The notes below the pieces were generated by a model that was not told the DNA's origin, ran no database searches, and worked only from the letters and a program-made list of their open reading frames with translations. The position numbers and the translations under genes are program-made. Below are positions 1 to 64,000 of a stretch of DNA of 64,000 nt, piece after piece (positions within the stretch are counted from its first letter, which is position 1; each line of letters begins with the position of its first letter). The stretch comes from Hymenobacter sp. CRA2 (lineage in GTDB: Bacteria; Bacteroidota; Bacteroidia; Cytophagales; Hymenobacteraceae): NCBI RefSeq assembly GCF_002007105.1, contig NZ_MVBC01000001.1, positions 496,001-560,000 of the forward strand, given 5' to 3'.

Positions 1-210
1 CACATCGACGCCGAAGTGGCGGCACTCGCGCAGGCGCACGTCAGGGTCCCAGCAGTTGTCCTGAATTTCGCGGAAGAACTTGTCGTCCTGCATCATGCGG
101 GCGCAGCAGGGCTTGTGGTGCTCCAGCCGGATGAAGCCGCCGTAGCCGTACCGCTCGCGCAGGTCGGGCCACTCTTTGGGCAGGATATGGGTGTGAATGT
201 CGATGACCAC
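1..210 (-). CDS. nbaD: 2-amino-3-carboxymuconate-6-semialdehyde decarboxylase (ACMSD), N-terminal part
   Basis: Seventy codons of the N-terminus are present; the rest lies before base 1. ACMSD decarboxylates the ring-opened product of 3-hydroxyanthranilate, steering it away from quinolinate and toward 2-aminomuconate. The protein begins VVIDIHTHILPKEWPDL; the HxH pair (residues 6 and 8) is the metal-binding start of the amidohydrolase fold, and the following RYGYGGFIRLEHH stretch is typical of ACMSD. The frame is open upstream only to a stop near 231, and the only reasonable start is GTG at 210, which lies inside a repeat (207-225). The native start may have been altered by insertion of that repeat. 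The gene follows the dioxygenase gene on the same strand, separated by a GxxExxY cassette. Family assignment is firm for so short a piece; activity cannot be judged. Confidence 0.85.
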   Translation of the reverse strand, partial: MVIDIHTHILPKEWPDLRERYGYGGFIRLEHHKPCCARMMQDDKFFREIQDNCWDPDVRLRECRHFGVDV

Positions 211-794
211 AGATAGGAACGGATGTTTTTAACGGATGAAACGGATGGGTTTACCCAGACTGAATCTGGAGACTCAACTGCAACCGGAAACTCTCAGGAG
301 GACACGCGGGCTCAGTCTTGCCTGATGTTTTTTAGTAGGCGCTTGTACTCCAACCGTGGAGCTCCAAAGTTCAGCAGCAAGCCTACCGGGATGCGAAAGG
401 CTTCGAGGTAGCCCAGCAGCTGCGCGTGGTGCGCCGGGGTCAGCACCCCGACTGCTTTCAACTCGAGCAACACGCAGCCGCCCACAAGAAAATCGGCTCG
501 CCGGGCGCCTACTTTCTCGCCGGCATAATACACGGGCAGCTCGATTTCCCGCTCGGCAGCAAGGCCCAGGCGCTGCAGCTCAATCAACAGGGCCCGCTGG
601 TAAATCACCTCCGGGAAGCCGTTGCTCATGGTGCGCTGCACCCGCATAGCGGCTCCGATAATCTGGTGGGTCAGCGCGTCATACTCATCCAGGTTGATCA
701 TAAGCAGAGGGACTTCAGGCACTGAATCTCCCACGGAAAGACGTCAAAGGTCTTATCCGTTTTTATCTGTCTTTTCATCCGTTGCCATCTGTGG
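207..794. mobile_element. GxxExxY cassette bounded by inverted ATCCGT-type repeats
   Basis: The two ends carry the same 19-base sequence in opposite orientation: 207-225 reads CCACAGATAGGAACGGATG and the reverse complement of 776-794 reads CCACAGATGGCAACGGATG (17 of 19 identical). Both continue inward with further ACGGAT-type words, to about 250 on the left and about 750 on the right. Between them is one gene, of the GxxExxY family. The ends overlap both neighbours: the ACMSD start codon lies in the left arm, and the last 13 codons of the dioxygenase gene lie in the right arm and inner repeat. No transposase is present, so calling it mobile is inference from the inverted ends and the interrupted pathway genes. 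A similar ATCCGT string occurs at 62938-62976. Confidence 0.5.
312..701 (-). CDS. GxxExxY protein (PD-(D/E)XK-type fold)
   Basis: About 129 residues from the Met at 701. A GTG at 734 would add 11 residues, but the family normally begins close to this Met. The eponymous motif GFPEVIY is at residues 28-34. The later RRADFLVGG...LLELKAVG segment (D70, E80, K82) resembles the D...ExK core of PD-(D/E)XK nuclease-like folds, and the C-terminus (NFGAPRLEYKRLLK) is also characteristic. The biological role of the family is not established. The gene is the only one inside a pair of inverted ATCCGT-type repeats and lies between two consecutive pathway genes, so it behaves like cargo of a small insertable element rather than part of kynurenine catabolism. 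Confidence 0.85.
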   Translation of the reverse strand: MINLDEYDALTHQIIGAAMRVQRTMSNGFPEVIYQRALLIELQRLGLAAEREIELPVYYAGEKVGARRADFLVGGCVLLELKAVGVLTPAHHAQLLGYLEAFRIPVGLLLNFGAPRLEYKRLLKNIRQD

Positions 795-1304
795 TTTTTC
801 CATTACGGTGCCGCAGTTCTTGCAGGTGCGCTTCTCTTCGCTCTGCCAAAAGGCGCCCATGATGACGGGCAGCTGCTTCACGATGTCGGTGACTTCGGTG
901 AATTCCTCGTGCAGCTTGGTGCCGCAGTTCTCGCAGTACCACTGAAAGCCGTCCAGCTCGCCGGGCTTGCGGTAGCGCTCCACCACCAGCCCTACCGTGT
1001 TGGCCGGGCGCTGCGGCGAGTGGGGCACGCCGGCGGGCAGCAGGAAAATCTCGCCGGCGCGGATGGGCAGGTCCACGGGCTTGCCGTCCTCAATGATTTT
1101 CAGCGTGATGTCGCCCTCGAGCTGGAAAAAAAACTCCTCGCTGTCGTCCACGTGGTAGTCCTTGCGGGCGTTGGGGCCGCCCACCACCATCACGATGAAG
1201 TCGTCGTTGCCTTTGAATACTTGTTGGTTGCCGACGGGCGGCTTGAGCAAGTGGCGGTGTTCGTCAATCCACTGCTGGAAGTTGAAGGGACGCGTAACGG
1301 GCAT
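753..1304 (-). CDS. nbaC: 3-hydroxyanthranilate 3,4-dioxygenase
   Basis: 183 residues. The Fe(II) cupin enzyme opens the ring of 3-hydroxyanthranilate to 2-amino-3-carboxymuconate semialdehyde, in the cytoplasm. Visible ligands are H51 and E57 (YHVDDSEEFFF) and H95 (GVPHSPQRP), the canonical iron site. C124/C127 and C161/C164 (CENC and CKNC) form the rubredoxin-like second metal site of bacterial enzymes. The start ATG at 1304 gives the usual MPVTRPFNFQ-type N-terminus. The last 13 residues, from P171 on, are encoded within the right-hand inverted repeat of the GxxExxY cassette, so the native C-terminus appears to have been replaced by repeat-encoded residues. That tail lies beyond the metal sites and activity is probably retained. 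It is divergent from the SDR gene at 1468. Confidence 0.93.
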   Translation of the reverse strand: MPVTRPFNFQQWIDEHRHLLKPPVGNQQVFKGNDDFIVMVVGGPNARKDYHVDDSEEFFFQLEGDITLKIIEDGKPVDLPIRAGEIFLLPAGVPHSPQRPANTVGLVVERYRKPGELDGFQWYCENCGTKLHEEFTEVTDIVKQLPVIMGAFWQSEEKRTCKNCGTVMEKPQMATDEKTDKNG

Positions 1305-1467
1305 GGCGGGTGGCGTTGGGTGACACGGAACAAGTAACTCGTGACAAGTTAGAAACTGCAGGCGGAACCGGTGGGCTCTGGCCCGAATAGTCCGGCGGCG
1401 AGGCCCTTCCCCATTGCAGGACGGCACACGTGTCACGCGTTACCAGACACCTGACTACCTTTCGGGC

Positions 1468-2259
1468 ATGCTTACCGACCAACTTACCGACCGCCGGGCC
1501 GTGGTGTGCGGCAGCACCCAGGGCATCGGCCGGGCCGCGGCCGAGCTGCTGGCCGCCCGCGGGGCCCACGTCACCCTGATTGCCCGCAACGAAGATGCCC
1601 TGCGGGAAGCTGCCGCGGCCCTGCCCGCCGAGCACGGCCAACAGCACGACTACGTGGTAGCCGACTTCAGCCGCCCCGATGAGCTGCAGGCCAAACTCGC
1701 GGAGTATGTGGCGGCGCACCCGGCCGTGCACATCCTGGTCAACAACACCGGCGGCCCGGCCGGCGGCCCGTTGCTCAGCGCCTCCATCGACCAGCTGCGC
1801 GCGGCCCTGGAGCAACACCTGATCTGCAACCATTTGCTGGCGCAGGCGCTGGTGCCGGGCATGAAAGCTGCTGGCTACGGGCGCATTATCAACATCATCA
1901 GCACCTCCGTGAAGCAGCCGTTGCCCAACCTGGGCGTGTCGAACACCACGCGCGGGGCGGTGGCCAGCTGGGCCAAAACGCTGGCCAACGAGCTGGGCCC
2001 GCACGGCATCACCGTCAACAACGTGCTGCCCGGCGCCACGCTCACCCAGCGCCACCACAGCCTGCTGGAGGCCCGCTCGGCCAGCACCGGACAGGCCGTT
2101 GATGAGCTGGAAGCGCAGATGCGCCGGCTGATTCCGGCGGGCCGCTTCGGCGAGGCCGAAGAAGTGGCCGCGGCGGTGGCATTCCTGGCCTCGCCGCTGG
2201 CGAGCTACATCAACGGCATCAACCTGCCGGTAGACGGCGGGCGCACCGGTAGCCTGTAG
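1468..2259 (+). CDS. SDR-family oxidoreductase-like protein lacking the catalytic Tyr/Lys
   Basis: 263 residues from ATG 1468. A Rossmann fold is clear: the cofactor loop is GSTQGIGRA near the N-terminus, followed by VNNTGGP and VNNVLPG. The usual SDR active site is S-x12-Y-x3-K, but here the corresponding stretch is [20 protein letters not shown], with Ser/Asn in place of Tyr and Arg in place of Lys. This matches the beta-ketoacyl-reductase-like SDR subgroup known for an incomplete catalytic tetrad. The position, divergent from 3-hydroxyanthranilate dioxygenase with about 160 bp between starts, suggests a role in kynurenine or aminomuconate metabolism. Its reaction is not known to me. Confidence 0.85.
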
Positions 2260-2345
2260 GGGTTTATAACCTGAGAAAAAAGCGCGAAACTTGCACTTGC
2301 TTGCCGCGGTGTGCCAAGCCCTTCACCCGTTCTATCCGGCTTCCA

Positions 2346-3071
2346 TTGGCTTCTTTCTCCACCCTTTCCATCGTTATTCCAGTTTATAACGAGGCCCGGA
2401 CCATTCACGAAATCCTGGACCGGCTGCGCGAGCTGGAGCTGGCCAACGGCATCGGCAAGGAAATCATCCTCGTCGACGACTGCTCCCGCGACGGGTCGAG
2501 TGAAGCCATCAACCAGTACGCCGCCCGCTTCCCCGAGATGCAGCTGCGCCTGCTGCGCCACGAGGTAAACCAGGGCAAGGGCGCCGCGCTGCACACCGGC
2601 ATCCGCCAGGCCACGGGCGAGTACGTTATCATTCAGGACGCCGACCTGGAGTACGACCCGGAGGAGTACAACCTGCTGCTTAAGCCCATTCTGAAGGGCT
2701 TTGCCGACGTGGTGTACGGCTCGCGCTTCATGGGTGGCAACCCGCACCGCATCCTGTTCTTCTGGCACAGCATCGGCAACAAGATGCTCACCTTCCTCTC
2801 CAACATGTTCACCGATCTGAACCTGACGGACATGGAAACCTGCTATAAAATGTTCCGCCGCGACATCATTCAGGGCCTGAAGCTGGAAGAAAAGCGCTTC
2901 GGCTTCGAGCCGGAGGTAACGGCCAAGGTGGCCCGCGTGCCCAACGTGCGCATTTACGAAGTGGGCATCAGCTACTACGGCCGCACCTACGCCGAGGGCA
3001 AGAAAATCGGCTGGCGCGACGGGTTCCGTGCCATCTACTGCATCCTGAAATACGGACTGTTCCGGGCGTAG
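2346..3071 (+). CDS. Family 2 glycosyltransferase, polyprenyl-phosphate mannosyltransferase (DPM1)-like
   Basis: About 241 residues. The N-terminus is a typical GT-A entry, [18 protein letters not shown], followed by the nucleotide-binding [10 protein letters not shown], the [10 protein letters not shown] metal motif, and GSRFMGG. It ends without a transmembrane segment, as in the soluble DPM1-type class that transfers a sugar from a nucleotide donor to a lipid phosphate. No ATG fits: the choice is TTG 2346, which puts the start directly before the fold, or TTG 2301, which adds 15 poorly conserved residues. It is the first gene of the glycan region and ends at a strong hairpin (3086-3145). 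The sugar and the acceptor are not determined by the sequence. Confidence 0.88.
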
Positions 3072-3085
3072 AGACGCTTAGAAAC

Positions 3086-3145
3086 AGCCTCAAACAACAC
3101 CGCCGGCCCAATACTATCATTGGGCCGGCGGTGTTGTTTGAGGCT
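3086..3145. terminator. Perfect 27-bp hairpin between convergent genes
   Basis: Arms 3086-3112 and 3119-3145 are exact reverse complements with a six-base loop (ACTATC). The stem lies between the stop of the family-2 transferase and the stop of the convergent hypothetical gene, whose TAG overlaps the right arm. It most likely terminates transcription from both sides; the T-rich tract is weak. Confidence 0.75.
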
Positions 3146-3725
3146 AAAACTGCGGTTTCCAGCCTTCTGGCACCGGCCGTTTGCCCTGCGTATCGAAGGA
3201 AATGTAGCTGGGCTTCGCGTCCTTGTTGGTGCGCTTGTTATGAAAATGGTGCTGCACGTACGCCGTGTCGCGGGAGCCGGGGGCAAAGTTGACGGAGCGC
3301 GTGTAGTCGATGGTGTCGCCGGCTACCACCTGCGGCAGGGTGTAGGAGTAAAACTGCACTGAGCCATCGGCCCACAACTCCCGCCAGTAACCGACTTTGT
3401 AATCGGCGCTGGGGTTAAACTCAGCCATCAATCGTCCCTTGTTGGTCTGGCGCTTCCATTCGCCGTAGGGGCTGAACTTATACTTGCCGTCGGCCCCCAT
3501 GCTGACGCGCAGCGGGCCTTGGTCGTAGTAGTCGCGCCACACGGTTTGATAGGCCTTGTGCACTTTATCGACGGTGCCACCAGCTTTCAAGGTGTTTTTC
3601 TCCGCTTTCGTCAGGTGCCGGCGGTACTCCCCGTCGCGCCAGTTGTCAGGTAAGGGCTGCGCGAGCAGGTAAATGCCGCCAGCCAGCGCCACGGCAACTC
3701 CAATCAGAATAGGCCAATTGTTCAT
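3144..3725 (-). CDS. Membrane-anchored hypothetical protein
   Basis: 193 residues from ATG 3725 (MNNWPILIGVAVALAGGIYLL). A further in-frame start 13 codons upstream is less likely. One N-terminal transmembrane segment (about residues 5-22) would anchor a soluble domain outside the cytoplasmic membrane. The domain is rich in aromatic residues, with repeated strands such as KYKFSPYGEWKRQ, YKVGYWRELWADGSVQFYSY and TAYVQHHFHNKR, suggesting an all-beta fold. I do not recognise the family. It lies between a lipid-phosphate glycosyltransferase and two GT-C proteins, so an accessory role in the same glycan system is possible but unproven. Confidence 0.7.
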   Translation of the reverse strand: MNNWPILIGVAVALAGGIYLLAQPLPDNWRDGEYRRHLTKAEKNTLKAGGTVDKVHKAYQTVWRDYYDQGPLRVSMGADGKYKFSPYGEWKRQTNKGRLMAEFNPSADYKVGYWRELWADGSVQFYSYTLPQVVAGDTIDYTRSVNFAPGSRDTAYVQHHFHNKRTNKDAKPSYISFDTQGKRPVPEGWKPQF

Positions 3726-3818
3726 ATCCAGATGGTAAAATATAAACTCAGCGGACCAGCCCAAGGCTAATCCGGGTACTGAAAGAAGCTGCGGCAGCAG
3801 AGCTAAAACGCACCGCGC

Positions 3819-5126
3819 TCAGCTACCCGGCTGCGGCCACTCAAACCAGAAGAAATGTTCCTTGTACATGGCCCAGGTGGTATCGCAGCAGTGCAGGATG
3901 CCGCGGTAGTACTGCCAGGTCTGGTACAGGTTCAGTACCACGCAGAGCACCAGCACCAGGGCAAAGCCGTGTAGCAGCCACGGCGAGCGGCGGCAACGGT
4001 CGATGAGGGCGGCCAGCGGGAAGGCCAGCAGCGGGTAGAGGCTGATGAGCGGCCGGGCGCTGAACGAGCCGCCGTAGCCCCAGTCCCACCACGAATACGT
4101 GACGTAGAGCACTAGCGGCAGCAGCGGCAGCAGCACCGGCAGCGCGGCCCTGGCCTGGCGGCGCAGCAGCAGGATACCAATCAAAGCCAGGGCCATGATG
4201 GGCGTGTACACCAGCCAGCCCTTGCGAGGGCTGAACAAGCCGTCGAGGATGTGCGGGTGGCGGAAGTCGAACTTCTCGCCGGGGTAGGAATCGATAAACC
4301 ACGCGCCGCCGACCTGGTGCCAGAACAGCGGCTGCACACTCACGATGGCAGCGGCAACAACCACGGCCACCAGCAGCTGCGCTCGGTGCTGCCACAGGGC
4401 GGCTACGCGCTGGCGCACGGCTTCCGCGGAAGTCAGGCCCCAGAGGGCGGGCACCAGCGCCATCCAGGCCTCGGTGGGGCGCACCAGCACCATCAGGCCC
4501 ATCACCAGGCCCAGGACCACGGCGTAGCCCCAGCGGAAGGTGTCGAACCAGCGCACCGTGGTCCAGATCAGCAGGGCGTTGAGCAGGAACAGAGTACCAT
4601 GGCTCATAGCCGGCTCGTAGGCCGTGTAACAGAAGTAATTAGTAGCCAAGCCGATGGCCAGCAGCGCCAGGGCGGTAGTGCTGTCGTCGAAGAAGCGCAG
4701 CAGCACGCGGCGTAGCACCCACAGGCCGAGCAGGGCGTAGGCTACGCCGATCAGGGCCAGGGCGCGTTGGTAACCGGCCGTGTAGCCGTCGGGCTGGTAT
4801 TCGCCCTTGGCCTTGGTGAAGGCATCGGCGGCGAAAAAGCCCGGGGCGTAGAACACGGCCATGCCCATGGGGTACTTCATCACTTGCTGGCCGTTGGGGG
4901 CGGGCACCAGGCCGTAGCGCCCGTCCATCTCGGGGCGGTATTGCCGGCGCACGGCGGCGGTGTAGGAACCGTCGCCCACGTCGTCGTAGATGAAGTGGCT
5001 GGTCAGGTACTGGTAGTAGCCGGCCACGTCCCAGATGACGACGTCGTGGCCATCCCAGCGGTGGTGCTGGAAGAGGGCGCCGAGCACTACGGCCGCGATC
5101 AGCAGAAAACTGGCAATGGACTTCAT
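3819..5126 (-). CDS. GT-C-like polytopic membrane glycosyltransferase (short paralog)
   Basis: 435 residues with an N-terminal signal-anchor (MKSIASFLLIAAVVLGALF) and about ten further hydrophobic segments. The first periplasmic loop contains VVIWDVAGYYQYL, an acidic residue in the position typical of GT-C active sites, followed by VMKYPMGMAVFYAPGFF. The next gene upstream encodes a clear paralog: the same WD.(A/G)(M)GYY.YL, MKYP(M/V)G and LRRVLLRF elements recur in order, as does a late RKGWL(V/I)YTP block. Such enzymes use polyprenyl-phosphate sugars on the periplasmic face. This copy ends after the membrane domain and lacks the C-terminal beta domain of its neighbour. Forty-two bases separate the two genes, which are probably co-transcribed. 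Substrate unknown. Confidence 0.8.
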   Translation of the reverse strand: MKSIASFLLIAAVVLGALFQHHRWDGHDVVIWDVAGYYQYLTSHFIYDDVGDGSYTAAVRRQYRPEMDGRYGLVPAPNGQQVMKYPMGMAVFYAPGFFAADAFTKAKGEYQPDGYTAGYQRALALIGVAYALLGLWVLRRVLLRFFDDSTTALALLAIGLATNYFCYTAYEPAMSHGTLFLLNALLIWTTVRWFDTFRWGYAVVLGLVMGLMVLVRPTEAWMALVPALWGLTSAEAVRQRVAALWQHRAQLLVAVVVAAAIVSVQPLFWHQVGGAWFIDSYPGEKFDFRHPHILDGLFSPRKGWLVYTPIMALALIGILLLRRQARAALPVLLPLLPLVLYVTYSWWDWGYGGSFSARPLISLYPLLAFPLAALIDRCRRSPWLLHGFALVLVLCVVLNLYQTWQYYRGILHCCDTTWAMYKEHFFWFEWPQPGS

Positions 5127-5168
5127 AAGCAGGCCCCGGCGCCGGCCGGGCAGCAGGTAAGGCCGCGC

Positions 5169-7031
5169 TTAGTGAGCGGCTACGTCGTCGGTGGGGGTAA
5201 GCAGCTCGGCGCGGATGTTATCGATGAGGGCCGGCGAGCCGCCTTCGTTCAGCACGTAGATGCGTAGTTCGTCGCCGGGCTCCACCTCGGGGGCCAGCGG
5301 CACGTCGAAGTACACCTCGTTCCAGGCCTTGCTCACACTCAGGGGGTTCTGCAGCTTCACCGCGTTCCACTGCACGGCCTTGCCGGCCCGCTCGATGGAC
5401 ATGACCAGCTTGCTGCCCCAGGCACCCCAGTCGGAGTATACCTGGCAGGAGGCGCGCACCCACTGGCCGGGCTGCAGACCGGCGTCGCTGAGCTTCAGCG
5501 ACAGAGCTGGGCCGTATTGGCGCTGCGGCGTGGTGCGGAAGGCCTGCCCGCTCTCGAAGCCCCGCTCGTTGGTGATGCCGGTGCTGTCGGAAACGGGCTG
5601 GTTTTCGAAGTCGAGGTTGCCCAAGGTGCGCCGCTCGTAGTTCTTGGTGACTTGGCGGATGCGCGTTTTCACGTCGAGCAGAGCGAAGTCCTCCTGCGTG
5701 GGCTTGGTCTTGTTGAAGATGGCCCAGTAGTAGCGCTTGGTCATTTCCTCGGCGTGGATGTAGCCGTACATGTACTGCCAGTGCTGAAATAGGTTCAGAT
5801 CGACCAGCAGCACAATGAGCGGAGCCAGCAGCCAGGCGGCCACGGTGCGGCGTTGCGGTTCGGCGGCCCAGGCCAGCAGGGCGGCCAGGCCCAGGCTCAG
5901 GGCAGCGTAGGACTGCACCAGGGCACGCTGCCCGATGCTGCCGCCGTACCACCACACGTCCCACGCCGATACCACCCAGAGGTTGATGATAAAGTATGCT
6001 GTAACGGACAGCGCAATGCTCCGGTGCCGGCGCCAGAGCAGGCCGATGCCAACGATGGTCAGCAGCATCAGCGGGGTGTAAATCAGCCAGCCCTTGCGGA
6101 AGCTGAAGAGCACCGGCCAAGTGTGCGGCTTCAGGAAGCTAAACGTCTGCTCCTGGTAGCTGTACACGATAAACGAGCCCGTAGCCCACTTCCAGTACAG
6201 CAGCTGCGGCAGCACCCCAAGGAACAGGAACAGGCCCAGCAGCAGCACATCGGGCCAGCGCCGCAGCACCAGCTGCAGCTTCTCGCGCGCCGTCTGCTTC
6301 GACGACACGCCCCAGAGCAGCGGAATCAGCACGGCCACGGCTTCGGAGGGGCGCGTGAGGATGAGCAGGCCCAGCAGCAGGCCGATGGCGGCGGCCACCC
6401 AGCGGCGCGGCCGCTCGTGCCAGTGAATGGTAGCCCAGATGAGCAGGGCGTACAGGGTGAAGTCGTAGGTGTGCGGCATGGCCGCATCGAACACGGCGTA
6501 CTGCAGGTAGTTGGTGCCGAGCACCAGCAAGGCCAGCGTCACGGCCGTGATGACGTCGGAATAGAAGCGCAACAGCACCCGGCGCAGAATGCCCAGCCCC
6601 AGCAGCCCGTAAACCATGCCGCCGAAAGCAATGGCTACCTGGTACGGCGCCGAAAAACCATCCTGCGGGTAGTGCAGCCAGCCGGCGGCCCAGTGCCCGA
6701 GGAAAAAGAACGGCGTCTGCAGAATGGCCAGGCCCACGGGGTACTTCATCACCATGGCACCCTCGGGCCCGCCGGGCACTTGGAAAGCTTGGTAGAAGCT
6801 GCCCGTGGGCGAGTACTCCCGCATGATGTCGGGAATAAAGCGCAGGTACGAGAGGTCGTTGTAAATGAACTTGGCCGGCAGGTACAGGTAGTAGCCCATG
6901 GCATCCCAGGTGAGGATGGCTACCACGTTGTGGGTATCCCAGTAGGGCGCCCAGAGACGGGCCTGCACCATCAGCACGAAGAGCACCAGGATGGTAATGA
7001 GCGAGTAAGGCTGGGCGATGCGCCGGATCAT
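5169..7031 (-). CDS. GT-C-like membrane glycosyltransferase with C-terminal beta-sandwich domain
   Basis: 620 residues. Residues 1 to about 425 are a polytopic GT-C-like region (first loop ILTWDAMGYYLYLP, then MVMKYPVGLAILQTPFFF and FRKGWLIYTPL). Residues about 455-612 are hydrophilic and resemble a carbohydrate-binding beta-sandwich: NLDFEN at the start, LQPGQWVRASCQVYSDWGAW in the middle, AWNEVYFDVPL and PALIDNIRAEL at the end. The standalone lipoprotein encoded just upstream (7138-7674) shows the same order of elements. The membrane part is paralogous to the 435-residue neighbour downstream. The combination suggests a transferase carrying a periplasmic glycan-binding module. Donor and acceptor are unknown. 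Confidence 0.82.
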   Translation of the reverse strand: MIRRIAQPYSLITILVLFVLMVQARLWAPYWDTHNVVAILTWDAMGYYLYLPAKFIYNDLSYLRFIPDIMREYSPTGSFYQAFQVPGGPEGAMVMKYPVGLAILQTPFFFLGHWAAGWLHYPQDGFSAPYQVAIAFGGMVYGLLGLGILRRVLLRFYSDVITAVTLALLVLGTNYLQYAVFDAAMPHTYDFTLYALLIWATIHWHERPRRWVAAAIGLLLGLLILTRPSEAVAVLIPLLWGVSSKQTAREKLQLVLRRWPDVLLLGLFLFLGVLPQLLYWKWATGSFIVYSYQEQTFSFLKPHTWPVLFSFRKGWLIYTPLMLLTIVGIGLLWRRHRSIALSVTAYFIINLWVVSAWDVWWYGGSIGQRALVQSYAALSLGLAALLAWAAEPQRRTVAAWLLAPLIVLLVDLNLFQHWQYMYGYIHAEEMTKRYYWAIFNKTKPTQEDFALLDVKTRIRQVTKNYERRTLGNLDFENQPVSDSTGITNERGFESGQAFRTTPQRQYGPALSLKLSDAGLQPGQWVRASCQVYSDWGAWGSKLVMSIERAGKAVQWNAVKLQNPLSVSKAWNEVYFDVPLAPEVEPGDELRIYVLNEGGSPALIDNIRAELLTPTDDVAAH

Positions 7032-7137
7032 AGGCTGCGAAACGGGATAAGGCTAGCGGCGGAAAGGGCGGGTACACCAGCGGCTCCCCAGGGTCGGTCG
7101 TCGTTCCCCGGAGAGCCGCAGTGTAAGTAAGGCGAAC

Positions 7138-7674
7138 CTATTCGGCTTTTTCGATGCTGAGGTCGTCGATGTACGCCGTCTCGTTCTCGTTGGTGCGCCA
7201 CAGGTACATGCTGAGCTTGTCGGCGTAGTTGGCGTCGGCGGGCAGGGTAATGGTTTTCTCCACTTCCACCCACTTGTTGTACGTTTTGACGTCTTTGGCC
7301 AAATCCAGACCTTCCCACATCATCTGCTTGTTGCCTTCCACGGGGCGGGTGAGCTGCGTCACCAGCACGGCCTGCGCCTTGCCGTTGGGCAGGTAAGCCC
7401 AGGCCTTCACTTTGATTTTCTTGAGCTTGCTGGGGCTGAGCTTACCGAGCAGGATGTTGTAGCCCATGGCAAACTCGATGTTCGGCCCGACCTTCAGGGA
7501 CCAACGCCCGGAGTGGGCTTTGTCCTTGTTCAGCGAGGGAACGTTCATGTCGCCCAACCAGCCTTCGAACGATTCAAAATCGTTGCTAGTCAATTGGTTG
7601 GCCGGCACTTCCGAGTCTTTTTTACCGCAGGCGACCATGCCAAACGCGAGCATTGCGTAAAGCAGTTTTTTCAT
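7138..7674 (-). CDS. Lipoprotein with jelly-roll (carbohydrate-binding-like) domain
   Basis: 178 residues. The signal peptide ends in the lipobox FGMVAC (Cys16), and the next residues, GKKDSE, are charged, as in Bacteroidota lipoproteins exported to the surface. The mature part starts NDFESFEGWLGD and proceeds through AHSGRWSLKVG, KIKVKAWAYLPNG, YNKWVEVEKTITLP and ETAYIDDLSIEK, the layout of a CBM-like beta-sandwich. The C-terminal 160 residues of the adjacent GT-C protein follow the same layout. The stop lies 106 bp upstream of that gene, so the two may be co-transcribed. It probably binds a glycan or glycan-bearing partner; this is inference. A TAATTTTG -7 box lies just upstream. Confidence 0.8.
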   Translation of the reverse strand: MKKLLYAMLAFGMVACGKKDSEVPANQLTSNDFESFEGWLGDMNVPSLNKDKAHSGRWSLKVGPNIEFAMGYNILLGKLSPSKLKKIKVKAWAYLPNGKAQAVLVTQLTRPVEGNKQMMWEGLDLAKDVKTYNKWVEVEKTITLPADANYADKLSMYLWRTNENETAYIDDLSIEKAE

Positions 7675-7705
7675 AAAGGTGAAGGCAGAGAATAATTGTG
7701 CCCGG

Positions 7706-7713
7706 CAAAATTA
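7706..7713 (-). promoter_or_regulatory. Candidate -7 box TAATTTTG for the lipoprotein gene
   Basis: On the minus strand these eight bases read TAATTTTG, an exact match to the Bacteroidota TAnnTTTG element, about 32 bases before the start codon at 7674. I see no TTG at the usual 17-23 base distance upstream, so this is a partial match. Confidence 0.4.
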
Positions 7714-7744
7714 GGGGAAAATCAACAGCGTGAAGCGGTTAAAT

Positions 7745-9046
7745 TCAGTTTGCGGCGGGCGTTTCGGCCGGGCGGCGCAGGCACAGAATCACCCAGGCCG
7801 AAAGGAAGATGACCAGCAGCAGCAGGTTGTCGTAGGGCACCTGAATGAAGGCGTAGAACAGGGTGAGGTTCAGCTTCAGGGCCAGCAGGGCGAGGTAGCG
7901 GTAGTCGAGGCGCAGGCGGTGGCGGCGCAGCCAGTACACCAGCACCACCACGGCCACCGAGCCAACCGAAGCCAGCAGGTGCGAGAGGCGCAGCACGTTC
8001 AGGCGGTCCAGCAGCTCGCCGGGCAGGTAGTGGTAGTAGAGCGCGGCCAGCCCCAGCCCGCGGTACAGCTGGTTGGGCAGGCCCTGCTCATTGAGGTTCG
8101 ACTCCCACTCGCCCAGCGCAGCGGCCGTGTAGTAGCCCTGCCCCTTGAGGAAGGACGACCAGTCGGCCGACAGGAACGGGATGACGTACAGCCCGAGGAT
8201 GCCCACCAGCACCAGCGCGGCCACCCACAGCGCGGCCTTGCGGCCCTCGTGCCGGTAAATCAGCAGCAGGTAAAACGGCGCCCAGAACACCAGCGAGAAG
8301 CGCGACAACAAACACAGCACCAGCCCGATGGCTCGCAGCACCGGCGACTTACTGAAGATGCCCGCCACCAGGATGAAGTAGTAGCCGATGACCAGGCTTT
8401 CGATGGAAAGGCCCAGGATATGGGTATCGCCGGCCAGCAGGGGTAGCACCACCAGGATGGGCACCAGCAGCTTGAAGCTGCCTTCGAACAGGTCGGGGCG
8501 GGTGGCGGCCAGGCGGCGCGCGTACAGCGCCACGCCCACGGCAAACACCCAGAAGCCCAGCCAGCGGTAGTCCATGTTGAGCGAGTCCGGAATCAGGAAG
8601 GGCAGCCACATCATGGGCAGGTAGGTCGGCGAGAGGTCGTAGCCGAAGTCCTTGATGAGGGTGTACACCGTCTCGCCGTTTTGCAGGCGCCGCAGGTAGA
8701 TTTCGATGGACGGAATCACGTCGGAGGTTTCCACCGCCACCGGGTACTGGTTGATGATGTCGCGCAGGCGCGGGTAAAACGCGGCCAGCAGCAGCACCCC
8801 AGCCAGCGCCCACTGCCAGCGCCCGAGCAGGGACTGGCCGGGTCGGTCGGCGAGGTCGTAGGGCTGCGCGCGCAGGGCGCGGTAGGCGGCCCAGGTAAAG
8901 AGCAGCGAGGCGCCCAGGAACAGCACCGGGCTGACATAAGGGCCGGCCACGTTGCGCAAGTAACTGAACAGCAATAGCTCCAGGGCGAAGGCGGCCAGCG
9001 TCAGGCCTGGCCAAAAGGCCGTGGAACGAGTAGAAAGTGGCGCCAT
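7745..9046 (-). CDS. GT87-like polytopic membrane protein (paralog of 19203-20480)
   Basis: 433 residues with ten or more hydrophobic segments, beginning MAPLSTRSTAFWPGLTLAAF. The first large extracytoplasmic loop contains AVETSDVIPSIEIYLRRLQN and then YLPMMWLPFLIPDSLNMDYRW. The protein encoded at 19203-20480 has the same architecture (TSDIVPALKLYVGRLLNGE, PPMHWLPFVPAELLGVDYRW), so the two are paralogs. The topology and the acidic first loop fit the GT-C superfamily, closest in type to GT87/DUF2029 polyprenol-phosphate-sugar transferases. The gene is divergent from the GT39-type gene at 9317. Specificity is unknown. Confidence 0.78.
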   Translation of the reverse strand: MAPLSTRSTAFWPGLTLAAFALELLLFSYLRNVAGPYVSPVLFLGASLLFTWAAYRALRAQPYDLADRPGQSLLGRWQWALAGVLLLAAFYPRLRDIINQYPVAVETSDVIPSIEIYLRRLQNGETVYTLIKDFGYDLSPTYLPMMWLPFLIPDSLNMDYRWLGFWVFAVGVALYARRLAATRPDLFEGSFKLLVPILVVLPLLAGDTHILGLSIESLVIGYYFILVAGIFSKSPVLRAIGLVLCLLSRFSLVFWAPFYLLLIYRHEGRKAALWVAALVLVGILGLYVIPFLSADWSSFLKGQGYYTAAALGEWESNLNEQGLPNQLYRGLGLAALYYHYLPGELLDRLNVLRLSHLLASVGSVAVVVLVYWLRRHRLRLDYRYLALLALKLNLTLFYAFIQVPYDNLLLLVIFLSAWVILCLRRPAETPAAN

Positions 9047-9316
9047 GCGGGAGTAGCCAGGAATAAGGATGCAAGGACAAGATTACTGACTTTGCCCGGG
9101 TTTTGCCTCCTGCGGCGGCGAAACGGTGCTGGCGCCTCCCCGCCCCTAACGCATTTGCGGCCTATCATTTACCCGCCGCCGGCCGCGGCGTTGGCCGGCC
9201 CGGCCGTTATCTTTGAGGGCTTGCCGCGTTGGCAGCAGCCGGGGCCCGCAGGGTCTTGGCGTCGCTGGCCCGGCGCTTCAGCCCGCATCTTCCCGGCGCC
9301 TCAACTGCATTTTCGC

Positions 9317-10825
9317 TTGCATCCTCTTCTATCCCTGTACGCGGGCTGGCCGACCCGCCGCAAAGTCCTGGTAGCGCTGCTGGCCCTGGCGCCCGTGCTC
9401 TATTTCTCGCTGCTCGACCGCATGGCCTCCCACCCGGTGGTGATGTGGGACGAGTCGCGGCTGGCCTGCAACGCGGCCGAAATGCTGCGCAACGGCAACT
9501 GGCTGGTGACCTACTTCGCCGACCGCGTGGATTTGTGGAATACCAAGCCGCCGCTGCTGATCTGGATTCAGGCTATCCTGTTCAAAATCATCGGCCCCGG
9601 TGAAGTGGCCCTGCGCCTGCCCTCGGTGCTGGCGGCCGCGGGCACGGCCTGGCTGCTGGTGTGGTTCTGCAACCGCGTGCTGAACGCCCCGCTCATGGGC
9701 CTGTGCGCCGCCCTGGTGCTGCTGACCACCAGCGGCTACATCGACCGGCACGTCTCGCGCACCGGCGACTACGACACCCTGCTGGTGCTGCTCACCACTT
9801 GGTACACGCTCAGCTTTTTCCGCTACCTCGAAGACGGCCGGCGCTCCGCGCTCTGGCAGGCCGCCCTCGGCGTGGCTTTGGCCGTGCTCACCAAGGGCGT
9901 AGCCGGCGCCATGTGCCTGCCGGGCCTGCTGCTCTACGCCATTGCCACCGGCAAGCTGCTGTGGCTGATGAAGCGCGGCCAGGCCTACGCGGCCCTTGGC
10001 ACGACGGTAGCCATCGTGGCGGCCTACTACGTGGCCCGCGAGTACGCCGCGCCCGGCTACTGGCACGCCGTGTACGAAAACGAGCTGGGCGGCCGCCTGC
10101 TCAGCGACCTGACCTACACCGGCGAGCAGCCCTGGAACTGGTACCTCAACATGCTCGTCAACGATGAGCTGCTACCCTGGCTGTACTGGATGCCCATCGG
10201 GCTGGTGGCCCTGCTTTACAAGGGCGTGCCGGGCGTTTACCGCCGCTTCGCGCTGCTCACGGTGCTGTTTCTGGTGTGCTTCATGGTCGTCATCAGCTCG
10301 GCTACCACCAAGTACTACTGGTACGAAGCACCGATTTACCCCTTCTGTGCCCTGCTGGCCGGCGCCGGCGTGGCCCTGGTGGGCGAGGCGCTGGTGCTGC
10401 GCCTGGGCAGCGAGCGGATGCCGTGGGCGCTGGGCGTGTTTCTGGTGGCGGTGCTTATCGGCCCGTTCCTGTTCGTGCTGACCGAAACCCAGCAGTACTA
10501 CGACGCCCGCCACTCCGACCCCGACTTGCTCTTCGGCCGCTACCTCGACCGGCAGGCGCAGGACTTCGGGCAGCTGGATAAGTACGCTCTGCTCTCCGGC
10601 ATCGATTACAACGCGGCCATGGAGTTTCACAAGTCGGCGGCCATGCTCAAGTACGACCACCAGGTCACGACCTACTACCCCTGGCAGGTGAAGGAGTTTC
10701 AGCCCGGCGACGCGGTGGTGGTGTGCAACCCGGCCATGCGCGCCAAGCTCGACAGCGTGTACCTGACCGAGCCGCTCTACGAGGATGCGCCCTGCTCCAC
10801 GGTGCTCATCAAAACCGCACGCTGA
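9317..10825 (+). CDS. GT39/ArnT-like glycosyltransferase
   Basis: 502 residues from TTG 9317. The open frame extends upstream to TTG 9092, but the extra 75 residues look like untranslated leader. The first loop after the first membrane segment reads PVVMWDESRLACNAAEML, the acidic active-site motif of PMT/ArnT enzymes, followed by WNTKPPLLIWIQ and EVALRLPSVL, all typical of the family. Enzymes of this type move a sugar from a polyprenyl-phosphate donor to lipid A, glycan or protein acceptors on the periplasmic side. The C-terminal 90 residues are hydrophilic. It is followed after 56 bases by a GtrB-like transferase that could make its donor. Confidence 0.87.
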   Translation: MHPLLSLYAGWPTRRKVLVALLALAPVLYFSLLDRMASHPVVMWDESRLACNAAEMLRNGNWLVTYFADRVDLWNTKPPLLIWIQAILFKIIGPGEVALRLPSVLAAAGTAWLLVWFCNRVLNAPLMGLCAALVLLTTSGYIDRHVSRTGDYDTLLVLLTTWYTLSFFRYLEDGRRSALWQAALGVALAVLTKGVAGAMCLPGLLLYAIATGKLLWLMKRGQAYAALGTTVAIVAAYYVAREYAAPGYWHAVYENELGGRLLSDLTYTGEQPWNWYLNMLVNDELLPWLYWMPIGLVALLYKGVPGVYRRFALLTVLFLVCFMVVISSATTKYYWYEAPIYPFCALLAGAGVALVGEALVLRLGSERMPWALGVFLVAVLIGPFLFVLTETQQYYDARHSDPDLLFGRYLDRQAQDFGQLDKYALLSGIDYNAAMEFHKSAAMLKYDHQVTTYYPWQVKEFQPGDAVVVCNPAMRAKLDSVYLTEPLYEDAPCSTVLIKTAR

Positions 10826-10881
10826 GGCGCAGCCAGTCTTGCGTCTTTTTCGGAGCTTTGCTACTCTCACCCTGCCTGCTC

Positions 10882-11829
10882 GTGGACCTGTCCGTCATCA
10901 TTCCCATTTACAACGAAGAGGCTAACATCCCGACGCTGTACAGCCGCCTGCGCGGCGTCATCGATCAGATGGGCGTTAGCTGCGAGTACATCTTCATCAA
11001 CGACGGTTCGCGCGACCGGTCGCTGGCGCTGATTCACGAGCTGGCCACGGCGCACCACGACGTGCGCTACATCGACTTCAGCCGCAACTTTGGTCACCAG
11101 ATTGCCGTGACGGCCGGGCTGGACCTGTCGACGGGCCAGGCCGTGGCCATCATCGATGCCGACCTGCAGGACCCGCCGGAGCTGATTCCGGAGCTGTACC
11201 GCAAAATGCAGGACGGCTACGAGGTGGTGTACGCCAAGCGCCGCCGCCGCGAGGGCGAAAGCGCCATGAAGCTCTTCACGGCCAAGCTGTTCTACCGCAT
11301 CCTGGCCAGCATCACCAATATTTCCATCCCCGTCGACACGGGCGACTTCCGCATCATCTCGCGCAAGGTGGTGCATGCCCTGAAGCAGATGCCGGAGCAG
11401 AACAAGTTTCTGCGCGGGCAGATTTCGTGGATCGGCTACCGGCAGACCTACGTGGAGTACGACCGGGCCCAGCGCGCCGGCGGCGAAACCGGCTACACCT
11501 ACCGCAAGATGATCAAGCTGGCGCTGGACGGCATCACGGCCTTCTCCGACGTGCCGCTGAAGGCCGCTACCATCATGGGCTTTACCGTGTCGGGCATTGC
11601 CTTCCTGGTGCTGCTCTACACCCTGTTCGAGCGGTTTATCACCCGCGACTATCAGCCCGGCTGGGCTTCGCTGATGGTGAGCATCCTGTTTCTGGGCGGC
11701 GTGCAGCTGATTGCCGTCGGCATCATCGGCGAGTACCTGTCCCGCCTGAGTGCCAACGTGCGCCACCGCCCGCTCTACATCATCTCCGAAACCAACATTC
11801 CGACGACGGCGGAGCGGGAACTGCGCTAA
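10882..11829 (+). CDS. GtrB/DPM-like polyprenyl-phosphate glycosyltransferase with two C-terminal membrane helices
   Basis: 315 residues from GTG 10882 (VDLSVIIPIYNEEANIP). Characteristic elements are FINDGSRDRS, DFSRNFGHQIAVTAGLD, IIDADLQDPPELIPE, VDTGDFRIISRKVV and FLRGQISWIGYRQ. After residue 240 come two transmembrane segments (IMGFTVSGIAFLVLLYTLF and SLMVSILFLGGVQLIAVGIIG) and the terminal EYLSR motif. This architecture loads glucose or a similar sugar onto undecaprenyl phosphate at the cytoplasmic face. The gene starts 56 bases after the GT39-type gene and ends six bases before the DUF2079-type gene, so the three are very likely one operon supplying and using the same lipid-linked sugar. 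Confidence 0.9.
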   Translation: MDLSVIIPIYNEEANIPTLYSRLRGVIDQMGVSCEYIFINDGSRDRSLALIHELATAHHDVRYIDFSRNFGHQIAVTAGLDLSTGQAVAIIDADLQDPPELIPELYRKMQDGYEVVYAKRRRREGESAMKLFTAKLFYRILASITNISIPVDTGDFRIISRKVVHALKQMPEQNKFLRGQISWIGYRQTYVEYDRAQRAGGETGYTYRKMIKLALDGITAFSDVPLKAATIMGFTVSGIAFLVLLYTLFERFITRDYQPGWASLMVSILFLGGVQLIAVGIIGEYLSRLSANVRHRPLYIISETNIPTTAERELR

Positions 11830-11835
11830 CGGCTA

Positions 11836-13380
11836 GTGAGTACCCTACTCCGCCCTACTCCGGTTTCGGCCGCCGACAACCGCCGGGCCCTGCGCTGGCG
11901 CGCGGGCCTGTTTGCCGGCTTCGCGCTGATTTACAGCGCCGTTTCGCTCGTCAACCACTATCTGTTTCGCACCGCCGCGCTGGATCTGGGCCTCACCACC
12001 CACGCCCTGCGCGACTACGCCCACCTGCGCGGGCACACCAGCACCTTGCTGGTGGATTCGCCGCCGACCAACTTCCTCTTCGCGCACTTCACGCTGATTC
12101 CGGCCCTGGTGTCGCCCTTATATTGGCTACTGGGCTCTTGGACGATGCTGGTGGTGCAAATCGGGGCCTTGCTGCTCGGCGGCTGGGGCGTGTACTGCTT
12201 TGCGCGGGCGCAGGGCCTTCGTCCCGGGTTGGCCAACCTGGTGCTGGCCTACTTCTTCAGTTTGTGGGCCATTTATTCCGCCCTCGGTTTCGATTACCAC
12301 GACAACGTGGTGGGCGCCATGGCCTTACCGTGGCTGGTGTACTGGTTTGAGCGGCGGCGCTGGCTGCCGGCGGCGCTGGCCTTTGGCCTACTGCTGATCA
12401 GCAAGGAAAACCTGGCGCTTTGGGCCATCTGCATCATGTTGGCGCTGGCCTGGAAGCACTACCGCCACGGCGCCGTGGCAGGGCGTGCGGTACTCGGCGC
12501 GGTGCTGGCGGCCCTGTACTTCGTGGTGGTCACGAAGTACCTCATGCCGGCGCTGGACGTGGAGCACCGCCCGTTTCAGCAAGTGGTGCGCTATCAGCAC
12601 CTGGGGTCTACGCTGCCCGCGGCCGTCTGGAATACGCTGACTCACCCTAGCCTGCTCTGGCAGAGCCTGTTCCTCAACATCACCGGCGAGGCGTTCTACA
12701 ACTACGTGAAGCTGGAGCTGTGGGCCGTGCTGCTGCTTTCGGGCGGCGTGGCGGCGCTGCTGCGGCCCTGGTACGCCCTGATGCTGGCGCCCATTCTGGC
12801 GCAGAAGCTCCTGTCCAACGACTACGGCCTGTGGGGCATCAACGGGCAGTACTCCATCGAGTTGGCGCCGGTGCTGGCCCTGGCTGTGGCCGAGCTGGCG
12901 GCGCAGTTACATGCGCAGCGGCAACGGCTGTATTTAATCGGCACCTTGGCGCTGGCCGCGGCCGTCACCGTCGCGACGCTGTACACGCGCCAAAGCAAAT
13001 GGTATCAGCGCGAAACCACCAACTTCCTGCTGGGCAAGCACTACCGCTCGACCTGGGGCCTCGACGCGCCGCGCCTGCACGCCGCCCTGCGCCGGATTCC
13101 GGCCGACGTACCGCTGAGCGCCCAAACCAACCTGGCTCCGTGGCTGACCAACCGCGCCAAGCTTTACCACTTCCCCATTCTGCGCGACGCCCAGCTAGTG
13201 GCCCTGCTGAAGACCGATAAGTCGCCGTGGCCGATGACGCCCGCCGGCTACCTGCAGGCCATCGAGATGCTGCGTACCCGCGGCGACTTCCGCGTGCGCT
13301 ACGAAGACGCGCAACTGCTGGTGCTGGAGCGCACGCGCCCCGCCGCCCGCCCCGACGAGGTGCTGCCGTTTCAACTATAA
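11836..13380 (+). CDS. DUF2079 family membrane protein
   Basis: 514 residues from GTG 11836, six bases after the preceding stop. The family markers are visible: ALDLGLTTHALRDYAHLRG in the first loop, FLFAHFTLIPALVSPLYW, then ALGFDYHDNVVGAMALPWL and LISKENLALWAICIMLA. About ten membrane segments are followed by a C-terminal soluble region of some 110 residues. DUF2079 proteins have a GT-C-like layout but no proven reaction that I know of. Position in a tight operon with a GtrB-like and a GT39-like gene suggests sugar transfer to a periplasmic acceptor. A 17-bp hairpin follows the stop. Confidence 0.85.
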   Translation: MSTLLRPTPVSAADNRRALRWRAGLFAGFALIYSAVSLVNHYLFRTAALDLGLTTHALRDYAHLRGHTSTLLVDSPPTNFLFAHFTLIPALVSPLYWLLGSWTMLVVQIGALLLGGWGVYCFARAQGLRPGLANLVLAYFFSLWAIYSALGFDYHDNVVGAMALPWLVYWFERRRWLPAALAFGLLLISKENLALWAICIMLALAWKHYRHGAVAGRAVLGAVLAALYFVVVTKYLMPALDVEHRPFQQVVRYQHLGSTLPAAVWNTLTHPSLLWQSLFLNITGEAFYNYVKLELWAVLLLSGGVAALLRPWYALMLAPILAQKLLSNDYGLWGINGQYSIELAPVLALAVAELAAQLHAQRQRLYLIGTLALAAAVTVATLYTRQSKWYQRETTNFLLGKHYRSTWGLDAPRLHAALRRIPADVPLSAQTNLAPWLTNRAKLYHFPILRDAQLVALLKTDKSPWPMTPAGYLQAIEMLRTRGDFRVRYEDAQLLVLERTRPAARPDEVLPFQL

Positions 13381-13425
13381 CGCTTCGACCGCGTATTTTT
13401 GACCTTTCGCTCTGGCCTTTGGGGC

Positions 13426-13465
13426 CGCTACTGAGCCAGCGGTATGCTCCGCTGGCTCAGTAGCG
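13426..13465 (+). terminator. 17-bp perfect hairpin after the DUF2079 gene
   Basis: Arms 13426-13442 and 13449-13465 are exact reverse complements around a six-base loop (TATGCT). It starts 46 bases after the stop at 13380 and lies 68 bases before the next start. No T-run follows, so it may attenuate rather than fully terminate. Confidence 0.55.
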
Positions 13466-13532
13466 CCAGCCTTTGCCGAGGCTCTTCACACCAACCTCCC
13501 CAACCGCGCCGCGCGGTTCCTTCTTCCCACCC

Positions 13533-14243
13533 ATGCCCGCCGATCTGGCCCTTGTGCTGCCCTGTTATAATCCGCCCACCGATTGGGCGGCCAACGTCGT
13601 GGCGAGTATGGAACGCCTGCGGCAGGAGCTGCCCAACGGCACGCAGGTGCACCTGTACCTCGTCAACGACGGCTCCAGCCGCGGCATTGCCGAGGCCGAT
13701 ATAGACTTGCTGCGCCGGGAAGTACCGCAGTTCACCTACCTCTCCTACCCCACCAACTGCGGCAAGGGATATGCCCTGCGCCACGGCGTGAGCCAGGTGC
13801 AGGAGGCGTTGTGCCTGTTTACCGACATCGACTTTCCTTACCAGGAATACAGCATGGCCACGCTCTACGCGGCCTTGCGCACCGGTGCCTGCAACCTGGC
13901 CGTGGGCGTGCGCGACGCCGCGTATTACGCCCAGGTGCCCGCGGCCCGGCGGCGCGTGTCGCTGCTGCTGCGCCGCTTCACCCGGCACCTGCTGCGCCTG
14001 CCCATCGACGATACCCAGTGCGGGCTGAAAGGCTTCGACGCCACCGGCCGGGAGCAGTTCCTGCGCACCACCACCGACCGCTACCTGTTCGACCTGGAGC
14101 TGCTGCTGCTGGCCTCGCGGCAGCCGGCCGTGCGTGTTCAGCCCATTCCGGTTTCGCTGAAGCCCGGCGTGGTGCTTTCGCCGCTCAATACCAAGGTGCT
14201 GCTGGCCGAAAGCCGCAACCTCTGGCGCCTGGTCTGGCAGTAA
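13533..14243 (+). CDS. Family 2 glycosyltransferase (soluble, short)
   Basis: 236 residues from ATG 13533; an upstream in-frame start at 13473 would add an unstructured 20-residue leader. GT-A features are LALVLPCYNPPTDW, LVNDGSSRGI, LSYPTNCGKGYALRHG and FTDIDFPYQ (the DxD-type motif appears as TDIDF), then DTQCGLKGFDATGREQFL. The last is typical of dolichyl/undecaprenyl-phosphate glucosyltransferase-like enzymes. No membrane segment is present. It converges with the orphan GT-C gene at 14256, with only 12 bases between stops. Probably a sugar-phospholipid synthase or side-chain transferase; the donor is unknown. Confidence 0.87.
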   Translation: MPADLALVLPCYNPPTDWAANVVASMERLRQELPNGTQVHLYLVNDGSSRGIAEADIDLLRREVPQFTYLSYPTNCGKGYALRHGVSQVQEALCLFTDIDFPYQEYSMATLYAALRTGACNLAVGVRDAAYYAQVPAARRRVSLLLRRFTRHLLRLPIDDTQCGLKGFDATGREQFLRTTTDRYLFDLELLLLASRQPAVRVQPIPVSLKPGVVLSPLNTKVLLAESRNLWRLVWQ

Positions 14244-14255
14244 ATCAGTTGGGCC

Positions 14256-16121
14256 TTACTTCACGTCCCAGCGGTACAAGCGCAGCGTGCCTACCTGGGC
14301 GACCAAAGGCAATTGATTGCGGCTGATAAAACCAGGGGCGGCGGCCAGCAGGCGGCGCGGCCGCTCGTGCGTCTGCAGCGCCACCGGCGTGCGGGCGCCG
14401 TTGTAGGCGGCCTCGTCATAGAACACCAGGATGGACTGCCCCCGCAGCTTCGCCAGCAGCTCCGGCGCCGGGGCGCTGCCTTCAAACAACGAAGCCAGCG
14501 CCTGCGCCTGCGCCGGGGCGGTGCGCGACATTTTGGAAGCCATCAGCGGCAGGCCCGTCCGCAGCGCCAGCTGGTAGCTGCGCAGGCTGTGCTGATTGTC
14601 GTCGTCCACGGTCAGGTCCATGTCTTCGCTGCCCACGTGGAAGTAAGGAATCGACAGAATGGCCTGGTACTGACGCGCATCCACCGCCTGCAGCAGCTGC
14701 GTGAGTTCGGGCTGGCGGCTGATGTTGGTCATGGTATTCGGCAGCAGCCCCTTGCGGTAGGCCTTGAGCGTGTCGCGCGTGTCGAGCCAGGCCAGCAGCA
14801 CCAGCGCCACTACCACGCCCCAGCGCCACCACGGGCGGCTCGTGCTCAGCCAATAATCCAGGGCCAGCACGGCGCCCAGGTTCACGGCCCAGAAAAACGG
14901 CCAGTTGAAGCGGGCAAACGCGCGGAAGTGGGCAATGCTGCCGCTGATTTTCTGCAGGTAGACGAAGGCGCTCAGGTAGTTGTTGAAGTACCAGTCGCCA
15001 CCCATGGCGTAGCGCGTGCCCATGGCGGCAAACAGCCCCACGGCCCCCGCACCCAAGGCCCGCATGGCCCAGCGGCCGCCGGTGGTGCTTTGCCAGTCGT
15101 GCCAGCGCTGCCGCCACCGTGCCGGCCGGCTCAGCACGGCCACGAGCAAGAGCAATCCGCCGAAGAGCACGAAGGCCCCGAGGTACATCTTCGATTCGTA
15201 GGAAACGGGCGTTTCCGGCTCCACCAGAAAGCGCACCTTGTCGTACGGATAGGCCTGCACCAGCGCGGGCAGGGCCAGCCGCCACGGGGCATAGTTGAAT
15301 CCGGTGGGCGTGCTCAGCCGCAGCTTGAAATACCCATCGAGCAGGCGCACCGTGGCGTAGCAGATGACCACCGGCAGCCCCGTAACGGCCGCCGAAGCCA
15401 GCAGCAGGCGCCACTGCCGCCACCGCCCGCTGCGCAGCAGCCACCACGCCAGGAAGCTCCCCGTGTACAGGCCCACAATGGGCAGGTAGTACAGATGGAT
15501 AAAGCCAGCCAGCGTCAGCCCCACGGCCGTTAGCACGACCGGCTGGCGGATGGAAAGGCCGGCTTCGGTGCGGGTGTAGAGCTGGTACGTGCCCCAGATG
15601 CCCAGCAGCACCACCCAGCTCAGAGCCAGGTTGAAGTGCCCGCCGGTAAGGCGGCAAAGCTGCGGGCTGAGCCAGGGCAGCAGCACGCTGAACACCAGCG
15701 CCAGCCCCCACCAGCGCACCAGCGGCCGTAGCAGGCTCATCAGCAGCACCGTGCTCAGCACCATGCCGCTAAGAATCAGGCCGTGGTACACGTCCAGCCC
15801 GTAGGGCGTCACGTCGTAGATGTAGTGCGAAAACAGCTTGACAGCGGTGGCCAGCAGGGGGCTGTTATCGGTGTAGAAGATGTACTCCCCGAAAGGGTAG
15901 TTCATGCCTTCGAACCAGCGCAGGCCCCGCTCCCAGGGTTGCTGCAAGTAGGCCTGGAAGGTGTAGTAATTCTTGGCCCCGTCGGCTTCTTCGACGAACA
16001 GGTACTGCCCGGGGGCCGTGAACAAGGGCCCGAAAGCACGAAACAGCAGCACCACCTGAAGCAGCGCCGCTGTTAGCGTCAGGCCGAAAGCACTGGGCTT
16101 GCGGCGGAAAAACTCAAGCAT
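14256..16121 (-). CDS. Orphan polytopic membrane protein, GT-C-like
   Basis: 621 residues with an N-terminal membrane segment and about ten more. The first loop reads YLFVEEADGAKNYYTFQAYL, followed by GMNYPFGEYIFYTDNSPLL, acidic and aromatic as in GT-C first loops. The last 160 residues are extracytoplasmic and hydrophilic, containing SIPYFHVGSEDMDL and SILVFYDEAAYNGA. I cannot place it in a named family. It is on the same strand as, and directly downstream of, the secreted deacetylase gene with 46 bases between, so they may form one transcript. A role in assembling or transferring a surface glycan is inference from topology and neighbours. Confidence 0.75.
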   Translation of the reverse strand: MLEFFRRKPSAFGLTLTAALLQVVLLFRAFGPLFTAPGQYLFVEEADGAKNYYTFQAYLQQPWERGLRWFEGMNYPFGEYIFYTDNSPLLATAVKLFSHYIYDVTPYGLDVYHGLILSGMVLSTVLLMSLLRPLVRWWGLALVFSVLLPWLSPQLCRLTGGHFNLALSWVVLLGIWGTYQLYTRTEAGLSIRQPVVLTAVGLTLAGFIHLYYLPIVGLYTGSFLAWWLLRSGRWRQWRLLLASAAVTGLPVVICYATVRLLDGYFKLRLSTPTGFNYAPWRLALPALVQAYPYDKVRFLVEPETPVSYESKMYLGAFVLFGGLLLLVAVLSRPARWRQRWHDWQSTTGGRWAMRALGAGAVGLFAAMGTRYAMGGDWYFNNYLSAFVYLQKISGSIAHFRAFARFNWPFFWAVNLGAVLALDYWLSTSRPWWRWGVVVALVLLAWLDTRDTLKAYRKGLLPNTMTNISRQPELTQLLQAVDARQYQAILSIPYFHVGSEDMDLTVDDDNQHSLRSYQLALRTGLPLMASKMSRTAPAQAQALASLFEGSAPAPELLAKLRGQSILVFYDEAAYNGARTPVALQTHERPRRLLAAAPGFISRNQLPLVAQVGTLRLYRWDVK

Positions 16122-16167
16122 ACGAATAGATATACAGCCGCTGCAAGTTACGCCGCGCGGCGCCAGT

Positions 16168-17385
16168 CTAGCGCACGATCTGCACGCGCTGCTCGCGGTG
16201 CTCCTGCCCCACCTGCAGGCGGCAGATATAGGTGCCGCTGGCCGGAAACTGATTTACATCGAGCCAGACTTCGTAGTGGCCGGGGCGCTGCTCGGCCTGC
16301 ACCAGCGTCTGAATCAGCTGCCCGCGCATGTCGTAGAGGCGCAGCGTGACGGCGCCAGCCTTCGGCAGCTCGTACGCCAGCATGCTGGACATGTCGAACG
16401 GGTTGGGCGCCGGCGTAGCCAGGGTGAGCTGCTTGGTGGCGTTGGCCAGGCTGTCAATGCGCATTTGCGCGGCATTGGCGGCCGTTACCTGTTGCTGCGC
16501 TTCGTGGCGCAGGTAGCTGTACTGCCGCCCCAGCCAGCACAAGTGGTCGGGCTGCCAGGCCGAGGGCTGCCCCGATTCGGTAAGCCCGCGGCAGTAAGCC
16601 GCGAATAAGGCCGTTTGGTTGGCCGTCTGGACCGGATTCAGGTTGGCGGGTTTGTGCGAGCTGTGGTAGCCCATGTACAGCACCCGGCGGCATTCCAGGT
16701 TGCGGGTGGCCTCGTCGGTTATGGAGCCGGTCGTGACGTGGTCGGGGTGGTCGTAGGGGTTGCGCTGCACATCGGGATTGGGGCTGTGCACCCACAGGGG
16801 GCTGTTGGCGCGTATTTCCTGCTGAACGATGGCGCGAATGGTGCTCGTCAGATCATTCCAGGACGAATAGGTAGTGGCGCCGTCGATGCTCGACAGCGTG
16901 CTGCACTGCCCGGCCCGGAACTTCCGCAACGTCTGGAAGTTGCAGCGGGCGAAGCCCTGGCCGTTGGTGCCTCCATCGGGCAGGCGCAGGAAATACACCA
17001 CCGTGTTGCGGAAGTAGGAAGCGGCCAGCTGGTGCCCGCGCACGTTTACCGTCGTGATGCAGGCCGGCGGCAGATTGGTATTCTGCTGCTGCCCGCAGGC
17101 GGTGCGCACCGAGTTCAGGCAGCCCACCTCCCGGGCCTGCCACCATGCATCGCCGGGCTCGTTGGCCTGGCCCGCCGTAATGATGATAAACACCACTTTG
17201 GCCTGGTGCTGCACGTTGTCGTAGGCGCGGCTGCCCATAAACAGCTGCCAGTCGTCCTGGTGAGCAGTGATGAACACTGACGAGGGCGGCGGCGTCGCGG
17301 CGGGCGCATTCTGACCGTACAACGGCCCAAAGCAGCTGCCTAGCAAAACCCAGCAAAAACAGAGACGGAGTAAAAGCTGACCCAT
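16168..17385 (-). CDS. T9SS-exported PIG-L family deacetylase
   Basis: 405 residues from ATG 17385 with a signal peptide ending near PLYGQ (residue 25). The PIG-L/LmbE metal motif is FITAHQDDWQLF (AHQDD at 41-45), with the third zinc ligand in YDHPDHVTTG (213-216). The fold normally removes acetyl from N-acetylglucosaminyl groups. From about residue 325 a type A T9SS sorting domain follows: PAPNPF, AYELPKAGAVTLRLYDMRG, GTYICRLQVG and the terminal QRVQIVR. Export across the outer membrane and surface attachment or release are therefore predicted. Placed among GT-C and GT2 genes, it likely deacetylates an amino sugar in the glycan made here. The natural substrate is inference. Confidence 0.88.
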   Translation of the reverse strand: MGQLLLRLCFCWVLLGSCFGPLYGQNAPAATPPPSSVFITAHQDDWQLFMGSRAYDNVQHQAKVVFIIITAGQANEPGDAWWQAREVGCLNSVRTACGQQQNTNLPPACITTVNVRGHQLAASYFRNTVVYFLRLPDGGTNGQGFARCNFQTLRKFRAGQCSTLSSIDGATTYSSWNDLTSTIRAIVQQEIRANSPLWVHSPNPDVQRNPYDHPDHVTTGSITDEATRNLECRRVLYMGYHSSHKPANLNPVQTANQTALFAAYCRGLTESGQPSAWQPDHLCWLGRQYSYLRHEAQQQVTAANAAQMRIDSLANATKQLTLATPAPNPFDMSSMLAYELPKAGAVTLRLYDMRGQLIQTLVQAEQRPGHYEVWLDVNQFPASGTYICRLQVGQEHREQRVQIVR

Positions 17386-17415
17386 AGGCACCTGGGAGGC
17401 GTGTCGAAAATGCAA

Positions 17416-17735
17416 GAGGCGAGACCGTTACTGAAGCGTGGCTTCCCTAAAATTCGCTATCCGTTTCTGTAGACTCCGTGAAGCCTCCTGGCAGATCGGC
17501 GTACTTTCGGTCAGGGAAACCGAGCACTTGCAGATGCATTTGCGAATATAACTTAAACGGGCCAAGCGTCGAGCAGCTATTTGCATATTTTTGCTTAAAC
17601 CCATTCTCTCAGCTGCTTATCACACTTATTCCTATCTGAAATTATCTTCTGGTTCTTGTATTCCCCTTCCGCAGTAACCAGACTAGCGGCAGCGCCTTCT
17701 AGCTTTACGTTTCCCACCTACCCCGCTTTAGCGTC
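17416..17735. other. Divergent intergenic region, 320 bp
   Basis: This AT-richer stretch separates the deacetylase gene from the aldehyde dehydrogenase gene, which point away from each other. It contains an exact TAnnTTTG element on the plus strand at 17586-17593 (TATTTTTG), about 140 bases before the dehydrogenase start, but no well-spaced TTG upstream of it. I see no gene, RNA or clear repeat. It probably holds both promoters. Confidence 0.5.
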
Positions 17736-19178
17736 ATGCTTCACTTGCGCAACTACATCGGCGGCGAGCTGGTGGCTCCGGCCGCCGGGCGCTACCTGCC
17801 TAACATAGAACCAGCTACCGGACAGGTATTCAGCCACATACCCGATTCCGACGCCAACGACATAGCGCGGGCCGTGGCCGCGGCGGAAGCTGCACTGCCG
17901 GCTTGGCGCTTGCTGCCCGCCGAAGACCGGGGCCGCCTGCTGGTGCGCGTCGCGGAGCTGATCGAGCGGGACCTGGACCGGCTGGCGGCCGCGGAAAGTC
18001 AGGACAACGGCAAGCCCGTGACCCTGGCGCAGGCGGTGGACATTCCGCGGGCGGCCAGCAACTTCGCCTTCTTCGGCACGGCCGCCCAGCATTTTGCGTC
18101 CGAAACGCACTTTCAGGAAGGCGTGGCGCTGAACTACACGGTGCGCCACCCGCTGGGCGTGGTGGGCTGCATTTCGCCCTGGAACCTGCCGCTGTACCTG
18201 TTCACCTGGAAGATTGCGCCGGCCCTGGCAGCGGGCTGCTGCGTGGTAGCTAAGCCCTCCGAAATCACGCCCTACACGGCCTACCTGCTCAGCGAGTTGT
18301 GCATCGAGGCGGGGCTACCGGCGGGCGTGCTCAACATCGTACACGGCACGGGGCCGGGTGCCGGGCAGGCCATTGTGGAGCACCCGGCCATCAAAGCCAT
18401 CAGCTTCACGGGCGGCACCAAGACCGGCGAGCATATTGCCCGCACGGCCGCGCCGATGTTCAAGAAATTGTCATTGGAGCTAGGCGGCAAAAACCCCAAT
18501 ATCATTTTTGCCGACTGCAACCTGGCCGAAGCCGTGCAAACCAGCCTGCGCAGCTCCTTCGCCAACCAGGGCCAGATCTGCCTGTGCGGTTCGCGCATTT
18601 TCGTGGAGCGCAGCATCTACGAGGCGTTCAAAACGGAATTCCTGGCCGGCGTAGCCCAGCTCACCGTGGGCGACCCGCAGGCAGCCGGCAGCCGGCAGGG
18701 TGCGCTAGTGAGCGAGGCCCACCTCCAGAAAGTACTGAGCTACATCGAGCTGGCCCACCTGGAAGGCGGCACGTTGCTGGCCGGCGGGCGGCGCGTGCAG
18801 CTGGAGGGACGTTGCGCCGACGGGTATTTTCTGCAGCCCACAGTGTTTGAGGGCCTCGGCCCGGACTGCCGCGTCAACCGCGAGGAAATCTTCGGCCCGG
18901 TGGTGACGCTCACGCCTTTCGACACCGAGGAGGAAGCCCTGCGCTGGGCCAACGGCACCGACTACGGCCTGGCCGCCACCATCTGGACGCGCGACCTGAA
19001 CCGGGCCCACCGCGTGGCTCACGCCCTGCAATCGGGCATTGTGTGGGTGAACACCTGGCTGCACCGCGACCTGCGTACGCCCTTCGGCGGCATGAAAAGC
19101 TCGGGCGTGGGGCGCGAAGGTGGCCTCGAAGCCCTGCGCTTTTTCACCGAGCCGCAGAGCATTACCATCAAGCTGTAG
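17736..19178 (+). CDS. nbaE: 2-aminomuconate/2-hydroxymuconate-semialdehyde dehydrogenase-type aldehyde dehydrogenase
   Basis: 480 residues, full length for the ALDH superfamily. Active-site elements are SPWNLPLYLF (N150), the NAD-binding SFTGGTKTGE, LSLELGGKNP (E248) and NQGQICLCGSR (catalytic C282). The C-terminal EEIFGPVVT, WVNTWLHRDLRTPFGG and GREGG segments are characteristic of muconate-semialdehyde dehydrogenases. It would oxidise 2-aminomuconate semialdehyde, the ACMSD product, to 2-aminomuconate, continuing the pathway whose earlier steps lie at 1-1304. The 15-kb gap filled with glycan genes is unusual for this pathway. The family is certain; the exact substrate rests on sequence type and distant context. 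Confidence 0.85.
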   Translation: MLHLRNYIGGELVAPAAGRYLPNIEPATGQVFSHIPDSDANDIARAVAAAEAALPAWRLLPAEDRGRLLVRVAELIERDLDRLAAAESQDNGKPVTLAQAVDIPRAASNFAFFGTAAQHFASETHFQEGVALNYTVRHPLGVVGCISPWNLPLYLFTWKIAPALAAGCCVVAKPSEITPYTAYLLSELCIEAGLPAGVLNIVHGTGPGAGQAIVEHPAIKAISFTGGTKTGEHIARTAAPMFKKLSLELGGKNPNIIFADCNLAEAVQTSLRSSFANQGQICLCGSRIFVERSIYEAFKTEFLAGVAQLTVGDPQAAGSRQGALVSEAHLQKVLSYIELAHLEGGTLLAGGRRVQLEGRCADGYFLQPTVFEGLGPDCRVNREEIFGPVVTLTPFDTEEEALRWANGTDYGLAATIWTRDLNRAHRVAHALQSGIVWVNTWLHRDLRTPFGGMKSSGVGREGGLEALRFFTEPQSITIKL

Positions 19179-19202
19179 CCTGGTTCTCAGCCGAACCGCT
19201 AC

Positions 19203-20480
19203 TTAGCGGCCGCTGATGAGCATCAGCACAAACCAGGAAACCACCAGATTCAGTAGGCCCAGGTACGGAAACGGCACCACGATAAAGGCATAGAAGACGA
19301 CCAGGTAGGCCTTCAGGCTGATCAGCGCCACCAAGCGCGTATCGAGCCGGAGCCGCCGGGGCCACCACCACAGCCCAAAGAGCAGCGGCACGAGCGTGCA
19401 CACGGCGAAGTGCCAGTACTGCAGGCTTTGGATAGCACCATCGATGTCGGAGCCGGCGGCGCGGTGCCACCACGGCGCTAGGCCCACGCCCTTATAGAGG
19501 TGTTGCGGCCCGCCGAGCTGCGGCACCACGGGTGCGGCCCATTCCGCGTGGGCGATGTTGAAATTTTCGAGTTGGGCCGCGATGAACGAAGAGGGGTCGG
19601 GCCACAGAAACAGGACCAGCAGCAACACGGCCACCCCCATACTCAGCGCGACTGTTTGCCCGGCCCGGCGGGGGCTTTCGTGCCACAGCAGCACGGCGTA
19701 GAGCGGCAGCCACAGCGCCAGCGAGTAGCGCGAAAGTACGCAGGCTACCAAGGCCAGCGCGCGGGCCGGTACTGAGCGGTGCAGCAGCGCTGCACACAGA
19801 GCCGCATAGTAGCCAAATACCAGCGGCTCAATCGTCTGCCCCGCCAGGGCCCGCTCAATCAGCACCATGAAATGCACCGCCAGCACGGGCAGTACCAGCT
19901 TCAGCAGCCGCTCGGGCCACGGCATGGGCAGCCGGGCGAGCAGCAATTGGTAGAGCAGCAGCGCGAGCCAAAAGGCCCCCATAGCCCACCAGCGGTAGTC
20001 TACGCCCAGCAGCTCGGCCGGCACGAAGGGCAGCCAGTGCATGGGCGGATAATTGGGCAGCGAGGTGTAAGTGCCCAGATCCAGCGGCGCGTAGACCTGT
20101 TCGCCGTTCAGCAGGCGCCCCACATAAAGCTTGAGCGCCGGCACGATGTCGGAGGTGCGCAGCAGGTCGGCGGCGGGCAGCCGCTCGATGGTGCGCCCTA
20201 CCACACCCGCCGACAGCGCTATGCTGCCCAACACGGCAGCCACTGCCAGGCCCCAGCGTGTAGCCGGCACCGTCCGGCGCGTCGGCCACCTAAGCTGATA
20301 GCCCGGCACGTAGCCGGCCGCGCCCATGGCTAGCAGCAGGCCACTGATCAGCAACCAGATGGGGCTCCAGTACGGTCCAGCGCTGTTGCGACCAAACGTG
20401 GTCCAGTACAGCTCGGCAGCGGCAGCAAGCCACACCAGCAGAGGTACCCAGCGGCGAGGAGCAGAAACGGGAATGGGCAT
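19203..20480 (-). CDS. GT87-like polytopic membrane protein (paralog of 7745-9046)
   Basis: 425 residues with about ten to twelve hydrophobic segments. It matches the 433-residue protein at 7745-9046 along its length: SAGPYWSPIWLL against VAGPYVSPVLFL, TSDIVPALKLYVGRLLNGE against TSDVIPSIEIYLRRLQNGE, and NYPPMHWLPFVPAELLGVDYRW against TYLPMMWLPFLIPDSLNMDYRW. The acidic first loop fits a GT-C transferase using a polyprenyl-phosphate sugar. It converges with the aldehyde dehydrogenase gene (24 bases between stops) and marks the right-hand limit of the glycan region. Specificity unknown. Confidence 0.78.
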   Translation of the reverse strand: MPIPVSAPRRWVPLLVWLAAAAELYWTTFGRNSAGPYWSPIWLLISGLLLAMGAAGYVPGYQLRWPTRRTVPATRWGLAVAAVLGSIALSAGVVGRTIERLPAADLLRTSDIVPALKLYVGRLLNGEQVYAPLDLGTYTSLPNYPPMHWLPFVPAELLGVDYRWWAMGAFWLALLLYQLLLARLPMPWPERLLKLVLPVLAVHFMVLIERALAGQTIEPLVFGYYAALCAALLHRSVPARALALVACVLSRYSLALWLPLYAVLLWHESPRRAGQTVALSMGVAVLLLVLFLWPDPSSFIAAQLENFNIAHAEWAAPVVPQLGGPQHLYKGVGLAPWWHRAAGSDIDGAIQSLQYWHFAVCTLVPLLFGLWWWPRRLRLDTRLVALISLKAYLVVFYAFIVVPFPYLGLLNLVVSWFVLMLISGR

Positions 20481-20542
20481 AGCGCGCAGAACCGGTGCGG
20501 TTCGGCGCGCAAAATACCGGTTTGCGGCGGACGGCCGCGCCG

Positions 20543-21709
20543 TTAGCGCAGCTGCTCCAGGGCCTGCTCGATGTCAGCCAGCTCGGCTTCGCGAAACTCC
20601 AGCGCGGGCACTTCGGCAGCCCCGGGCTGCAGCTCCTGCACGGCCAGGTAGGCGCTGCCGTTGAAATAGCGCAGCCCCACCACCACGGCGCGTAGCTGCG
20701 CCGGCACCCCGGCAAAGGCGTAGCCATCGGCCTGCGGTGTGCCGGGGATGATGACGCCGGCCTCGGGGTATACCAGCCGCACCGACGTATGCTCGTCGAC
20801 CTCGGCGGGCACCACCAGGGCCGCTTCACCGGCCGGATGCCAGCTGCGCAGGCAGGTCAGCCAGCCCAGCTCGGCGCTGCGCAGGGCGTTTTCGGCCGGC
20901 ACGCCAGCCGCCGACGACAACAGGTTGGAGCTGCCGGTAGCACTGCTTTCAGCTGCTGCCCCGATGATGCTGCTCCCGCCGGTAGAGGCCTGCGCGTAAG
21001 CTGGGCCACTTTCCGGCTGGGCCTCCACGGGCAATGCGGCCCAGTGCTGCCGGTCGGGGCTGTGGTAGAGCTGGTGGGCGCCGCGGCGCTGCTCATCGGG
21101 CAGCTCCAGCTCCACGGCGTAGCCGCTGGCCAGCCGCAAAGCCTGTCCGTGGCCGGTGGTGGCCCGTACCAGCAGCACGCCGCCGGTTTGCATTGGTTCG
21201 CCCCCGGCGCCCACGCTGATGCAGTCGGAAAGCAGCAGCTCGGGCAGCGTAAAACACTCTTTTAGCTCGACCCACACCGGTTCCTGCACCGGCCGCTGCT
21301 GCTGATCCACCAGAGCGTTGGCCGCCAAACGAATTACGGTCCCTTCACGCCCGCGCACTTCGGCGGGCTGGGTGGGGTCGATGCGGAAAAACTCGCTGGC
21401 TTTCAGCGTAAGGTCGAACAGGCGGGCTTCGCTGGGCGCGGACAGCTCGGCGGCCAGGGCCGCCGGCCGCCGCACGGCGCGGTAGCGAATAAGTGGGGCG
21501 TTGGCGTTGGTGCGGCGCGCGAGGCGGTGCCAGTCACGCTTGCTAGCCGGCAATGGCGCGGCCGAATCCGCCCAGGCGGTTTCATCGGTGAGCGTCGAGG
21601 GACGCGGAGCGGCGGCTTCGGTGCGGGTGGCGCTTTCGCGCTGGCAGCCACCGGCCGTAGCCAGCAGCAAGCCACCCAGCAGCACCGGGGTCAGTCGGAA
21701 CGGGCGCAT
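20543..21709 (-). CDS. Lipoprotein with ZU5-like N-terminal domain
   Basis: 388 residues. The signal peptide ends with the lipobox TAGGC (Cys22). Residues about 105-215 follow a pattern common in Bacteroidota exoproteins: FFRIDPTQPAEVRGREG, VIRLAANALVD, PVWVELKECFTLPELLLSD, MQTGGVLLVRATTGHG, ALRLASGYAVELELP. This resembles the ZU5-like or anti-sigma-associated domain of the phylum. The C-terminal part contains WLTCLRSWHPAGE and a beta-rich segment with no family I know. It starts 173 bases from the stop of the peptidase gene upstream. Function unknown; envelope location is well supported. Confidence 0.75.
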   Translation of the reverse strand: MRPFRLTPVLLGGLLLATAGGCQRESATRTEAAAPRPSTLTDETAWADSAAPLPASKRDWHRLARRTNANAPLIRYRAVRRPAALAAELSAPSEARLFDLTLKASEFFRIDPTQPAEVRGREGTVIRLAANALVDQQQRPVQEPVWVELKECFTLPELLLSDCISVGAGGEPMQTGGVLLVRATTGHGQALRLASGYAVELELPDEQRRGAHQLYHSPDRQHWAALPVEAQPESGPAYAQASTGGSSIIGAAAESSATGSSNLLSSAAGVPAENALRSAELGWLTCLRSWHPAGEAALVVPAEVDEHTSVRLVYPEAGVIIPGTPQADGYAFAGVPAQLRAVVVGLRYFNGSAYLAVQELQPGAAEVPALEFREAELADIEQALEQLR

Positions 21710-21777
21710 ATCGACGGGTTTCTACGCAGAATCAGCCTCGCTGAACGATACTTAGGTCATTTTCTTATTCGCCACCA

Positions 21778-21866
21778 TAGCAAAGCCCGCCATTTGGTCG
21801 GGCACCGGCCACGGCCCTCATTGGGCGCACGGCTCCGAAGCTCAAACCGAATGACGGGCTTTTTTC
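21778..21866 (-). terminator. Imperfect long hairpin downstream of the dipeptidyl peptidase gene
   Basis: On the minus strand AAAGCCCGTCATTCGGTTTG is followed, after about 50 bases, by a partly complementary segment ending GGCGGGCTTT. The outer AAGCCCG/CGGGCTT arms pair perfectly and the inner part is imperfect. It starts 16 bases after the peptidase stop codon. Confidence 0.45.
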
Positions 21867-21881
21867 TGACTTAGCGGCGGC

Positions 21882-24155
21882 TTACAAGTTCTGCAGCAAG
21901 AAGTTAGTCATCTGCCGGAACAGGTGCAGGCGGGTATTGCCGCCGTAGATGCCGTGGTTGCGGTTGGGGTAGTACAGCTGCTCGAAGTCCTTGTTGGCCT
22001 TGATGAGCGCGTCGGTAAAGGCCACCGAGTTCTGGAAGTGCACGTTGTCGTCGCCGGTGCCGTGCACCAGCAGAAACTTGCCCTTCAGCAGGTTGGCAAA
22101 CTGCACCGGCGAGTTTTCGTCGTAGCCGGCGGCATTTTCCTGCGGGGTTTTCAGAAACCGCTCGGTGTAGATGGAGTCGTAGTAGCGCCAGGTCGTCACC
22201 GGAGCCACTGCAATACCGGCTTTGTATAGGTCGGCATTCTTGGTCATGGCCAGGGACGAGAGGTAACCACCGAAACTCCAGCCGAAGATGCCGATGCGCG
22301 CCTTGTCCACCCACGGCAAGGTGCCGAGGTACTTGGCTGCCTCGCCCTGGTCGATGGTTTCGAGCTTGCCGAGCTGCCCGTAGGTCGCCTTCTTAAAGGC
22401 GGCGCCCCGGCCGCCGGTGCCGCGGTTGTCCACGATGGCCACCACGTAGCCCTGCTGCGCCAGGTACTGAAACCAAGGGTAGTAGTCCACGCTGTTCCAC
22501 TTGTCGAGCACCCGCTGCGAGCCAGGACCGCCGTACATAAAGGTCAGCACCGGGTACTTCTTGCCCGCTTCCATGTTGGCCGGCTTGATGGTGCAGCCAT
22601 TCAGCTGCACGCCCTCCGAAGTCTTGAAGGTGAAGAATTCCTGCGGCGTGAAGCTGTAGTCCTTCATCCGTTGCTTCAGCGCCGCGTTGTCTTCCAGCAC
22701 CTTCACCTCTTTGCCGTCCTGGGCCGTGCGCAGGCTCACCGTCACGGGCTCGTTGGCAGCCGTGTGGTAGTTGAGGTAGTAGCGGAAATCGGGGCTCATG
22801 TTCACCACGTCGGTGCCCTGCACGCCGAGCTTTAGCAGAGTATTGGCCCCCGACGTCACGCCCATTGCTACGCCAGGATAGCCCAGCATCTGCTTGCCTT
22901 TGCCGTTCAGATTCACGCGGTAGAGGTGGCGCTGAAGGGGCGAGGCCTCCGCCGACACGTAATAAGCAATGCCCTTGGCTTCGTCGAGGCCCACAAATTC
23001 GGTGACTTCCCAGGGGCCCGAAGTCAACTGCTTCACCACTTTGCCCTTCATGTCGAAGAGGTAGAGGTGGCGGTACCCGTCGCGCTCCGAGGTGGTGATA
23101 AACTGCTTGCCGTTCTGCAGATAACGAAGGTCATCGGTGACTTCCACGTAGGCCTTGTCGGTGTCCGTCCAGGCCACGTCGGTTTTGCCGGTGGCGGTGG
23201 TGGCGTGCAGCAGCTCCAGCTTGTTCTGCAGGCGGTTCATGCGCTGAATGCTGAGCAGGCCCGGCGTCTTGGTCCACTGAATGCGCGGCACGTACTGGTC
23301 CGTCTCGGTGCCGATGTCCATTTTGGTGGTGCGCCCGGCAGCCACGTCGTACACCGATACCATCACCGTCGAGTTCGGCTCACCGGCTTTGGGGTATTTG
23401 TAGCGGTAGTCCTTGGGGTAGAGCGGGCCCCACTCCTGCAGGTTGTACTCGGGCACGCGGCTCTCGTCGAAGCTGATATAGGCCAGCTGTTTGGAGTCGG
23501 GCGACCATTGGAAGGCCTTCGACACCTCAAACTCTTCCTCGTACACCCAGTCGCCGCCGCCGTGGATGAGCTTATTAACTACGCCGTCGGTGGTGATAGG
23601 CGTCTCCTGCATGGTCTGCAAGTCCACCACGTACAGGTTGTTCTGGCGCATGAAGGCCACGCGGCGGCCGTCGGGCGAGAAGGTGGCGTAGCTCTGCTTG
23701 CCGCCGGTGCTCAGCGGCAACAGCTTCTGCGCGGCGCGGTCGTACACGTAGTAGTTGGCGCGCGTCGAGCGGCGGTAGATGGGCTCGGTAGCGGTGCTGA
23801 AGAGCATCTTCTGCTCGTCGGCGTTGAACTCGTAGCCGTCCACGCTGATGGGCTGGTCGGCGCCCGCGGGGCGCAGCTGCTGGCTCGATACCAGCGTCTG
23901 CGTGGCTTGGCCGGTAGTTACGTCGTGCTGCACCACTTCGCCTTTGTCCAGGGCGGAGTAGTAGCGGCCGTCGCGCATCCAGTTGAAGCCCTGCACCTGC
24001 CGGGCCGCGAAGGTACCCTTGGCCCAAACGTCTTCGAGGGTAATGGCTTGGCGCTGCTGCGCCACCACGGGCGCCAAAGGCAGCAATACGGCGGCTGGGG
24101 TGCTGCCCAGCAGCAGGCCCGCAGCCAGGCCGAAAGTCTTAAACGGGTGGATCAT
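21882..24155 (-). CDS. Dipeptidyl peptidase IV, S9 family
   Basis: 757 residues from ATG 24155, with a signal peptide (MIHPFKTFGLAAGLLLGSTP... to about residue 33). The N-terminal half is the eight-bladed propeller and carries the double-Glu substrate motif in DWVYEEEFEVSKAFQW, which binds the free N-terminus of the peptide. The C-terminal alpha/beta-hydrolase has GWSFGGYLS (S627), GTGDDNVHF (D703) and NRNHGIYGG (H734), the complete triad. It releases X-Pro or X-Ala dipeptides from peptides in the periplasm, serving peptide nutrition. It is probably monocistronic: a lipoprotein gene is divergent upstream and a hairpin lies downstream. Confidence 0.95.
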   Translation of the reverse strand: MIHPFKTFGLAAGLLLGSTPAAVLLPLAPVVAQQRQAITLEDVWAKGTFAARQVQGFNWMRDGRYYSALDKGEVVQHDVTTGQATQTLVSSQQLRPAGADQPISVDGYEFNADEQKMLFSTATEPIYRRSTRANYYVYDRAAQKLLPLSTGGKQSYATFSPDGRRVAFMRQNNLYVVDLQTMQETPITTDGVVNKLIHGGGDWVYEEEFEVSKAFQWSPDSKQLAYISFDESRVPEYNLQEWGPLYPKDYRYKYPKAGEPNSTVMVSVYDVAAGRTTKMDIGTETDQYVPRIQWTKTPGLLSIQRMNRLQNKLELLHATTATGKTDVAWTDTDKAYVEVTDDLRYLQNGKQFITTSERDGYRHLYLFDMKGKVVKQLTSGPWEVTEFVGLDEAKGIAYYVSAEASPLQRHLYRVNLNGKGKQMLGYPGVAMGVTSGANTLLKLGVQGTDVVNMSPDFRYYLNYHTAANEPVTVSLRTAQDGKEVKVLEDNAALKQRMKDYSFTPQEFFTFKTSEGVQLNGCTIKPANMEAGKKYPVLTFMYGGPGSQRVLDKWNSVDYYPWFQYLAQQGYVVAIVDNRGTGGRGAAFKKATYGQLGKLETIDQGEAAKYLGTLPWVDKARIGIFGWSFGGYLSSLAMTKNADLYKAGIAVAPVTTWRYYDSIYTERFLKTPQENAAGYDENSPVQFANLLKGKFLLVHGTGDDNVHFQNSVAFTDALIKANKDFEQLYYPNRNHGIYGGNTRLHLFRQMTNFLLQNL

Positions 24156-24275
24156 GTAAGAAAACTCAGTGGCAGCGTTAAAGGTACGCGGCCGCGCCAA
24201 CGTCGGCGCCGCGGCGGGCAGGGTTGCAGCCCGGCCGCCGTTCGTCTCCGCTTTTCTCCGACCTTTGCCTTACCT

Positions 24276-25199
24276 ATGCGCCTGTTCCGTTCCTTATATC
24301 TACTTGCCCTGTTGCCGCTGGCCGTAGCCTGCGAAACGCCTGACAGGACGCCGCTGCTCGATTTTGTCTCCAACGGCACAGCTACCACAGGCGACCGAAC
24401 CGCCTCGGCCGGCGACACGATAGAAGTGCGGGTGTTTGCCCAGACCAGCGACTTGGGCCAGGACCGCTCGGAAGACCCGCCGCTGAAGAGCCTGACCATC
24501 ACGGCGCAGGAGCAGTTTTACCTCGACGCCAACCGTCCCGAGTTCCGAGACACGCTGACGTATTACTTCCGGGACAAGATCAACAGCCAGTCGTTCTCGT
24601 TCACGCACCGCTTCAGCGCCAGCACCAACGCCGGCCGGCAAACCTGGGTGTACACCGCCTTGGACGAAGCGGGCAACCGCGCCACGCGCCGGATTACCGT
24701 TACGGTGCGCCCCGCCGATTCGCTCGCCGCCCTGCACAGCTACACTGTGCGCCTGCAGCCGCCACTGAACAGAACCAATCGGGCGGCCTTGGCGGCGCTA
24801 CGCGGCTTCGCGCTGCCGCCGCACGCCACCGATACCCTGGATTACCAACGCCTGACCGACATCCTGTACGTGCCCACCACCGCGGGCCCTACCCTGGCTT
24901 CGCCAACTTCGGCTACCGCCTCGCCTAATTTCCGGGTGCAGGACTGGACGGTTCGCCGGCTCACCGTGCTGGCCGTTACGTCGCTTAGCTCGACCTCCTT
25001 CGCCAACATCACCAACGAAACGGCCCTGACCGCAGCCGTTACGGCCGCGGCTCCATCCGCCAGCAGCACCGCGCCACTGGCCAAAGGCCGGGTAGTGGCC
25101 TTCCGCACCGCCGATGGCAACGACGGCCTGATCAACGTCAGCGACATTTCCACTACCACGGGCGTGCTCACGCTCGATGTGAAAGTGCGACGACGCTAA
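24276..25199 (+). CDS. Hypothetical lipoprotein
   Basis: 307 residues from ATG 24276, with a signal peptide ending in LAVAC (Cys19). The mature part begins ETPDRTPLLDFVSNG and has a beta-rich domain (SAGDTIEVRVFAQTSD, LKSLTITAQEQF, QTWVYTALDEAGNRATRRITVTV) that looks like a cadherin or Ig-type fold. Such layouts occur in Bacteroidota proteins annotated only as DUFs. The C-terminal half includes a Ser/Thr/Ala-rich stretch and ends KGRVVAFRTADGNDGLINV, a motif seen in several uncharacterised surface lipoproteins. The frame is open far upstream on this strand, but that is antisense shadow of the peptidase gene. A strong terminator follows. Confidence 0.75.
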   Translation: MRLFRSLYLLALLPLAVACETPDRTPLLDFVSNGTATTGDRTASAGDTIEVRVFAQTSDLGQDRSEDPPLKSLTITAQEQFYLDANRPEFRDTLTYYFRDKINSQSFSFTHRFSASTNAGRQTWVYTALDEAGNRATRRITVTVRPADSLAALHSYTVRLQPPLNRTNRAALAALRGFALPPHATDTLDYQRLTDILYVPTTAGPTLASPTSATASPNFRVQDWTVRRLTVLAVTSLSSTSFANITNETALTAAVTAAAPSASSTAPLAKGRVVAFRTADGNDGLINVSDISTTTGVLTLDVKVRRR

Positions 25200-25210
25200 C
25201 CGATACCCCA

Positions 25211-25256
25211 AAAACAACAACGGGCGGCTCCTTGCGGGGCCGCCCGTTGTTGTTTT
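25211..25256. terminator. Bidirectional hairpin terminator
   Basis: Arms 25211-25228 and 25239-25256 are perfect reverse complements (18 bp) with a ten-base loop. The right arm ends TTGTTGTTTT and the left begins AAAACAACAA, so the T-rich end serves the lipoprotein gene on the plus strand and the porin gene on the minus strand. They converge here. Confidence 0.8.
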
Positions 25257-25274
25257 ACAGGCTGTGGGAAGTGC

Positions 25275-26807
25275 TTAGAACTGCAGGCCCAGCGTCAGGG
25301 TGGTCGTCAGGCGGTTGGTATTGACCTTCACCTCCGGCTGCGCGCCGCTGGCCAGCGTGTAGGGCGAGTATACCCGGTTGGCCGTGCTGTACACGCCCGC
25401 GAGGTCCAGCGACAGGTTACGCTGCCGGAAGCCTACGCCGCCCGTGTAGTACTCCTGCGTGCGGTCGAAGCGGCTGTCGCGGTACGGGTCGCCGTAGCTG
25501 GCGTAGCCGGCCCGCAGGCGGAAGGCATCCAGCCGTGCTTCGGCCCCGAGCCGCACGTTCACCACGCGCTTGTAGATCTGGCTGATGCGGTCATTTTCCG
25601 ACGCAAACGAGTACGTATCGCCGTCCTGCAGGTCCGAGGCGTTGCGCAGCCGGGCCTCGCTGTAGTCCAGCGTTTCCACGTCGGCCGACACGAAGCCGTA
25701 CTTGCCAATGACGGCCGCCACGCCCCCGCTGGCACGCCACGGTGTGGTGAGCCGGTAGCTGTAGCGGCCCGGCTCGGTCTTGACGGAGCTGGACGAAACG
25801 CTCTGCCCCCCTACCGTAATGGGCTGCCGGAACTCGGCGCTCAGGGCCGTGCTGTACTCGTCGTCGAGCTGGAAGAAGGTAGGCGACTGCACCGAAGCCC
25901 CCACACGCAGCCAGTCCAGCGGCCGGTAGATGGCGCCGAGGCGGGCGTTGAAGCCGCTGCCGCGGGTGCGCAGCTCGTCGCGCAGCGTCAGGCTGCCAAA
26001 CGAGCGGCTGGAGTTCGTCTCGTCGGTTTCTACCAGTTCGCTCGTGGAGTTGTAGCGGGAGGTCAGTATACCGAAGGCACCGCCGATGTAGAATTTGTCG
26101 CGGTAGCTGCCCCCGTAGCCGATATCAAATTGCGTCTGCGAGCCGGAGGTCAGCACCAGCTCTTCCTGCGTGGCCGAGGTACGCTGCAGCGGCCCAGGCG
26201 TCACGATGGCGTCGCGGCCGTTCACGCGCCCGAAATCGGACAGGAAAGACCCGTACGCCAGCCCGTCGAGCGAGGTGTAGCTGCGCACCGAGTCCTGCCC
26301 GTAAATGTCATCGAGCGAGGCTCGCGGCTCGCGGAAGCGCTGAAACAGCGACCGGTTGTCGGGCAGGGTGCTGCGGTAGCGGAAGCTGGCGTTGAAATCG
26401 TTGACGCGGGTAAAGCCTACGGCCAGCGTACCACCGCGCCAGTCGTTGTTGTCGCTGTCGGGGCGGCGGTTGGCAAAGGCAATCGACGCGTTAGCGACGT
26501 GGAAGTTGTTGCGGGTGTCGCGCAGTTGCGGCGAGCCGTTCACGTTGCCCACGCGGGCATCCGAGTTGGTAATGCCGAGACCGGGCGAAAAGCTGAATTC
26601 CGAGCGTTGGAACAGACCCAGGCCGGCCGGGTTGCTGACGAGGTTACCCAGGTCAGCACCCACGGCCACGTTGGCACCGCCGGCGCCCAGGGAGCGGGCT
26701 GTACCACCAAACTGCAGGCGCGAATAGCGCAGTGCATCGGCTTCATTTTGGGCAAAGAGGGGGCTGGCCAAGCCCAGCAGGGCCAGCCCCATGGCATAGC
26801 GTTTCAT
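25275..26807 (-). CDS. Outer-membrane transport protein, OmpP1/FadL/TodX-like
   Basis: 510 residues with a signal peptide ending LASPLFAQ (about residue 20). The mature N-terminus reads ADALRYSRLQFGGTARSLGAGGANVAVGADLGNL, then NPAGLGLFQRSEFSFSP, the plug and first-strand signature of FadL-type barrels in Bacteroidota. Alternating strands continue to a C-terminal Phe (TLGLQF), the usual signal for barrel assembly. FadL-like proteins admit hydrophobic compounds across the outer membrane. It converges with the lipoprotein gene at a shared terminator. The Gly/Tyr-rich lipoprotein gene ends 52 bases upstream on the same strand, so co-transcription is possible. Confidence 0.87.
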   Translation of the reverse strand: MKRYAMGLALLGLASPLFAQNEADALRYSRLQFGGTARSLGAGGANVAVGADLGNLVSNPAGLGLFQRSEFSFSPGLGITNSDARVGNVNGSPQLRDTRNNFHVANASIAFANRRPDSDNNDWRGGTLAVGFTRVNDFNASFRYRSTLPDNRSLFQRFREPRASLDDIYGQDSVRSYTSLDGLAYGSFLSDFGRVNGRDAIVTPGPLQRTSATQEELVLTSGSQTQFDIGYGGSYRDKFYIGGAFGILTSRYNSTSELVETDETNSSRSFGSLTLRDELRTRGSGFNARLGAIYRPLDWLRVGASVQSPTFFQLDDEYSTALSAEFRQPITVGGQSVSSSSVKTEPGRYSYRLTTPWRASGGVAAVIGKYGFVSADVETLDYSEARLRNASDLQDGDTYSFASENDRISQIYKRVVNVRLGAEARLDAFRLRAGYASYGDPYRDSRFDRTQEYYTGGVGFRQRNLSLDLAGVYSTANRVYSPYTLASGAQPEVKVNTNRLTTTLTLGLQF

Positions 26808-26859
26808 AGCTAAAGGGATATGCGGATAAAACTCCGCGGAAGAAACAGAGAGATGGGCG

Positions 26860-28260
26860 CTAGTTTACGCGGCCCCGGCCACCGCCGCCGTGGCTACCAC
26901 CGCCACCGCCAGAGTTACCGCCGCCGGAGTTGCCACCTCCGCCCCCAAAGTTGCCGCCGCTACGCTCGTAGGAGCGCGACGGGGCTTCGTAGGAACGCGT
27001 GGGCGCCTCGTAGGCGCGGGTAGGCGCTTCGTAGCTCCGCTCGCGGCGGGTGGGCTGCTGGTCTACCTGCGGCGAAGGCGTGCTGGATTCATTGTAGCGC
27101 GACTCGCGGCGCGGCCGCGAGTACTGGGGTTGCGGCTGCGAATATTCGGGCTGCGAAGTGGTCTGGTTGTTCTGGGTTGCGCTACCAAACTGATTCACCC
27201 GGCCATTGCGGCGCTTGGTATTGCCGTAGTCCGTCGTCTGGTCACCGAGCTGCGCGTTGGGCGTAGCGCCTTCCGGCTTGCTGGCGGCAGCTTCGGTGAT
27301 ACGGTACAGGCGGCCCCGACCGGGTTGTGCCCCCTCAGCAGCTTGCTGCGGCGCGGCATCCCCGGTGCGCGTCACGCGCCCGTTCGGCGAGGTGGAGAAC
27401 CCACCGCCTCCGCCACCACCCACCACGGCTCCGTCCGACACGCGCGAACGGTAGCGGCTGGGTGTTTCGACGGCACGGCCGCCGGTATTTTCGTCCACGC
27501 GGGGTCGGCCACCGCCGCCGTTACCCGTCGCGCCCACCACTTCCACACTGCGGTCGGTGCGGTGAGCGTAGTTCACGTTGCGGCCGCCGGAGCGGTAACC
27601 GTCCCAGTTGCCGTAGTAGCCATTGCCCCGGCCGCCACCGTAGAGGCCGGAATAATACCCGTCGTAGAAGCCGTTGTAGTAAGCGCTGCCGTAGCCGTAC
27701 CCATAACCATACCCGTAGGGCCGGTAGCCATAGCCGTACCCATAGGAGGGCCCCCAGCCGCCCCAGCGACCCAGGCCCCAACCGATGTTGATGGAAATGG
27801 ACGATCCGCCGTACCAACTCGGTCCCCAGAACGGGTCAGCCCAGCCGCCGTAGCCGTAGTACGGGCTATACGCCCAGCTCGAGCCGTAGAAAGGTGCGGG
27901 GCTGTACCAGAACGGGTCGTTGTAGCCCCAGTAGTTGTTGTAGCCCATGCCCAGGCCGTTATAGCGCCGGCGGCCCATGTAGGAGTAGTCGTAATCGTCG
28001 CTGTAGTATTCATCGGAGGCGCTGCCTCTGGAACGCTTAGCGGTGCTGTACTCCGGGTTGGCTACTGCATCGGGGTCATCGATGCCAGCTTCATTGGACG
28101 ACTGATCCGCCGTCGAGGCCGTGGCTTGTTCAGAGATACGGTCTTTGGAGGAGTAATAAACGCCATCGGGCTCCGTCATGACGTAGCCGGTGGATGCCAC
28201 GCAGCCGCCAAGCGAGAGCAGGGCGAGGGCCGGCAATAAGGTGGTTGAGATATGTTTCAT
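26860..28260 (-). CDS. Gly/Tyr-rich lipoprotein with tandem peptide repeats
   Basis: 466 residues. The lipobox is SLGGC (Cys20). Residues about 100-235 are extremely rich in Tyr, Gly, Trp and Pro (for example YGYGYGYRPYGYGYGYGYGS). Residues 240-330 are disordered with Gly runs. Near the C-terminus a seven-residue unit repeats (YEAPTRA, YEAPTRS, YEAPSRS) before a Gly/Ser/His tail ending GRGRVN. The composition suggests an extended, adhesive or phase-separating surface protein rather than an enzyme. Both strands have a long open frame here because of the composition, but the lipoprotein signal peptide identifies the minus strand as coding. I do not recognise a family. Confidence 0.75.
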   Translation of the reverse strand: MKHISTTLLPALALLSLGGCVASTGYVMTEPDGVYYSSKDRISEQATASTADQSSNEAGIDDPDAVANPEYSTAKRSRGSASDEYYSDDYDYSYMGRRRYNGLGMGYNNYWGYNDPFWYSPAPFYGSSWAYSPYYGYGGWADPFWGPSWYGGSSISINIGWGLGRWGGWGPSYGYGYGYRPYGYGYGYGYGSAYYNGFYDGYYSGLYGGGRGNGYYGNWDGYRSGGRNVNYAHRTDRSVEVVGATGNGGGGRPRVDENTGGRAVETPSRYRSRVSDGAVVGGGGGGGFSTSPNGRVTRTGDAAPQQAAEGAQPGRGRLYRITEAAASKPEGATPNAQLGDQTTDYGNTKRRNGRVNQFGSATQNNQTTSQPEYSQPQPQYSRPRRESRYNESSTPSPQVDQQPTRRERSYEAPTRAYEAPTRSYEAPSRSYERSGGNFGGGGGNSGGGNSGGGGGSHGGGGRGRVN

Positions 28261-28456
28261 GGCAGCGTGCGCGGGAATGTAAAGACGGTATGAGCAAGAA
28301 CGGTTGGACCCTAGAGGTTGTTCAACCTCACTTGGTTGGTCGGGGCGGAATGCTCCGGTTTAATAACGTACTTTGGGCCCGAAACGGTGCCCGTATGGTA
28401 CAGGCAAATCTTGTACCAAGCTCGGGAACTTTTTTCTTTCTCTAAGATACTCCAAG

Positions 28457-29932
28457 ATGAGCAAACAGTTGCCGAAGCGCAGCGAGGATTATTCCCTGTG
28501 GTACAACGAGTTGGTAAAGCGTGCCGGCCTGGCCGAAAATTCGGCCGTGCGCGGCTGCATGGTCATTAAGCCCTACGGCTACGCCATCTGGGAAAAAATG
28601 CAGCGGACGCTGGACGATATGTTCAAGCGCACGGGCCACCAGAATGCCTACTTCCCGCTCTTCGTGCCCAAAAGCTTGTTTGAAGCCGAGGAGAAAAACG
28701 CCGAAGGCTTTGCCAAGGAATGCGCCGTGGTGACGCACTACCGCCTGCAAACCGACCCCGATAAGCCCGGCAAACTGCGCGTGGACCCCAACGCCAAGCT
28801 GGAAGAAGAACTGGTGGTGCGCCCGACCTCGGAGGCCATTATCTGGAGCACTTACAAAGGCTGGATTCAGAGCTACCGCGACCTGCCGCTGCTCATCAAC
28901 CAGTGGGCTAACGTGGTACGCTGGGAAATGCGTACCCGTTTGTTCCTGCGTACCGCCGAGTTTCTCTGGCAGGAAGGCCACACCGCCCACGCCACCGACA
29001 CCGAAGCCCTGGCCGAAACGCGCCAGATGCTGGACGTGTACGCCGAGTTTGCCGAGGAGCACCTGGCCCTGCCCGTGGTGAAAGGCGTCAAGACCGAGAA
29101 CGAGCGGTTTGCCGGCGCCGTGGAGACGTACTGCATCGAGGGCATGATGCAGGACGGCAAGGCCCTGCAGGCCGGCACCTCGCACTTCCTGGGCCAGAAC
29201 TTCGCCAAGGCGTTCGACGTGCAGTTCACTAATAAGGAAGGCCAGCTCGAACACGTATGGGGCACGTCCTGGGGCGTGAGCACCCGCCTGATGGGCGCCC
29301 TGGTGATGGCGCACTCCGACGACGAAGGCTTGGTGCTGCCGCCCAAGCTGGCTCCGATTCAGGTAGTCATCGTGCCGATTTACAAGACCGGCCAGCTCGA
29401 CGAGCTGCTGGAGCGCATCCGCCCCATTCAGATGGGCCTGATCCAGCGCGGTATTTCGGTGAAGATTGACGACCGCGACACCGAGCGCCCCGGCTTCAAG
29501 TTTGCCGAGTGGGAGCTGAAGGGCGTGCCCGTGCGCCTCGCCATCGGTGCCCGCGACCTGGACAACGGCACCATCGAAGTGGCCCGCCGCGACACCAAGG
29601 AGAAGCTGAATCTACCGCTGGCCGACATCGTGAGCAGCATCGATCAGCTGCTGCAGGACATTCAGGAAAACATCTACCGCAAGGCCCTCAACTTCCGCGA
29701 GTCGCACACCACGCGCGTCGACAGCTACGAGGAGTTTAAGCAGGTGCTGGACGAGAAGGGCGGCTTCGTGGTGGCCCACTGGGACGGCACCGGCGAGACG
29801 GAGGAGCGCATCAAGGAAGAAACCAAGGCCACCATTCGCTGCATCGCGCTGAACGAGCCCGACGAAGACGGCGTGTGCATGGTGACGGGCAAGCCCTCGA
29901 AGCGCCGCGTGTACTTCGCCCGGGCCTACTAA
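28457..29932 (+). CDS. proS: Prolyl-tRNA synthetase (type 3)
   Basis: 491 residues from ATG 28457 ([20 protein letters not shown]). The class II core is visible: [45 protein letters not shown] (motif 2 region), [33 protein letters not shown] and [12 protein letters not shown] (motif 3). The anticodon-binding domain and a C-terminal domain ending VYFARAY follow. This is the archaeal/eukaryote-like form lacking the editing insertion, the form typical of Bacteroidota. It charges tRNA-Pro. A 28-codon upstream extension is open but has no family similarity. It is followed by a strong terminator. Confidence 0.97.
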
Positions 29933-29992
29933 GTCACCGGTGCTGACGGGTTACGCAGATTTTGTAGCCCCTCAAAGTCGTCCTACCTGACA

Positions 29993-30032
29993 GCAAAAAG
30001 CCCCGCTACCGGCCGGTAGCGGGGCTTTTTGC
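29993..30032. terminator. Bidirectional rho-independent terminator
   Basis: A 40-base perfect palindrome with GCAAAAAGCCCCGCTACC at one end and its complement at the other. The centre CCGGCCGG can open as the loop. T-runs lie at both ends, serving proS and the convergent small gene. Confidence 0.85.
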
Positions 30033-30043
30033 GGCTGGACATA

Positions 30044-30289
30044 TTACTGCGCCTCCTGAATGGCTCGTTTCAGCTCGTCATCCGACAGGTTGTCCAGCCA
30101 ATCCTTGCTTAGCTCCAGGCGCACGGTCTGGGCGCCGCCGCTGGGGGTGCACACCACGGGCACGGTGCCCTCGGCCGTTTCGCTCTTTTCTACCGCTTCG
30201 GCCGTGGCCGCGCTGTCGACGGCGGCGTAGGCCTGCACGCAGGTCCAGGTGGTATTGTGCTGGTCGGTTACTTCGCGTTGTTTCATCAT
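30044..30289 (-). CDS. Small conserved-looking hypothetical protein
   Basis: 81 residues from the tandem ATG at 30289/30286 (MMKQREVTDQHNTTWTCVQAYAAV). The middle has an Ala/Glu-rich stretch and then VPVVCTPSGGAQTVRLELSKDWLDNLSDDELKRAIQEA, which ends in a helix like those of small cytoplasmic regulators. No signal peptide or membrane segment is present. I do not recognise a function. The gene lies 59 bases downstream of the Nudix gene on the same strand and ends at a shared terminator, so it is probably the last gene of that operon. Confidence 0.7.
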   Translation of the reverse strand: MMKQREVTDQHNTTWTCVQAYAAVDSAATAEAVEKSETAEGTVPVVCTPSGGAQTVRLELSKDWLDNLSDDELKRAIQEAQ

Positions 30290-30348
30290 AGCTCGGTGGT
30301 ACGCAAGGTCGGGCGGGCAGTTATGCCCACCCGCCGCGGGCCCAGAAG

Positions 30349-30909
30349 CTACGCGCCGGCTTGCAGCTTGCGCAGGGCCAGCAGGCACAAGGCTACGGAG
30401 CCGGCCACGCGGATGCGGCCGCTCAGCACCATAGCTTCCACTTCGGCCAGCGGCACGGTGAGCACCTCGATGTTTTCCGTTTCGTCCAGCTTCTGCTCGG
30501 CCACGCGGCGGGCGTTGCGGGCCAGAAAGAAATAGATGCGGTTGGTGTCCTTGGTGGGGTTGTCGGTGATTTCCGCCAGCAGCTCCACGTCGTCGGTGGC
30601 GTAGCCGGTTTCCTCCAGCAATTCGCGCCTGGCAGCCTCCAGGGGCGCCGTTTCGTCCTCGTCGACTACGCCCCCGGGCAGCTCGATGAAAATGTCGCCG
30701 GCCGCGTGCTTATACTGTCGCACCAGCAGCACCTGCTCGTCGGCGGTGAGGCAGAACACCAGCACCACGTTCGGGCGTACGCTCACGAAGTAGTCGTCGA
30801 GCACTTGCCCCGTGGGCAGTTGCACGTGGTCACGCCGCAGCTTGTACCAGCGGTGGTCTACCACCAACTCTGATTGCAGGATTTTCCAGGGCTCAATTTT
30901 CGCGGGCAT
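30349..30909 (-). CDS. Nudix hydrolase, ADP-ribose pyrophosphatase type
   Basis: 186 residues from ATG 30909 (MPAKIEPWKILQSELVVDHRWY). The Nudix box GGVVDEDETAPLEAARRELLEETGY satisfies G-x5-E-x7-REUxEExGU, and the preceding VLLVRQYKHAAGDIFIELPG is typical of the ADP-ribose/nucleoside-diphosphate-sugar pyrophosphatases. It likely hydrolyses ADP-ribose or a related nucleotide sugar to control its level. The C-terminal helix ends in ALCLLALRKLQAGA. The upstream gene on the same strand is the DinB gene, 79 bases away. Substrate choice within the family cannot be read from the sequence. Confidence 0.92.
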   Translation of the reverse strand: MPAKIEPWKILQSELVVDHRWYKLRRDHVQLPTGQVLDDYFVSVRPNVVLVFCLTADEQVLLVRQYKHAAGDIFIELPGGVVDEDETAPLEAARRELLEETGYATDDVELLAEITDNPTKDTNRIYFFLARNARRVAEQKLDETENIEVLTVPLAEVEAMVLSGRIRVAGSVALCLLALRKLQAGA

Positions 30910-30988
30910 CAGCAGCAGCAGGGACAAACGAAGGCGCAAGTTAGGCCTCGGGCCGTAGCATGCGCCGCCTGGGCCGCGCAACCTTCTG

Positions 30989-31561
30989 TTACACCGACAG
31001 CAGCGGTGCCGGGGCGTGCACCGATTGCGACGCGCGCACGGCCTGCTGCACGTGCCGCTCGGCGTGCAGCACCACAAACTCCAGGGCCTCGCCCGTGCGC
31101 AGCTTCAGCAGGCGAAAGAACTCCACCGGTACGGCTTTACGGTTCAGGTCGGTGTGCGGCGCAGCGTCGAGCAGGCCCAGCAGCTCCTTCAGGTGCTGGC
31201 GAAACTCCTCCAGCCCGGCCCGGCTCAGCTGGCTACCGGCGGGGTTCATGTGGCGCACCGTTTTGTGGCGCCGGCCGTTATCGGGTCGCACGATGGCCAA
31301 CGACTTGCGCCCCAACCAGCTGTAGCGCACTTGGGCTGAGGTGGCCACCGATTCCTGCCGCGCCACGGCCCGGGTCAGCACCGGGTGGTAGTAGCGGCTG
31401 TAGCGGTTCAGGTGCTCCAGGCACTCCAGGACGCTCCACGCGCTGGCGCTGGGCTTGTGGTTCAGCGCGGCGTCGCTCAGAGGCAGCAGCTCCGTTTCGA
31501 CGGTGCGCTGCAGGCGGCGCGTAGTGGCCCGCAGTTGGGCAACAAAGGCGTTGGCGTTCAT
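30989..31561 (-). CDS. DinB family protein
   Basis: 190 residues. The DinB/YfiT four-helix fold is indicated by SAWSVLECLEHLNRYSRYY with metal ligand H50, and by the C-terminal LEFVVLHAERHVQQ with H166 and H170, giving the usual three-His site. Such proteins are metal-dependent, thiol-linked transferases or of unknown role. Upstream on the same strand a Crp-type regulator gene ends 66 bases away, a common pairing in this phylum, so the regulator may control it. Confidence 0.87.
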   Translation of the reverse strand: MNANAFVAQLRATTRRLQRTVETELLPLSDAALNHKPSASAWSVLECLEHLNRYSRYYHPVLTRAVARQESVATSAQVRYSWLGRKSLAIVRPDNGRRHKTVRHMNPAGSQLSRAGLEEFRQHLKELLGLLDAAPHTDLNRKAVPVEFFRLLKLRTGEALEFVVLHAERHVQQAVRASQSVHAPAPLLSV

Positions 31562-31627
31562 GGCTTAACCCGTTTCAGTGGGTTAAGCAAAAGTCGGTGC
31601 CTGGAGGGCGCTGACTCTTGATTACGC

Positions 31628-32242
31628 TCAAGATTTTGCGCCCAGGCGGCTTAGCGTTTCGGGCGTCATGCGCAGGTAGGCGGCAATGTGCTTCTTGGGT
31701 ATCAGCTGAAACAGGTGCGGACTGCGCTTGAGCACGCGCTCCAGGCGCTGCTGGGGCTCGGGCAGCAGCAAATCAATCTGCCGCTCGATCAGGCCCAGCA
31801 CCGCCCGCTCCATTTCCAGGTGCCAGAAGCGGGCGAAGTTGGCGTTTTCGTCGATGAGCCGCAGCCAGTCGGTTTTCGCAATGGCCAGCAGCTCACATTG
31901 CTGCAGCGCCTGCAGGCAGTACTCGGAGGGCTGCCCCGTCAGAAACGAAGGCACACTGGTAGCCAGCGTGTTAGGATAAGCGAAGCGGGTGTAAATGTCC
32001 TCATCGGGCATGGGCCGGTAAATGCGCAGGGTGCCTTTCAGCACGAAGTACAGGTGCGCTTCCGTCTGCCCCACGCCCATTAGCAAGTCACCGCGCCGCA
32101 ACGACACCCGCCGGCGCCACAGCGGCAGCATCTGCTCAATGTCGGCGGCGGTCAGCTGCGGAATCTGCTGCAGCAGCGCCGCCAGCCGCCCCACGTCTGG
32201 GTGGGCGCGGGTAGGCTCTTCGATGGCGTGGAAGGTGGGCAT
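31628..32242 (-). CDS. Crp/Fnr family transcriptional regulator
   Basis: 204 residues from ATG 32242 (MPTFHAIEEPTRAHPDV). An earlier start at 32266 is possible. The cNMP-binding-like beta-roll spans about residues 20-140 (GDLLMGVGQTEAHLYFVLKGTLRIY). A helix RFWHLEMERAVLGLIERQ and the short HTH KKHIAAYLRMTPETLSRL follow. The arginine-serine pair of cAMP-binding sites is not evident, so the ligand is unknown. It probably regulates the DinB gene immediately downstream. A GC-rich hairpin separates it from the OmpA gene upstream. Confidence 0.88.
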   Translation of the reverse strand: MPTFHAIEEPTRAHPDVGRLAALLQQIPQLTAADIEQMLPLWRRRVSLRRGDLLMGVGQTEAHLYFVLKGTLRIYRPMPDEDIYTRFAYPNTLATSVPSFLTGQPSEYCLQALQQCELLAIAKTDWLRLIDENANFARFWHLEMERAVLGLIERQIDLLLPEPQQRLERVLKRSPHLFQLIPKKHIAAYLRMTPETLSRLGAKS

Positions 32243-32305
32243 GGGCTTGCATGGCTGACGGGCCAATCTACCGAATAACCAGTCGTTTTGCCACCCGCCA
32301 AACAG

Positions 32306-32338
32306 CAGCGGCCGGCCCCGCGAAGGAGCCGGCCGCTG
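32306..32338 (-). terminator. Hairpin downstream of the OmpA/PD40 gene
   Basis: Arms 32306-32316 and 32328-32338 pair perfectly over 11 bp of almost pure GC. It lies 49 bases after the OmpA stop codon. The T-tract following on the minus strand is short (TGTTT). Confidence 0.5.
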
Positions 32339-32386
32339 GTCAGCACTGGCGTATTGAATGGTCAGCGGGCTAACCCAGTAACCATT

Positions 32387-34429
32387 TTACTTCTTCGTAA
32401 TCACGAATTCCACGCGGCGGTTGAGCTTGCGCGTTTCCTCCTGGTCGTTCGGGGCAATGGGCTTGGTGTCGCCGAAGCCCTGAGTGGTGATGCGGCTGCT
32501 GGCAATGCCCTTAGCCACGAGGTACTTCTTCACCTCGGTCACGCGGTCGTTGCTCAGCTTCAGGTTCAGCGCTGGGTCGCCCTGGTTGTCGGTGTGGCCC
32601 TGCAGCTGAATTTCCACCTGCGGGTAGTTCTTCAGGATGGCCACCAGACGCTGCAATTCGGGGTAGGAATTTTCGCGCAGGTAGTACTTGCTCTGGGCGA
32701 AGAAGATGTTGTTCAGCTTGATCTTCTGGCCCACTTCGAAGGGAATCAGGTACAGGTCCTGGGTTTCTTCGGAGTACTTCTGCCGGTCGGTTACGTCCAG
32801 GTTCTGGTCCTCGGACAGGTAGCCGGTGGCATCGGCGCGGTAGCCGTAGTGGGCACCGGTGGGCAGCACGATGGTGTAGGTGCCGTCGGTGGCGTTGGTT
32901 TCCACCACCCCGATTTCCTCGCCGGTAATCAGGTTCTCGTAGCGCACCGTGGCCGCTACCGGCTTCTTGGTGGCGGCATCGAGCACGCGGCCACGCACCA
33001 GGGCTACCACTTCGGGCTTGTTGTTGGAAGAGAGGCTGATGCGAAAAATGTCGCGCGAGCCGTCGTTGCCGTTGCGTTCCGATACGAGATAGGCCTCGTC
33101 GCCGGCCGCCGAGAGGGTGAAGTAGCCGTCGGCCGCGGGCGAGTTGACGCTCGGGCCCAGGTTACGCGGCTTCGACCAGTTCGTCCAGGAGTCGTCGAGG
33201 CGCTTGGAGTAGAAAATGTCGCTCTTGCCGTAGCCCGTGTGCCCCTCCGAGGCGAAGTACAGCGTCTTGCCATCGGGCGCGAGGAAGGGCGCAAACTCCG
33301 CCTGCTTGGTATTGATGTTGCCGCCCATGTTCTGCGGCCGCGAGAAGGAGCCGTCGGCCTGCCGGAAGCTCACGTACAGGTCCTGCTGCCCTTTGCCGTC
33401 CTTGCGCTCCACGGCCATCAGCAGCTGCTTGCCCGAGGTGCTGAGGAAGAAGTCGACGTTTTCCTCGTCGTCGTTGTAGAAGTCCTGGATTTTCAGCTTT
33501 TCCGGCTGCGTCCAGCCCGTCGACTTGCGCCGGGTAATGCTGGCGCCTTTCGGGTCCACCGAGCCATCGGGGTTGTAGACGCTGATGAGCACGGCCGTAT
33601 TGCCGTCGGCCGAAACCGAAGCCACACCATTGCCCCAGGTGGTATTGATAGGCGTACCGGCGTTTTTGGCCTGCCCCCACTGCTTGGTTTTGGCGTTGGT
33701 AAGGGTGGAGTACCACACGTCCTGTGGGTCCTTGGCCCCGCCCACGTTCTGCGGGTGGCCCTGCCGGGCAAAAAACAAGGTGCGGCCGTCGGGAGCAATA
33801 ACGGGGTGCACCTCGGTGAACTTGGTATTGACGTTCGGGCCGAGGTTGACCATGGCCGAGTCGAAGGAAATGCTTTCCGAGGGCGCGGCCTTGAACTCCT
33901 TCTTCACCATCACGTCGGTCACGTCGGCCACGCCGATGGCGTCGATCTGGTTCACGCCGTTCACCTTGGCCGTGTTCATCGTCACCACCACACCGATAGT
34001 GCGGTAGGTGCCGGCCGCAAACGTTACCTGCAGGGTGCGGAACAGTTCGGGCAGCGGGCCGGGGCTCGGGTTTTCGTACACCTGGTGCCGTTCGCCGCGG
34101 GTGTCCACCAGCTCAATCCTGATGATGGAGCCGGGGTTGAAGTTTTCCACCACGGTCACCTGCTTGGCCACTACCGACTTGGCAAACTTCACCTCGATGA
34201 ACTCCTTCGGGCCTTCCTTTTTCGGAATCCAGGCTTCGTTGCTGATCTGGCCCAGGGGCAGGGCGTTGGGCTCGCCGAGGACTTTCTCGGGCGAGAAGGG
34301 CTCTTTGCCCTCGGCTTTCTGCGACGATACCTCCACCACTTTCGCCGCCCAGACGGCGTGCTGGGCCCAGGCCCCACTGCTTCCCCCCACCAACAATCCT
34401 AATGACAGGACAAGTGAACGTATGCTCAT
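32387..34429 (-). CDS. OmpA-family protein with discoidin-like, PD40 propeller and carboxypeptidase-regulatory domains
   Basis: 680 residues from ATG 34429 with a signal peptide (MSIRSLVLSLGLLVGG... AWAQ). In order: a discoidin/F5-8C-like module around 45-170 (KEFIEVKFAKSVVAKQVTVVENF); a TolB/PD40-type propeller around 190-440 with repeated PDGRTLFFARQ, PDGKTLYFASEGHTGYGKSDIF and DIFRISL blades; a carboxypeptidase-regulatory-like domain around 460-540 (RGRVLDAATKKPVAATVRYENL); and an OmpA peptidoglycan-binding domain (LQGHTDNQGDPALNLKLSNDR) to the end. This resembles PorE-type envelope anchors linked to T9SS and gliding, but the N-terminal domain is not TPR. It should sit in the periplasm bound to peptidoglycan. 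Confidence 0.87.
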   Translation of the reverse strand: MSIRSLVLSLGLLVGGSSGAWAQHAVWAAKVVEVSSQKAEGKEPFSPEKVLGEPNALPLGQISNEAWIPKKEGPKEFIEVKFAKSVVAKQVTVVENFNPGSIIRIELVDTRGERHQVYENPSPGPLPELFRTLQVTFAAGTYRTIGVVVTMNTAKVNGVNQIDAIGVADVTDVMVKKEFKAAPSESISFDSAMVNLGPNVNTKFTEVHPVIAPDGRTLFFARQGHPQNVGGAKDPQDVWYSTLTNAKTKQWGQAKNAGTPINTTWGNGVASVSADGNTAVLISVYNPDGSVDPKGASITRRKSTGWTQPEKLKIQDFYNDDEENVDFFLSTSGKQLLMAVERKDGKGQQDLYVSFRQADGSFSRPQNMGGNINTKQAEFAPFLAPDGKTLYFASEGHTGYGKSDIFYSKRLDDSWTNWSKPRNLGPSVNSPAADGYFTLSAAGDEAYLVSERNGNDGSRDIFRISLSSNNKPEVVALVRGRVLDAATKKPVAATVRYENLITGEEIGVVETNATDGTYTIVLPTGAHYGYRADATGYLSEDQNLDVTDRQKYSEETQDLYLIPFEVGQKIKLNNIFFAQSKYYLRENSYPELQRLVAILKNYPQVEIQLQGHTDNQGDPALNLKLSNDRVTEVKKYLVAKGIASSRITTQGFGDTKPIAPNDQEETRKLNRRVEFVITKK

Positions 34430-34616
34430 ATTAAGAAGTGTGGCCAAAACGATGCCTGCGCACAGCAGCCCAGACGTACCCCGGGCCTATTACGCATGAG
34501 TTCCAAAGACGTCTTATGGCAACCGGAAGTTTCGGTTGGTGCCAAAAGGCCCCAAAAATACAAATCATTACCGGCTGGCTCCACCACACAAGCATGTCAG
34601 TCGGCAGAAAAGCAGG

Positions 34617-34647
34617 TTGTGGGCCGCTATTCAAAGTAGTACTTTAC
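34617..34647 (+). promoter_or_regulatory. Candidate promoter of the putative barrel gene
   Basis: TTG at 34617-34619 and TACTTTAC at 34640-34647 are separated by 20 bases, the spacing of Bacteroidota -33/-7 promoters. The -7 box matches TAnnTTTG except at the last two bases. The start codon is 32 bases downstream. Confidence 0.4.
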
Positions 34648-34678
34648 GACGTCATCCCTCCCCGCCCCGCCGCTTGCT

Positions 34679-36700
34679 ATGCGCTGCTTCGCCCGCTTCT
34701 GGAAGGCCGCTCTGAGCCTGGGCGGCGCGTGCCTGGGCGCCGGCGCAGCGGCCATTGCCCAGACGCCCAGTGACGTAGCAACGACAGCCGTGCTGCCGGC
34801 CGATACGCTGGTGGCAGCCCGCCTGCACGTGCGGCGCATCGGGGTGAGCACCTACACGCAACAGAGCGAGCTGCTGGGCCGCTGGCGCCTGACGCCCCGG
34901 CAGCAGCTACGTTACCGCGCCCTCACCGAGTGGGTGTACGACACACGCGGCCGCCCACCCTTCGTGCGCGAGGACTACCGCGGCGACCTGCTGCACCTCG
35001 TGCAGCTGGGCCGGGCCTGGGAGGCCGGTCAGCAGGTGATGTACGATTACAGCCACGCCAGCCACATCCGCACCGTGACGTGGCTCGGGCGCGTGGGCTG
35101 GCAGCACCGGCTGCGCCCGCACTCGGGGCAGGACTCGCTGTCGGCCGTGCGGCTGGCCCTGCTCGGGGGCCTCACCCACGACGCCCGCAACCAGCGCCAG
35201 GACCTGGGCCCGACCTACGGCGTGGAGCTGACAGCCCTGCTGCGCCCCCTGGCCGCTTGGTCTGATCCGGTGGGCGTGCGCGTGGTGGGCACCCAAAGCC
35301 AGCTGGGCCCGCGGCGCTGGCAGCGGGCCCTGGCCGACGTGTTTTATCAGCGCCCGTTGGATGAAAACAGCCTCGGCCTGCTGCGCCTCGGCTACCGCAA
35401 CACGCGCACCGAAGACTACCTGCCCACCAACGTGCAGCGCATCCAGAGCGATACGCTGGCGGCGCAGGTTACCTGGCACTACCAGCTGCCGGGGCAAGCC
35501 GCGTTTCACTCCGATAACAGCGTGCTGCTGCCTAGCCGCGCGTTTTTGTACCGCCGCCTCAGCCCGCAGGCCGATACGGTACAGAACCTGGGCTACCGCC
35601 AGCACGAGTACGACACCCGCCAGGAGCTGGTGCTGACGCACCGCAAGCTGCAGGCGCGGGTGCAGTTCTGGTACCACGAGCGGGCCCGCAACTACTACCT
35701 CGACAACAACCGCTACCTCTCCCCTACCCGCCTGGCCACGGCCGAGCAGCGCGAACGAATCAGGGACATTCTCGAAAAGACCACTCAATGGCAGGGCGAA
35801 CTGACCTGGCTGCCGCATCCGCGCCACGCCGTGGCGGTGAGTGGCTCGGCCCAGCTGCTGCGCGTGGATACACCTAGCTCCGAAAACTACCAGGACCGCG
35901 ACGAGGCCAGCCACCAATTGCGCCTGCGCGTGACGTCACGCTGGCACCCTACTTTCCGCACCACACTGGGGCTGTGGGGCGAATACCGGCAGCTGGTGTT
36001 CATCAAAGCCCAGCAGAGCGCCGAAAACTACACCGACCGGCTGCTGCACTGGGAGCCCGGCTTCGCCTGGGTGCCGGGCAGCTTCAGCTGGCGCGGCGCC
36101 TATCACCTGTGGGTGAGCTACCAGGTGCGCGACCGGCCCAGTGAGCAATTGCGTAACCGCGCCAGCCGCGTGCTGGAGCTGGAGCAGCATCTGCAGTGGG
36201 AAGTGCGCCCACAGTGGTTGCTGACGCTGGACTACCAGCGGCGGGAAAACCGCATCGGGCAACTCAACTGGCAAGCCTTCAAGGAAAGCCCGCTTGATAC
36301 CACCATCATCCACGACCTGAGCCTGGGCATGCGCCGGGGCTGGCGCGGGGTGCGCGGCCAGAGCAGCGTGCGCGCCGGTTACCGCTTTCTGGAGCAGCGC
36401 AGCCACCAGCGCGCCGCCCTGCTGCCCGAAGGCTCCGGCTCCCCGGGCCTCATTTACTTGCACGCCCTCACCCGCCAGCAGGGCCCCGAGCTAAGCTACG
36501 AGCGCCGCGCCGGCCCGCTGGTGCTGACGACCTCCCTGTGGCTGCAACAGCTGCAGAACCTATACCGCTACCGCGCGGGCCGCGGCAGCTACGTGGGCAG
36601 TACCTACACCGCCGAGGAACTGGCCCAGACCAACAAGCGCCTGCTGCCTTACTTCGAGCTGCTGCTGGAGTGGCAGCTGCGGCGGGCGCGCCGCTGGTAG
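34679..36700 (+). CDS. Hypothetical outer-membrane beta-barrel protein
   Basis: 673 residues with a signal peptide ending near AAIAQ (residue 28). The mature protein starts with a short Thr/Val-rich linker. It then consists of amphipathic strands with abundant Arg, Tyr and Trp, such as QQLRYRALTEWVYDTRG, HAVAVSGSAQLLRV, TTLGLWGEYRQLVF and TLDYQRRENRIGQLNW. It ends ELLLEWQLRRARRW with a terminal aromatic residue. This pattern predicts a large barrel. No cysteines of a lipobox or known plug are visible. I do not recognise the family, and it is not a TonB receptor as no plug motif is seen. Confidence 0.72.
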   Translation: MRCFARFWKAALSLGGACLGAGAAAIAQTPSDVATTAVLPADTLVAARLHVRRIGVSTYTQQSELLGRWRLTPRQQLRYRALTEWVYDTRGRPPFVREDYRGDLLHLVQLGRAWEAGQQVMYDYSHASHIRTVTWLGRVGWQHRLRPHSGQDSLSAVRLALLGGLTHDARNQRQDLGPTYGVELTALLRPLAAWSDPVGVRVVGTQSQLGPRRWQRALADVFYQRPLDENSLGLLRLGYRNTRTEDYLPTNVQRIQSDTLAAQVTWHYQLPGQAAFHSDNSVLLPSRAFLYRRLSPQADTVQNLGYRQHEYDTRQELVLTHRKLQARVQFWYHERARNYYLDNNRYLSPTRLATAEQRERIRDILEKTTQWQGELTWLPHPRHAVAVSGSAQLLRVDTPSSENYQDRDEASHQLRLRVTSRWHPTFRTTLGLWGEYRQLVFIKAQQSAENYTDRLLHWEPGFAWVPGSFSWRGAYHLWVSYQVRDRPSEQLRNRASRVLELEQHLQWEVRPQWLLTLDYQRRENRIGQLNWQAFKESPLDTTIIHDLSLGMRRGWRGVRGQSSVRAGYRFLEQRSHQRAALLPEGSGSPGLIYLHALTRQQGPELSYERRAGPLVLTTSLWLQQLQNLYRYRAGRGSYVGSTYTAEELAQTNKRLLPYFELLLEWQLRRARRW

Positions 36701-36709
36701 CCCCCAAAA

Positions 36710-36747
36710 GTCAGCGCCGGCCTCCCGCATGAGAAACCGGCGCTGAC
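36710..36747 (-). terminator. Hairpin terminator between convergent genes
   Basis: GTCAGCGCCGG at 36710-36720 pairs with CCGGCGCTGAC at 36737-36747. On the minus strand the stem is followed by TTTTGGGGG, so it mainly serves the lipoprotein gene at 36770. Confidence 0.7.
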
Positions 36748-36769
36748 CTTGCACGAGCAGACAGGCGCG

Positions 36770-37597
36770 TTACGGCTGCAGCGTGAACGTGCGCGTAACC
36801 GTGTTGAACGGCCCCGGGATAACCTTACCGTCGGCGTCCACCAGCTCCAGCTTGATGGTGTTTTCGCCCATGGGCAGACCTTCCATCATGTAGGGCGCCC
36901 ACTGATCCAGCAGGAACTCCGTGCTGTTGATGGTGGCGCGCACCTTATTGTGTTCTGGACCAAGGGTAGTGTTGACCAGGTAGAAATCCAGCATCACGCT
37001 CTTGGCGTCGTTGCCGGTGTACACGTCCTTGGGGCGGCTATAGAACAGGTGCGGGGCCTTCACGTCGAAGGCCATGGGCTGGGCCGCCGACTTGCCCACG
37101 GTTATGACGCGCAGGTCGTAGGCGGAGCGGTGCTTCAGGCTTTCGTGGTAGGAGCGCGACAGAAACGAGAGAACCACGTGCTGCCCGTCGGGAATGTCCT
37201 TGGTAAACTCCGTGGTGTAGTGCGCCGTGTAGGGCTGGTTGTCCACGATGTTGTGGATGTGCTGGCCCTTGGCCGAGTTGGCCAGGTGCTCGGCGTGCAT
37301 GCTTTCCGTCATCTTCGTGAGCTGAAAGTTGGTCAGGTCGTAATCGAAGGCGACGGCGCCGCTAGGCACCGTGGAATTGGCAGCGGGCGTGTTCAGGCGC
37401 AGGCCGGCAGCTGCGTATTTGGGCGAGTCGGTAAACGGCGTGAGGCGGATGCCGTTCTTCTCTATGGTAGCCGCCGAAGCGGTAGCTGAAGTTACTGTTT
37501 CGGCCGTGGCAGTAGTGGTGTCGGCCTTTTGCTTGGAGGTGTCGCAGGCAGCCAGACTCAGGGCGGTCAGGCCGAGCAGGCAAAGGGATTTGTACAT
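36770..37597 (-). CDS. Hypothetical lipoprotein
   Basis: 275 residues with lipobox SLAAC (Cys18) followed by a Thr/Ala-rich linker (about 20-45). The mature domain contains GIRLTPFTDSPKYAAAGL, GAVAFDYDLTNFQLTKMT, GQHIHNIVDNQPYTAHYTTEF, VVLSFLSRSYHESLKH and a C-terminal Ig-like segment (GENTIKLELVDADGKVIPGPFNTVTRTF). It has several His residues in the middle (AKGQHIHNI, SRSYHESLKH), which might bind metal. I know no function. It is divergent from the oxygenase gene at 37737. Confidence 0.72.
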   Translation of the reverse strand: MYKSLCLLGLTALSLAACDTSKQKADTTTATAETVTSATASAATIEKNGIRLTPFTDSPKYAAAGLRLNTPAANSTVPSGAVAFDYDLTNFQLTKMTESMHAEHLANSAKGQHIHNIVDNQPYTAHYTTEFTKDIPDGQHVVLSFLSRSYHESLKHRSAYDLRVITVGKSAAQPMAFDVKAPHLFYSRPKDVYTGNDAKSVMLDFYLVNTTLGPEHNKVRATINSTEFLLDQWAPYMMEGLPMGENTIKLELVDADGKVIPGPFNTVTRTFTLQP

Positions 37598-37654
37598 GAA
37601 ATCAGGTGGAGGTAAAAGGTGGTGCCCCCCCGTACGGCAAGGCCGCTAAGGCGG

Positions 37655-37684
37655 TTGATTTAAAATATGGCAACGATAAATTGA
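37655..37684 (+). promoter_or_regulatory. Candidate promoter of the oxygenase gene
   Basis: TTG at 37655-37657 is followed after 19 bases by TAAATTGA at 37677-37684, close to the TTG/TAnnTTTG consensus. The start codon is about 52 bases downstream. Confidence 0.4.
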
Positions 37685-37736
37685 GTATCTTGCCGAACTC
37701 TAAAAAGACGTTCCCCAAACGTAATTCCCACTCGCT

Positions 37737-38723
37737 ATGAGCGAAAAATTGTTGGAGGAAATCCCCTCGCTGGACTTGGCGGATTTCCGCTCCGGTGACC
37801 CGGAGCGCAAAGCGAAGTTTGTGCAGCAGCTCGGCGAAGCCTACCAGAACATCGGCTTCATCGCCCTCAAAAATCACGGCCTCACCGAAGAACAGACCCA
37901 GAAGCTGTACACCGACGTGAAAGCCTTCTTCTCCCTCCCCGACGAGGTGAAGCAGCAGTACGAAAAGCCCGAGCTGGCTGGCCAGCGCGGCTACGTGAGC
38001 AAGGGCAAGGAGCACGCCAAGGGCCGCAACACCGGCGACCTGAAGGAGTTCTACCACGTGGGCCAGGAGGTCGACGACCCCAACGACCCGATCGGCGCCG
38101 AGTACCCCGACAACATCTGGCCGCAAGAGGTAGAAAGCTTCGCCAACACCTCGCTGACGACCTACAAGACGCTGGAAGCCGCTGGCAAGGACGTACTGCG
38201 CGCCATTGCCCTGTACCTGAACCTGCCGGAGAACTACTTCGACGATAAGGTGCGCAACGGCAACAGCATCCTGCGCCCCATCCACTACTACCCCATCGAA
38301 AACCCCGATGCGGTACCGGCCGACGCCGTGCGCGCCGCCGAGCACGGCGACATCAACCTCATCACGCTGCTGATGGGCGCCTCCGCCGACGGCCTGCAGG
38401 TACTGCGCCGCGACGGGCACTGGATTCCCATCACCGCCCTGCCCGACCAGATTGTGGTGAACGTGGGCGACATGCTGCAGCGCCTGACCAACGGCGTGCT
38501 GAAGAGCACCATCCACCGCGTGGTGAACCCGCCCCGCGAGAAAATGAACTCCTCGCGCTACAGCATTCCCTTCTTCATGCACCCGCGCTCCGAAATGAGC
38601 CTGGCTGCCCTGGAAAGCTGCGTGACGCCCGACAATCCCAAGCAGCAGCCCGACATCACGGCCGGCGAATTCCTCAACGAGCGTCTCATCGAGCTCGGGC
38701 TGAAGAAAAAGTCGACGATGTAA
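37737..38723 (+). CDS. 2-oxoglutarate/Fe(II)-dependent oxygenase, isopenicillin N synthase-like family
   Basis: 328 residues. The DIOX_N region starts IPSLDLADFRSGDPERKAKFVQQLGEAYQNIGF with the usual NHGL. The iron triad is H203, D205 (AAEHGDINLITLL) and H260 (VLKSTIHRVVNP), and the 2-oxoglutarate/C-terminal pair is R274 and S276 (RYSIPFF). These soluble enzymes hydroxylate or desaturate small molecules. No biosynthetic neighbours are present, so the substrate cannot be guessed. It has a divergent lipoprotein gene on one side and a textbook terminator on the other, hence probably a single-gene unit. Confidence 0.93.
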   Translation: MSEKLLEEIPSLDLADFRSGDPERKAKFVQQLGEAYQNIGFIALKNHGLTEEQTQKLYTDVKAFFSLPDEVKQQYEKPELAGQRGYVSKGKEHAKGRNTGDLKEFYHVGQEVDDPNDPIGAEYPDNIWPQEVESFANTSLTTYKTLEAAGKDVLRAIALYLNLPENYFDDKVRNGNSILRPIHYYPIENPDAVPADAVRAAEHGDINLITLLMGASADGLQVLRRDGHWIPITALPDQIVVNVGDMLQRLTNGVLKSTIHRVVNPPREKMNSSRYSIPFFMHPRSEMSLAALESCVTPDNPKQQPDITAGEFLNERLIELGLKKKSTM

Positions 38724-38753
38724 GCGAAGCCCTGCGGCTTGGCCCAACCGACG

Positions 38754-38790
38754 CGGTGCCACGGCTTCAGAGCCGTGGCACCGTTGTTTT
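38754..38790 (+). terminator. Rho-independent terminator of the oxygenase gene
   Basis: CGGTGCCACGGCT (38754-38766) pairs with AGCCGTGGCACCG (38771-38783) over 13 bp around a TCAG loop, followed by TTGTTTT. It begins 31 bases after the stop codon. Confidence 0.85.
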
Positions 38791-38933
38791 TATACGGCTG
38801 CCCGGCAAGCACGTAAGCGGCTTAAAGTAAACGCCGTTCTGCCCCGACTTCAGCCCTAAAGCACTACCTGGGCAGTTGGCCGTTCACGCGGGATTGTGCT
38901 TCTTTACCATTACCACCCTCCCGATTACTGCCC

Positions 38934-40205
38934 GTGCAGCCCTCCGAACCAGCCGAAGTGAAGCTGGCGCCCCCGCCCAAGCGCCTTCGTACCAAGCGCG
39001 TGCGCGGTATCATCTTTCTGAAGGACGTCGCCGTGCTCGGTCTCACGGCTTTTGGGGGCCCGCAGGCGCACACGGCCATGATGCTGCGGGTACTGGTGGA
39101 CAAGCGCCGCTACCTTTCGTCGGCGGAGCTGCTGGAGCTGATGGCCCTGTGCCAGGTGCTGCCCGGGCCCGGCTCCACCCAAACCATCACGGCCATCGGG
39201 TTTCGCCTGGGCGGGCCGAACCTGGCCTACCTCACCCTGCTGGTCTGGATGCTGCCCTCGGTGCTGCTGATGACCGGCGCCGCGCTTAGCCTGAACTACC
39301 TCGACAAAGCCCAGGTCGGTCAGCTGGTGCGCTTTGTGCAGCCGGTGGCGGTGGGCTTCGTGGCGTATTCGGCCTACAAGATTGCCGAGAAGGTAATTCA
39401 CACCAAAACCGCCGTGGCCCTGCTGGTAGCCGCCGCGCTCATTGCGTACTTCTTTCAGCTACCCTGGGTACTGCCCATTTTGCTCGTGAGCGGTGGGCTG
39501 ATTACCACCTTCCGCTACCGCAAGATGCCGCAGGTGGAGAAAAAAGAGCCTCTGCGGGTTGAATGGTCCAACTTCGTGCTCTGGCTCGGGGTGTTCATTG
39601 TGGCCGCCTTATTGGGGCATTACACGCGCGCGCTGCCCATGCGCCTGTTCGAAAACTTCTACCGCAACGGCTCCCTGGTGTTCGGCGGCGGGCAAGTGCT
39701 GGCGCCGCTGCTCTACGCCGAGTTTGTAGAATTCAAACAATACCTCTCCGGCGAGGAATTCCTCTCCGGCTACGGTCTGACGCAGGCCTTGCCGGGGCCT
39801 AACTTCTCCATTGCTGCCTACATCGGTGCGCTGGCCATGCGCGACTACGGCACCAGCGGGCAGCTGATCGGGGCCGTAGTGGGCGCCGTGGGTATTTTCA
39901 TGCCCGGCACGCTGCTCATCTTCTTTCTGATCCGTTTCTGGGACCAGCTCAAGCAGTACCGCGTGGTACGTTCCTCCCTGGAGGGTATCAACGCCGTATC
40001 GGCCGGGCTGGTGGTGGCGGCCACTTTCCTGCTCTACCACCCTTTGCCCGACGGCCCCACCTGGCACATGCCGGGCCGTTACGGCGTCGACTTACCGCTC
40101 AACCCCATCATCGTCGGCGCGACCTTCCTGATACTACTCTGGGACCGACTGCCGTCCTACGTTCTGGTACTTAGCGCCCTGCTACTCGGCGCCCTGCTGC
40201 CGTAG
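38934..40205 (+). CDS. chrA: Chromate transporter family protein (ChrA)
   Basis: 423 residues from GTG 38934 with about twelve membrane segments in two homologous halves. The first half has LTAFGGPQAHTAMM and QVLPGPGSTQTITAIG. The second repeats them as SLVFGGGQVLAPLLY and QALPGPNFSIAAYIG. This two-half form is the long-chain ChrA of the CHR superfamily, which exports chromate or a similar oxyanion from the cytoplasm. No chrB-type regulator is nearby, so the true substrate may differ. A 29-bp perfect hairpin follows the stop. Confidence 0.92.
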   Translation: MQPSEPAEVKLAPPPKRLRTKRVRGIIFLKDVAVLGLTAFGGPQAHTAMMLRVLVDKRRYLSSAELLELMALCQVLPGPGSTQTITAIGFRLGGPNLAYLTLLVWMLPSVLLMTGAALSLNYLDKAQVGQLVRFVQPVAVGFVAYSAYKIAEKVIHTKTAVALLVAAALIAYFFQLPWVLPILLVSGGLITTFRYRKMPQVEKKEPLRVEWSNFVLWLGVFIVAALLGHYTRALPMRLFENFYRNGSLVFGGGQVLAPLLYAEFVEFKQYLSGEEFLSGYGLTQALPGPNFSIAAYIGALAMRDYGTSGQLIGAVVGAVGIFMPGTLLIFFLIRFWDQLKQYRVVRSSLEGINAVSAGLVVAATFLLYHPLPDGPTWHMPGRYGVDLPLNPIIVGATFLILLWDRLPSYVLVLSALLLGALLP

Positions 40206-40212
40206 GGCGATA

Positions 40213-40278
40213 AGGAATGAAAAAGGAGGAGTGAAGAATGGTCGTTCTGCCATTCTTCACTCCTCCTTTTTCATTCCT
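40213..40278. repeat. Perfect 29-bp GA/CT palindrome
   Basis: Arms 40213-40241 and 40250-40278 are exact reverse complements, with an eight-base loop (TCGTTCTG). The left arm is purine-rich, made of GGAATGA, AAAGGAGG and GTGAAGAATG words. It sits between the convergent chrA and rfbA genes and may act as a terminator for both. It is the cleanest member of a set of similar GA-rich palindromes in the following gaps. Confidence 0.8.
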
Positions 40279-40288
40279 GATTAAGGTA

Positions 40289-41167
40289 TTACCCTTCCAG
40301 CAGCTGTTGCTCAGGCAGGCGTAACAGGTAGTCGCCGTAGCCGCTCTTGCGCAGGGGCTCGGCAATTTTGCGCAGCTGCTCGGCATCGATAAAGCCCTGG
40401 CGGTACGCCACTTCCTCGATGGAGCCCACCTTCAGGCCCTGGCGTTGCTCGATGACGCGTACGAACTCACCGGCCTGCATCAGGCTCTCGAAGGTGCCGG
40501 TATCCAGCCAGGCGGTGCCGCGGCCCAGGATACCTACTTTCAGCTTGCCACGGCGCAGGTACTCCTGGTTCACGTCGGTGATTTCATACTCGCCGCGGGA
40601 CGAAGGCTTCAGGTCCTTGGCAATCTGCACCACTTCGTTGTCGTAGAAGTACAAGCCGGGCACGGCGTAGTTGCTCTTGGGCTGCTTGGGCTTCTCTTCG
40701 ATGCTGAGCGCCTGGCGGTTGTCGTCGAACTCCACCACGCCGTAACGCTCCGGGTCGTGCACGTGGTAAGCGTACACCACGCCGCCGTCCGGGTCGCTGT
40801 TGCTCTTGAGCAGTTCCTCCATGCCGGCGCCGTAGAAGATATTGTCGCCGAGCACCAGGGCCACTTTGTCCTGCCCGATGAAATCGGCGCCGAGCACGAA
40901 GGCCTGGGCCAGCCCGTTGGGCACCTCTTGCACCACGTACTCAAAACGGCACCCCAGGCTTTGCCCGTCGCCGAGCAGCTTCTGGAACTGGGGCTGGTCG
41001 TGCGGGGTGGTGATGATGAGAATTTCGCGGATGCCCGCCATCATCAGAATCGACAGCGGATAGTATATCATCGGCTTGTCGTAGACCGGCATGAGCTGCT
41101 TGCTGACGGCCAGCGTGAGCGGGTGCAAGCGGGTGCCGGAGCCGCCGGCCAGGATGATGCCTTTCAT
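40289..41167 (-). CDS. rfbA: Glucose-1-phosphate thymidylyltransferase
   Basis: 292 residues from ATG 41167. The pyrophosphorylase loop is [18 protein letters not shown], followed by [28 protein letters not shown]-type sequence (here [13 protein letters not shown]), [10 protein letters not shown] and [11 protein letters not shown], all diagnostic for RmlA. It forms dTDP-glucose from dTTP and glucose 1-phosphate, the first step toward dTDP-rhamnose and other deoxysugars. It is the last gene of a minus-strand nucleotide-sugar cluster. The dehydratase partner rfbB is three genes upstream. The epimerase and reductase (rfbC, rfbD) are not in the window. Confidence 0.96.
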
Positions 41168-41170
41168 TTG

Positions 41171-41205
41171 GGAGGATGAAGGATGGAAGGATGAAGGATA
41201 AAGGA
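41171..41205. repeat. GGATGAA-type tandem spacer
   Basis: The gap between the four-helix-bundle gene and rfbA begins with iterated GGATGAAGGATGGAAGGATG words. It is of the same purine-rich composition as neighbouring palindromic spacers, with only a short CT-rich counterpart (TTATCCTTT near 41229). Confidence 0.5.
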
Positions 41206-41226
41206 CGCTTTGCAGGTTGGCGCGGC

Positions 41227-41583
41227 TTATCCTTTGCGGAGGGTTTGGATCAGGGAAATTATCTGGCGGTGGACTGACTGTACTCTGGCAGAAACGGTTT
41301 CCGCCCCTTCCTTTGAGGCAAACCCCAGCCTTTCGGCAATGACGATTTGGGTAATTAACTCGGTGCACGAGCCGCTGGCGTAGTGCAGAAACTGGGTAAA
41401 CTCCGCATTGGAAGCCCGCCCGGCACCTTCGCCAATGTTCGAGCCCACCAAAACGGCAGCCCGATTCATTTGGCTTACTAGATTAAATTTTTCGGATGAG
41501 GGAAATAAGGACGTCAGCTGGTACACTTCCACTGCCAGATTAATGGCATCCTGCCACACCCGCAGTTCCCGGTAATCATGCAT
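41227..41583 (-). CDS. Four-helix-bundle protein (23S rRNA intervening-sequence protein family)
   Basis: 118 residues, starting [24 protein letters not shown]. Family signatures are the RVWQ(D/K)A start, [24 protein letters not shown] and the last helix LIQTLRKG. Members are found inside 23S rRNA genes as intervening sequences and, in Bacteroidota, scattered in polysaccharide loci. Their function is unknown. The base composition is visibly more AT-rich than its neighbours (for example TAAATTTTTCGGATG), consistent with recent insertion. It lies between rfbA and the wbpP-like gene on the same strand, with short gaps, so it would be co-transcribed with them. Confidence 0.9.
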
Positions 41584-41627
41584 GACGTGAAATTCGTAAG
41601 AACCTTTTGACCTTTATCCCTTATCTA

Positions 41628-42635
<1,008 letters not shown>

Positions 42636-42643
42636 GCAGATTT

Positions 42644-42732
42644 AATGAAGAAGGAGAAATGAGGAAGCAAGAGCAGGCAACGGAAGCTGAGCGGCGACGC
42701 ACTTCTTCCCTTCTCCTTCTTCCTTCCTCATT
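42644..42732. repeat. GA-rich palindromic spacer
   Basis: The left part (42644-42667) reads AATGAAGAAGGAGAAATGAG and continues GAAG. The right part (to 42732) contains the complementary CTTCTTCCCTTCTCCTTC and TTCCTCATT blocks. Pairing is extensive but in shuffled order. It fills the gap between rfbB and the wbpP-like gene. Confidence 0.6.
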
Positions 42733-42736
42733 GATA

Positions 42737-43792
42737 CTACCGTGCCGCGTACTGCTGGCGGTAGTAATCCTGGTAGGCGCCGCTGGTCACGTTGTGCAGC
42801 CACTCCTCGTTTTCGAAGTACCAGTCCACCGTCTGGCGCAGGCCCTGCTCGAAGGTCACGGAGGGCTTCCAGCCCAGCTCGTTCATGATCTTGGAGGAGT
42901 CGATGGCGTAGCGCAGGTCGTGGCCGGCGCGGTCGGTGACGAACTTGATGAGCTGGCGGGAGGTGCCTTGCGGCTTGCCGGTTTTCTCGTCCATCACGTC
43001 GCAGAGCAGGTGGATGAGGTCGATGTTCTTCCACTCGTTCACGCCGCCGATGTTGTAGGTCTCGCCTACCTGGCCCTTATGGAACACCGCGTCGATGGCC
43101 GTGGCGTGGTCCTTCACGAACAGCCAGTCGCGCACGTTTTCGCCCTTGCCGTACACCGGAATCGGCTCGCCCTTCTGGATGCGGTGCAGCGCCAGCGGGA
43201 TGAGCTTCTCGGGGAAGTGGTTGGGGCCGTAGTTGTTGGAGCAGTTCGACACCTTTACCGGCATGTGGTAGGTGTGGTACCAGGCCCGCACGAAGTGGTC
43301 CGACGACGCCTTGGAGGCCGAGTACGGCGAACGGGGGTCGTAGGGCGTGCTTTCCGTGAACATGTCGGTGCCCATTTCCAGCGAGCCGTACACCTCGTCG
43401 GTGCTCACGTGGTAAAACACCTTGCCCTCGTAGCCCAGGGGCTGCCACAGGTGGCGGGCAGCGTTCAGCAGGTGCACCGTGCCGAGCACGTTGGTCTTGA
43501 CGAAGGCCAGCGGGTCGGTAATGGAGCGGTCCACGTGCGACTCGGCCGCGAGGTGAATCACCGCATCCGGCTCCTCGGTAGCAAAGAGCTGGTCCACGAA
43601 GGCCTGATCGGTCAGGTCGCCCTTCACGAAGCGGTAGTTCGGCCGGTCCTCGATGTCGCGCAGGTTTTCCAGGTTGCCCGCGTAGGTCAGCGCATCCAGG
43701 TTCAGGATCTGGTACTGGGGGTACTTCGTGACGAACAGGCGCACCACGTGCGACCCGATAAAGCCCGCCCCGCCGGTAATGAGGATTTTCAT
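42737..43792 (-). CDS. rfbB: dTDP-glucose 4,6-dehydratase
   Basis: 351 residues from ATG 43792. MKILITGGAGFIGSHVVRLF is the NAD site. HLAAESHVDRSI, VSTDEVYGSLE, TESTPYDPRSPYSASKASSDH (catalytic Tyr/Lys) and NCSNNYGPNHFPEKLIPL are specific for RmlB. It converts dTDP-glucose to dTDP-4-keto-6-deoxyglucose, following RfbA. It stands between galE and the wbpP-like gene, all minus strand. Spacers on both sides are palindromic rather than ordinary promoters, so whether it has its own promoter is unclear. Confidence 0.97.
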   Translation of the reverse strand: MKILITGGAGFIGSHVVRLFVTKYPQYQILNLDALTYAGNLENLRDIEDRPNYRFVKGDLTDQAFVDQLFATEEPDAVIHLAAESHVDRSITDPLAFVKTNVLGTVHLLNAARHLWQPLGYEGKVFYHVSTDEVYGSLEMGTDMFTESTPYDPRSPYSASKASSDHFVRAWYHTYHMPVKVSNCSNNYGPNHFPEKLIPLALHRIQKGEPIPVYGKGENVRDWLFVKDHATAIDAVFHKGQVGETYNIGGVNEWKNIDLIHLLCDVMDEKTGKPQGTSRQLIKFVTDRAGHDLRYAIDSSKIMNELGWKPSVTFEQGLRQTVDWYFENEEWLHNVTSGAYQDYYRQQYAAR

Positions 43793-43815
43793 GAGATAAA
43801 TGAATGGATGGGCGA

Positions 43816-43875
43816 ATGAGCCAATGAGTGGGTGAATTGCCGCCAAGGCATCTGCTCACCCACTCATTGGCTCAT
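43816..43875. repeat. Perfect 20-bp palindromic spacer
   Basis: ATGAGCCAATGAGTGGGTGA (43816-43835) is the exact reverse complement of 43856-43875, with a 20-base loop. The right arm touches the galE stop codon. It may act as an intergenic terminator or mRNA-stabilising hairpin in the nucleotide-sugar cluster. Confidence 0.75.
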
Positions 43876-44898
43876 CTACTCATTTTTCAAGGTTTGCTGC
43901 CAGCGCCAGGCTGTGGTCAGCGCTTCTTCCAGGCCCACCTCGGTGCGGAAACCCAGCACCTCGGCGGCTTTGGTGGCATCGGCGTAGATGGCGGGCACGT
44001 CGCCGGCGCGGCGCGGACCGGTGCGGTACTTCAGCGGCTGGCCGGTAACCTTCTCGAAGGCACCTACCACTTCCAGTACCGAGTTGCCGTTGCCGGTCCC
44101 CACGTTGAACACTTCCACGTCTTCGGCTTTGCCGTCGAGCTGACGCTGCACCGCTACCACGTGGGCGCGGGCCAGGTCACCGACGTAGATGTAGTCGCGC
44201 ACGCAAGAACCGTCAATGGTGTCGTAGTCCACGCCGTACACGGTCAGCTCTTGGCGCCAGCCGGCGGCCGTCTGCGTCACGAAGGGCACCAGGTTGTTGG
44301 GCACGCCCAGCGGCAGCTCCCCGATCTTGGCCGACGGATGCGCGCCGATGGGGTTAAAGTAGCGCAGCAGGATGCTTTTCACCTCGTTGCCGGGTGCCTG
44401 CGACAGGTCACGCAGAATGTCTTCGCACATCTGCTTGGTGCGGCCGTAGGGCGAGTTGGCGGGTTTGGTCGGCGTCTGCTCGGTCACGGGCAGCGCGTCC
44501 GGCACGCCGTACACGGTGCAGGACGAGGAGAAGACCAGGTTGTTCACCTTGAACTCCTGCATCAGCTCCAGCAGCACGAGCAGCGAACCAACGTTGTTCT
44601 GGAAATAGGCCAGCGGCTTCTGCACCGATTCGCCCACGGCCTTGAAAGCCGCGAAGTGAATCACGCCGGCTACATCGCCTTCCTGCTCAAATACCTGCCG
44701 AAACGCGGCCTTGTCGTTGCAGTCGACGTGGTAGCTTTTCACTTCCGCACCTAGAATGCTGCGCAGCCCATCCAGCACCGACTCCTTGGAGTTGGAGAAA
44801 TTGTCGACGATAACTGGCTGGAAGCCCGCTTCCTGCAGGGCCACCACCGTGTGCGAGCCGATGTAGCCCGCGCCGCCCGTGACGAGAATCTTTTTCAT
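43876..44898 (-). CDS. galE: UDP-glucose 4-epimerase
   Basis: 340 residues from ATG 44898. MKKILVTGGAGYIGSHTVV, VDNFSNSKESVLDGL, HFAAFKAVGESVQKP, FSSSCTVYG and SPYGRTKQMCEDIL (catalytic Ser/Tyr/Lys), LRYFNPIGAHPSAKIGE and VRDYIYVGDLA are GalE hallmarks. It interconverts UDP-glucose and UDP-galactose in the cytoplasm, feeding both galactose metabolism and surface polymers. Upstream lies the wbpO-like dehydrogenase with a 111-bp GA-rich palindromic gap, and downstream rfbB. Confidence 0.96.
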   Translation of the reverse strand: MKKILVTGGAGYIGSHTVVALQEAGFQPVIVDNFSNSKESVLDGLRSILGAEVKSYHVDCNDKAAFRQVFEQEGDVAGVIHFAAFKAVGESVQKPLAYFQNNVGSLLVLLELMQEFKVNNLVFSSSCTVYGVPDALPVTEQTPTKPANSPYGRTKQMCEDILRDLSQAPGNEVKSILLRYFNPIGAHPSAKIGELPLGVPNNLVPFVTQTAAGWRQELTVYGVDYDTIDGSCVRDYIYVGDLARAHVVAVQRQLDGKAEDVEVFNVGTGNGNSVLEVVGAFEKVTGQPLKYRTGPRRAGDVPAIYADATKAAEVLGFRTEVGLEEALTTAWRWQQTLKNE

Positions 44899-44899
44899 A

Positions 44900-45005
44900 G
44901 GTGAAATAGTGAAATGGTGAAATAGTGAGTTGATGCTCAGGAGGCGCGCCACTGCGCAGATAGCGCAAGCAGAACGTCACTCCCCATTTCACCACCTCAC
45001 CATCT
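44900..45005. repeat. GTGAAAT-type palindromic spacer
   Basis: The left end repeats GTGAAATAGTGAAATGGTGA. The right end carries the partly complementary CCATTTCACCACCTCACC. The arms enclose a GC-rich middle. It fills most of the gap between the dehydrogenase gene and galE. Confidence 0.6.
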
Positions 45006-45009
45006 CGCT

Positions 45010-46311
<1,302 letters not shown>

Positions 46312-46326
46312 AGGTCGTTGCGTTGG

Positions 46327-46932
46327 TTACGCGTTGGAGTCGGGAGTAATACAGGTAAGGGTGCCGTTCTGGTGAAGGCTGTACACCTCGCCGCCCTCGG
46401 GGCAGCGGGCGTAGCCCTCGGCGTCGAACCGGAGCACGTGGCCGGCGCGGCTCATCCACCCGCGGCGGCGGGCGGGGTTGCCGTATACCAGGCCGTACGC
46501 TGGTACGTCCTTGGTTACGACGGCGCCGGCCCCCACGAAGGCGTAGTCACCCAGGGTGACGCCGCACACGATGGTGGCGTTGGCGCCGATGCTCACGCCG
46601 CGGCCCAGCCGGGTGGGCTGGTACTGATGGCGGCGCACCACGGCAGCGCGCGGGTTCAGCACGTTGGTAAACACTACGGAGGGGCCCAAAAACACATCGT
46701 CGGCGCATTCTACGCCAGCGTACAGGCTTACGTTGTTCTGCACCTTCACATTGCGGCCCAGGCGTACGCCACCGGCCACAAACACGTTCTGGCCCAGCGA
46801 ACAATCTTCGCCCAGCTCGGCCCCGCTGCTCACGTGGCAGAAGTGCCAGATGCGCGTGCCGGCGCCGATGCGGCACCCTTCGTCGAGGACGGCGGTGGGG
46901 TGCGCATAGTACGGGGAATCGGTATCGGGCAT
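46327..46932 (-). CDS. wbpD: Left-handed beta-helix acyltransferase, WbpD-like
   Basis: 201 residues, starting [29 protein letters not shown]. Hexapeptide repeats run from about residue 10 to 150 (for example [20 protein letters not shown] and [21 protein letters not shown]), with the [12 protein letters not shown] closing loop. A C-terminal tail contains [20 protein letters not shown] with two Cys. It resembles WbpD/WlbB N-acetyltransferases that acetylate UDP-3-amino-uronic acid sugars. The upstream oxidase and aminotransferase steps (WbpB, WbpE type) are not in the window, so either they are elsewhere or the acceptor differs. First gene of the cluster. Confidence 0.88.
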
Positions 46933-46982
46933 TGAACGAACGCGGAGCTGGTTTTTCGGCCCCCAAAGGTAGGCCTTTTCAC

Positions 46983-47900
46983 TTAGACGCCATCGGGTTG
47001 GACGGGGCTACTGTGCCCGGGCCAGGTGGCGCGCACCATGCGTGCCCGTCCGCTTAGGTCGGGTAGCGCCCGGGCCGCTACGTAGCCGTGCGCCGTGAGC
47101 AGAGCTATGGTTTCCGTGGGCAGCGCCTCGTTGATTTCGAAGTAAATAGCGCCGCCCGGCGCCAGCAGCGTGGTGCCCAGCCCGGCAATGCGGCGGTAGA
47201 ACAGCAGTGGGTCGTCATCGGCCACAAACAGGGCGGTGTGCGGCTCATATTCGAGTACGTTGGGGCGCATCAAGGCCTGCTCGGAGGCCCGCACGTAGGG
47301 CGGATTGCTCACCAGCACGTCGAGGGAGGCTGCCCCGAGGCCGGGCGGCCCCTCGCGCAGGATATTGGCCTGCAGCCACTGCACCTGCGGGGCGTAGCGC
47401 TGACCGTTGCGGCGGGCCACGGCCAAGGCTTCAGCTGAAATATCCAAGCCGTGCACCTGGCTGTCAGGAAGCTGGCGCGCCAAAGCAATGGGAATGCAGC
47501 CCGAACCGGTGCCCACATCGAGGACGCGCAGACCGCGGCGGCCGGCCTGCTCGCGGGCTATCAACTCGACCAGTTCCTCGGTTTCGGGCCGCGGAATAAG
47601 CGTAGCGGGCGTTACTTCCAGCTCCAGGTCGAGGAAGGTGGCCGTGCCCAGCACGTACTGCACGGGCTCGTGGCGCAGCAGGCGCGGCAGCAGGGCCGCC
47701 ACGCGTGGGGCCACGGCGGGCTCAACGGGCTCGGCGGCGCGCATCCGCCGCTGCAGGCCGTCGAGCTGCAGCAGGTGCTCCACCAGCCACGCAGCCACGC
47801 TGGCGGCTTCGGGCGCGGGGTACACGGCCTGCAGGTCGCGGGTAAGCTGGTCGGTGAGCTGGCGAATGGTAACCACGGGTGCGGACGGATGCGGAAACAA
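46983..47900 (-). CDS. prmC: Peptide chain release factor N5-glutamine methyltransferase
   Basis: 305 residues, starting [19 protein letters not shown]. The N-terminal helical domain ends with [38 protein letters not shown]. The SAM site is [15 protein letters not shown], and the catalytic NPPY motif is at 199-202 ([12 protein letters not shown]). PrmC methylates the GGQ glutamine of RF1 and RF2. It is divergent from ribD with about 178 bp between, an arrangement also seen in other Bacteroidota. The first Met is assumed; a later start would shorten the N-terminus slightly. Confidence 0.95.
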
Positions 47901-48078
47901 GTAAAACGGATGGCTAACGCCTTGGCAGCCGAATGGGGCGGGGAATAGTATGTTTACTGTCAGGACTGGCTAGTCCCGTTCCACTTTCCTTCGGCAAAAG
48001 TACACGGCCGCCGCTGCCCTATAGCCTGCGCAGTACGTTTGCTCGTTTACGGCTTGTTTCGCCCTCCCGTCATCCGCT

Positions 48079-49146
48079 ATGGTATCCGTTTCTCCTGTGG
48101 TTACTGACTTTACCACCCACGAGCACCTGATGATGCGCCGCGCCCTGGATTTGGCGGTGCTCGGTGCCCACACCGCCCGGCCCAACCCCATGGTGGGCTG
48201 CGTGGTGACGGATGCTGCTGGCCGCGTGGTGGGCGAAGGCTGGCACGAGCAGTACGGCGAGCCGCACGCCGAAGTCAACGCGCTGGCGGCCGTGCCCGCC
48301 GAGGTGGACCTGGGCCAGTGCCGGGTGTACGTCACGCTGGAGCCCTGCTCCCACTTCGGCAAGACCCCGCCCTGCGCCGACCTGCTCATTGCCCGGGGCG
48401 TGGGCGAGGTCATCGTGTGCAACGACGACCCCAATCCGCTGGTGGCGGGCCGCGGCTATGCCAAGCTGCGCGAAGCGGGCATACCCGTGCGCACCGGCTT
48501 GCTGAGCGCAGAAGGCCGGCGGCTGAACCGGCGGTTTTTCACCGTGCAGGAGCTGGGCCGCCCGTACCTGATTCTGAAGTGGGCCGAGTCGCGCGACGGC
48601 TTCGTGGCCGGGCCCAGCGGGCAGCCGGTGGCCATCAGCGGGCCGGCAGCCAAGATGCTGGTGCACCGCTGGCGCACCGAGGAGCAGGCCATCATGGTGG
48701 GCACGCACACGGCCCTCAACGACAACCCGCAGCTGAACGTGCGCGAGTGGCCCGGCCCCAACCCGCTGCGCCTAGTCATCGACCGCGGCCTGACGCTGCC
48801 GGCCACCCACAACCTGCTCGACGGCGCGCAGCCCACCGTGGTATACACCAACGGCCAGCGCGAAAACCAGCCGAACCTGAGCTACGTGACCGTGCCCGCG
48901 CAGACCGATATGCTCCCGGCCATCCTCGACGACCTCAACGCCCGCCGCGTGCAATCGGTGCTGGTGGAAGGCGGCCCGGCCCTGCACACCATGCTGCTCG
49001 AAGCCGGCCTGTGGGACGAAATCCGGGTGCTGCGCAGTACGGAGGTGCGCATCGGGGCGGGCGGCGTGGTGGCCCCGCCGCTGAGCCTGACGGGCCTGCG
49101 CGAGCATCACCGCATCGGGCAGGACGAGCTGTTTGTATTTGGCTGA
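48079..49146 (+). CDS. ribD: Bifunctional diaminohydroxyphosphoribosylaminopyrimidine deaminase / reductase
   Basis: 355 residues. The deaminase half has ARPNPMVGCVV, PHAEVNAL (H63, E65) and LEPCSHFGKTPPCADLLI (C90, C99), the zinc site. The reductase half, from about 160, has LILKWAESRDGFVA, AIMVGTHTALNDNPQLNVR, LRLVIDRGL and VQSVLVEGGPALHTMLLEAGL. It performs the second and third steps of riboflavin synthesis. It is single here, divergent from prmC, and followed by a GTGAAG-type palindromic spacer. Confidence 0.96.
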   Translation: MVSVSPVVTDFTTHEHLMMRRALDLAVLGAHTARPNPMVGCVVTDAAGRVVGEGWHEQYGEPHAEVNALAAVPAEVDLGQCRVYVTLEPCSHFGKTPPCADLLIARGVGEVIVCNDDPNPLVAGRGYAKLREAGIPVRTGLLSAEGRRLNRRFFTVQELGRPYLILKWAESRDGFVAGPSGQPVAISGPAAKMLVHRWRTEEQAIMVGTHTALNDNPQLNVREWPGPNPLRLVIDRGLTLPATHNLLDGAQPTVVYTNGQRENQPNLSYVTVPAQTDMLPAILDDLNARRVQSVLVEGGPALHTMLLEAGLWDEIRVLRSTEVRIGAGGVVAPPLSLTGLREHHRIGQDELFVFG

Positions 49147-49150
49147 GACA

Positions 49151-49278
49151 AGTGGTGAAGTTGTGAGGTTGTGAAAGTGCGAAGGGCATGCGTTAGGCTG
49201 CTTTTGCCGCAGGCTCGCACCTTCCAGCTGTAATTTTGTTTATAGCTCAATTCACCACTGCGCCTTTCACAATTTCAT
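49151..49278. repeat. GTGAAG-type palindromic spacer
   Basis: The left end reads AGTGGTGAAGTTGTGAGGTT and continues GTGAAAGTGC. The right end holds complementary CAATTCACCACTGCG and CCTTTCACAATTTC. The arms are imperfect. It separates ribD from msrC and belongs to the same class as the gaps in the nucleotide-sugar cluster. Confidence 0.55.
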
Positions 49279-49287
49279 CTTTGCCTC

Positions 49288-49770
49288 ATGGCCGAAGACC
49301 TTCTCATTGACCGCACGCTTTCCAAAGCCCAGCAATACCAAGCCCTGCTCCCGCAAATCGAGGCCCTGACCACGGGCGAAGACGACCAGGTAGCCAACCT
49401 CGCTAATGCCATGGCGGCGCTGAAAGAGGCCTTCGGGTTTTTCTGGGTAGGCGTGTACGCCGTAAAAAACGGCGAATTGGTACTCGGTCCGTTCCAAGGG
49501 CCGGTGGCCTGCACCCGCATCCGCCGCGGCAAGGGCGTATGTGGCGCCGCCTGGGAGCAAGCCCGCACCTTGCTGGTGCCCGATGTGGAGCGGTTTCCGG
49601 GACACATTGCCTGCAGCTCCCTGTCGCAATCGGAAATCGTGGTGCCCATCCTCAAGGACGGCGAGGTAGTAGCCGTGCTCGACGTGGACAGCGACCAGCT
49701 CAACGACTTTGACGAGACGGACCAGCACTACCTGGAGCAGCTGTGCCAGCGGATGGCGCAGTGGTTCTAG
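49288..49770 (+). CDS. msrC: Free methionine-(R)-sulfoxide reductase (GAF domain)
   Basis: 160 residues. It is a single GAF domain with GFFWVGVYAVKNGELVLGPFQG and the three catalytic cysteines C75 (GPVACTRIRRG), C85 (GKGVCGAAW) and C109 (HIACSS). Their spacing equals that of the E. coli fRMsr cysteines (84, 94, 118). It reduces free methionine-R-sulfoxide in the cytoplasm. The terminal helix is DQHYLEQLCQRMAQWF. No partner gene is obvious. Confidence 0.95.
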   Translation: MAEDLLIDRTLSKAQQYQALLPQIEALTTGEDDQVANLANAMAALKEAFGFFWVGVYAVKNGELVLGPFQGPVACTRIRRGKGVCGAAWEQARTLLVPDVERFPGHIACSSLSQSEIVVPILKDGEVVAVLDVDSDQLNDFDETDQHYLEQLCQRMAQWF

Positions 49771-49862
49771 CTCATCATTCGCCCCGGAGCCGGCTCTTTC
49801 GTTATAGGCGTCAACGGGCACTGCCGGAGTTATTCCGGCAAAAATCTTTATTTGTCTGCGCT

Positions 49863-50555
49863 ATGAACAAACCCTTCTACCGCCTCGGCGACTGGCGCCG
49901 CAACGTACTGCTGCTGGCCGCCGCAGCCAGCTTGGGCCTGGCCATCCTGCCGGCTTGCTCTTCCGACAACGGCCGCCGCGACACCGACGAAGCCACCGCC
50001 GACTGGAGCGGCGAGAGTTACAGCCAGGGCGTCATCACGGAAATGACGGAGGTGCAGCCCGGCCAGTGGAAAATTACGGCTGAGCGCCCGGCCGGCAAGG
50101 AGGAAGTAGCCGCCATCCTGCACCACTTCGATGGCAAAACGGACACGCTGCAGGGCCAGGCCCTGCAGCGGCAAATGCAGGACTACAGCCGGCGCTACCC
50201 CGAAAACCGCGTGGGCAGCACCGGCCTGATGGACGTGCTCATGTGGAGCAGCATCGGCTACATGGCCGGGCGCTTCCTCACGCCCAACCCCGGCTACTAC
50301 GCCAATCCGGGCGTGATGCAAGGCAACTACGGCTGGCGCCAAAACATTGCCCGCGAGCGGCAAAACGAAGGCCGCGGCTTTTTCGGCCGGGGCTTCAGCG
50401 GCAGCCGCACCTCCCGCAACGCCGGCGTCCAGGAAAGCCCCACATACACGCGCAGCACGTCCTCGTCGCGCAGCACCTACCGCAGTACCGCGCCCAGCGG
50501 CCGCAGCAGTGGCTTTGGCAGCCGCAGCCGCGGGTTTGGTGGCTTCGGCGGCTAA
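49863..50555 (+). CDS. Hypothetical lipoprotein with Ser/Arg/Gly-rich tail
   Basis: 230 residues from ATG 49863; a 40-codon upstream extension is shadow. The signal peptide has a long n-region (MNKPFYRLGDWRRN) and ends ILPAC (Cys32). Residues 50-120 form a small domain (GVITEMTEVQPGQWKITAERP, EVAAILHHFDGKTDTLQG). Residues 140-165 hold TGLMDVLMWSSIGYMAGRF, a possible membrane-associated helix. The last 70 residues are low complexity, rich in Ser, Arg, Gly and Phe. This may be an envelope protein related to those with UPF0323-like tails, but I cannot assign a family. Confidence 0.7.
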   Translation: MNKPFYRLGDWRRNVLLLAAAASLGLAILPACSSDNGRRDTDEATADWSGESYSQGVITEMTEVQPGQWKITAERPAGKEEVAAILHHFDGKTDTLQGQALQRQMQDYSRRYPENRVGSTGLMDVLMWSSIGYMAGRFLTPNPGYYANPGVMQGNYGWRQNIARERQNEGRGFFGRGFSGSRTSRNAGVQESPTYTRSTSSSRSTYRSTAPSGRSSGFGSRSRGFGGFGG

Positions 50556-50560
50556 TTGCT

Positions 50561-50664
50561 TAGTGAAGAAGGAAGAATGAGGAAGGACAAATTGCAGCCA
50601 TGAGCATAGGCTTCTTGGCCATGCCCTTTCGCCATTCTTTTTATTGCTTCCTCATGCTTCATTT
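50561..50664. repeat. GAAGGAA/TTCCTC palindromic spacer
   Basis: The left end carries AGTGAAGAAGGAAGAATGAG then GAAGG. The right end carries CCATTCTTTTTATTGCTTCC then TCATGCTTCATTTC, partly complementary. It separates the lipoprotein gene from the ATP-grasp gene. Confidence 0.5.
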
Positions 50665-50670
50665 CCCGAT

Positions 50671-51843
50671 ATGATTCGTTTGCTGCCCCTCTCGGGCGAC
50701 GTTGAACCGGCCCTGCACCGCCTGGGCTGGGACTGGGCCATGGAAGACGCCTGCGCCACCTACCTGGCCCGCGAAGCCGTGGTGCTCACCGAAGCCGCGG
50801 CCGAGGAGCTGCTGCAAGCTGCCGATTCGCTCTACGAAATGTACGTTCAGGCCGTGCCCGACTCCATGCCGGATGATTTCCTGCAGCAGTTGGGCATTCC
50901 GCAGAATCTGTGGCAGGCCGTGCGCCACACCTGGAACGACGAGCGGCACTGGCACCTTTACGGCCGCTTCGACCTGGCCGCCACCGCCGAGGGGCCTAAG
51001 CTGGTGGAGTTCAACGCCGATACAGCCACCAGCCTGCCCGAAACGGCCGTGGTGCAGTGGGCCAGCCTGATGGCCGCCGGCCGCCCCGAGGACCAGCAAC
51101 AGGCCAACGGCCTATTCGAAGGGCTGGAGCTGCAGTTGCGCGAGTGGCTGCAGCTCAACCCCGACCTCGAGCCCAGCCTGCTGCTCGTGCACCTGCCCGA
51201 CAGCGAGGAAGATGAAACCAACTGCACCGTGGTGGCCGAAGCCGCCCGCGCCGCTGGCTTTGCCACGGCGCACGTGTGCTCCGTCGACGCCATGCAGGTG
51301 TCGCTCGACGGCGAGGACCGGGGCGCCTGGGCCGAAATAGCGCCCAACCAGTGGCAGCGCTTCGGCTTCGTGTTCAAGCTGGTGCCTTGGGAGCTGCTGG
51401 CCGAGGAAGAGCCCGAGCTGACCAACGACCTGACCCAGCTGCTGCTCAGCCGCGACCTGATCATTGCCAACCCGCCCTACAGCCTGATTTTTCAGAGCAA
51501 GGCCATGCTGGCGCGGCTCTGGGAAGTGTTTCCGCACCACCCGCTGCTGGCCGAAGCCAGCCTTACTGACCTGAATGGCCACTACGTGCGCAAGCCGCTG
51601 TTTGGCCGCGAGGGTCAGAGCCTGACGGAAATCGAAGCCGGCCAGGTGCGCCACGCCGAGCCCGGCGACTACGACGAGCAGCCCCAAGTACGCCAGCAGT
51701 GGCTGGACTTCCCCACCGATGCGCAGGGCCGCCGCTACCAGGCCGGCGTGTTCTGGGCCGGCGAGGCCTGCGCCATCGGCTTCCGCCGCGCCGAGGGCAT
51801 CATCACCAACCTGTCGGAGTTCCTGCCGCACCTGCTGGAGTAG
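50671..51843 (+). CDS. Glutathionylspermidine synthase-like ATP-grasp protein
   Basis: 390 residues from ATG 50671. The family signatures are the N-terminal WAMEDACATYLAREAVVLTEAA, YGRFDLAATAEGPKLVEFNADTATSLPE, FVFKLVPWELLAEEEPEL, NPPYSLIFQSKAMLARLWEVFPHHPLLAEA and YVRKPLFGREGQS. They match the C-terminal synthase domain of E. coli Gsp. The amidase domain of the E. coli enzyme is absent, as in YgiC/YjfC. The reaction would be ATP-dependent formation of an amide or peptide bond; the acceptor is unknown. Confidence 0.92.
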   Translation: MIRLLPLSGDVEPALHRLGWDWAMEDACATYLAREAVVLTEAAAEELLQAADSLYEMYVQAVPDSMPDDFLQQLGIPQNLWQAVRHTWNDERHWHLYGRFDLAATAEGPKLVEFNADTATSLPETAVVQWASLMAAGRPEDQQQANGLFEGLELQLREWLQLNPDLEPSLLLVHLPDSEEDETNCTVVAEAARAAGFATAHVCSVDAMQVSLDGEDRGAWAEIAPNQWQRFGFVFKLVPWELLAEEEPELTNDLTQLLLSRDLIIANPPYSLIFQSKAMLARLWEVFPHHPLLAEASLTDLNGHYVRKPLFGREGQSLTEIEAGQVRHAEPGDYDEQPQVRQQWLDFPTDAQGRRYQAGVFWAGEACAIGFRRAEGIITNLSEFLPHLLE

Positions 51844-51858
51844 CAGCGTAGCTGGCTG

Positions 51859-52536
51859 TCAGCTGCGCCGCTGCCGAAACTTCTTACGATTCGGCGCGCC
51901 AGCGGGCGGGCCTGGGTCCGCGCTTTTCGGCTCTGGTGCCACCCCTGCCAGGGCTTGCGGCCGGGTATCGGTGTAGTAGATATAATCCTCTTGGGAAGAA
52001 TAGGGCTGGTGCTCGAAGCGGATAAGCCCGGCCGTTAGCCAGCCCGCCACTTGCTCTGCTTCGTGTTGTACCGCTGGGTAGAAGCCCATTAAGTAAGCCT
52101 GCTTTTCTTCCGTGGGTAGGGCTTTCCACTCCCCACGCATTCCGCCCCAGCCGTAGTCAGCATCGGCTTCCAGCCCAAAACGCAGGCCCAGACCTTCCAG
52201 AAAGCGGCAGCCACGCCAATACCAGTCATAACAAGTGACCAGCGCGTCGAATACCGCATCTGGGGATGTCCGTGCGGCAATGGTGCGAAGCAAGCCGAGC
52301 AACTCCTCCCGTTGCAATTCACCCCAATCCACGTAGCGCTCCAACACCCATGCAATATCCGCTTGAGCGTCCGGGCTTGGGTATCTAATGCTGATTAGCT
52401 CTAGGTAATCGTCGGCCGACAGGTGCGCTTCCAGCTCGGGCGTGCGGTAGACCCACTGCTCGAAATCAGCAATGGGTAACTGCCCGGTCAACACCCGGAC
52501 GAATACGTCGCTGATAAATGGCGGCAATGCTGGCAT
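51859..52536 (-). CDS. Hypothetical cytoplasmic protein
   Basis: 225 residues from ATG 52536 (MPALPPFISDVFVRVLTGQL). No signal or membrane segment. It is acidic and Trp/Tyr-rich: FEQWVYRTPELEAHLSADDYLELISIRY in the N-terminal third, a helical middle, and a Pro/Arg-rich C-terminus (PNRKKFRQRRS). The N-terminal pattern (QWVY.TPELE..L..DDYLELI) resembles small immunity-like or bacteriocin-regulatory proteins, but I cannot confirm that. Base composition is more AT-rich than the surroundings, so it may be a recent acquisition. It converges with the ATP-grasp gene. Confidence 0.65.
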   Translation of the reverse strand: MPALPPFISDVFVRVLTGQLPIADFEQWVYRTPELEAHLSADDYLELISIRYPSPDAQADIAWVLERYVDWGELQREELLGLLRTIAARTSPDAVFDALVTCYDWYWRGCRFLEGLGLRFGLEADADYGWGGMRGEWKALPTEEKQAYLMGFYPAVQHEAEQVAGWLTAGLIRFEHQPYSSQEDYIYYTDTRPQALAGVAPEPKSADPGPPAGAPNRKKFRQRRS

Positions 52537-52551
52537 AGCAGTAAACAAAAA

Positions 52552-52576
52552 GCCCGGCAACGGGAAGTTGCCGGGC
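52552..52576 (-). terminator. Terminator of the psd gene
   Basis: On the minus strand a ten-base stem (GCCCGGCAAC with its complement, five-base loop) is followed by TTTTTG. It begins 24 bases after the psd stop codon. Confidence 0.85.
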
Positions 52577-52599
52577 AGATAATATCGGGCTGAAGCGGC

Positions 52600-53280
52600 T
52601 TAGAACAAGCTGGCCGGCGGCGTTTTGAGCTGGGCAATGACTGTCTGGCCACCCTTCACTTTCTCGCCAATCTGCACTTTCACGTCGGTATCCACCGGCA
52701 CGAATACGTCGACGCGCGAGCCGAACTTGATGAAGCCGAACTCTTCGCCCTGGCTTACTTCGTCGCCCTCGTTGACGTACCACACGATGCGGCGAGCCAT
52801 GGCACCGGCAATCTGGCGGAACAGTACCTGCGGGCCGGCTTCGGTTTCCACTACCACCGTGGTGCGCTCGTTCTTGGTGCTGCTCTTCGGGTGCCACGCT
52901 ACCAAGTACTTGCCGGGGTGGTACTTGAAGTACTTCACCGTGCCCGACACCGGGTTGCGGGTGATGTGCACGTTGATGGGCGACATGAAGATGCTGATCT
53001 GCTTGCGCACCCCGTCAAAGAACTCCGGCTCGTGCACGTCCTCAATCACAACCACCTTGCCGTCGGCCGGAGCAATAACGATGTCTTCGTGGGTGAGCAG
53101 GTTGCGGAAAGGGCTACGGAAAAACTGCAGCAGCAAGAGAAAGGCCACCACGGAAATGGCCGAAAACACGCGGTTGAAGCCCACGCCCTGCTCGTTGAAT
53201 TGGTAGAGCAACAGGTTCACGGCCAGCAGGGCCAGCAGCGTGAAAAACAGGATACGGCGACCTTCTTTGTGGATCTTCAT
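52600..53280 (-). CDS. psd: Phosphatidylserine decarboxylase family protein (short type)
   Basis: 226 residues. Two N-terminal membrane segments (about 11-26 and 38-53) precede the catalytic domain with VIAPADGKVVVIEDV, ISIFMSPINVHITRNP, and the self-cleavage site in FIKFGSRVDVFVP. G187-S188 gives the pyruvoyl group (family LGST is replaced by FGSR). It decarboxylates phosphatidylserine to phosphatidylethanolamine in the inner membrane. The paired pssA gene is not nearby. A terminator follows. Confidence 0.95.
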   Translation of the reverse strand: MKIHKEGRRILFFTLLALLAVNLLLYQFNEQGVGFNRVFSAISVVAFLLLLQFFRSPFRNLLTHEDIVIAPADGKVVVIEDVHEPEFFDGVRKQISIFMSPINVHITRNPVSGTVKYFKYHPGKYLVAWHPKSSTKNERTTVVVETEAGPQVLFRQIAGAMARRIVWYVNEGDEVSQGEEFGFIKFGSRVDVFVPVDTDVKVQIGEKVKGGQTVIAQLKTPPASLF

Positions 53281-53400
53281 AAATCGCAGATTAGCGCTGA
53301 TTGATCTGATAATACCGGTTCAGAGGGCAATCAGGCAAAACAAACGAGCGGCAAGGTAAGCGGGAGAAAACGGGAGGGAGCGGGTGGTATGGTTACAAAG

Positions 53401-53428
53401 ATAGCCCGGGCCTTGCGACCCGGGCTAT
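53401..53428 (-). terminator. Hairpin downstream of gdhA
   Basis: ATAGCCCGGG and CCCGGGCTAT pair perfectly around an eight-base loop. On the minus strand the stem is followed by CTTTGT. It begins 65 bases past the gdhA stop. Confidence 0.65.
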
Positions 53429-53492
53429 ACTTAGCAGAAAGGATGACAAAGCTTGTATACGGAAATCCGCGCAACAAGCTTCGGCGGCGGGC

Positions 53493-54782
53493 TTAGAAGC
53501 TACCGCGGAACTTGTAGGTCTGGGCGACTTTGTCGATGGCTACCACGTAGGCGGCGATGCGCATCGGCACGTTGTATTTCTGGCTGGTGGCGTACACTTT
53601 CTCGAAGGCGTCGGACATGATGCGGTCGGCGCGCTCGGTCACCATTTCCTCGGTCCACTTGAAGCCCTGGCGGTTCTGCACCCACTCGAAGTAGGACACG
53701 GTCACGCCGCCGGAGTTGGCCAGGATGTCGGGCACCACCATGATGCCTTTCTCGTTGATGATGGGGTCGGCGGAGGCCGAGGTGGGGCCGTTGGCGCCTT
53801 CCACGATCAGGCGAGCCTTGATGTCGTGGGCGTTGTGCTCGGTGATGACGTCCTCCACGGCGGCGGGCACGAGCACGTCGACGGGCAGGGTGAGCAGGTC
53901 GTCGGCGTTGTCCATCAGCACGGCGCCGGTGTAGCCGTCGAGGCGGCCCTTATGGGCATTCTTATAGGCAATGGCTTCGTCGATGTTGATGCCGTTCTCG
54001 TTCCAGTAGGCACCCGATACGTCGCTGACGGCCTTGATCTTAACGCCTTGTTCGCAGAGCAGCTTGGCGGCCCAGGAGCCCACGTTGCCGAAGCCCTGCA
54101 CGGCGGCCGAGGATTCTTCGGGCTTCATGCCCAGCTTGCGCATGGCGGCCAGGGCCGATACCATCACGCCGCGGCCGGTGGCCTCGGTGCGGCCCAGCGA
54201 GCCGCCCATTACCAGGGGCTTGCCCGTCACGACGGCCGGGGTGGTGGCGCCCACGGTCTTGGAGAATTCGTCCATCAGCCAGGCCATTTCGCGCGGGCCG
54301 GTGCCCATGTCGGGAGCCGGGATGTCGCGGTCGGGGCCGAACACGTCCTTCATAGCCAGCGTGTAAGCGCGGGTGAGGCGCTCAATTTCGCCGGCCGACA
54401 TGGTGGTGGGGTCGCAGATGATGCCGCCCTTGGCACCGCCGTAGGGCAGGTCGACCACGGCGCACTTCCACGTCATCCAGGCGGCCAAGGCCTTCACCTC
54501 GTCGAGGTGCACGTTCTTATCGTAGCGGATGCCGCCTTTGGAGGGGCCCAGCACGGTGTTGTGCACCACGCGGTAACCTTCGAACACGCGCACTTCGCCG
54601 TTGTCCATGGTTACGGGGATGTGCACGATAACCTGCTTGTCCGCCGCTTTGAGCACGTTGTAGGTCGCGTCGTCGAGGCCGAGGATGTCGGCGGCCACGT
54701 TGAAGCGCGACATCATCGATTCGAGCGGGTTTTCGCGGTCCACCTTCGGGGCCGGCTCCTTGTAAACCGTGTTAGAGGCCAT
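53493..54782 (-). CDS. gdhA: Glutamate dehydrogenase (Glu/Leu/Phe/Val family)
   Basis: 429 residues from ATG 54782 (MASNTVYKEPAPKVDRENPL). A 35-codon upstream extension has no similarity. Markers are RVVHNTVLGPSKGGIRYDKN, MTWKCAVVDLPYGGAKGGI (catalytic Lys in PYGGAKGG), PAPDMGTGPREMAWLMDEF, GGSLGRTEATGRG and VQGFGNVGSWAAK. It interconverts 2-oxoglutarate plus ammonia and glutamate, in the cytoplasm. Bordered downstream by a hairpin and upstream by a long repeat-bearing gap. Confidence 0.96.
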   Translation of the reverse strand: MASNTVYKEPAPKVDRENPLESMMSRFNVAADILGLDDATYNVLKAADKQVIVHIPVTMDNGEVRVFEGYRVVHNTVLGPSKGGIRYDKNVHLDEVKALAAWMTWKCAVVDLPYGGAKGGIICDPTTMSAGEIERLTRAYTLAMKDVFGPDRDIPAPDMGTGPREMAWLMDEFSKTVGATTPAVVTGKPLVMGGSLGRTEATGRGVMVSALAAMRKLGMKPEESSAAVQGFGNVGSWAAKLLCEQGVKIKAVSDVSGAYWNENGINIDEAIAYKNAHKGRLDGYTGAVLMDNADDLLTLPVDVLVPAAVEDVITEHNAHDIKARLIVEGANGPTSASADPIINEKGIMVVPDILANSGGVTVSYFEWVQNRQGFKWTEEMVTERADRIMSDAFEKVYATSQKYNVPMRIAAYVVAIDKVAQTYKFRGSF

Positions 54783-54976
54783 GCTGTTGGTCGGGTAAAA
54801 GGGATGGGGAATTGTGGGGGAATGCAGAAACAGCGCCGCCCGAAGCCAGCCGAGCAGCCGGACCAGCGGGCGTAAAAAGCGCGCCAAAGGTACTAGGATT
54901 CCCCAATACGGATATATACGGCTTACAGTCGTTAGGCAACGGCTAAAGTTGGGGTTTCAGCCGGTATAGTGGCGCC
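54783..54976. other. Upstream region of gdhA, no gene seen
   Basis: This stretch before the 21-bp repeat array includes an exact TAnnTTTG box on the minus strand at 54885-54892 (TACCTTTG), about 103 bases before the gdhA start. I see no well-spaced -33 element and no coding region. Confidence 0.5.
54885..54892 (-). promoter_or_regulatory. Candidate -7 box for gdhA
   Basis: On the minus strand this reads TACCTTTG, matching TAnnTTTG exactly. The upstream TTG expected 17-23 bases earlier is not present, so the call is tentative. Confidence 0.4.
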
Positions 54977-55228
54977 GACGAAGCGGTAGTTATCGTCGGA
55001 GAGCTGGTAGTTGGTGCCGGCGAAGTGGTAGTTAGCCGCGGCGAAGTGGTAGTTGGCCTCGGCGAAGCGGTAGTTGAATGCGACGAGACGGTAGTTACTG
55101 GCGGCGAGGTGGTAGAGCCCTGCGGCGAGGTGGTAGGAGGTGTCGACGAGCTGGTGGAGACGATCGGCGAGCCGGTGGGAAGGGTCGGTGAGGCGGTGGG
55201 AAGGTGCGGAAGAGCGGTGGAGGCGGGC
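54977..55228. repeat. Twelve-unit 21-bp tandem repeat array
   Basis: Twelve consecutive units of exactly 21 bases, for example GGCGAAGTGGTAGTTAGCCGC and the next unit GGCGAAGTGGTAGTTGGCCTC. The first half of each unit is more conserved than the second. No spacer differs in length, so all reading frames have a seven-residue period. In the plus frame most units begin (G/D)E-x-V, with gaa/gag and gta/gtg alternating. No plausible start codon lies upstream of the array in that frame. The minus-strand frame reads TTSP-type repeats with an ATG start. I regard it as non-coding until shown otherwise. It lies in the gap between gdhA and cdsA. Confidence 0.8.
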
Positions 55229-55301
55229 GGCATGCTAGTGGCGCCTAACAACGCAGTGTTTTTAGCTTTAAATCTAGCCCTGGTCTTTCAACCACCCCTA
55301 G

Positions 55302-55323
55302 CCCCTCCTCATCTGAGGAGGGG
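55302..55323. repeat. C-rich/G-rich REP-like palindrome
   Basis: CCCCTCCTCA and TGAGGAGGGG pair perfectly around a two-base loop. On the minus strand the palindrome is followed by CTAGGGGTGGTTG. A similar unit is at 63064-63085. It lies 35 bases downstream of the cdsA stop. Confidence 0.7.
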
Positions 55324-55357
55324 AACTAACTCTAGCCTTTAGTCTCTGGGGCTTGGG

Positions 55358-56299
55358 CTACGTGCCGAACAGCAGTTGCAGGACTACCAGCACGGGCACG
55401 ACGAAGAGAAAGGCATCGAAGCGGTCGAGCAGGCCGCCGTGGCCGGGCATGATGCGGCCGGAATCCTTCACTCCCACGCTACGCTTGAGCATGGATTCGG
55501 CTAAGTCTCCGAGCACGCCGAAGACGGATACGACAAGGGCTGCTACCAAGCGGGTGATGAGGGGCATTTCGGGAATGAGGTAGCCCAGGGCCCAGCCCAC
55601 GGCCAGGGTGAGCAGGGTGCCGCCGATCCAGCCTTCCCAGGTTTTGCCGGGCGAGATGCTCAGGGCAAGCTTGTTACGGCCGAAGTTTTTGCCGGCAATG
55701 TAGGCCCCGGTATCGGCGGCCCAGACCATGAACAGCAGGCCGAAGATGCGGCGGTAGTCGTAGCCCTCGGGGCCGAAGGCCAGCACGTTGAGCCCGCTCA
55801 TGGGCAGGGTGACGTAGAACAAGCCGAGCAGGGCCACGCCGACGTTGGGGAAGGGCGAAAAGGGCTGCTTCTCGCGCGGCCACCAGTACATTTCGCGCAG
55901 CAGCAGGATGATGGGCGCTAGGAAGCAGACCGCCAGGAATACCGGAATATAGGACCAAGCCAGCTCTTGCATATCCCGTGAACCCGGCGCCCGATGAGCA
56001 TCTATCCGAATCAGGAACAAGCTGAAAAAGAGTACCAGGCTCATTACAACCCCAATCACAGCCGCCGGCTTGTAGTTCAGCTCCTTCATCATGCGGTAGA
56101 ACTCCCACAGCATGCGGGCCTGCACCAGCCCGAAGAACAGGCCGAACGTCCAGCCACTATACCAGATAGAGCCCAGCAGCAGCACCGCGCCGACGACGCC
56201 GGAAATGATGCGCTGCCACATATTGGACATGCCCGGCGGCTTCTTCTGGGCGTCGGCGGATTCGGTGGCGGCGGGAGGCGGAGTAGCGGGCGTAGTCAA
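55358..56299 (-). CDS. cdsA: Phosphatidate cytidylyltransferase
   Basis: 313 residues. A Thr/Pro/Ala-rich cytoplasmic leader precedes about seven membrane segments. The signature of the family is near the C-terminus: SMLKRSVGVKDSGRIMPGHG followed by GLLDRFDA. Before it comes FGRNKLALSISPGKTWEGWIGG, also typical. It makes CDP-diacylglycerol from CTP and phosphatidic acid, the precursor of all phospholipids. It lies 46 bases downstream of the CPBP protease gene and is likely co-transcribed with it. Confidence 0.96.
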   Translation of the reverse strand: MTTPATPPPAATESADAQKKPPGMSNMWQRIISGVVGAVLLLGSIWYSGWTFGLFFGLVQARMLWEFYRMMKELNYKPAAVIGVVMSLVLFFSLFLIRIDAHRAPGSRDMQELAWSYIPVFLAVCFLAPIILLLREMYWWPREKQPFSPFPNVGVALLGLFYVTLPMSGLNVLAFGPEGYDYRRIFGLLFMVWAADTGAYIAGKNFGRNKLALSISPGKTWEGWIGGTLLTLAVGWALGYLIPEMPLITRLVAALVVSVFGVLGDLAESMLKRSVGVKDSGRIMPGHGGLLDRFDAFLFVVPVLVVLQLLFGT

Positions 56300-56345
56300 A
56301 GCGGGTGGAGGGCGCGAAGGAGCGGGTAATCGGGATAAGGGCAGC

Positions 56346-57401
56346 TTACGCTTTGGGCGAATCGGGGGCTTCTACGCCGTGGCCGGTGAGCGTGTGCCCT
56401 GCCACGGGCGGCACAGCGGCTGGCGTCTCGGCGCGCACCTGCACGCCGCGGGCGGTGAGCGTGTGCGCCTCGATGGGGGCTACGTAGCGTTGCTGGTAGA
56501 ACCAGTAGAGCAGGCCGGCGGTGAGCAGCAAGGAGAGCAGCGCCCAGTGCCAGGGCAGGGATTCGTTGGAATCGGCGTCGAAGCTGATGGCGCCGCGCTG
56601 CTGCAGGTAAATCAGCAGCAGCTGGAAGGCATTCTGGGCAAAGTGCGCGGCCATGGACACGCGAATGTTACCGCTCCAGGCGAAGAGGTAACCCAGCACT
56701 ACCCCCAGCAGCATGCGCGGAAAGAAGCCGAAGAACTGCACGTGGATGGCGCTGAACACGATGGCCGACAGCCACACGCCCCAGTGTACGGAGTGCGTCC
56801 AGCGGGCCAGCTGGCGCAGCACCACGCCCCGGAACGTCAGCTCCTCGGCAATGGCGGGAATGACGGCCACCACGATCAGGGCCACCAGGAAGCGGCTCGG
56901 GGTGTTGAAGCGCGTAAGGAAAGTAGTGAGCGTTTGGGCCTGGTCTTCGTAGAGGCGGGCGGCCCGCTCCCAGCTGTAGAGGGCCGGCGGCAGGTGCAGG
57001 TCGGCGTTCCAGGCAATGAGCACCGACATGGCCGGCACGCTCACGATAATCAGGGCCATGGCGGCCAGCAGCCACGGCGCGGTAGCCGGGCGCAGGGCGA
57101 GGTTGGCCGACGCGTCGTGGCGGAAGGCGGGCAGGCGCAGTAGGGCCAGTGCCCCGCCGCCGAAGCCGAAGAGCAGCGGCACGCCTTGCATAATCATCAG
57201 GATGCCCCAGCCCTCGGGCGTGGTCTGGGGGGCGGCAATGATGCCGGTGATGCGCATCAGCACCTGCGTGCCGTACACGGCGCCGATGAGCAGCATGGCC
57301 ACGAAAAAGCCGATGCACATGCCCGCCACAATGAGCACCACCAGCAGCATCAGGGCGACGATGGGATGCGGGGTGTCTTGCGCGCGAGCGAAACCTTTCA
57401 T
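56346..57401 (-). CDS. CPBP family intramembrane metalloprotease
   Basis: 351 residues, eight or so membrane segments. The CPBP/Abi motifs are AIAEELTFRGVVL (EExxxR), IVFSAIHVQFFGFFPRM (FxxxH) and the later MAAHFAQNAF. Prokaryotic members process or cleave membrane peptides and some give bacteriocin immunity; the substrate here is unknown. The cytoplasmic C-terminal tail of about 40 residues has an internal duplication, AHTLTARGV and GHTLTGHGV. The start lies 238 bp from dusB, which is divergent. Confidence 0.9.
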   Translation of the reverse strand: MKGFARAQDTPHPIVALMLLVVLIVAGMCIGFFVAMLLIGAVYGTQVLMRITGIIAAPQTTPEGWGILMIMQGVPLLFGFGGGALALLRLPAFRHDASANLALRPATAPWLLAAMALIIVSVPAMSVLIAWNADLHLPPALYSWERAARLYEDQAQTLTTFLTRFNTPSRFLVALIVVAVIPAIAEELTFRGVVLRQLARWTHSVHWGVWLSAIVFSAIHVQFFGFFPRMLLGVVLGYLFAWSGNIRVSMAAHFAQNAFQLLLIYLQQRGAISFDADSNESLPWHWALLSLLLTAGLLYWFYQQRYVAPIEAHTLTARGVQVRAETPAAVPPVAGHTLTGHGVEAPDSPKA

Positions 57402-57457
57402 GGGATTTTGGTATTGAGTACCGGGTAATGAGTAGGGAGTCGGGTAGCCCGGGCTTA

Positions 57458-57489
57458 GGGCAAGAATTTGACTGTCATGATTCTTGCCC
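57458..57489. repeat. Ten-bp inverted repeat in the divergent promoter region
   Basis: GGGCAAGAAT (57458-57467) is the reverse complement of 57480-57489, with 12 bases between. It lies in the gap between the divergent protease and dusB genes and could be an operator or a weak hairpin. No regulator can be named. Confidence 0.45.
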
Positions 57490-57536
57490 GCAAGACTGAC
57501 TATTCAGCACTTCTTACGCGCTACTTCCTTCTGTCG

Positions 57537-57544
57537 TAAATTTG
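57537..57544 (+). promoter_or_regulatory. Candidate -7 box TAAATTTG upstream of dusB
   Basis: An exact TAnnTTTG match 96 bases before the dusB start. The upstream -33 TTG is not clear (the region reads CTTCTTACG), so the call is tentative. Confidence 0.4.
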
Positions 57545-57639
57545 CGCAAAATACGCTAACCAGGTACGTCGCGGTCGACGGACGTGCGTGGTTGGCCCGA
57601 CGGGCGCGTTGCGCGCGCCTCTACATCCTTCCGCTTACC

Positions 57640-58626
57640 ATGGTTCATATCCGCGACATTGCCCTGCCCGATTTCCCTTTGCTCCTCGCCCCGATGGAGG
57701 ACGTGTCGGACCCGCCGTTCCGCGCCGTGTGCAAGCAGGGCGGGGCGGATCTGATGTACACGGAGTTCGTGTCGTCGGAAGGGCTGATTCGGGCGGCGGC
57801 CAAGAGCCGGCAGAAGCTGGACGTGTTCGACTACGAGCGGCCCATCGGCATTCAGCTCTTCGGCTCCGACGTGGACACCATGGGTGAGTGCGCCCGCATC
57901 AGCACCGTGGCCGGCCCCGACCTCATCGACATCAACTACGGCTGCCCGGTAAAGCAGGTGGCCTGTAAAGGTGCCGGCGCGGCCCTGCTGCGCGACATTC
58001 CGAAGATGGTGGCCATGACCGAGGCCGTGGTGAAAGCCACGCACCTGCCCGTGACGGTGAAAACCCGCCTGGGCTGGGACGAGTCGACCAAAAACGTGGA
58101 GGAAGTGGCCGAACGGCTTCAGGATATCGGCATCGAGGCGCTGACGGTGCACGGCCGCACGCGCGTGCAGATGTACAAGGGCGACGCCGACTGGCGCCTG
58201 ATTGCCAAGATCAAGGAGAATTCGCGCATCCGCATCCCGATTTTCGGCAACGGCGACATCGACTCGCCGGAAAAAGCCGTGGAGTACAAGAACCGCTACG
58301 GCGTCGATGGCATCATGATCGGGCGCGCCTCCATCGGCTACCCCTGGATTTTCCGCGAAATCAAGCACTTCGTGGCCACCGGCGAAAAGCTAGCCCCGCC
58401 CACGCTGGAAGAGCGCGTGGCGGCCTGCGTGATGCACTTCGAGAAGAGCATCGAGTGGAAGGGACCGAAACTGGGCGTGTTCGAGATGCGCCGGCACTAC
58501 GCGCACTACTTCAAGGGCCTGGTGGGCGCCAAGCAGTGGCGCACCCAGCTGGTGGAAGCCGGTACGCCCGACGAGGTGCGGGCTATCCTGGCGGACATTG
58601 CGCAGAGCGAGGCGGTGTACGCGTAG
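57640..58626 (+). CDS. dusB: tRNA-dihydrouridine synthase
   Basis: 328 residues from ATG 57640 (MVHIRDIALPDFPLLLAPMED). The frame is open upstream but unrelated. Markers: LAPMEDVSDPPFRAVC, PIGIQLFGSD, DINYGCPVKQVACKGAGAALLRD with the catalytic Cys at 102, LTVHGRTRVQMYKGDADW and GIMIGRASIGYPWIF. It reduces specific uridines in tRNA using FMN and NADPH. It is followed by a secreted hypothetical gene 16 bases downstream, so the two may share a transcript. Confidence 0.96.
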   Translation: MVHIRDIALPDFPLLLAPMEDVSDPPFRAVCKQGGADLMYTEFVSSEGLIRAAAKSRQKLDVFDYERPIGIQLFGSDVDTMGECARISTVAGPDLIDINYGCPVKQVACKGAGAALLRDIPKMVAMTEAVVKATHLPVTVKTRLGWDESTKNVEEVAERLQDIGIEALTVHGRTRVQMYKGDADWRLIAKIKENSRIRIPIFGNGDIDSPEKAVEYKNRYGVDGIMIGRASIGYPWIFREIKHFVATGEKLAPPTLEERVAACVMHFEKSIEWKGPKLGVFEMRRHYAHYFKGLVGAKQWRTQLVEAGTPDEVRAILADIAQSEAVYA

Positions 58627-58642
58627 AGGGCGGTTCTTCGAC

Positions 58643-59695
58643 ATGATGCGCCGCACGCTATTCACGGGGCTGCTGCCGGGCTTGCTGCGCGGGGCAGCCC
58701 CGTTGGCTTCGTGGGCCCAGCAGCCGCAGGACCGCCTGCACGATTCCGTATTCGTGCGGCAGCACCGCATCCGGACGGTCACGGAGCTGTGGAGCCCCAG
58801 CCAGGAGGACCCGCAGCAGCTGACGGAGCAAACGACCACGCACTACTCCCCTACCGGCCGGTGGCTGAGCGCCGACGCCCCACACGAAAACGACCCGGCC
58901 TACGAAACCCGGGGGCCGCGCAGCACAGAAGTCTACGTGGAAGATGCGCAGGGCCGCACCGTGGCCATCGAGCACCACACCGATGAGGAGCTGGAGTCGG
59001 TGGAGCACTGGATTTACGGGCCGCAGAATAAGGTTATTCAGCGCTACGTCCACGAAACCGGGCTTTACGGCCATGAGCGTTGGTATTTTCTGGAAACGAC
59101 GCACTACGACCTGCGCGGCAACGCCGTGGAGGGCGTGCACCACGAGGCCACCATGCTGGGCGGGCGGCTGTCGTTTCCAGCGCGCTGGCGGGCCAGCTAC
59201 GACTACGCTGGGCGCCGCATTGCGACGGTGGAGTACGAAGAGCTGATTTATCCCCGGCGCCTCGATTCGACTTACTACAACGCCCAGGGCCAGATAACCC
59301 GGCAGGTGCGCTACCAGTACCAGCAGGGCCGGCCCTGGCTCGACGACATAGCGGTGCAGCAGTACGACGAAGCCGGCAGACTCCTGACGAGTATTACGGG
59401 CGAGAATGGTGGCTCCTTGCAGAAAATCCTGTATATGCGCTACCGCCCCGATGGTCAGCCGGCAGCCTCGGTCCAGTATTCGGGCCACCAGCTGCCCATT
59501 GGCCAGGGGCCGCAGCGCACCACCGACACCCTGCGTCTGGCCCGCGACTTTGCCCAGGAACACCACATCTACCGCTACAACCAGCGCGGACTGTTGGAGG
59601 AAATCAGCCGGTACAAGCACTCCGGCACCGGCCCCATCAATGAAGCATATGACCTGGTGTGGCGCAAGGTGTGGCGCTACACGTATTATCCGTAA
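58643..59695 (+). CDS. Secreted hypothetical protein with YD/RHS-like repeats
   Basis: 350 residues from ATG 58643 with a signal peptide ending near LASWAQ. The body has repeated tyrosine-containing strands such as YDYAGRRIATVEYEE, YYNAQGQITRQVRYQY, YDEAGRLLTSITGENG and YNQRGLLEEISRYKHSG, which match the YD-repeat pattern of RHS-type proteins but in a short run. A closing helix RKVWRYTYYP ends the protein. There is no toxin or cell-wall domain. Role unknown; an envelope or periplasmic location is likely. Confidence 0.75.
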   Translation: MMRRTLFTGLLPGLLRGAAPLASWAQQPQDRLHDSVFVRQHRIRTVTELWSPSQEDPQQLTEQTTTHYSPTGRWLSADAPHENDPAYETRGPRSTEVYVEDAQGRTVAIEHHTDEELESVEHWIYGPQNKVIQRYVHETGLYGHERWYFLETTHYDLRGNAVEGVHHEATMLGGRLSFPARWRASYDYAGRRIATVEYEELIYPRRLDSTYYNAQGQITRQVRYQYQQGRPWLDDIAVQQYDEAGRLLTSITGENGGSLQKILYMRYRPDGQPAASVQYSGHQLPIGQGPQRTTDTLRLARDFAQEHHIYRYNQRGLLEEISRYKHSGTGPINEAYDLVWRKVWRYTYYP

Positions 59696-59730
59696 AGCTG
59701 CCGTTACGCCCGAAGCGGCGCGGCGACACT

Positions 59731-59942
59731 GGCCGTCATTGCGAGAAGGTACGACATTCCGCGCATCAAGCGGCGTCAATCCTTCCTCTCGTGGCACCGC
59801 CGCCTCAATGCCTACTACCCAAAAACGATACTGCCCGAAGCCTCAGATGCAAGGCCTCGGGCAGTATCGTTTTTGGTTAATGCTTCTCGTGTCGTCGTGC
59901 CTTGGGAGGAAGGATTGCTTCGCTTTGCTCGCAATGACGGCC
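59731..59942. repeat. GTCATTGCGAG element with 15-bp inverted ends
   Basis: The ends are exact inverted copies: GGCCGTCATTGCGAG at 59731-59745 and its complement at 59928-59942. Inside, CAATCCTTCCTC and its complement also recur inverted. The GTCATTGCGAG...CAATCC pattern is a REP-like sequence seen in many bacterial genomes. The 212-bp unit has no coding capacity and encloses a strong hairpin. It sits between two convergent genes. Confidence 0.7.
59819..59876. terminator. Long hairpin, bidirectional terminator
   Basis: Arms 59819-59843 and 59852-59876 pair over 25 bp with one mismatch. The arms begin CCAAAAACGATACTGCCCGA and end with the matching TTTTTGG, so T-runs occur on both strands. It serves the convergent YD-repeat and M1 peptidase genes. 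Confidence 0.8.
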
Positions 59943-59962
59943 AGTACTGCCGCCGGCCTATG

Positions 59963-61825
59963 CTACCGCCGCCACACGTTGTCCTTCTCGGTGGCGTCCA
60001 TGAACAGGCCACCTTGCAGAGCCACCGACTTCGCGGCTTTGGGCAGGGTGATGGTGGCCTGGCGCTGGTTGGCCTGCCACACGGCCGGCGACTGGTGCAG
60101 GGTGGCTTTCGAGCCGTCGGTGTACTCCACGGCCACGTCGAAGGGAATAGCGAAGCCGCCGACGTTCTGCACCGTGAGGGTGGTGCCATTCACCGCGCCC
60201 ACGGCCAGGTCGATGTAGTTATTGGTAAAGAACCAGTTCTGGAAAAACCAGCTCAGGTCCTGGCCGGCGACGTTGTTCATGGTGTTGAAATAGTCCCAGG
60301 GAATGGGGTGCTTGCCGTGCCAGCGTTCCATGAACGCGTGCAGGCACTTCTTGAACAGCTCGTCGCCGAGCATGTCTTTCAGGGCCAGGTAGCTCAGCGA
60401 GGGTTTGCCGTAGGCGTTGTTGCCGTAGCCGGCCTTAAGCTCGCTGCTGGGCGTGATGATGGGCAAATCCTGAGTGGTGCTGGGGTCCTGGATGTAGCGC
60501 TGCACCCGGAACTGGCGATACAGTTCGTCGGCCGCGGCGCCGCGCTCGGCCCGGCCGATGAGCAGCTCAAACGTGGTGGCCCAGCCCTCGTCCATGTAGG
60601 CGTAGCGGCTCTCGTTGATGCCCATGTAGAAGGGGAAGTAAGTGTGCACGATTTCGTGGTCCTGCACAAACTGGGCGAACTTGGGGTCGTCCTGCGGGCT
60701 GTCGTTGACCATCATCGGGTACTCCATGTCGGCGAAGCCCTGGAAGGCCGTCATCGTGGGGTATGGGTAGGCCACGCCGGGCCAGTTTTTGGGGTCCGAA
60801 AACCAGCCCAGGGCGAACTGCCCGTTCTTCACGGACTCGCGAAAGTCCACGGTCTTTTCGGCGTAGGCGGCCTGCATGAGGGCGCGGCGCTTGGCTTTGG
60901 TGTCGACGATGACGCTGCCGGCGTCCCACACGTAATGGTCGCTCAGGCCGAAGGTGACGTCGGGCACCTCGCGGGCCGTGAAGACCCAGGTATTCAGGGC
61001 TTGCTGGGCCGTGACGTTCTTCTTGGCCAGCTCGGCCGCCGTGACGATGTGGCTGACCTCGTCGCTGGTCAGGGCCTTTTTCAGGCGCTTGGCGTAGGTG
61101 GGCTGCAATACTTTACCAGCGTTCTGCAGCACGCCGGTAGCCCACACGAGGTAGCCCGCTGGCACCCGCACGCGCAGGGTGTAGTCGTTGAAGTCGTTGT
61201 AGAACTCTTTGCTGTCGACGAAGGGCAGCCGGTCCCAGCCGTTGTAGTCGTCGTACACGGCCACGCGCGGGTAGCTGTAGGCCAGGAAGTACGTGGTGGG
61301 GTCAATCGTACCCTCGCGGCCGCTCTCCTCGGAAATATTGTAGTGCCACACCACCGAAAAGCGCACCGAATCGTGAGGCAGCAGCGGGCGGGGCAGGCGC
61401 ACGGACTTGGCAGTAGCAGGGCCACGCCAGGCTTTGGGGTCCTGGGCCTGACCGGCCACCGCGAAGGAGTCGATTTGCACGCCCTCGGTGAGGTAGGCCG
61501 GCGAGGCGTCGCCGTCGCGGGCGGCGCCGGGCTGGTGAATATTGGCAATCAGCCGGAACACCACCTGCTTGAGGGTGTCGGGGCTGTTGTTGGTATACAC
61601 GATTTGTTCGCGGCCGCGGATGTCGCGGGCGGGCGGGGCAGCCTGCACGGTGATGTCGTAGCGGGCGCGGTTTTGCCAGTAGCGCGGGCCGGGGCGGCCG
61701 TCGGGGGCGCGGGTGCCCTTGGCGTAGGCGGCTTTGATGTCGCGCGGCATGTACAGCGAAGACTGCGCAGCGGCCGGGCGTGCAAGGCCAGCGAACAGTA
61801 GCAGGGCAAGAAGAAGTCTAATCAT
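59963..61825 (-). CDS. M1 family metallopeptidase
   Basis: 620 residues from ATG 61825 with a signal peptide (MIRLLLALLLFAGLARPAAAQ). The zinc site is HEIVH at 390-394 with the third ligand E413 in MDEGWA, 18 residues further on, as M1 requires. The N-terminal beta saddle spans about 45-290. A typical GXMEN exopeptidase motif appears as GFADMEYP, which is divergent, so strict aminopeptidase activity is uncertain. It is probably periplasmic or secreted and helps degrade peptides. The C-terminal 70 residues form a beta domain. It is divergent from the DMT exporter gene. Confidence 0.93.
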   Translation of the reverse strand: MIRLLLALLLFAGLARPAAAQSSLYMPRDIKAAYAKGTRAPDGRPGPRYWQNRARYDITVQAAPPARDIRGREQIVYTNNSPDTLKQVVFRLIANIHQPGAARDGDASPAYLTEGVQIDSFAVAGQAQDPKAWRGPATAKSVRLPRPLLPHDSVRFSVVWHYNISEESGREGTIDPTTYFLAYSYPRVAVYDDYNGWDRLPFVDSKEFYNDFNDYTLRVRVPAGYLVWATGVLQNAGKVLQPTYAKRLKKALTSDEVSHIVTAAELAKKNVTAQQALNTWVFTAREVPDVTFGLSDHYVWDAGSVIVDTKAKRRALMQAAYAEKTVDFRESVKNGQFALGWFSDPKNWPGVAYPYPTMTAFQGFADMEYPMMVNDSPQDDPKFAQFVQDHEIVHTYFPFYMGINESRYAYMDEGWATTFELLIGRAERGAAADELYRQFRVQRYIQDPSTTQDLPIITPSSELKAGYGNNAYGKPSLSYLALKDMLGDELFKKCLHAFMERWHGKHPIPWDYFNTMNNVAGQDLSWFFQNWFFTNNYIDLAVGAVNGTTLTVQNVGGFAIPFDVAVEYTDGSKATLHQSPAVWQANQRQATITLPKAAKSVALQGGLFMDATEKDNVWRR

Positions 61826-61966
61826 AACGGGGAGACAGACAGGCCCGACGGGGCAGGCGTTGCACCTGATGATCATGTGCGGTACGGAATAGCGCGTCGT
61901 ACCCGACATAACGGCCCGGCAGCCTGCCGCAACCGAACCGGCGGTTCTTCCGACCTTTGCAGCCTG

Positions 61967-62935
61967 ATGCCTTCCACTCCTGCTTCCGCCCCCGCTGCCG
62001 CCGCAGCTCCCTCCTCGCCTACCGTGGCCGGCCCGCCCCCGCACCAGCCCACGCCGCTTTCGGCCTGGGTACTGCTCATCGTGCTGGCCTCCATCTGGGG
62101 CACGTCGTTTATCCTGATGAAGAAGGGTTTGGTGGTGTTTTCGGCGCTGGAGCTAGGCGCTACTCGCGTCACGGTGGCCTCGCTGCTGCTGCTGCCCTTT
62201 GCGCTGCGCCATGTGCGCCGGGTGGAGCGCAGCCGCTTCAAGTGGCTGCTGCTGAGCGGTGTGGTGGGCACGCTGATTCCGGCTTTCCTCTTCGCCTACG
62301 CCGAAACCAAACTGGCCTCGGGCCTGGCCGGCGTGCTCAACGCGCTGACGGTGGTGTTCACGCTGCTGGTGGGTGCGATGTTTTTTGGGCAGCGCATCAC
62401 CTGGCTGCGGGCCCTGGGCATTGGCGCCGGCCTGCTGGGCACCATTGTCCTGATGGGCCTGGGCGGCAGCGGCGGCGAGGCTACCCCCTCCGGTGAAGGC
62501 AACGCTTGGTACGGGCTCTACATCGTGCTGGCCACGCTGGGCTACGGCCTGAGCGTCAACATCATTAAGCATCACTTCCACGGCATTCCGTCGGTGGCCG
62601 TGACGGGGCTGCTGCTCATGCTCATCGGCGGGCCGGCTGCGGCCTACCTGCTGCTCGGCACCGATTTTATCTACAAGCTGCAGCACGTGCCCGGTGCTTG
62701 GACGGCCTTCGGCTACATTGCCCTGCTGGCCACCATGAGCACGGCAGTGGCTATGGTCTTGTTCAACAAGCTCATCCAGCAGTCGACGGCGCTGTTTGCC
62801 GCTTCCAATACCTACCTGGTGCCCATTATGGCGTTGGCCTGGGGCCTGCTCGATGGCGAAATAATCAACGCGTGGCACCTGCTGGGCATGAGCATCATCC
62901 TGCTGAGCGTGTTCATCATCAACCGGGCTAAATAA
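61967..62935 (+). CDS. DMT-superfamily exporter (EamA family)
   Basis: 322 residues from ATG 61967. A Pro/Ala-rich leader of 30 residues precedes ten membrane segments in two EamA repeats (LASIWGTSFILMKKG in the first, YGLYIVLATLGYGLSVNIIKHHF in the second). AETKLASGLAGVLNALTVVFTLLVG and IGGPAAAYL fit the family. These are drug/metabolite or amino-acid exporters of the inner membrane. The substrate is unknown. The leader has no family similarity and the true start may be a little downstream. Confidence 0.9.
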   Translation: MPSTPASAPAAAAAPSSPTVAGPPPHQPTPLSAWVLLIVLASIWGTSFILMKKGLVVFSALELGATRVTVASLLLLPFALRHVRRVERSRFKWLLLSGVVGTLIPAFLFAYAETKLASGLAGVLNALTVVFTLLVGAMFFGQRITWLRALGIGAGLLGTIVLMGLGGSGGEATPSGEGNAWYGLYIVLATLGYGLSVNIIKHHFHGIPSVAVTGLLLMLIGGPAAAYLLLGTDFIYKLQHVPGAWTAFGYIALLATMSTAVAMVLFNKLIQQSTALFAASNTYLVPIMALAWGLLDGEIINAWHLLGMSIILLSVFIINRAK

Positions 62936-62937
62936 AT

Positions 62938-62976
62938 CACGGATTTAGACGGATTTTTCGGATTCCACGGATTTTA
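62938..62976. repeat. ATCCGT-type intergenic repeat
   Basis: Reads CACGGATTTAGACGGATTTT with a further TCGGATTCCACGGAT-type copy. The word family is the same as in the inverted repeats around the GxxExxY gene at 207-794. It starts two bases after the exporter stop. There is no associated gene here apart from the RAYT-like gene to the right. Confidence 0.6.
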
Positions 62977-63063
62977 GCTTCGCTGACCTTCGGTTGTGGA
63001 CGATTAAGCCACTGGCGTGCGGCGCCGGCCAGGCAAACTACTTGACCCAAAAGCTATTCGGCT

Positions 63064-63085
63064 CCCCCTCTCCCCGGAGAGGGGG
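63064..63085. repeat. C-rich/G-rich REP-like palindrome
   Basis: CCCCCTCTCC and GGAGAGGGGG pair perfectly around a CC loop, followed by CCGGGGGGTGAGG. The palindrome-plus-GGGGTG layout is the same as at 55302-55323 read on the minus strand. It lies 44 bases from the stop of the RAYT-like gene. Confidence 0.65.
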
Positions 63086-63129
63086 CCGGGGGGTGAGGCG
63101 CCGACGTCAGCGTGGCCCTGCCTGTGTGG

Positions 63130-63729
63130 CTAGCGCATCGAGGCGCTGTGCTGGTAGGGCCATTCGTGGTAGCGCTGAGGCAGGCGTAGGCGGGCGGCGT
63201 GGCCGAGCAGGTAGGCTTGCACGCGGGTTAGCTCTTCGGCGTCGAGAATAGGTAGCTCGTGGGGGCTGGAGTGCCAGAAGTCAGCCTCGCGGGGCAGTTG
63301 GCCGCGCAAGATGCGGCGGGCCTGCTGGGCGGTGCGCTGGTGCAGCAGCTCCAGGGCTTTGTAGAGCGACAGGGCATGGCCGGCGGGCTGGTGCAGCACG
63401 GCATGCACGTGATTGAAGGTCAGCACGAAGCAGGGCACGTGTAGACCCTGTTCCTCCAGCATCAGCAGCTCGCCGGCCACGGCTTCGGCTATTTTCTCCT
63501 TTTCCAGGTAGGCACCGCCCACTTTGGCCGTGTCGAGCAAGGCATCGAACTCGGCGAAGAAGCGTTTGTCGGCGCGGCGGTGAGCGGCTTGGGCTTCTTC
63601 GGCGGTGGCAGCCGTGCGGGCGGCTTCCTGGGCGGCTACGCGCTGCTGTTGCAGCTCACGGCCGGCCCGGGCGGGGATGGAGCCGGCCAGCCGCAGGGTG
63701 AGCAAGATGGTTTCGCCGGGTGGGAGCAT
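63130..63729 (-). CDS. REP-associated tyrosine transposase-like protein (RAYT, Y1_Tnp fold)
   Basis: 199 residues, starting MLPPGETILLTLRLAGSIP, which resembles the usual (F/W)R(L)xGS(L/I)P opening. The catalytic HUH motif is NHVHAVL (H107 and H109), with a candidate catalytic tyrosine Y173 in TRVQAYLLGHAARL. The middle has AEFDALLDTAKVGGAYLEKEKIAE, typical of this class. The usual PNHVH is TFNHVH here, and the (E/D)-S-(F/Y)-D segment before the last helix is changed to SSPHE, so activity is uncertain. RAYTs act in trans on REP palindromes. A REP-like palindrome lies 44 bases downstream. Confidence 0.82.
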   Translation of the reverse strand: MLPPGETILLTLRLAGSIPARAGRELQQQRVAAQEAARTAATAEEAQAAHRRADKRFFAEFDALLDTAKVGGAYLEKEKIAEAVAGELLMLEEQGLHVPCFVLTFNHVHAVLHQPAGHALSLYKALELLHQRTAQQARRILRGQLPREADFWHSSPHELPILDAEELTRVQAYLLGHAARLRLPQRYHEWPYQHSASMR

Positions 63730-63783
63730 CGTTTTGGTGAGGGTTCCCGCAGAGGTTCGCCGAGGGCTCGGAGCTGTTCTGAA

Positions 63784-64000
63784 TTAGCTCGGCTTGAGTA
63801 TTCCGTTCAGCTCTACCAGCTCGCCCCGCGCTAACAATCCGGCCAGCACGGGCTCCAGGTGCTGGCGCATGTCGTCGCTGAGGCGGGCAAAGCCCAGCAG
63901 GCGTACGGCGGGCAGAAACACGGCCTCCCGCGGCAGCGCGAAGCTCTGTTCGACCACGGTGCGCAGGGCCAGGGCCAGCTCCTCGGGCGCTACGAAGGGC
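63784..64000 (-). CDS. C-terminal end of an unidentified gene
   Basis: The last 72 codons before a TAA at 63784-63786 are present; the rest lies beyond the window. The translation contains FVAPEELALALRTVVEQSFA, FLPAVRLLGFARLSDDMRQ and ends VELNGILKPS. The layout (a VxxEELAxA opening, an RxxGFxRLSxxMR middle and a final GEL strand) resembles the C-terminal domain of DUF3320-type superfamily-I helicases, but this is a weak match. Too little is visible for a firm call. Confidence 0.55.
   Translation of the reverse strand, partial: PFVAPEELALALRTVVEQSFALPREAVFLPAVRLLGFARLSDDMRQHLEPVLAGLLARGELVELNGILKPS

Follow-up and report, generated by a model that had tools for sequence, protein, structure and literature searches.

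A rigid 21-bp direct-repeat array beside gdhA in Hymenobacter sp. CRA2 and its link to an unstudied gene family of Bacteroidota

What does a run of short, evenly spaced direct repeats do in the gap between gdhA and cdsA of Hymenobacter sp. CRA2? The window analysed here is a stretch of 64,000 nucleotides (contig NZ_MVBC01000001.1, positions 496,001 to 560,000). The initial annotation described in this gap a regular array of 12 units of 21 bp without indels, and offered three meanings for it: a variable-number locus, a bound DNA site or a degraded repeat protein. The array is confirmed. Read in register, it consists of 12 units of exactly 21 bp and lies one base off the position first given (Table 1); Tandem Repeats Finder calls it at 54970-55220 with a 21-bp period and no or few indels. 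The core pattern of the unit matches the window 49 times, 11 of them inside the array, while shuffling leads one to expect 5.7 matches window-wide. Across the genome a two-unit pattern gives 8+24 matches, against 0+0 for the reversed control. The nearest named relatives of the cdsA product are from Hymenobacter species (72-75% identity). Other short 21-bp repeats are called in the window at 26966-27034, 27102-27155, 50500-50539 and 62878-62920.

Table 1 Features of the gdhA-cdsA region, in window coordinates
Feature	Coordinates	Strand	Remarks
gdhA, Glu/Leu/Phe/Val dehydrogenase	53493-54782	-	Pfam PF00208 and PF02812; array lies upstream of gdhA
Putative gdhA promoter stretch, TATTGGGGAATCCTAGTACCTTTGGCGCG-like	54880-54909	-	assigned by eye; ~84 bp from array
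Solo 21-bp array, 12 units, consensus CGGCGARGYGGTAGTTNNNNN	54976-55227	+	read in register
cdsA, CTP_transf_1 family	55358-56299	-	Pfam PF01148; 3' end faces array

The promoter-like stretch upstream of gdhA is kept, as judged by eye, in several relatives both with and without the array. Its element TACCTTTG fits TAnnTTTG, which we take to be the Bacteroidota -7 box, and the putative promoter role follows from this consensus.

An equally oriented array occupies the gap between gdhA and cdsA in H. edaphi (12 units), H. gummosus (14) and Hymenobacter sp. 15J16-1T3B (10); in H. jeollabukensis it has shrunk to about 4 units. The number of units thus differs between the five species at one site, which makes this a variable-number locus, as had been proposed. 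(From identical units, genome G001 is taken as H. edaphi and G004 as H. jeollabukensis.) No array was seen in the gap sequences read from four other genomes of the genus (G003, G005, G006 and G007). The unit sequence at this site varies by species, CTGCGAGGCGGTAGTTGATAG in H. edaphi being one example; pitch and location are retained as the units are replaced. The initial annotation would have called the array a neutral minisatellite had it proved absent or scrambled in sister strains with no constraint, and on this the relatives give a mixed answer: several of them lack the array, and in those that have it the units turn over but pitch, core and orientation persist.

The genome of CRA2 holds four arrays with a common unit, the one in the window and one each on contigs C9, C22 and C42. 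Their common consensus is CGGCGARGYGGTAGTT followed by five loose bases. Unit positions 1-3, 5-6 and 10-14 have homozygosities of 0.88-1.0 over the four arrays, while positions 4, 7-9 and 15-21 mostly lie at 0.29-0.61 (position 16 is at 0.80), in agreement with the earlier remark that the two halves of the unit diverge unequally. This profile of tight and loose columns is common to the four arrays (mean correlation 0.77, reached in 0 of 5000 column shuffles).

The array on C9 lies upstream of a gene for a protein of 313 amino acids (positions 643-1581 of C9), which we label tyqq as its product starts with MKTYQQN. The protein has no match beyond chance in Pfam, PHROGs, PADLOC or NCBIfam and none among PDB sequences, and 19 diverse relatives belong to no Pfam or NCBIfam family, with stray weak matches only. 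No gene of this family was found in the window by an HMM search of six frames. The gene and its upstream array are also present in H. edaphi, H. jeollabukensis and another genus of the bacterial family (G099). We searched for relatives of tyqq by protein similarity alone and looked for arrays afterwards. The gene is present in 19 of 204 genomes of the bacterial family, at 22 loci; a 21-bp array precedes it at 20 of them, and the unit is often wholly different from one locus to another. Such an array also precedes all three remote relatives (25-27% identity). A phylum-wide draw found members in 15 of 395 genomes. It gave 31 hits, of which 30 had a locus and the remaining one is left out of the counts. 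Among the 29 loci read, a 21-bp array was found in 23, a weak 20-bp period in one and no array in five; L282, which is among the 29, duplicates a locus from the earlier counts. CRA2 itself has a second, distant member on contig C33 (L302) with its own, unrelated array. The encoded proteins have 230-320 amino acids; they are not consistently basic (median pI 6.8, with 13 of 45 below 6), and no DNA-binding domain was recognised in them. The 313-residue members have an extra conserved C-terminal part (about residues 225-313 of tyqq at L009), which differs from the C-terminal part of the two members in G349 (L291 and L303).

Taken over Bacteroidota, a 21-bp array lies within about 0.65 kb upstream of the tyqq-family gene at 45 of 53 distinct loci, and at 44 of 47 when only genes with an intact N-terminus are considered. 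Five of the eight loci without such an array lack the N-terminus (L271, L290, L293, L295 and L304), two show periods of about 20 bp (L269 and L297), and one has an intact gene and no array (L294). The best period among 14-35 bp is 21 in 43 of the 45 loci measured, a set that omits L269 (intact N-terminus; period about 20/61), L294 and six loci without an intact N-terminus (the five above and L270); L297, with its weak 20-bp period, is counted in this measurement and dropped from the statistics on 44 arrays. The array of L284 lies beyond the 600 bp upstream span measured and was found separately. Over these 45 loci the mean period-21 score upstream of the gene is 0.71, while the best period that is not a multiple of 7 scores 0.41; downstream of the gene the period-21 score has a mean of 0.36 and a maximum of 0.44. 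As a control, the gap upstream of the SSF-transporter gene scores 0.32-0.43 in 28 of 28 genomes without tyqq. Gene-linked arrays have a median of 11 units and lie a median of 127 bp from the start codon. TAnnTTTG occurs between array and start codon in 4 of 44 cases, no excess over the 2.9 expected. No neighbouring gene is common to most loci and there is no operon partner; the largest clusters of neighbours are antisense frames of the tyqq-family gene itself. Linked in this way to one unstudied gene family, the array may serve the encoded protein as a private DNA address.

The pitch of the arrays is rigid. With array ends set in 21-bp register and steps sought up to 42 bp past each end, so that indels farther out could be missed, 408 of the 415 core-to-core steps no longer than 30 bp measure exactly 21 bp. 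Yet neighbouring units diverge: averaged over 459 pairs, 7.06 of the 21 positions are different, 4.41 of them within the loose spacer of 10 bp. Conserved columns cluster within arrays (combined Z 10.4; above 1.64 individually in 20 of 45). A spacer that is free in sequence and fixed in length is what a constraint of helical phase predicts; a coding repeat would allow 18 or 24 bp as well. In 14 of 44 arrays the strongest offset is a sub-period of 7 bp, compared with 4.8 (maximum 11) on shuffling. The window array has no 7-bp excess (lag-7 identity 0.28). As the signal, first noticed in arrays from other genera, is weak overall and absent from the window array, we do not claim a heptamer origin as a general rule. 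Pure 7-bp repeats, (CTGGTAG)n and (TTGGTTG)n, were found only at L214 (2029-2091) and, touching a 21-bp array, at L209 (2290-2360 and 3840-3910); they are possibly a birth stage of 21-bp arrays.

The array and the protein diverge together. Unit sequences are unrelated between distant members of the family, and over the 44 gene-linked arrays the similarity of arrays follows that of proteins (Mantel r 0.55, reached in 0 of 2000 permutations). The mean array z rises from 0.05 at 20-25% protein identity to 4.5 at 70-85% and 8.5 above 85%. With one array reverse-complemented, z never exceeds 3 above 50% protein identity, which argues that the orientation of the array to the gene is kept. Within single genomes, divergent paralogs have unrelated arrays, and near-identical ones (in G260 and G488) have arrays in common. 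Shared descent accounts for part of this tracking; co-evolution and co-inheritance are not told apart by the Mantel test. G488 has seven family hits, six of which were read (L284, L296, L305, L308, L309 and L310), with several unrelated array types among them.

The window array has the exact pitch of the class (at least six units of 21 bp) and no adjacent tyqq-type gene, and is thus a solo array. Among the 44 gene-linked arrays the one most similar to it is that on C9 of its own genome (similarity 0.90, rank 1 of 44); the array on C33 reaches 0.25. Where the genome also has a readable gene-linked array, 13 solo arrays were ranked in this way; for 9 of them the local array came first of the 44. 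The others are matched better elsewhere, with their own array ranking 6th (the gdhA array of G001), 3rd (the sss array of G004), 4th (G149) and 9th or 10th, depending on the units taken (the sss array of G016). In G139 the gene-linked and the transporter array have both changed to a TGCAGG core. A solo array of H. daecheongensis (L087, 403-664), with the core CATGTCAC, is nearly identical (similarity 0.96) to the one that accompanies the remote-type gene in G028 (L229). H. edaphi has a second, decayed 21-bp array (L204, 3303-3497; core GCAGGA) about 0.8 kb from its tyqq array.

Solo arrays at the gdhA and SSF-transporter sites recur in several species with their orientation kept. The one at the transporter is present in 6 of 11 genomes with an intact tyqq-type gene, in 1 of 3 with a broken or truncated gene and in 0 of 28 without it; the positives are confined to two genera, so these cases are not independent. 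A first set (3/3 vs 0/26) had placed the transporter array in every gene-bearing genome, a rule that the larger test, with only 6/11, did not bear out. In G083, which lacks the 313-residue gene, about three units are kept where G161 has ten; G002 lacks the gene too, yet keeps a ragged gdhA array (adjacent-unit identity 0.53). One solo array of G099 (b) lies between convergent genes, where control of a promoter is unlikely.

Given the linkage, the rigid 21-bp pitch, a core with a free spacer, the joint divergence of array and protein and the units common to solo and local gene-linked arrays, we propose a unit of two parts, an upstream 21-bp direct-repeat array and a tyqq-type gene, with the window array as a solo copy that would hold the address only. 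The tyqq-type protein would bind one site in each 21-bp unit. Since 21 bp make two helical turns, the sites would lie on one face of the DNA, where adjacent ones could be occupied next to each other. By binding its own array the protein would control its own gene, and at gdhA, hemL and the SSF transporter it would act through the solo arrays that lie upstream of them. We give even odds (about 0.5) to the reading that the protein binds a private array, with a site for every two helical turns, both at its own gene and at a few others. Among the meanings first offered, a bound DNA site is the best supported, by pitch, linkage and specificity, from which we infer the binding itself. Counted against it are the lack of a recognised DNA-binding domain, of a consistent basic charge and of a shared promoter motif between array and start codon; the 4 of 13 solo arrays that match other genomes better; the 5 of 11 gene-bearing genomes without a transporter array; the array between convergent genes; the arrayless L294; and the periods of about 20 bp at L269 and L297. 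More tentatively, such self-addressed systems may occur throughout Bacteroidota, each with a private 21-bp address before its own gene that is copied to chosen promoters. Address and protein would change together, so that paralogs such as the seven hits of G488 avoid cross-reaction, and the window array would be one such address at gdhA.

A mobile or selfish cassette is a serious rival, as array and gene travel as a unit that ends shortly past the stop codon, with no conserved neighbour. Array and gene would move and multiply together, with the array as an end or as a site of the protein's action, and solo arrays would be remnants or substrates without a regulatory role. Duplicate pairs in G260 and in G488 share just the array and the gene, to about 20-85 bp past the stop, between unrelated flanks, and L227 and L229, from two genomes, share about that span only. 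The lack of a neighbour common to most loci, the presence of the gene in 19 of 204 genomes of the bacterial family and an array that precedes a decayed gene copy in G163 also speak for it; in that genome (L212) the array at 2020-2250 is followed at ~2560-2950 by a tyqq copy with a frameshift and an internal loss. Against it, no transposase or nuclease family is matched, and no plasmid or phage relative came up by the queries tried or in one viral-contig scan. The solo arrays stay at fixed sites (gdhA, SSF transporter) in several species with orientation kept, unlike the products of active insertion. On balance we hold the cassette to be the less likely account; cassette and binding could both hold.

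That the array acts as RNA, a transcribed leader or a small RNA with repeated protein-binding motifs, would suit its place upstream of the gene, its fixed orientation among related members and its distance from the start codon, but is improbable. The window array folds no better than shuffles on either strand (z 0.58 and -0.33), a 22-sequence alignment gives no consensus structure, no Rfam match was found in five loci, and single-stranded RNA offers no obvious cause for a pitch fixed at 21 bp.

Still less room is left for a neutral minisatellite, arisen by slippage and kept by its own mutation dynamics only. The range from about 4 to 14 units at the gdhA site, the young identical copies in L009 and L287, the 7-bp sub-period and the loss or decay of the array in relatives are what one would expect of it, but phylum-wide linkage to one gene family and tracking of protein similarity are not. 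Moreover, at a neutral rate of one indel in 10-20 changes, and with about one third of positions differing between neighbours, well over 100 steps other than 21 bp would be expected; just 7 of 415 are seen.

A heptad-repeat peptide of seven codons per unit, for which long open frames run through the window array on both strands, is very improbable, and stop codons together with conserved wobble positions lead us to reject a protein-coding repeat. Stops interrupt every sense frame in 16 of the 44 related gene-linked arrays, and in 4 no frame at all stays open; the gdhA arrays of sister species have stops in the frame concerned, and neither ORF through the window array has a Pfam match. The degraded repeat protein of the initial annotation is likewise not supported. 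The (G/D)E-x-V reading given there, with variation at synonymous positions, stood in part: wobble positions 4 and 7 vary, but positions 1, 10, 13 and 16 are conserved in this genome at 0.80-0.96.

If binding to private arrays is right, "hypothetical proteins" across a phylum gain a first testable function, and intergenic repeats that are easily dismissed as minisatellites gain a partner. As protein and repeat diverge together at a constant 21 bp, the family would be a natural series for reading shifts in DNA specificity; it would also let one ask how new regulatory addresses arise at unrelated genes, with the multi-array genome G488 as a natural test of cross-reaction.

Several known systems resemble the gene-array pair in part. 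CRISPR arrays, in which identical repeats alternate with unique spacers beside cas genes, differ: here the units are 21 bp in total with a degenerate core, five loci gave no Rfam match, and no neighbours are common. REP sequences accompany the genes of RAYT transposases and also occur solo elsewhere in the genome. The association of one gene with a repeat that has solo copies is alike; tyqq-linked units, however, are direct and not palindromic, form no inverted structure and come with no match to a transposase (Y1) family. Arrays of short direct repeats also precede the regulator gene, and are occupied side by side, in the omega system with the heptad arrays of pSM19035 and in ParR-parC centromeres; omega has further arrays at other promoters. 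Direct-repeat arrays before the own gene, further arrays elsewhere and, in some arrays, a 7-bp sub-period are shared with them; the pitch of 21 bp is not, and there is neither a ribbon-helix-helix match nor a neighbour common to the loci such as a partition ATPase. In plasmid iterons, direct repeats that each span about two helical turns lie before an adjacent rep gene, whose protein binds them. The tyqq arrays are similar in repeat length and in their place upstream of a partner gene, with binding in our case inferred, and unlike iterons they are chromosomal, have solo copies at other genes and vary in about half of the unit; no Rep initiator lies beside the repeats, and no such family (Pfam, NCBIfam) was found in tyqq or its 19 diverse relatives. 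STRR-type repeats are heptamer direct repeats, and the window array is not made of exact tandem 7-mers. The TAACTGA heptamer repeats of Beggiatoaceae, Cyanobacteria and five Bacteroidetes are intergenic, lie upstream of genes and were proposed as protein sites (PMC4679880). Intergenic tandem repeats upstream of genes in some Bacteroidetes are thus common to both; those repeats are exact 7-mers for which we found no partner gene family described, whereas ours are degenerate 21-bp units tied to one gene family. Since no description of the gene-array pair was found in open-licence literature, and those defining features of the known systems that were looked for were absent, we regard the pair as new and the array between gdhA and cdsA as a solo member of it.
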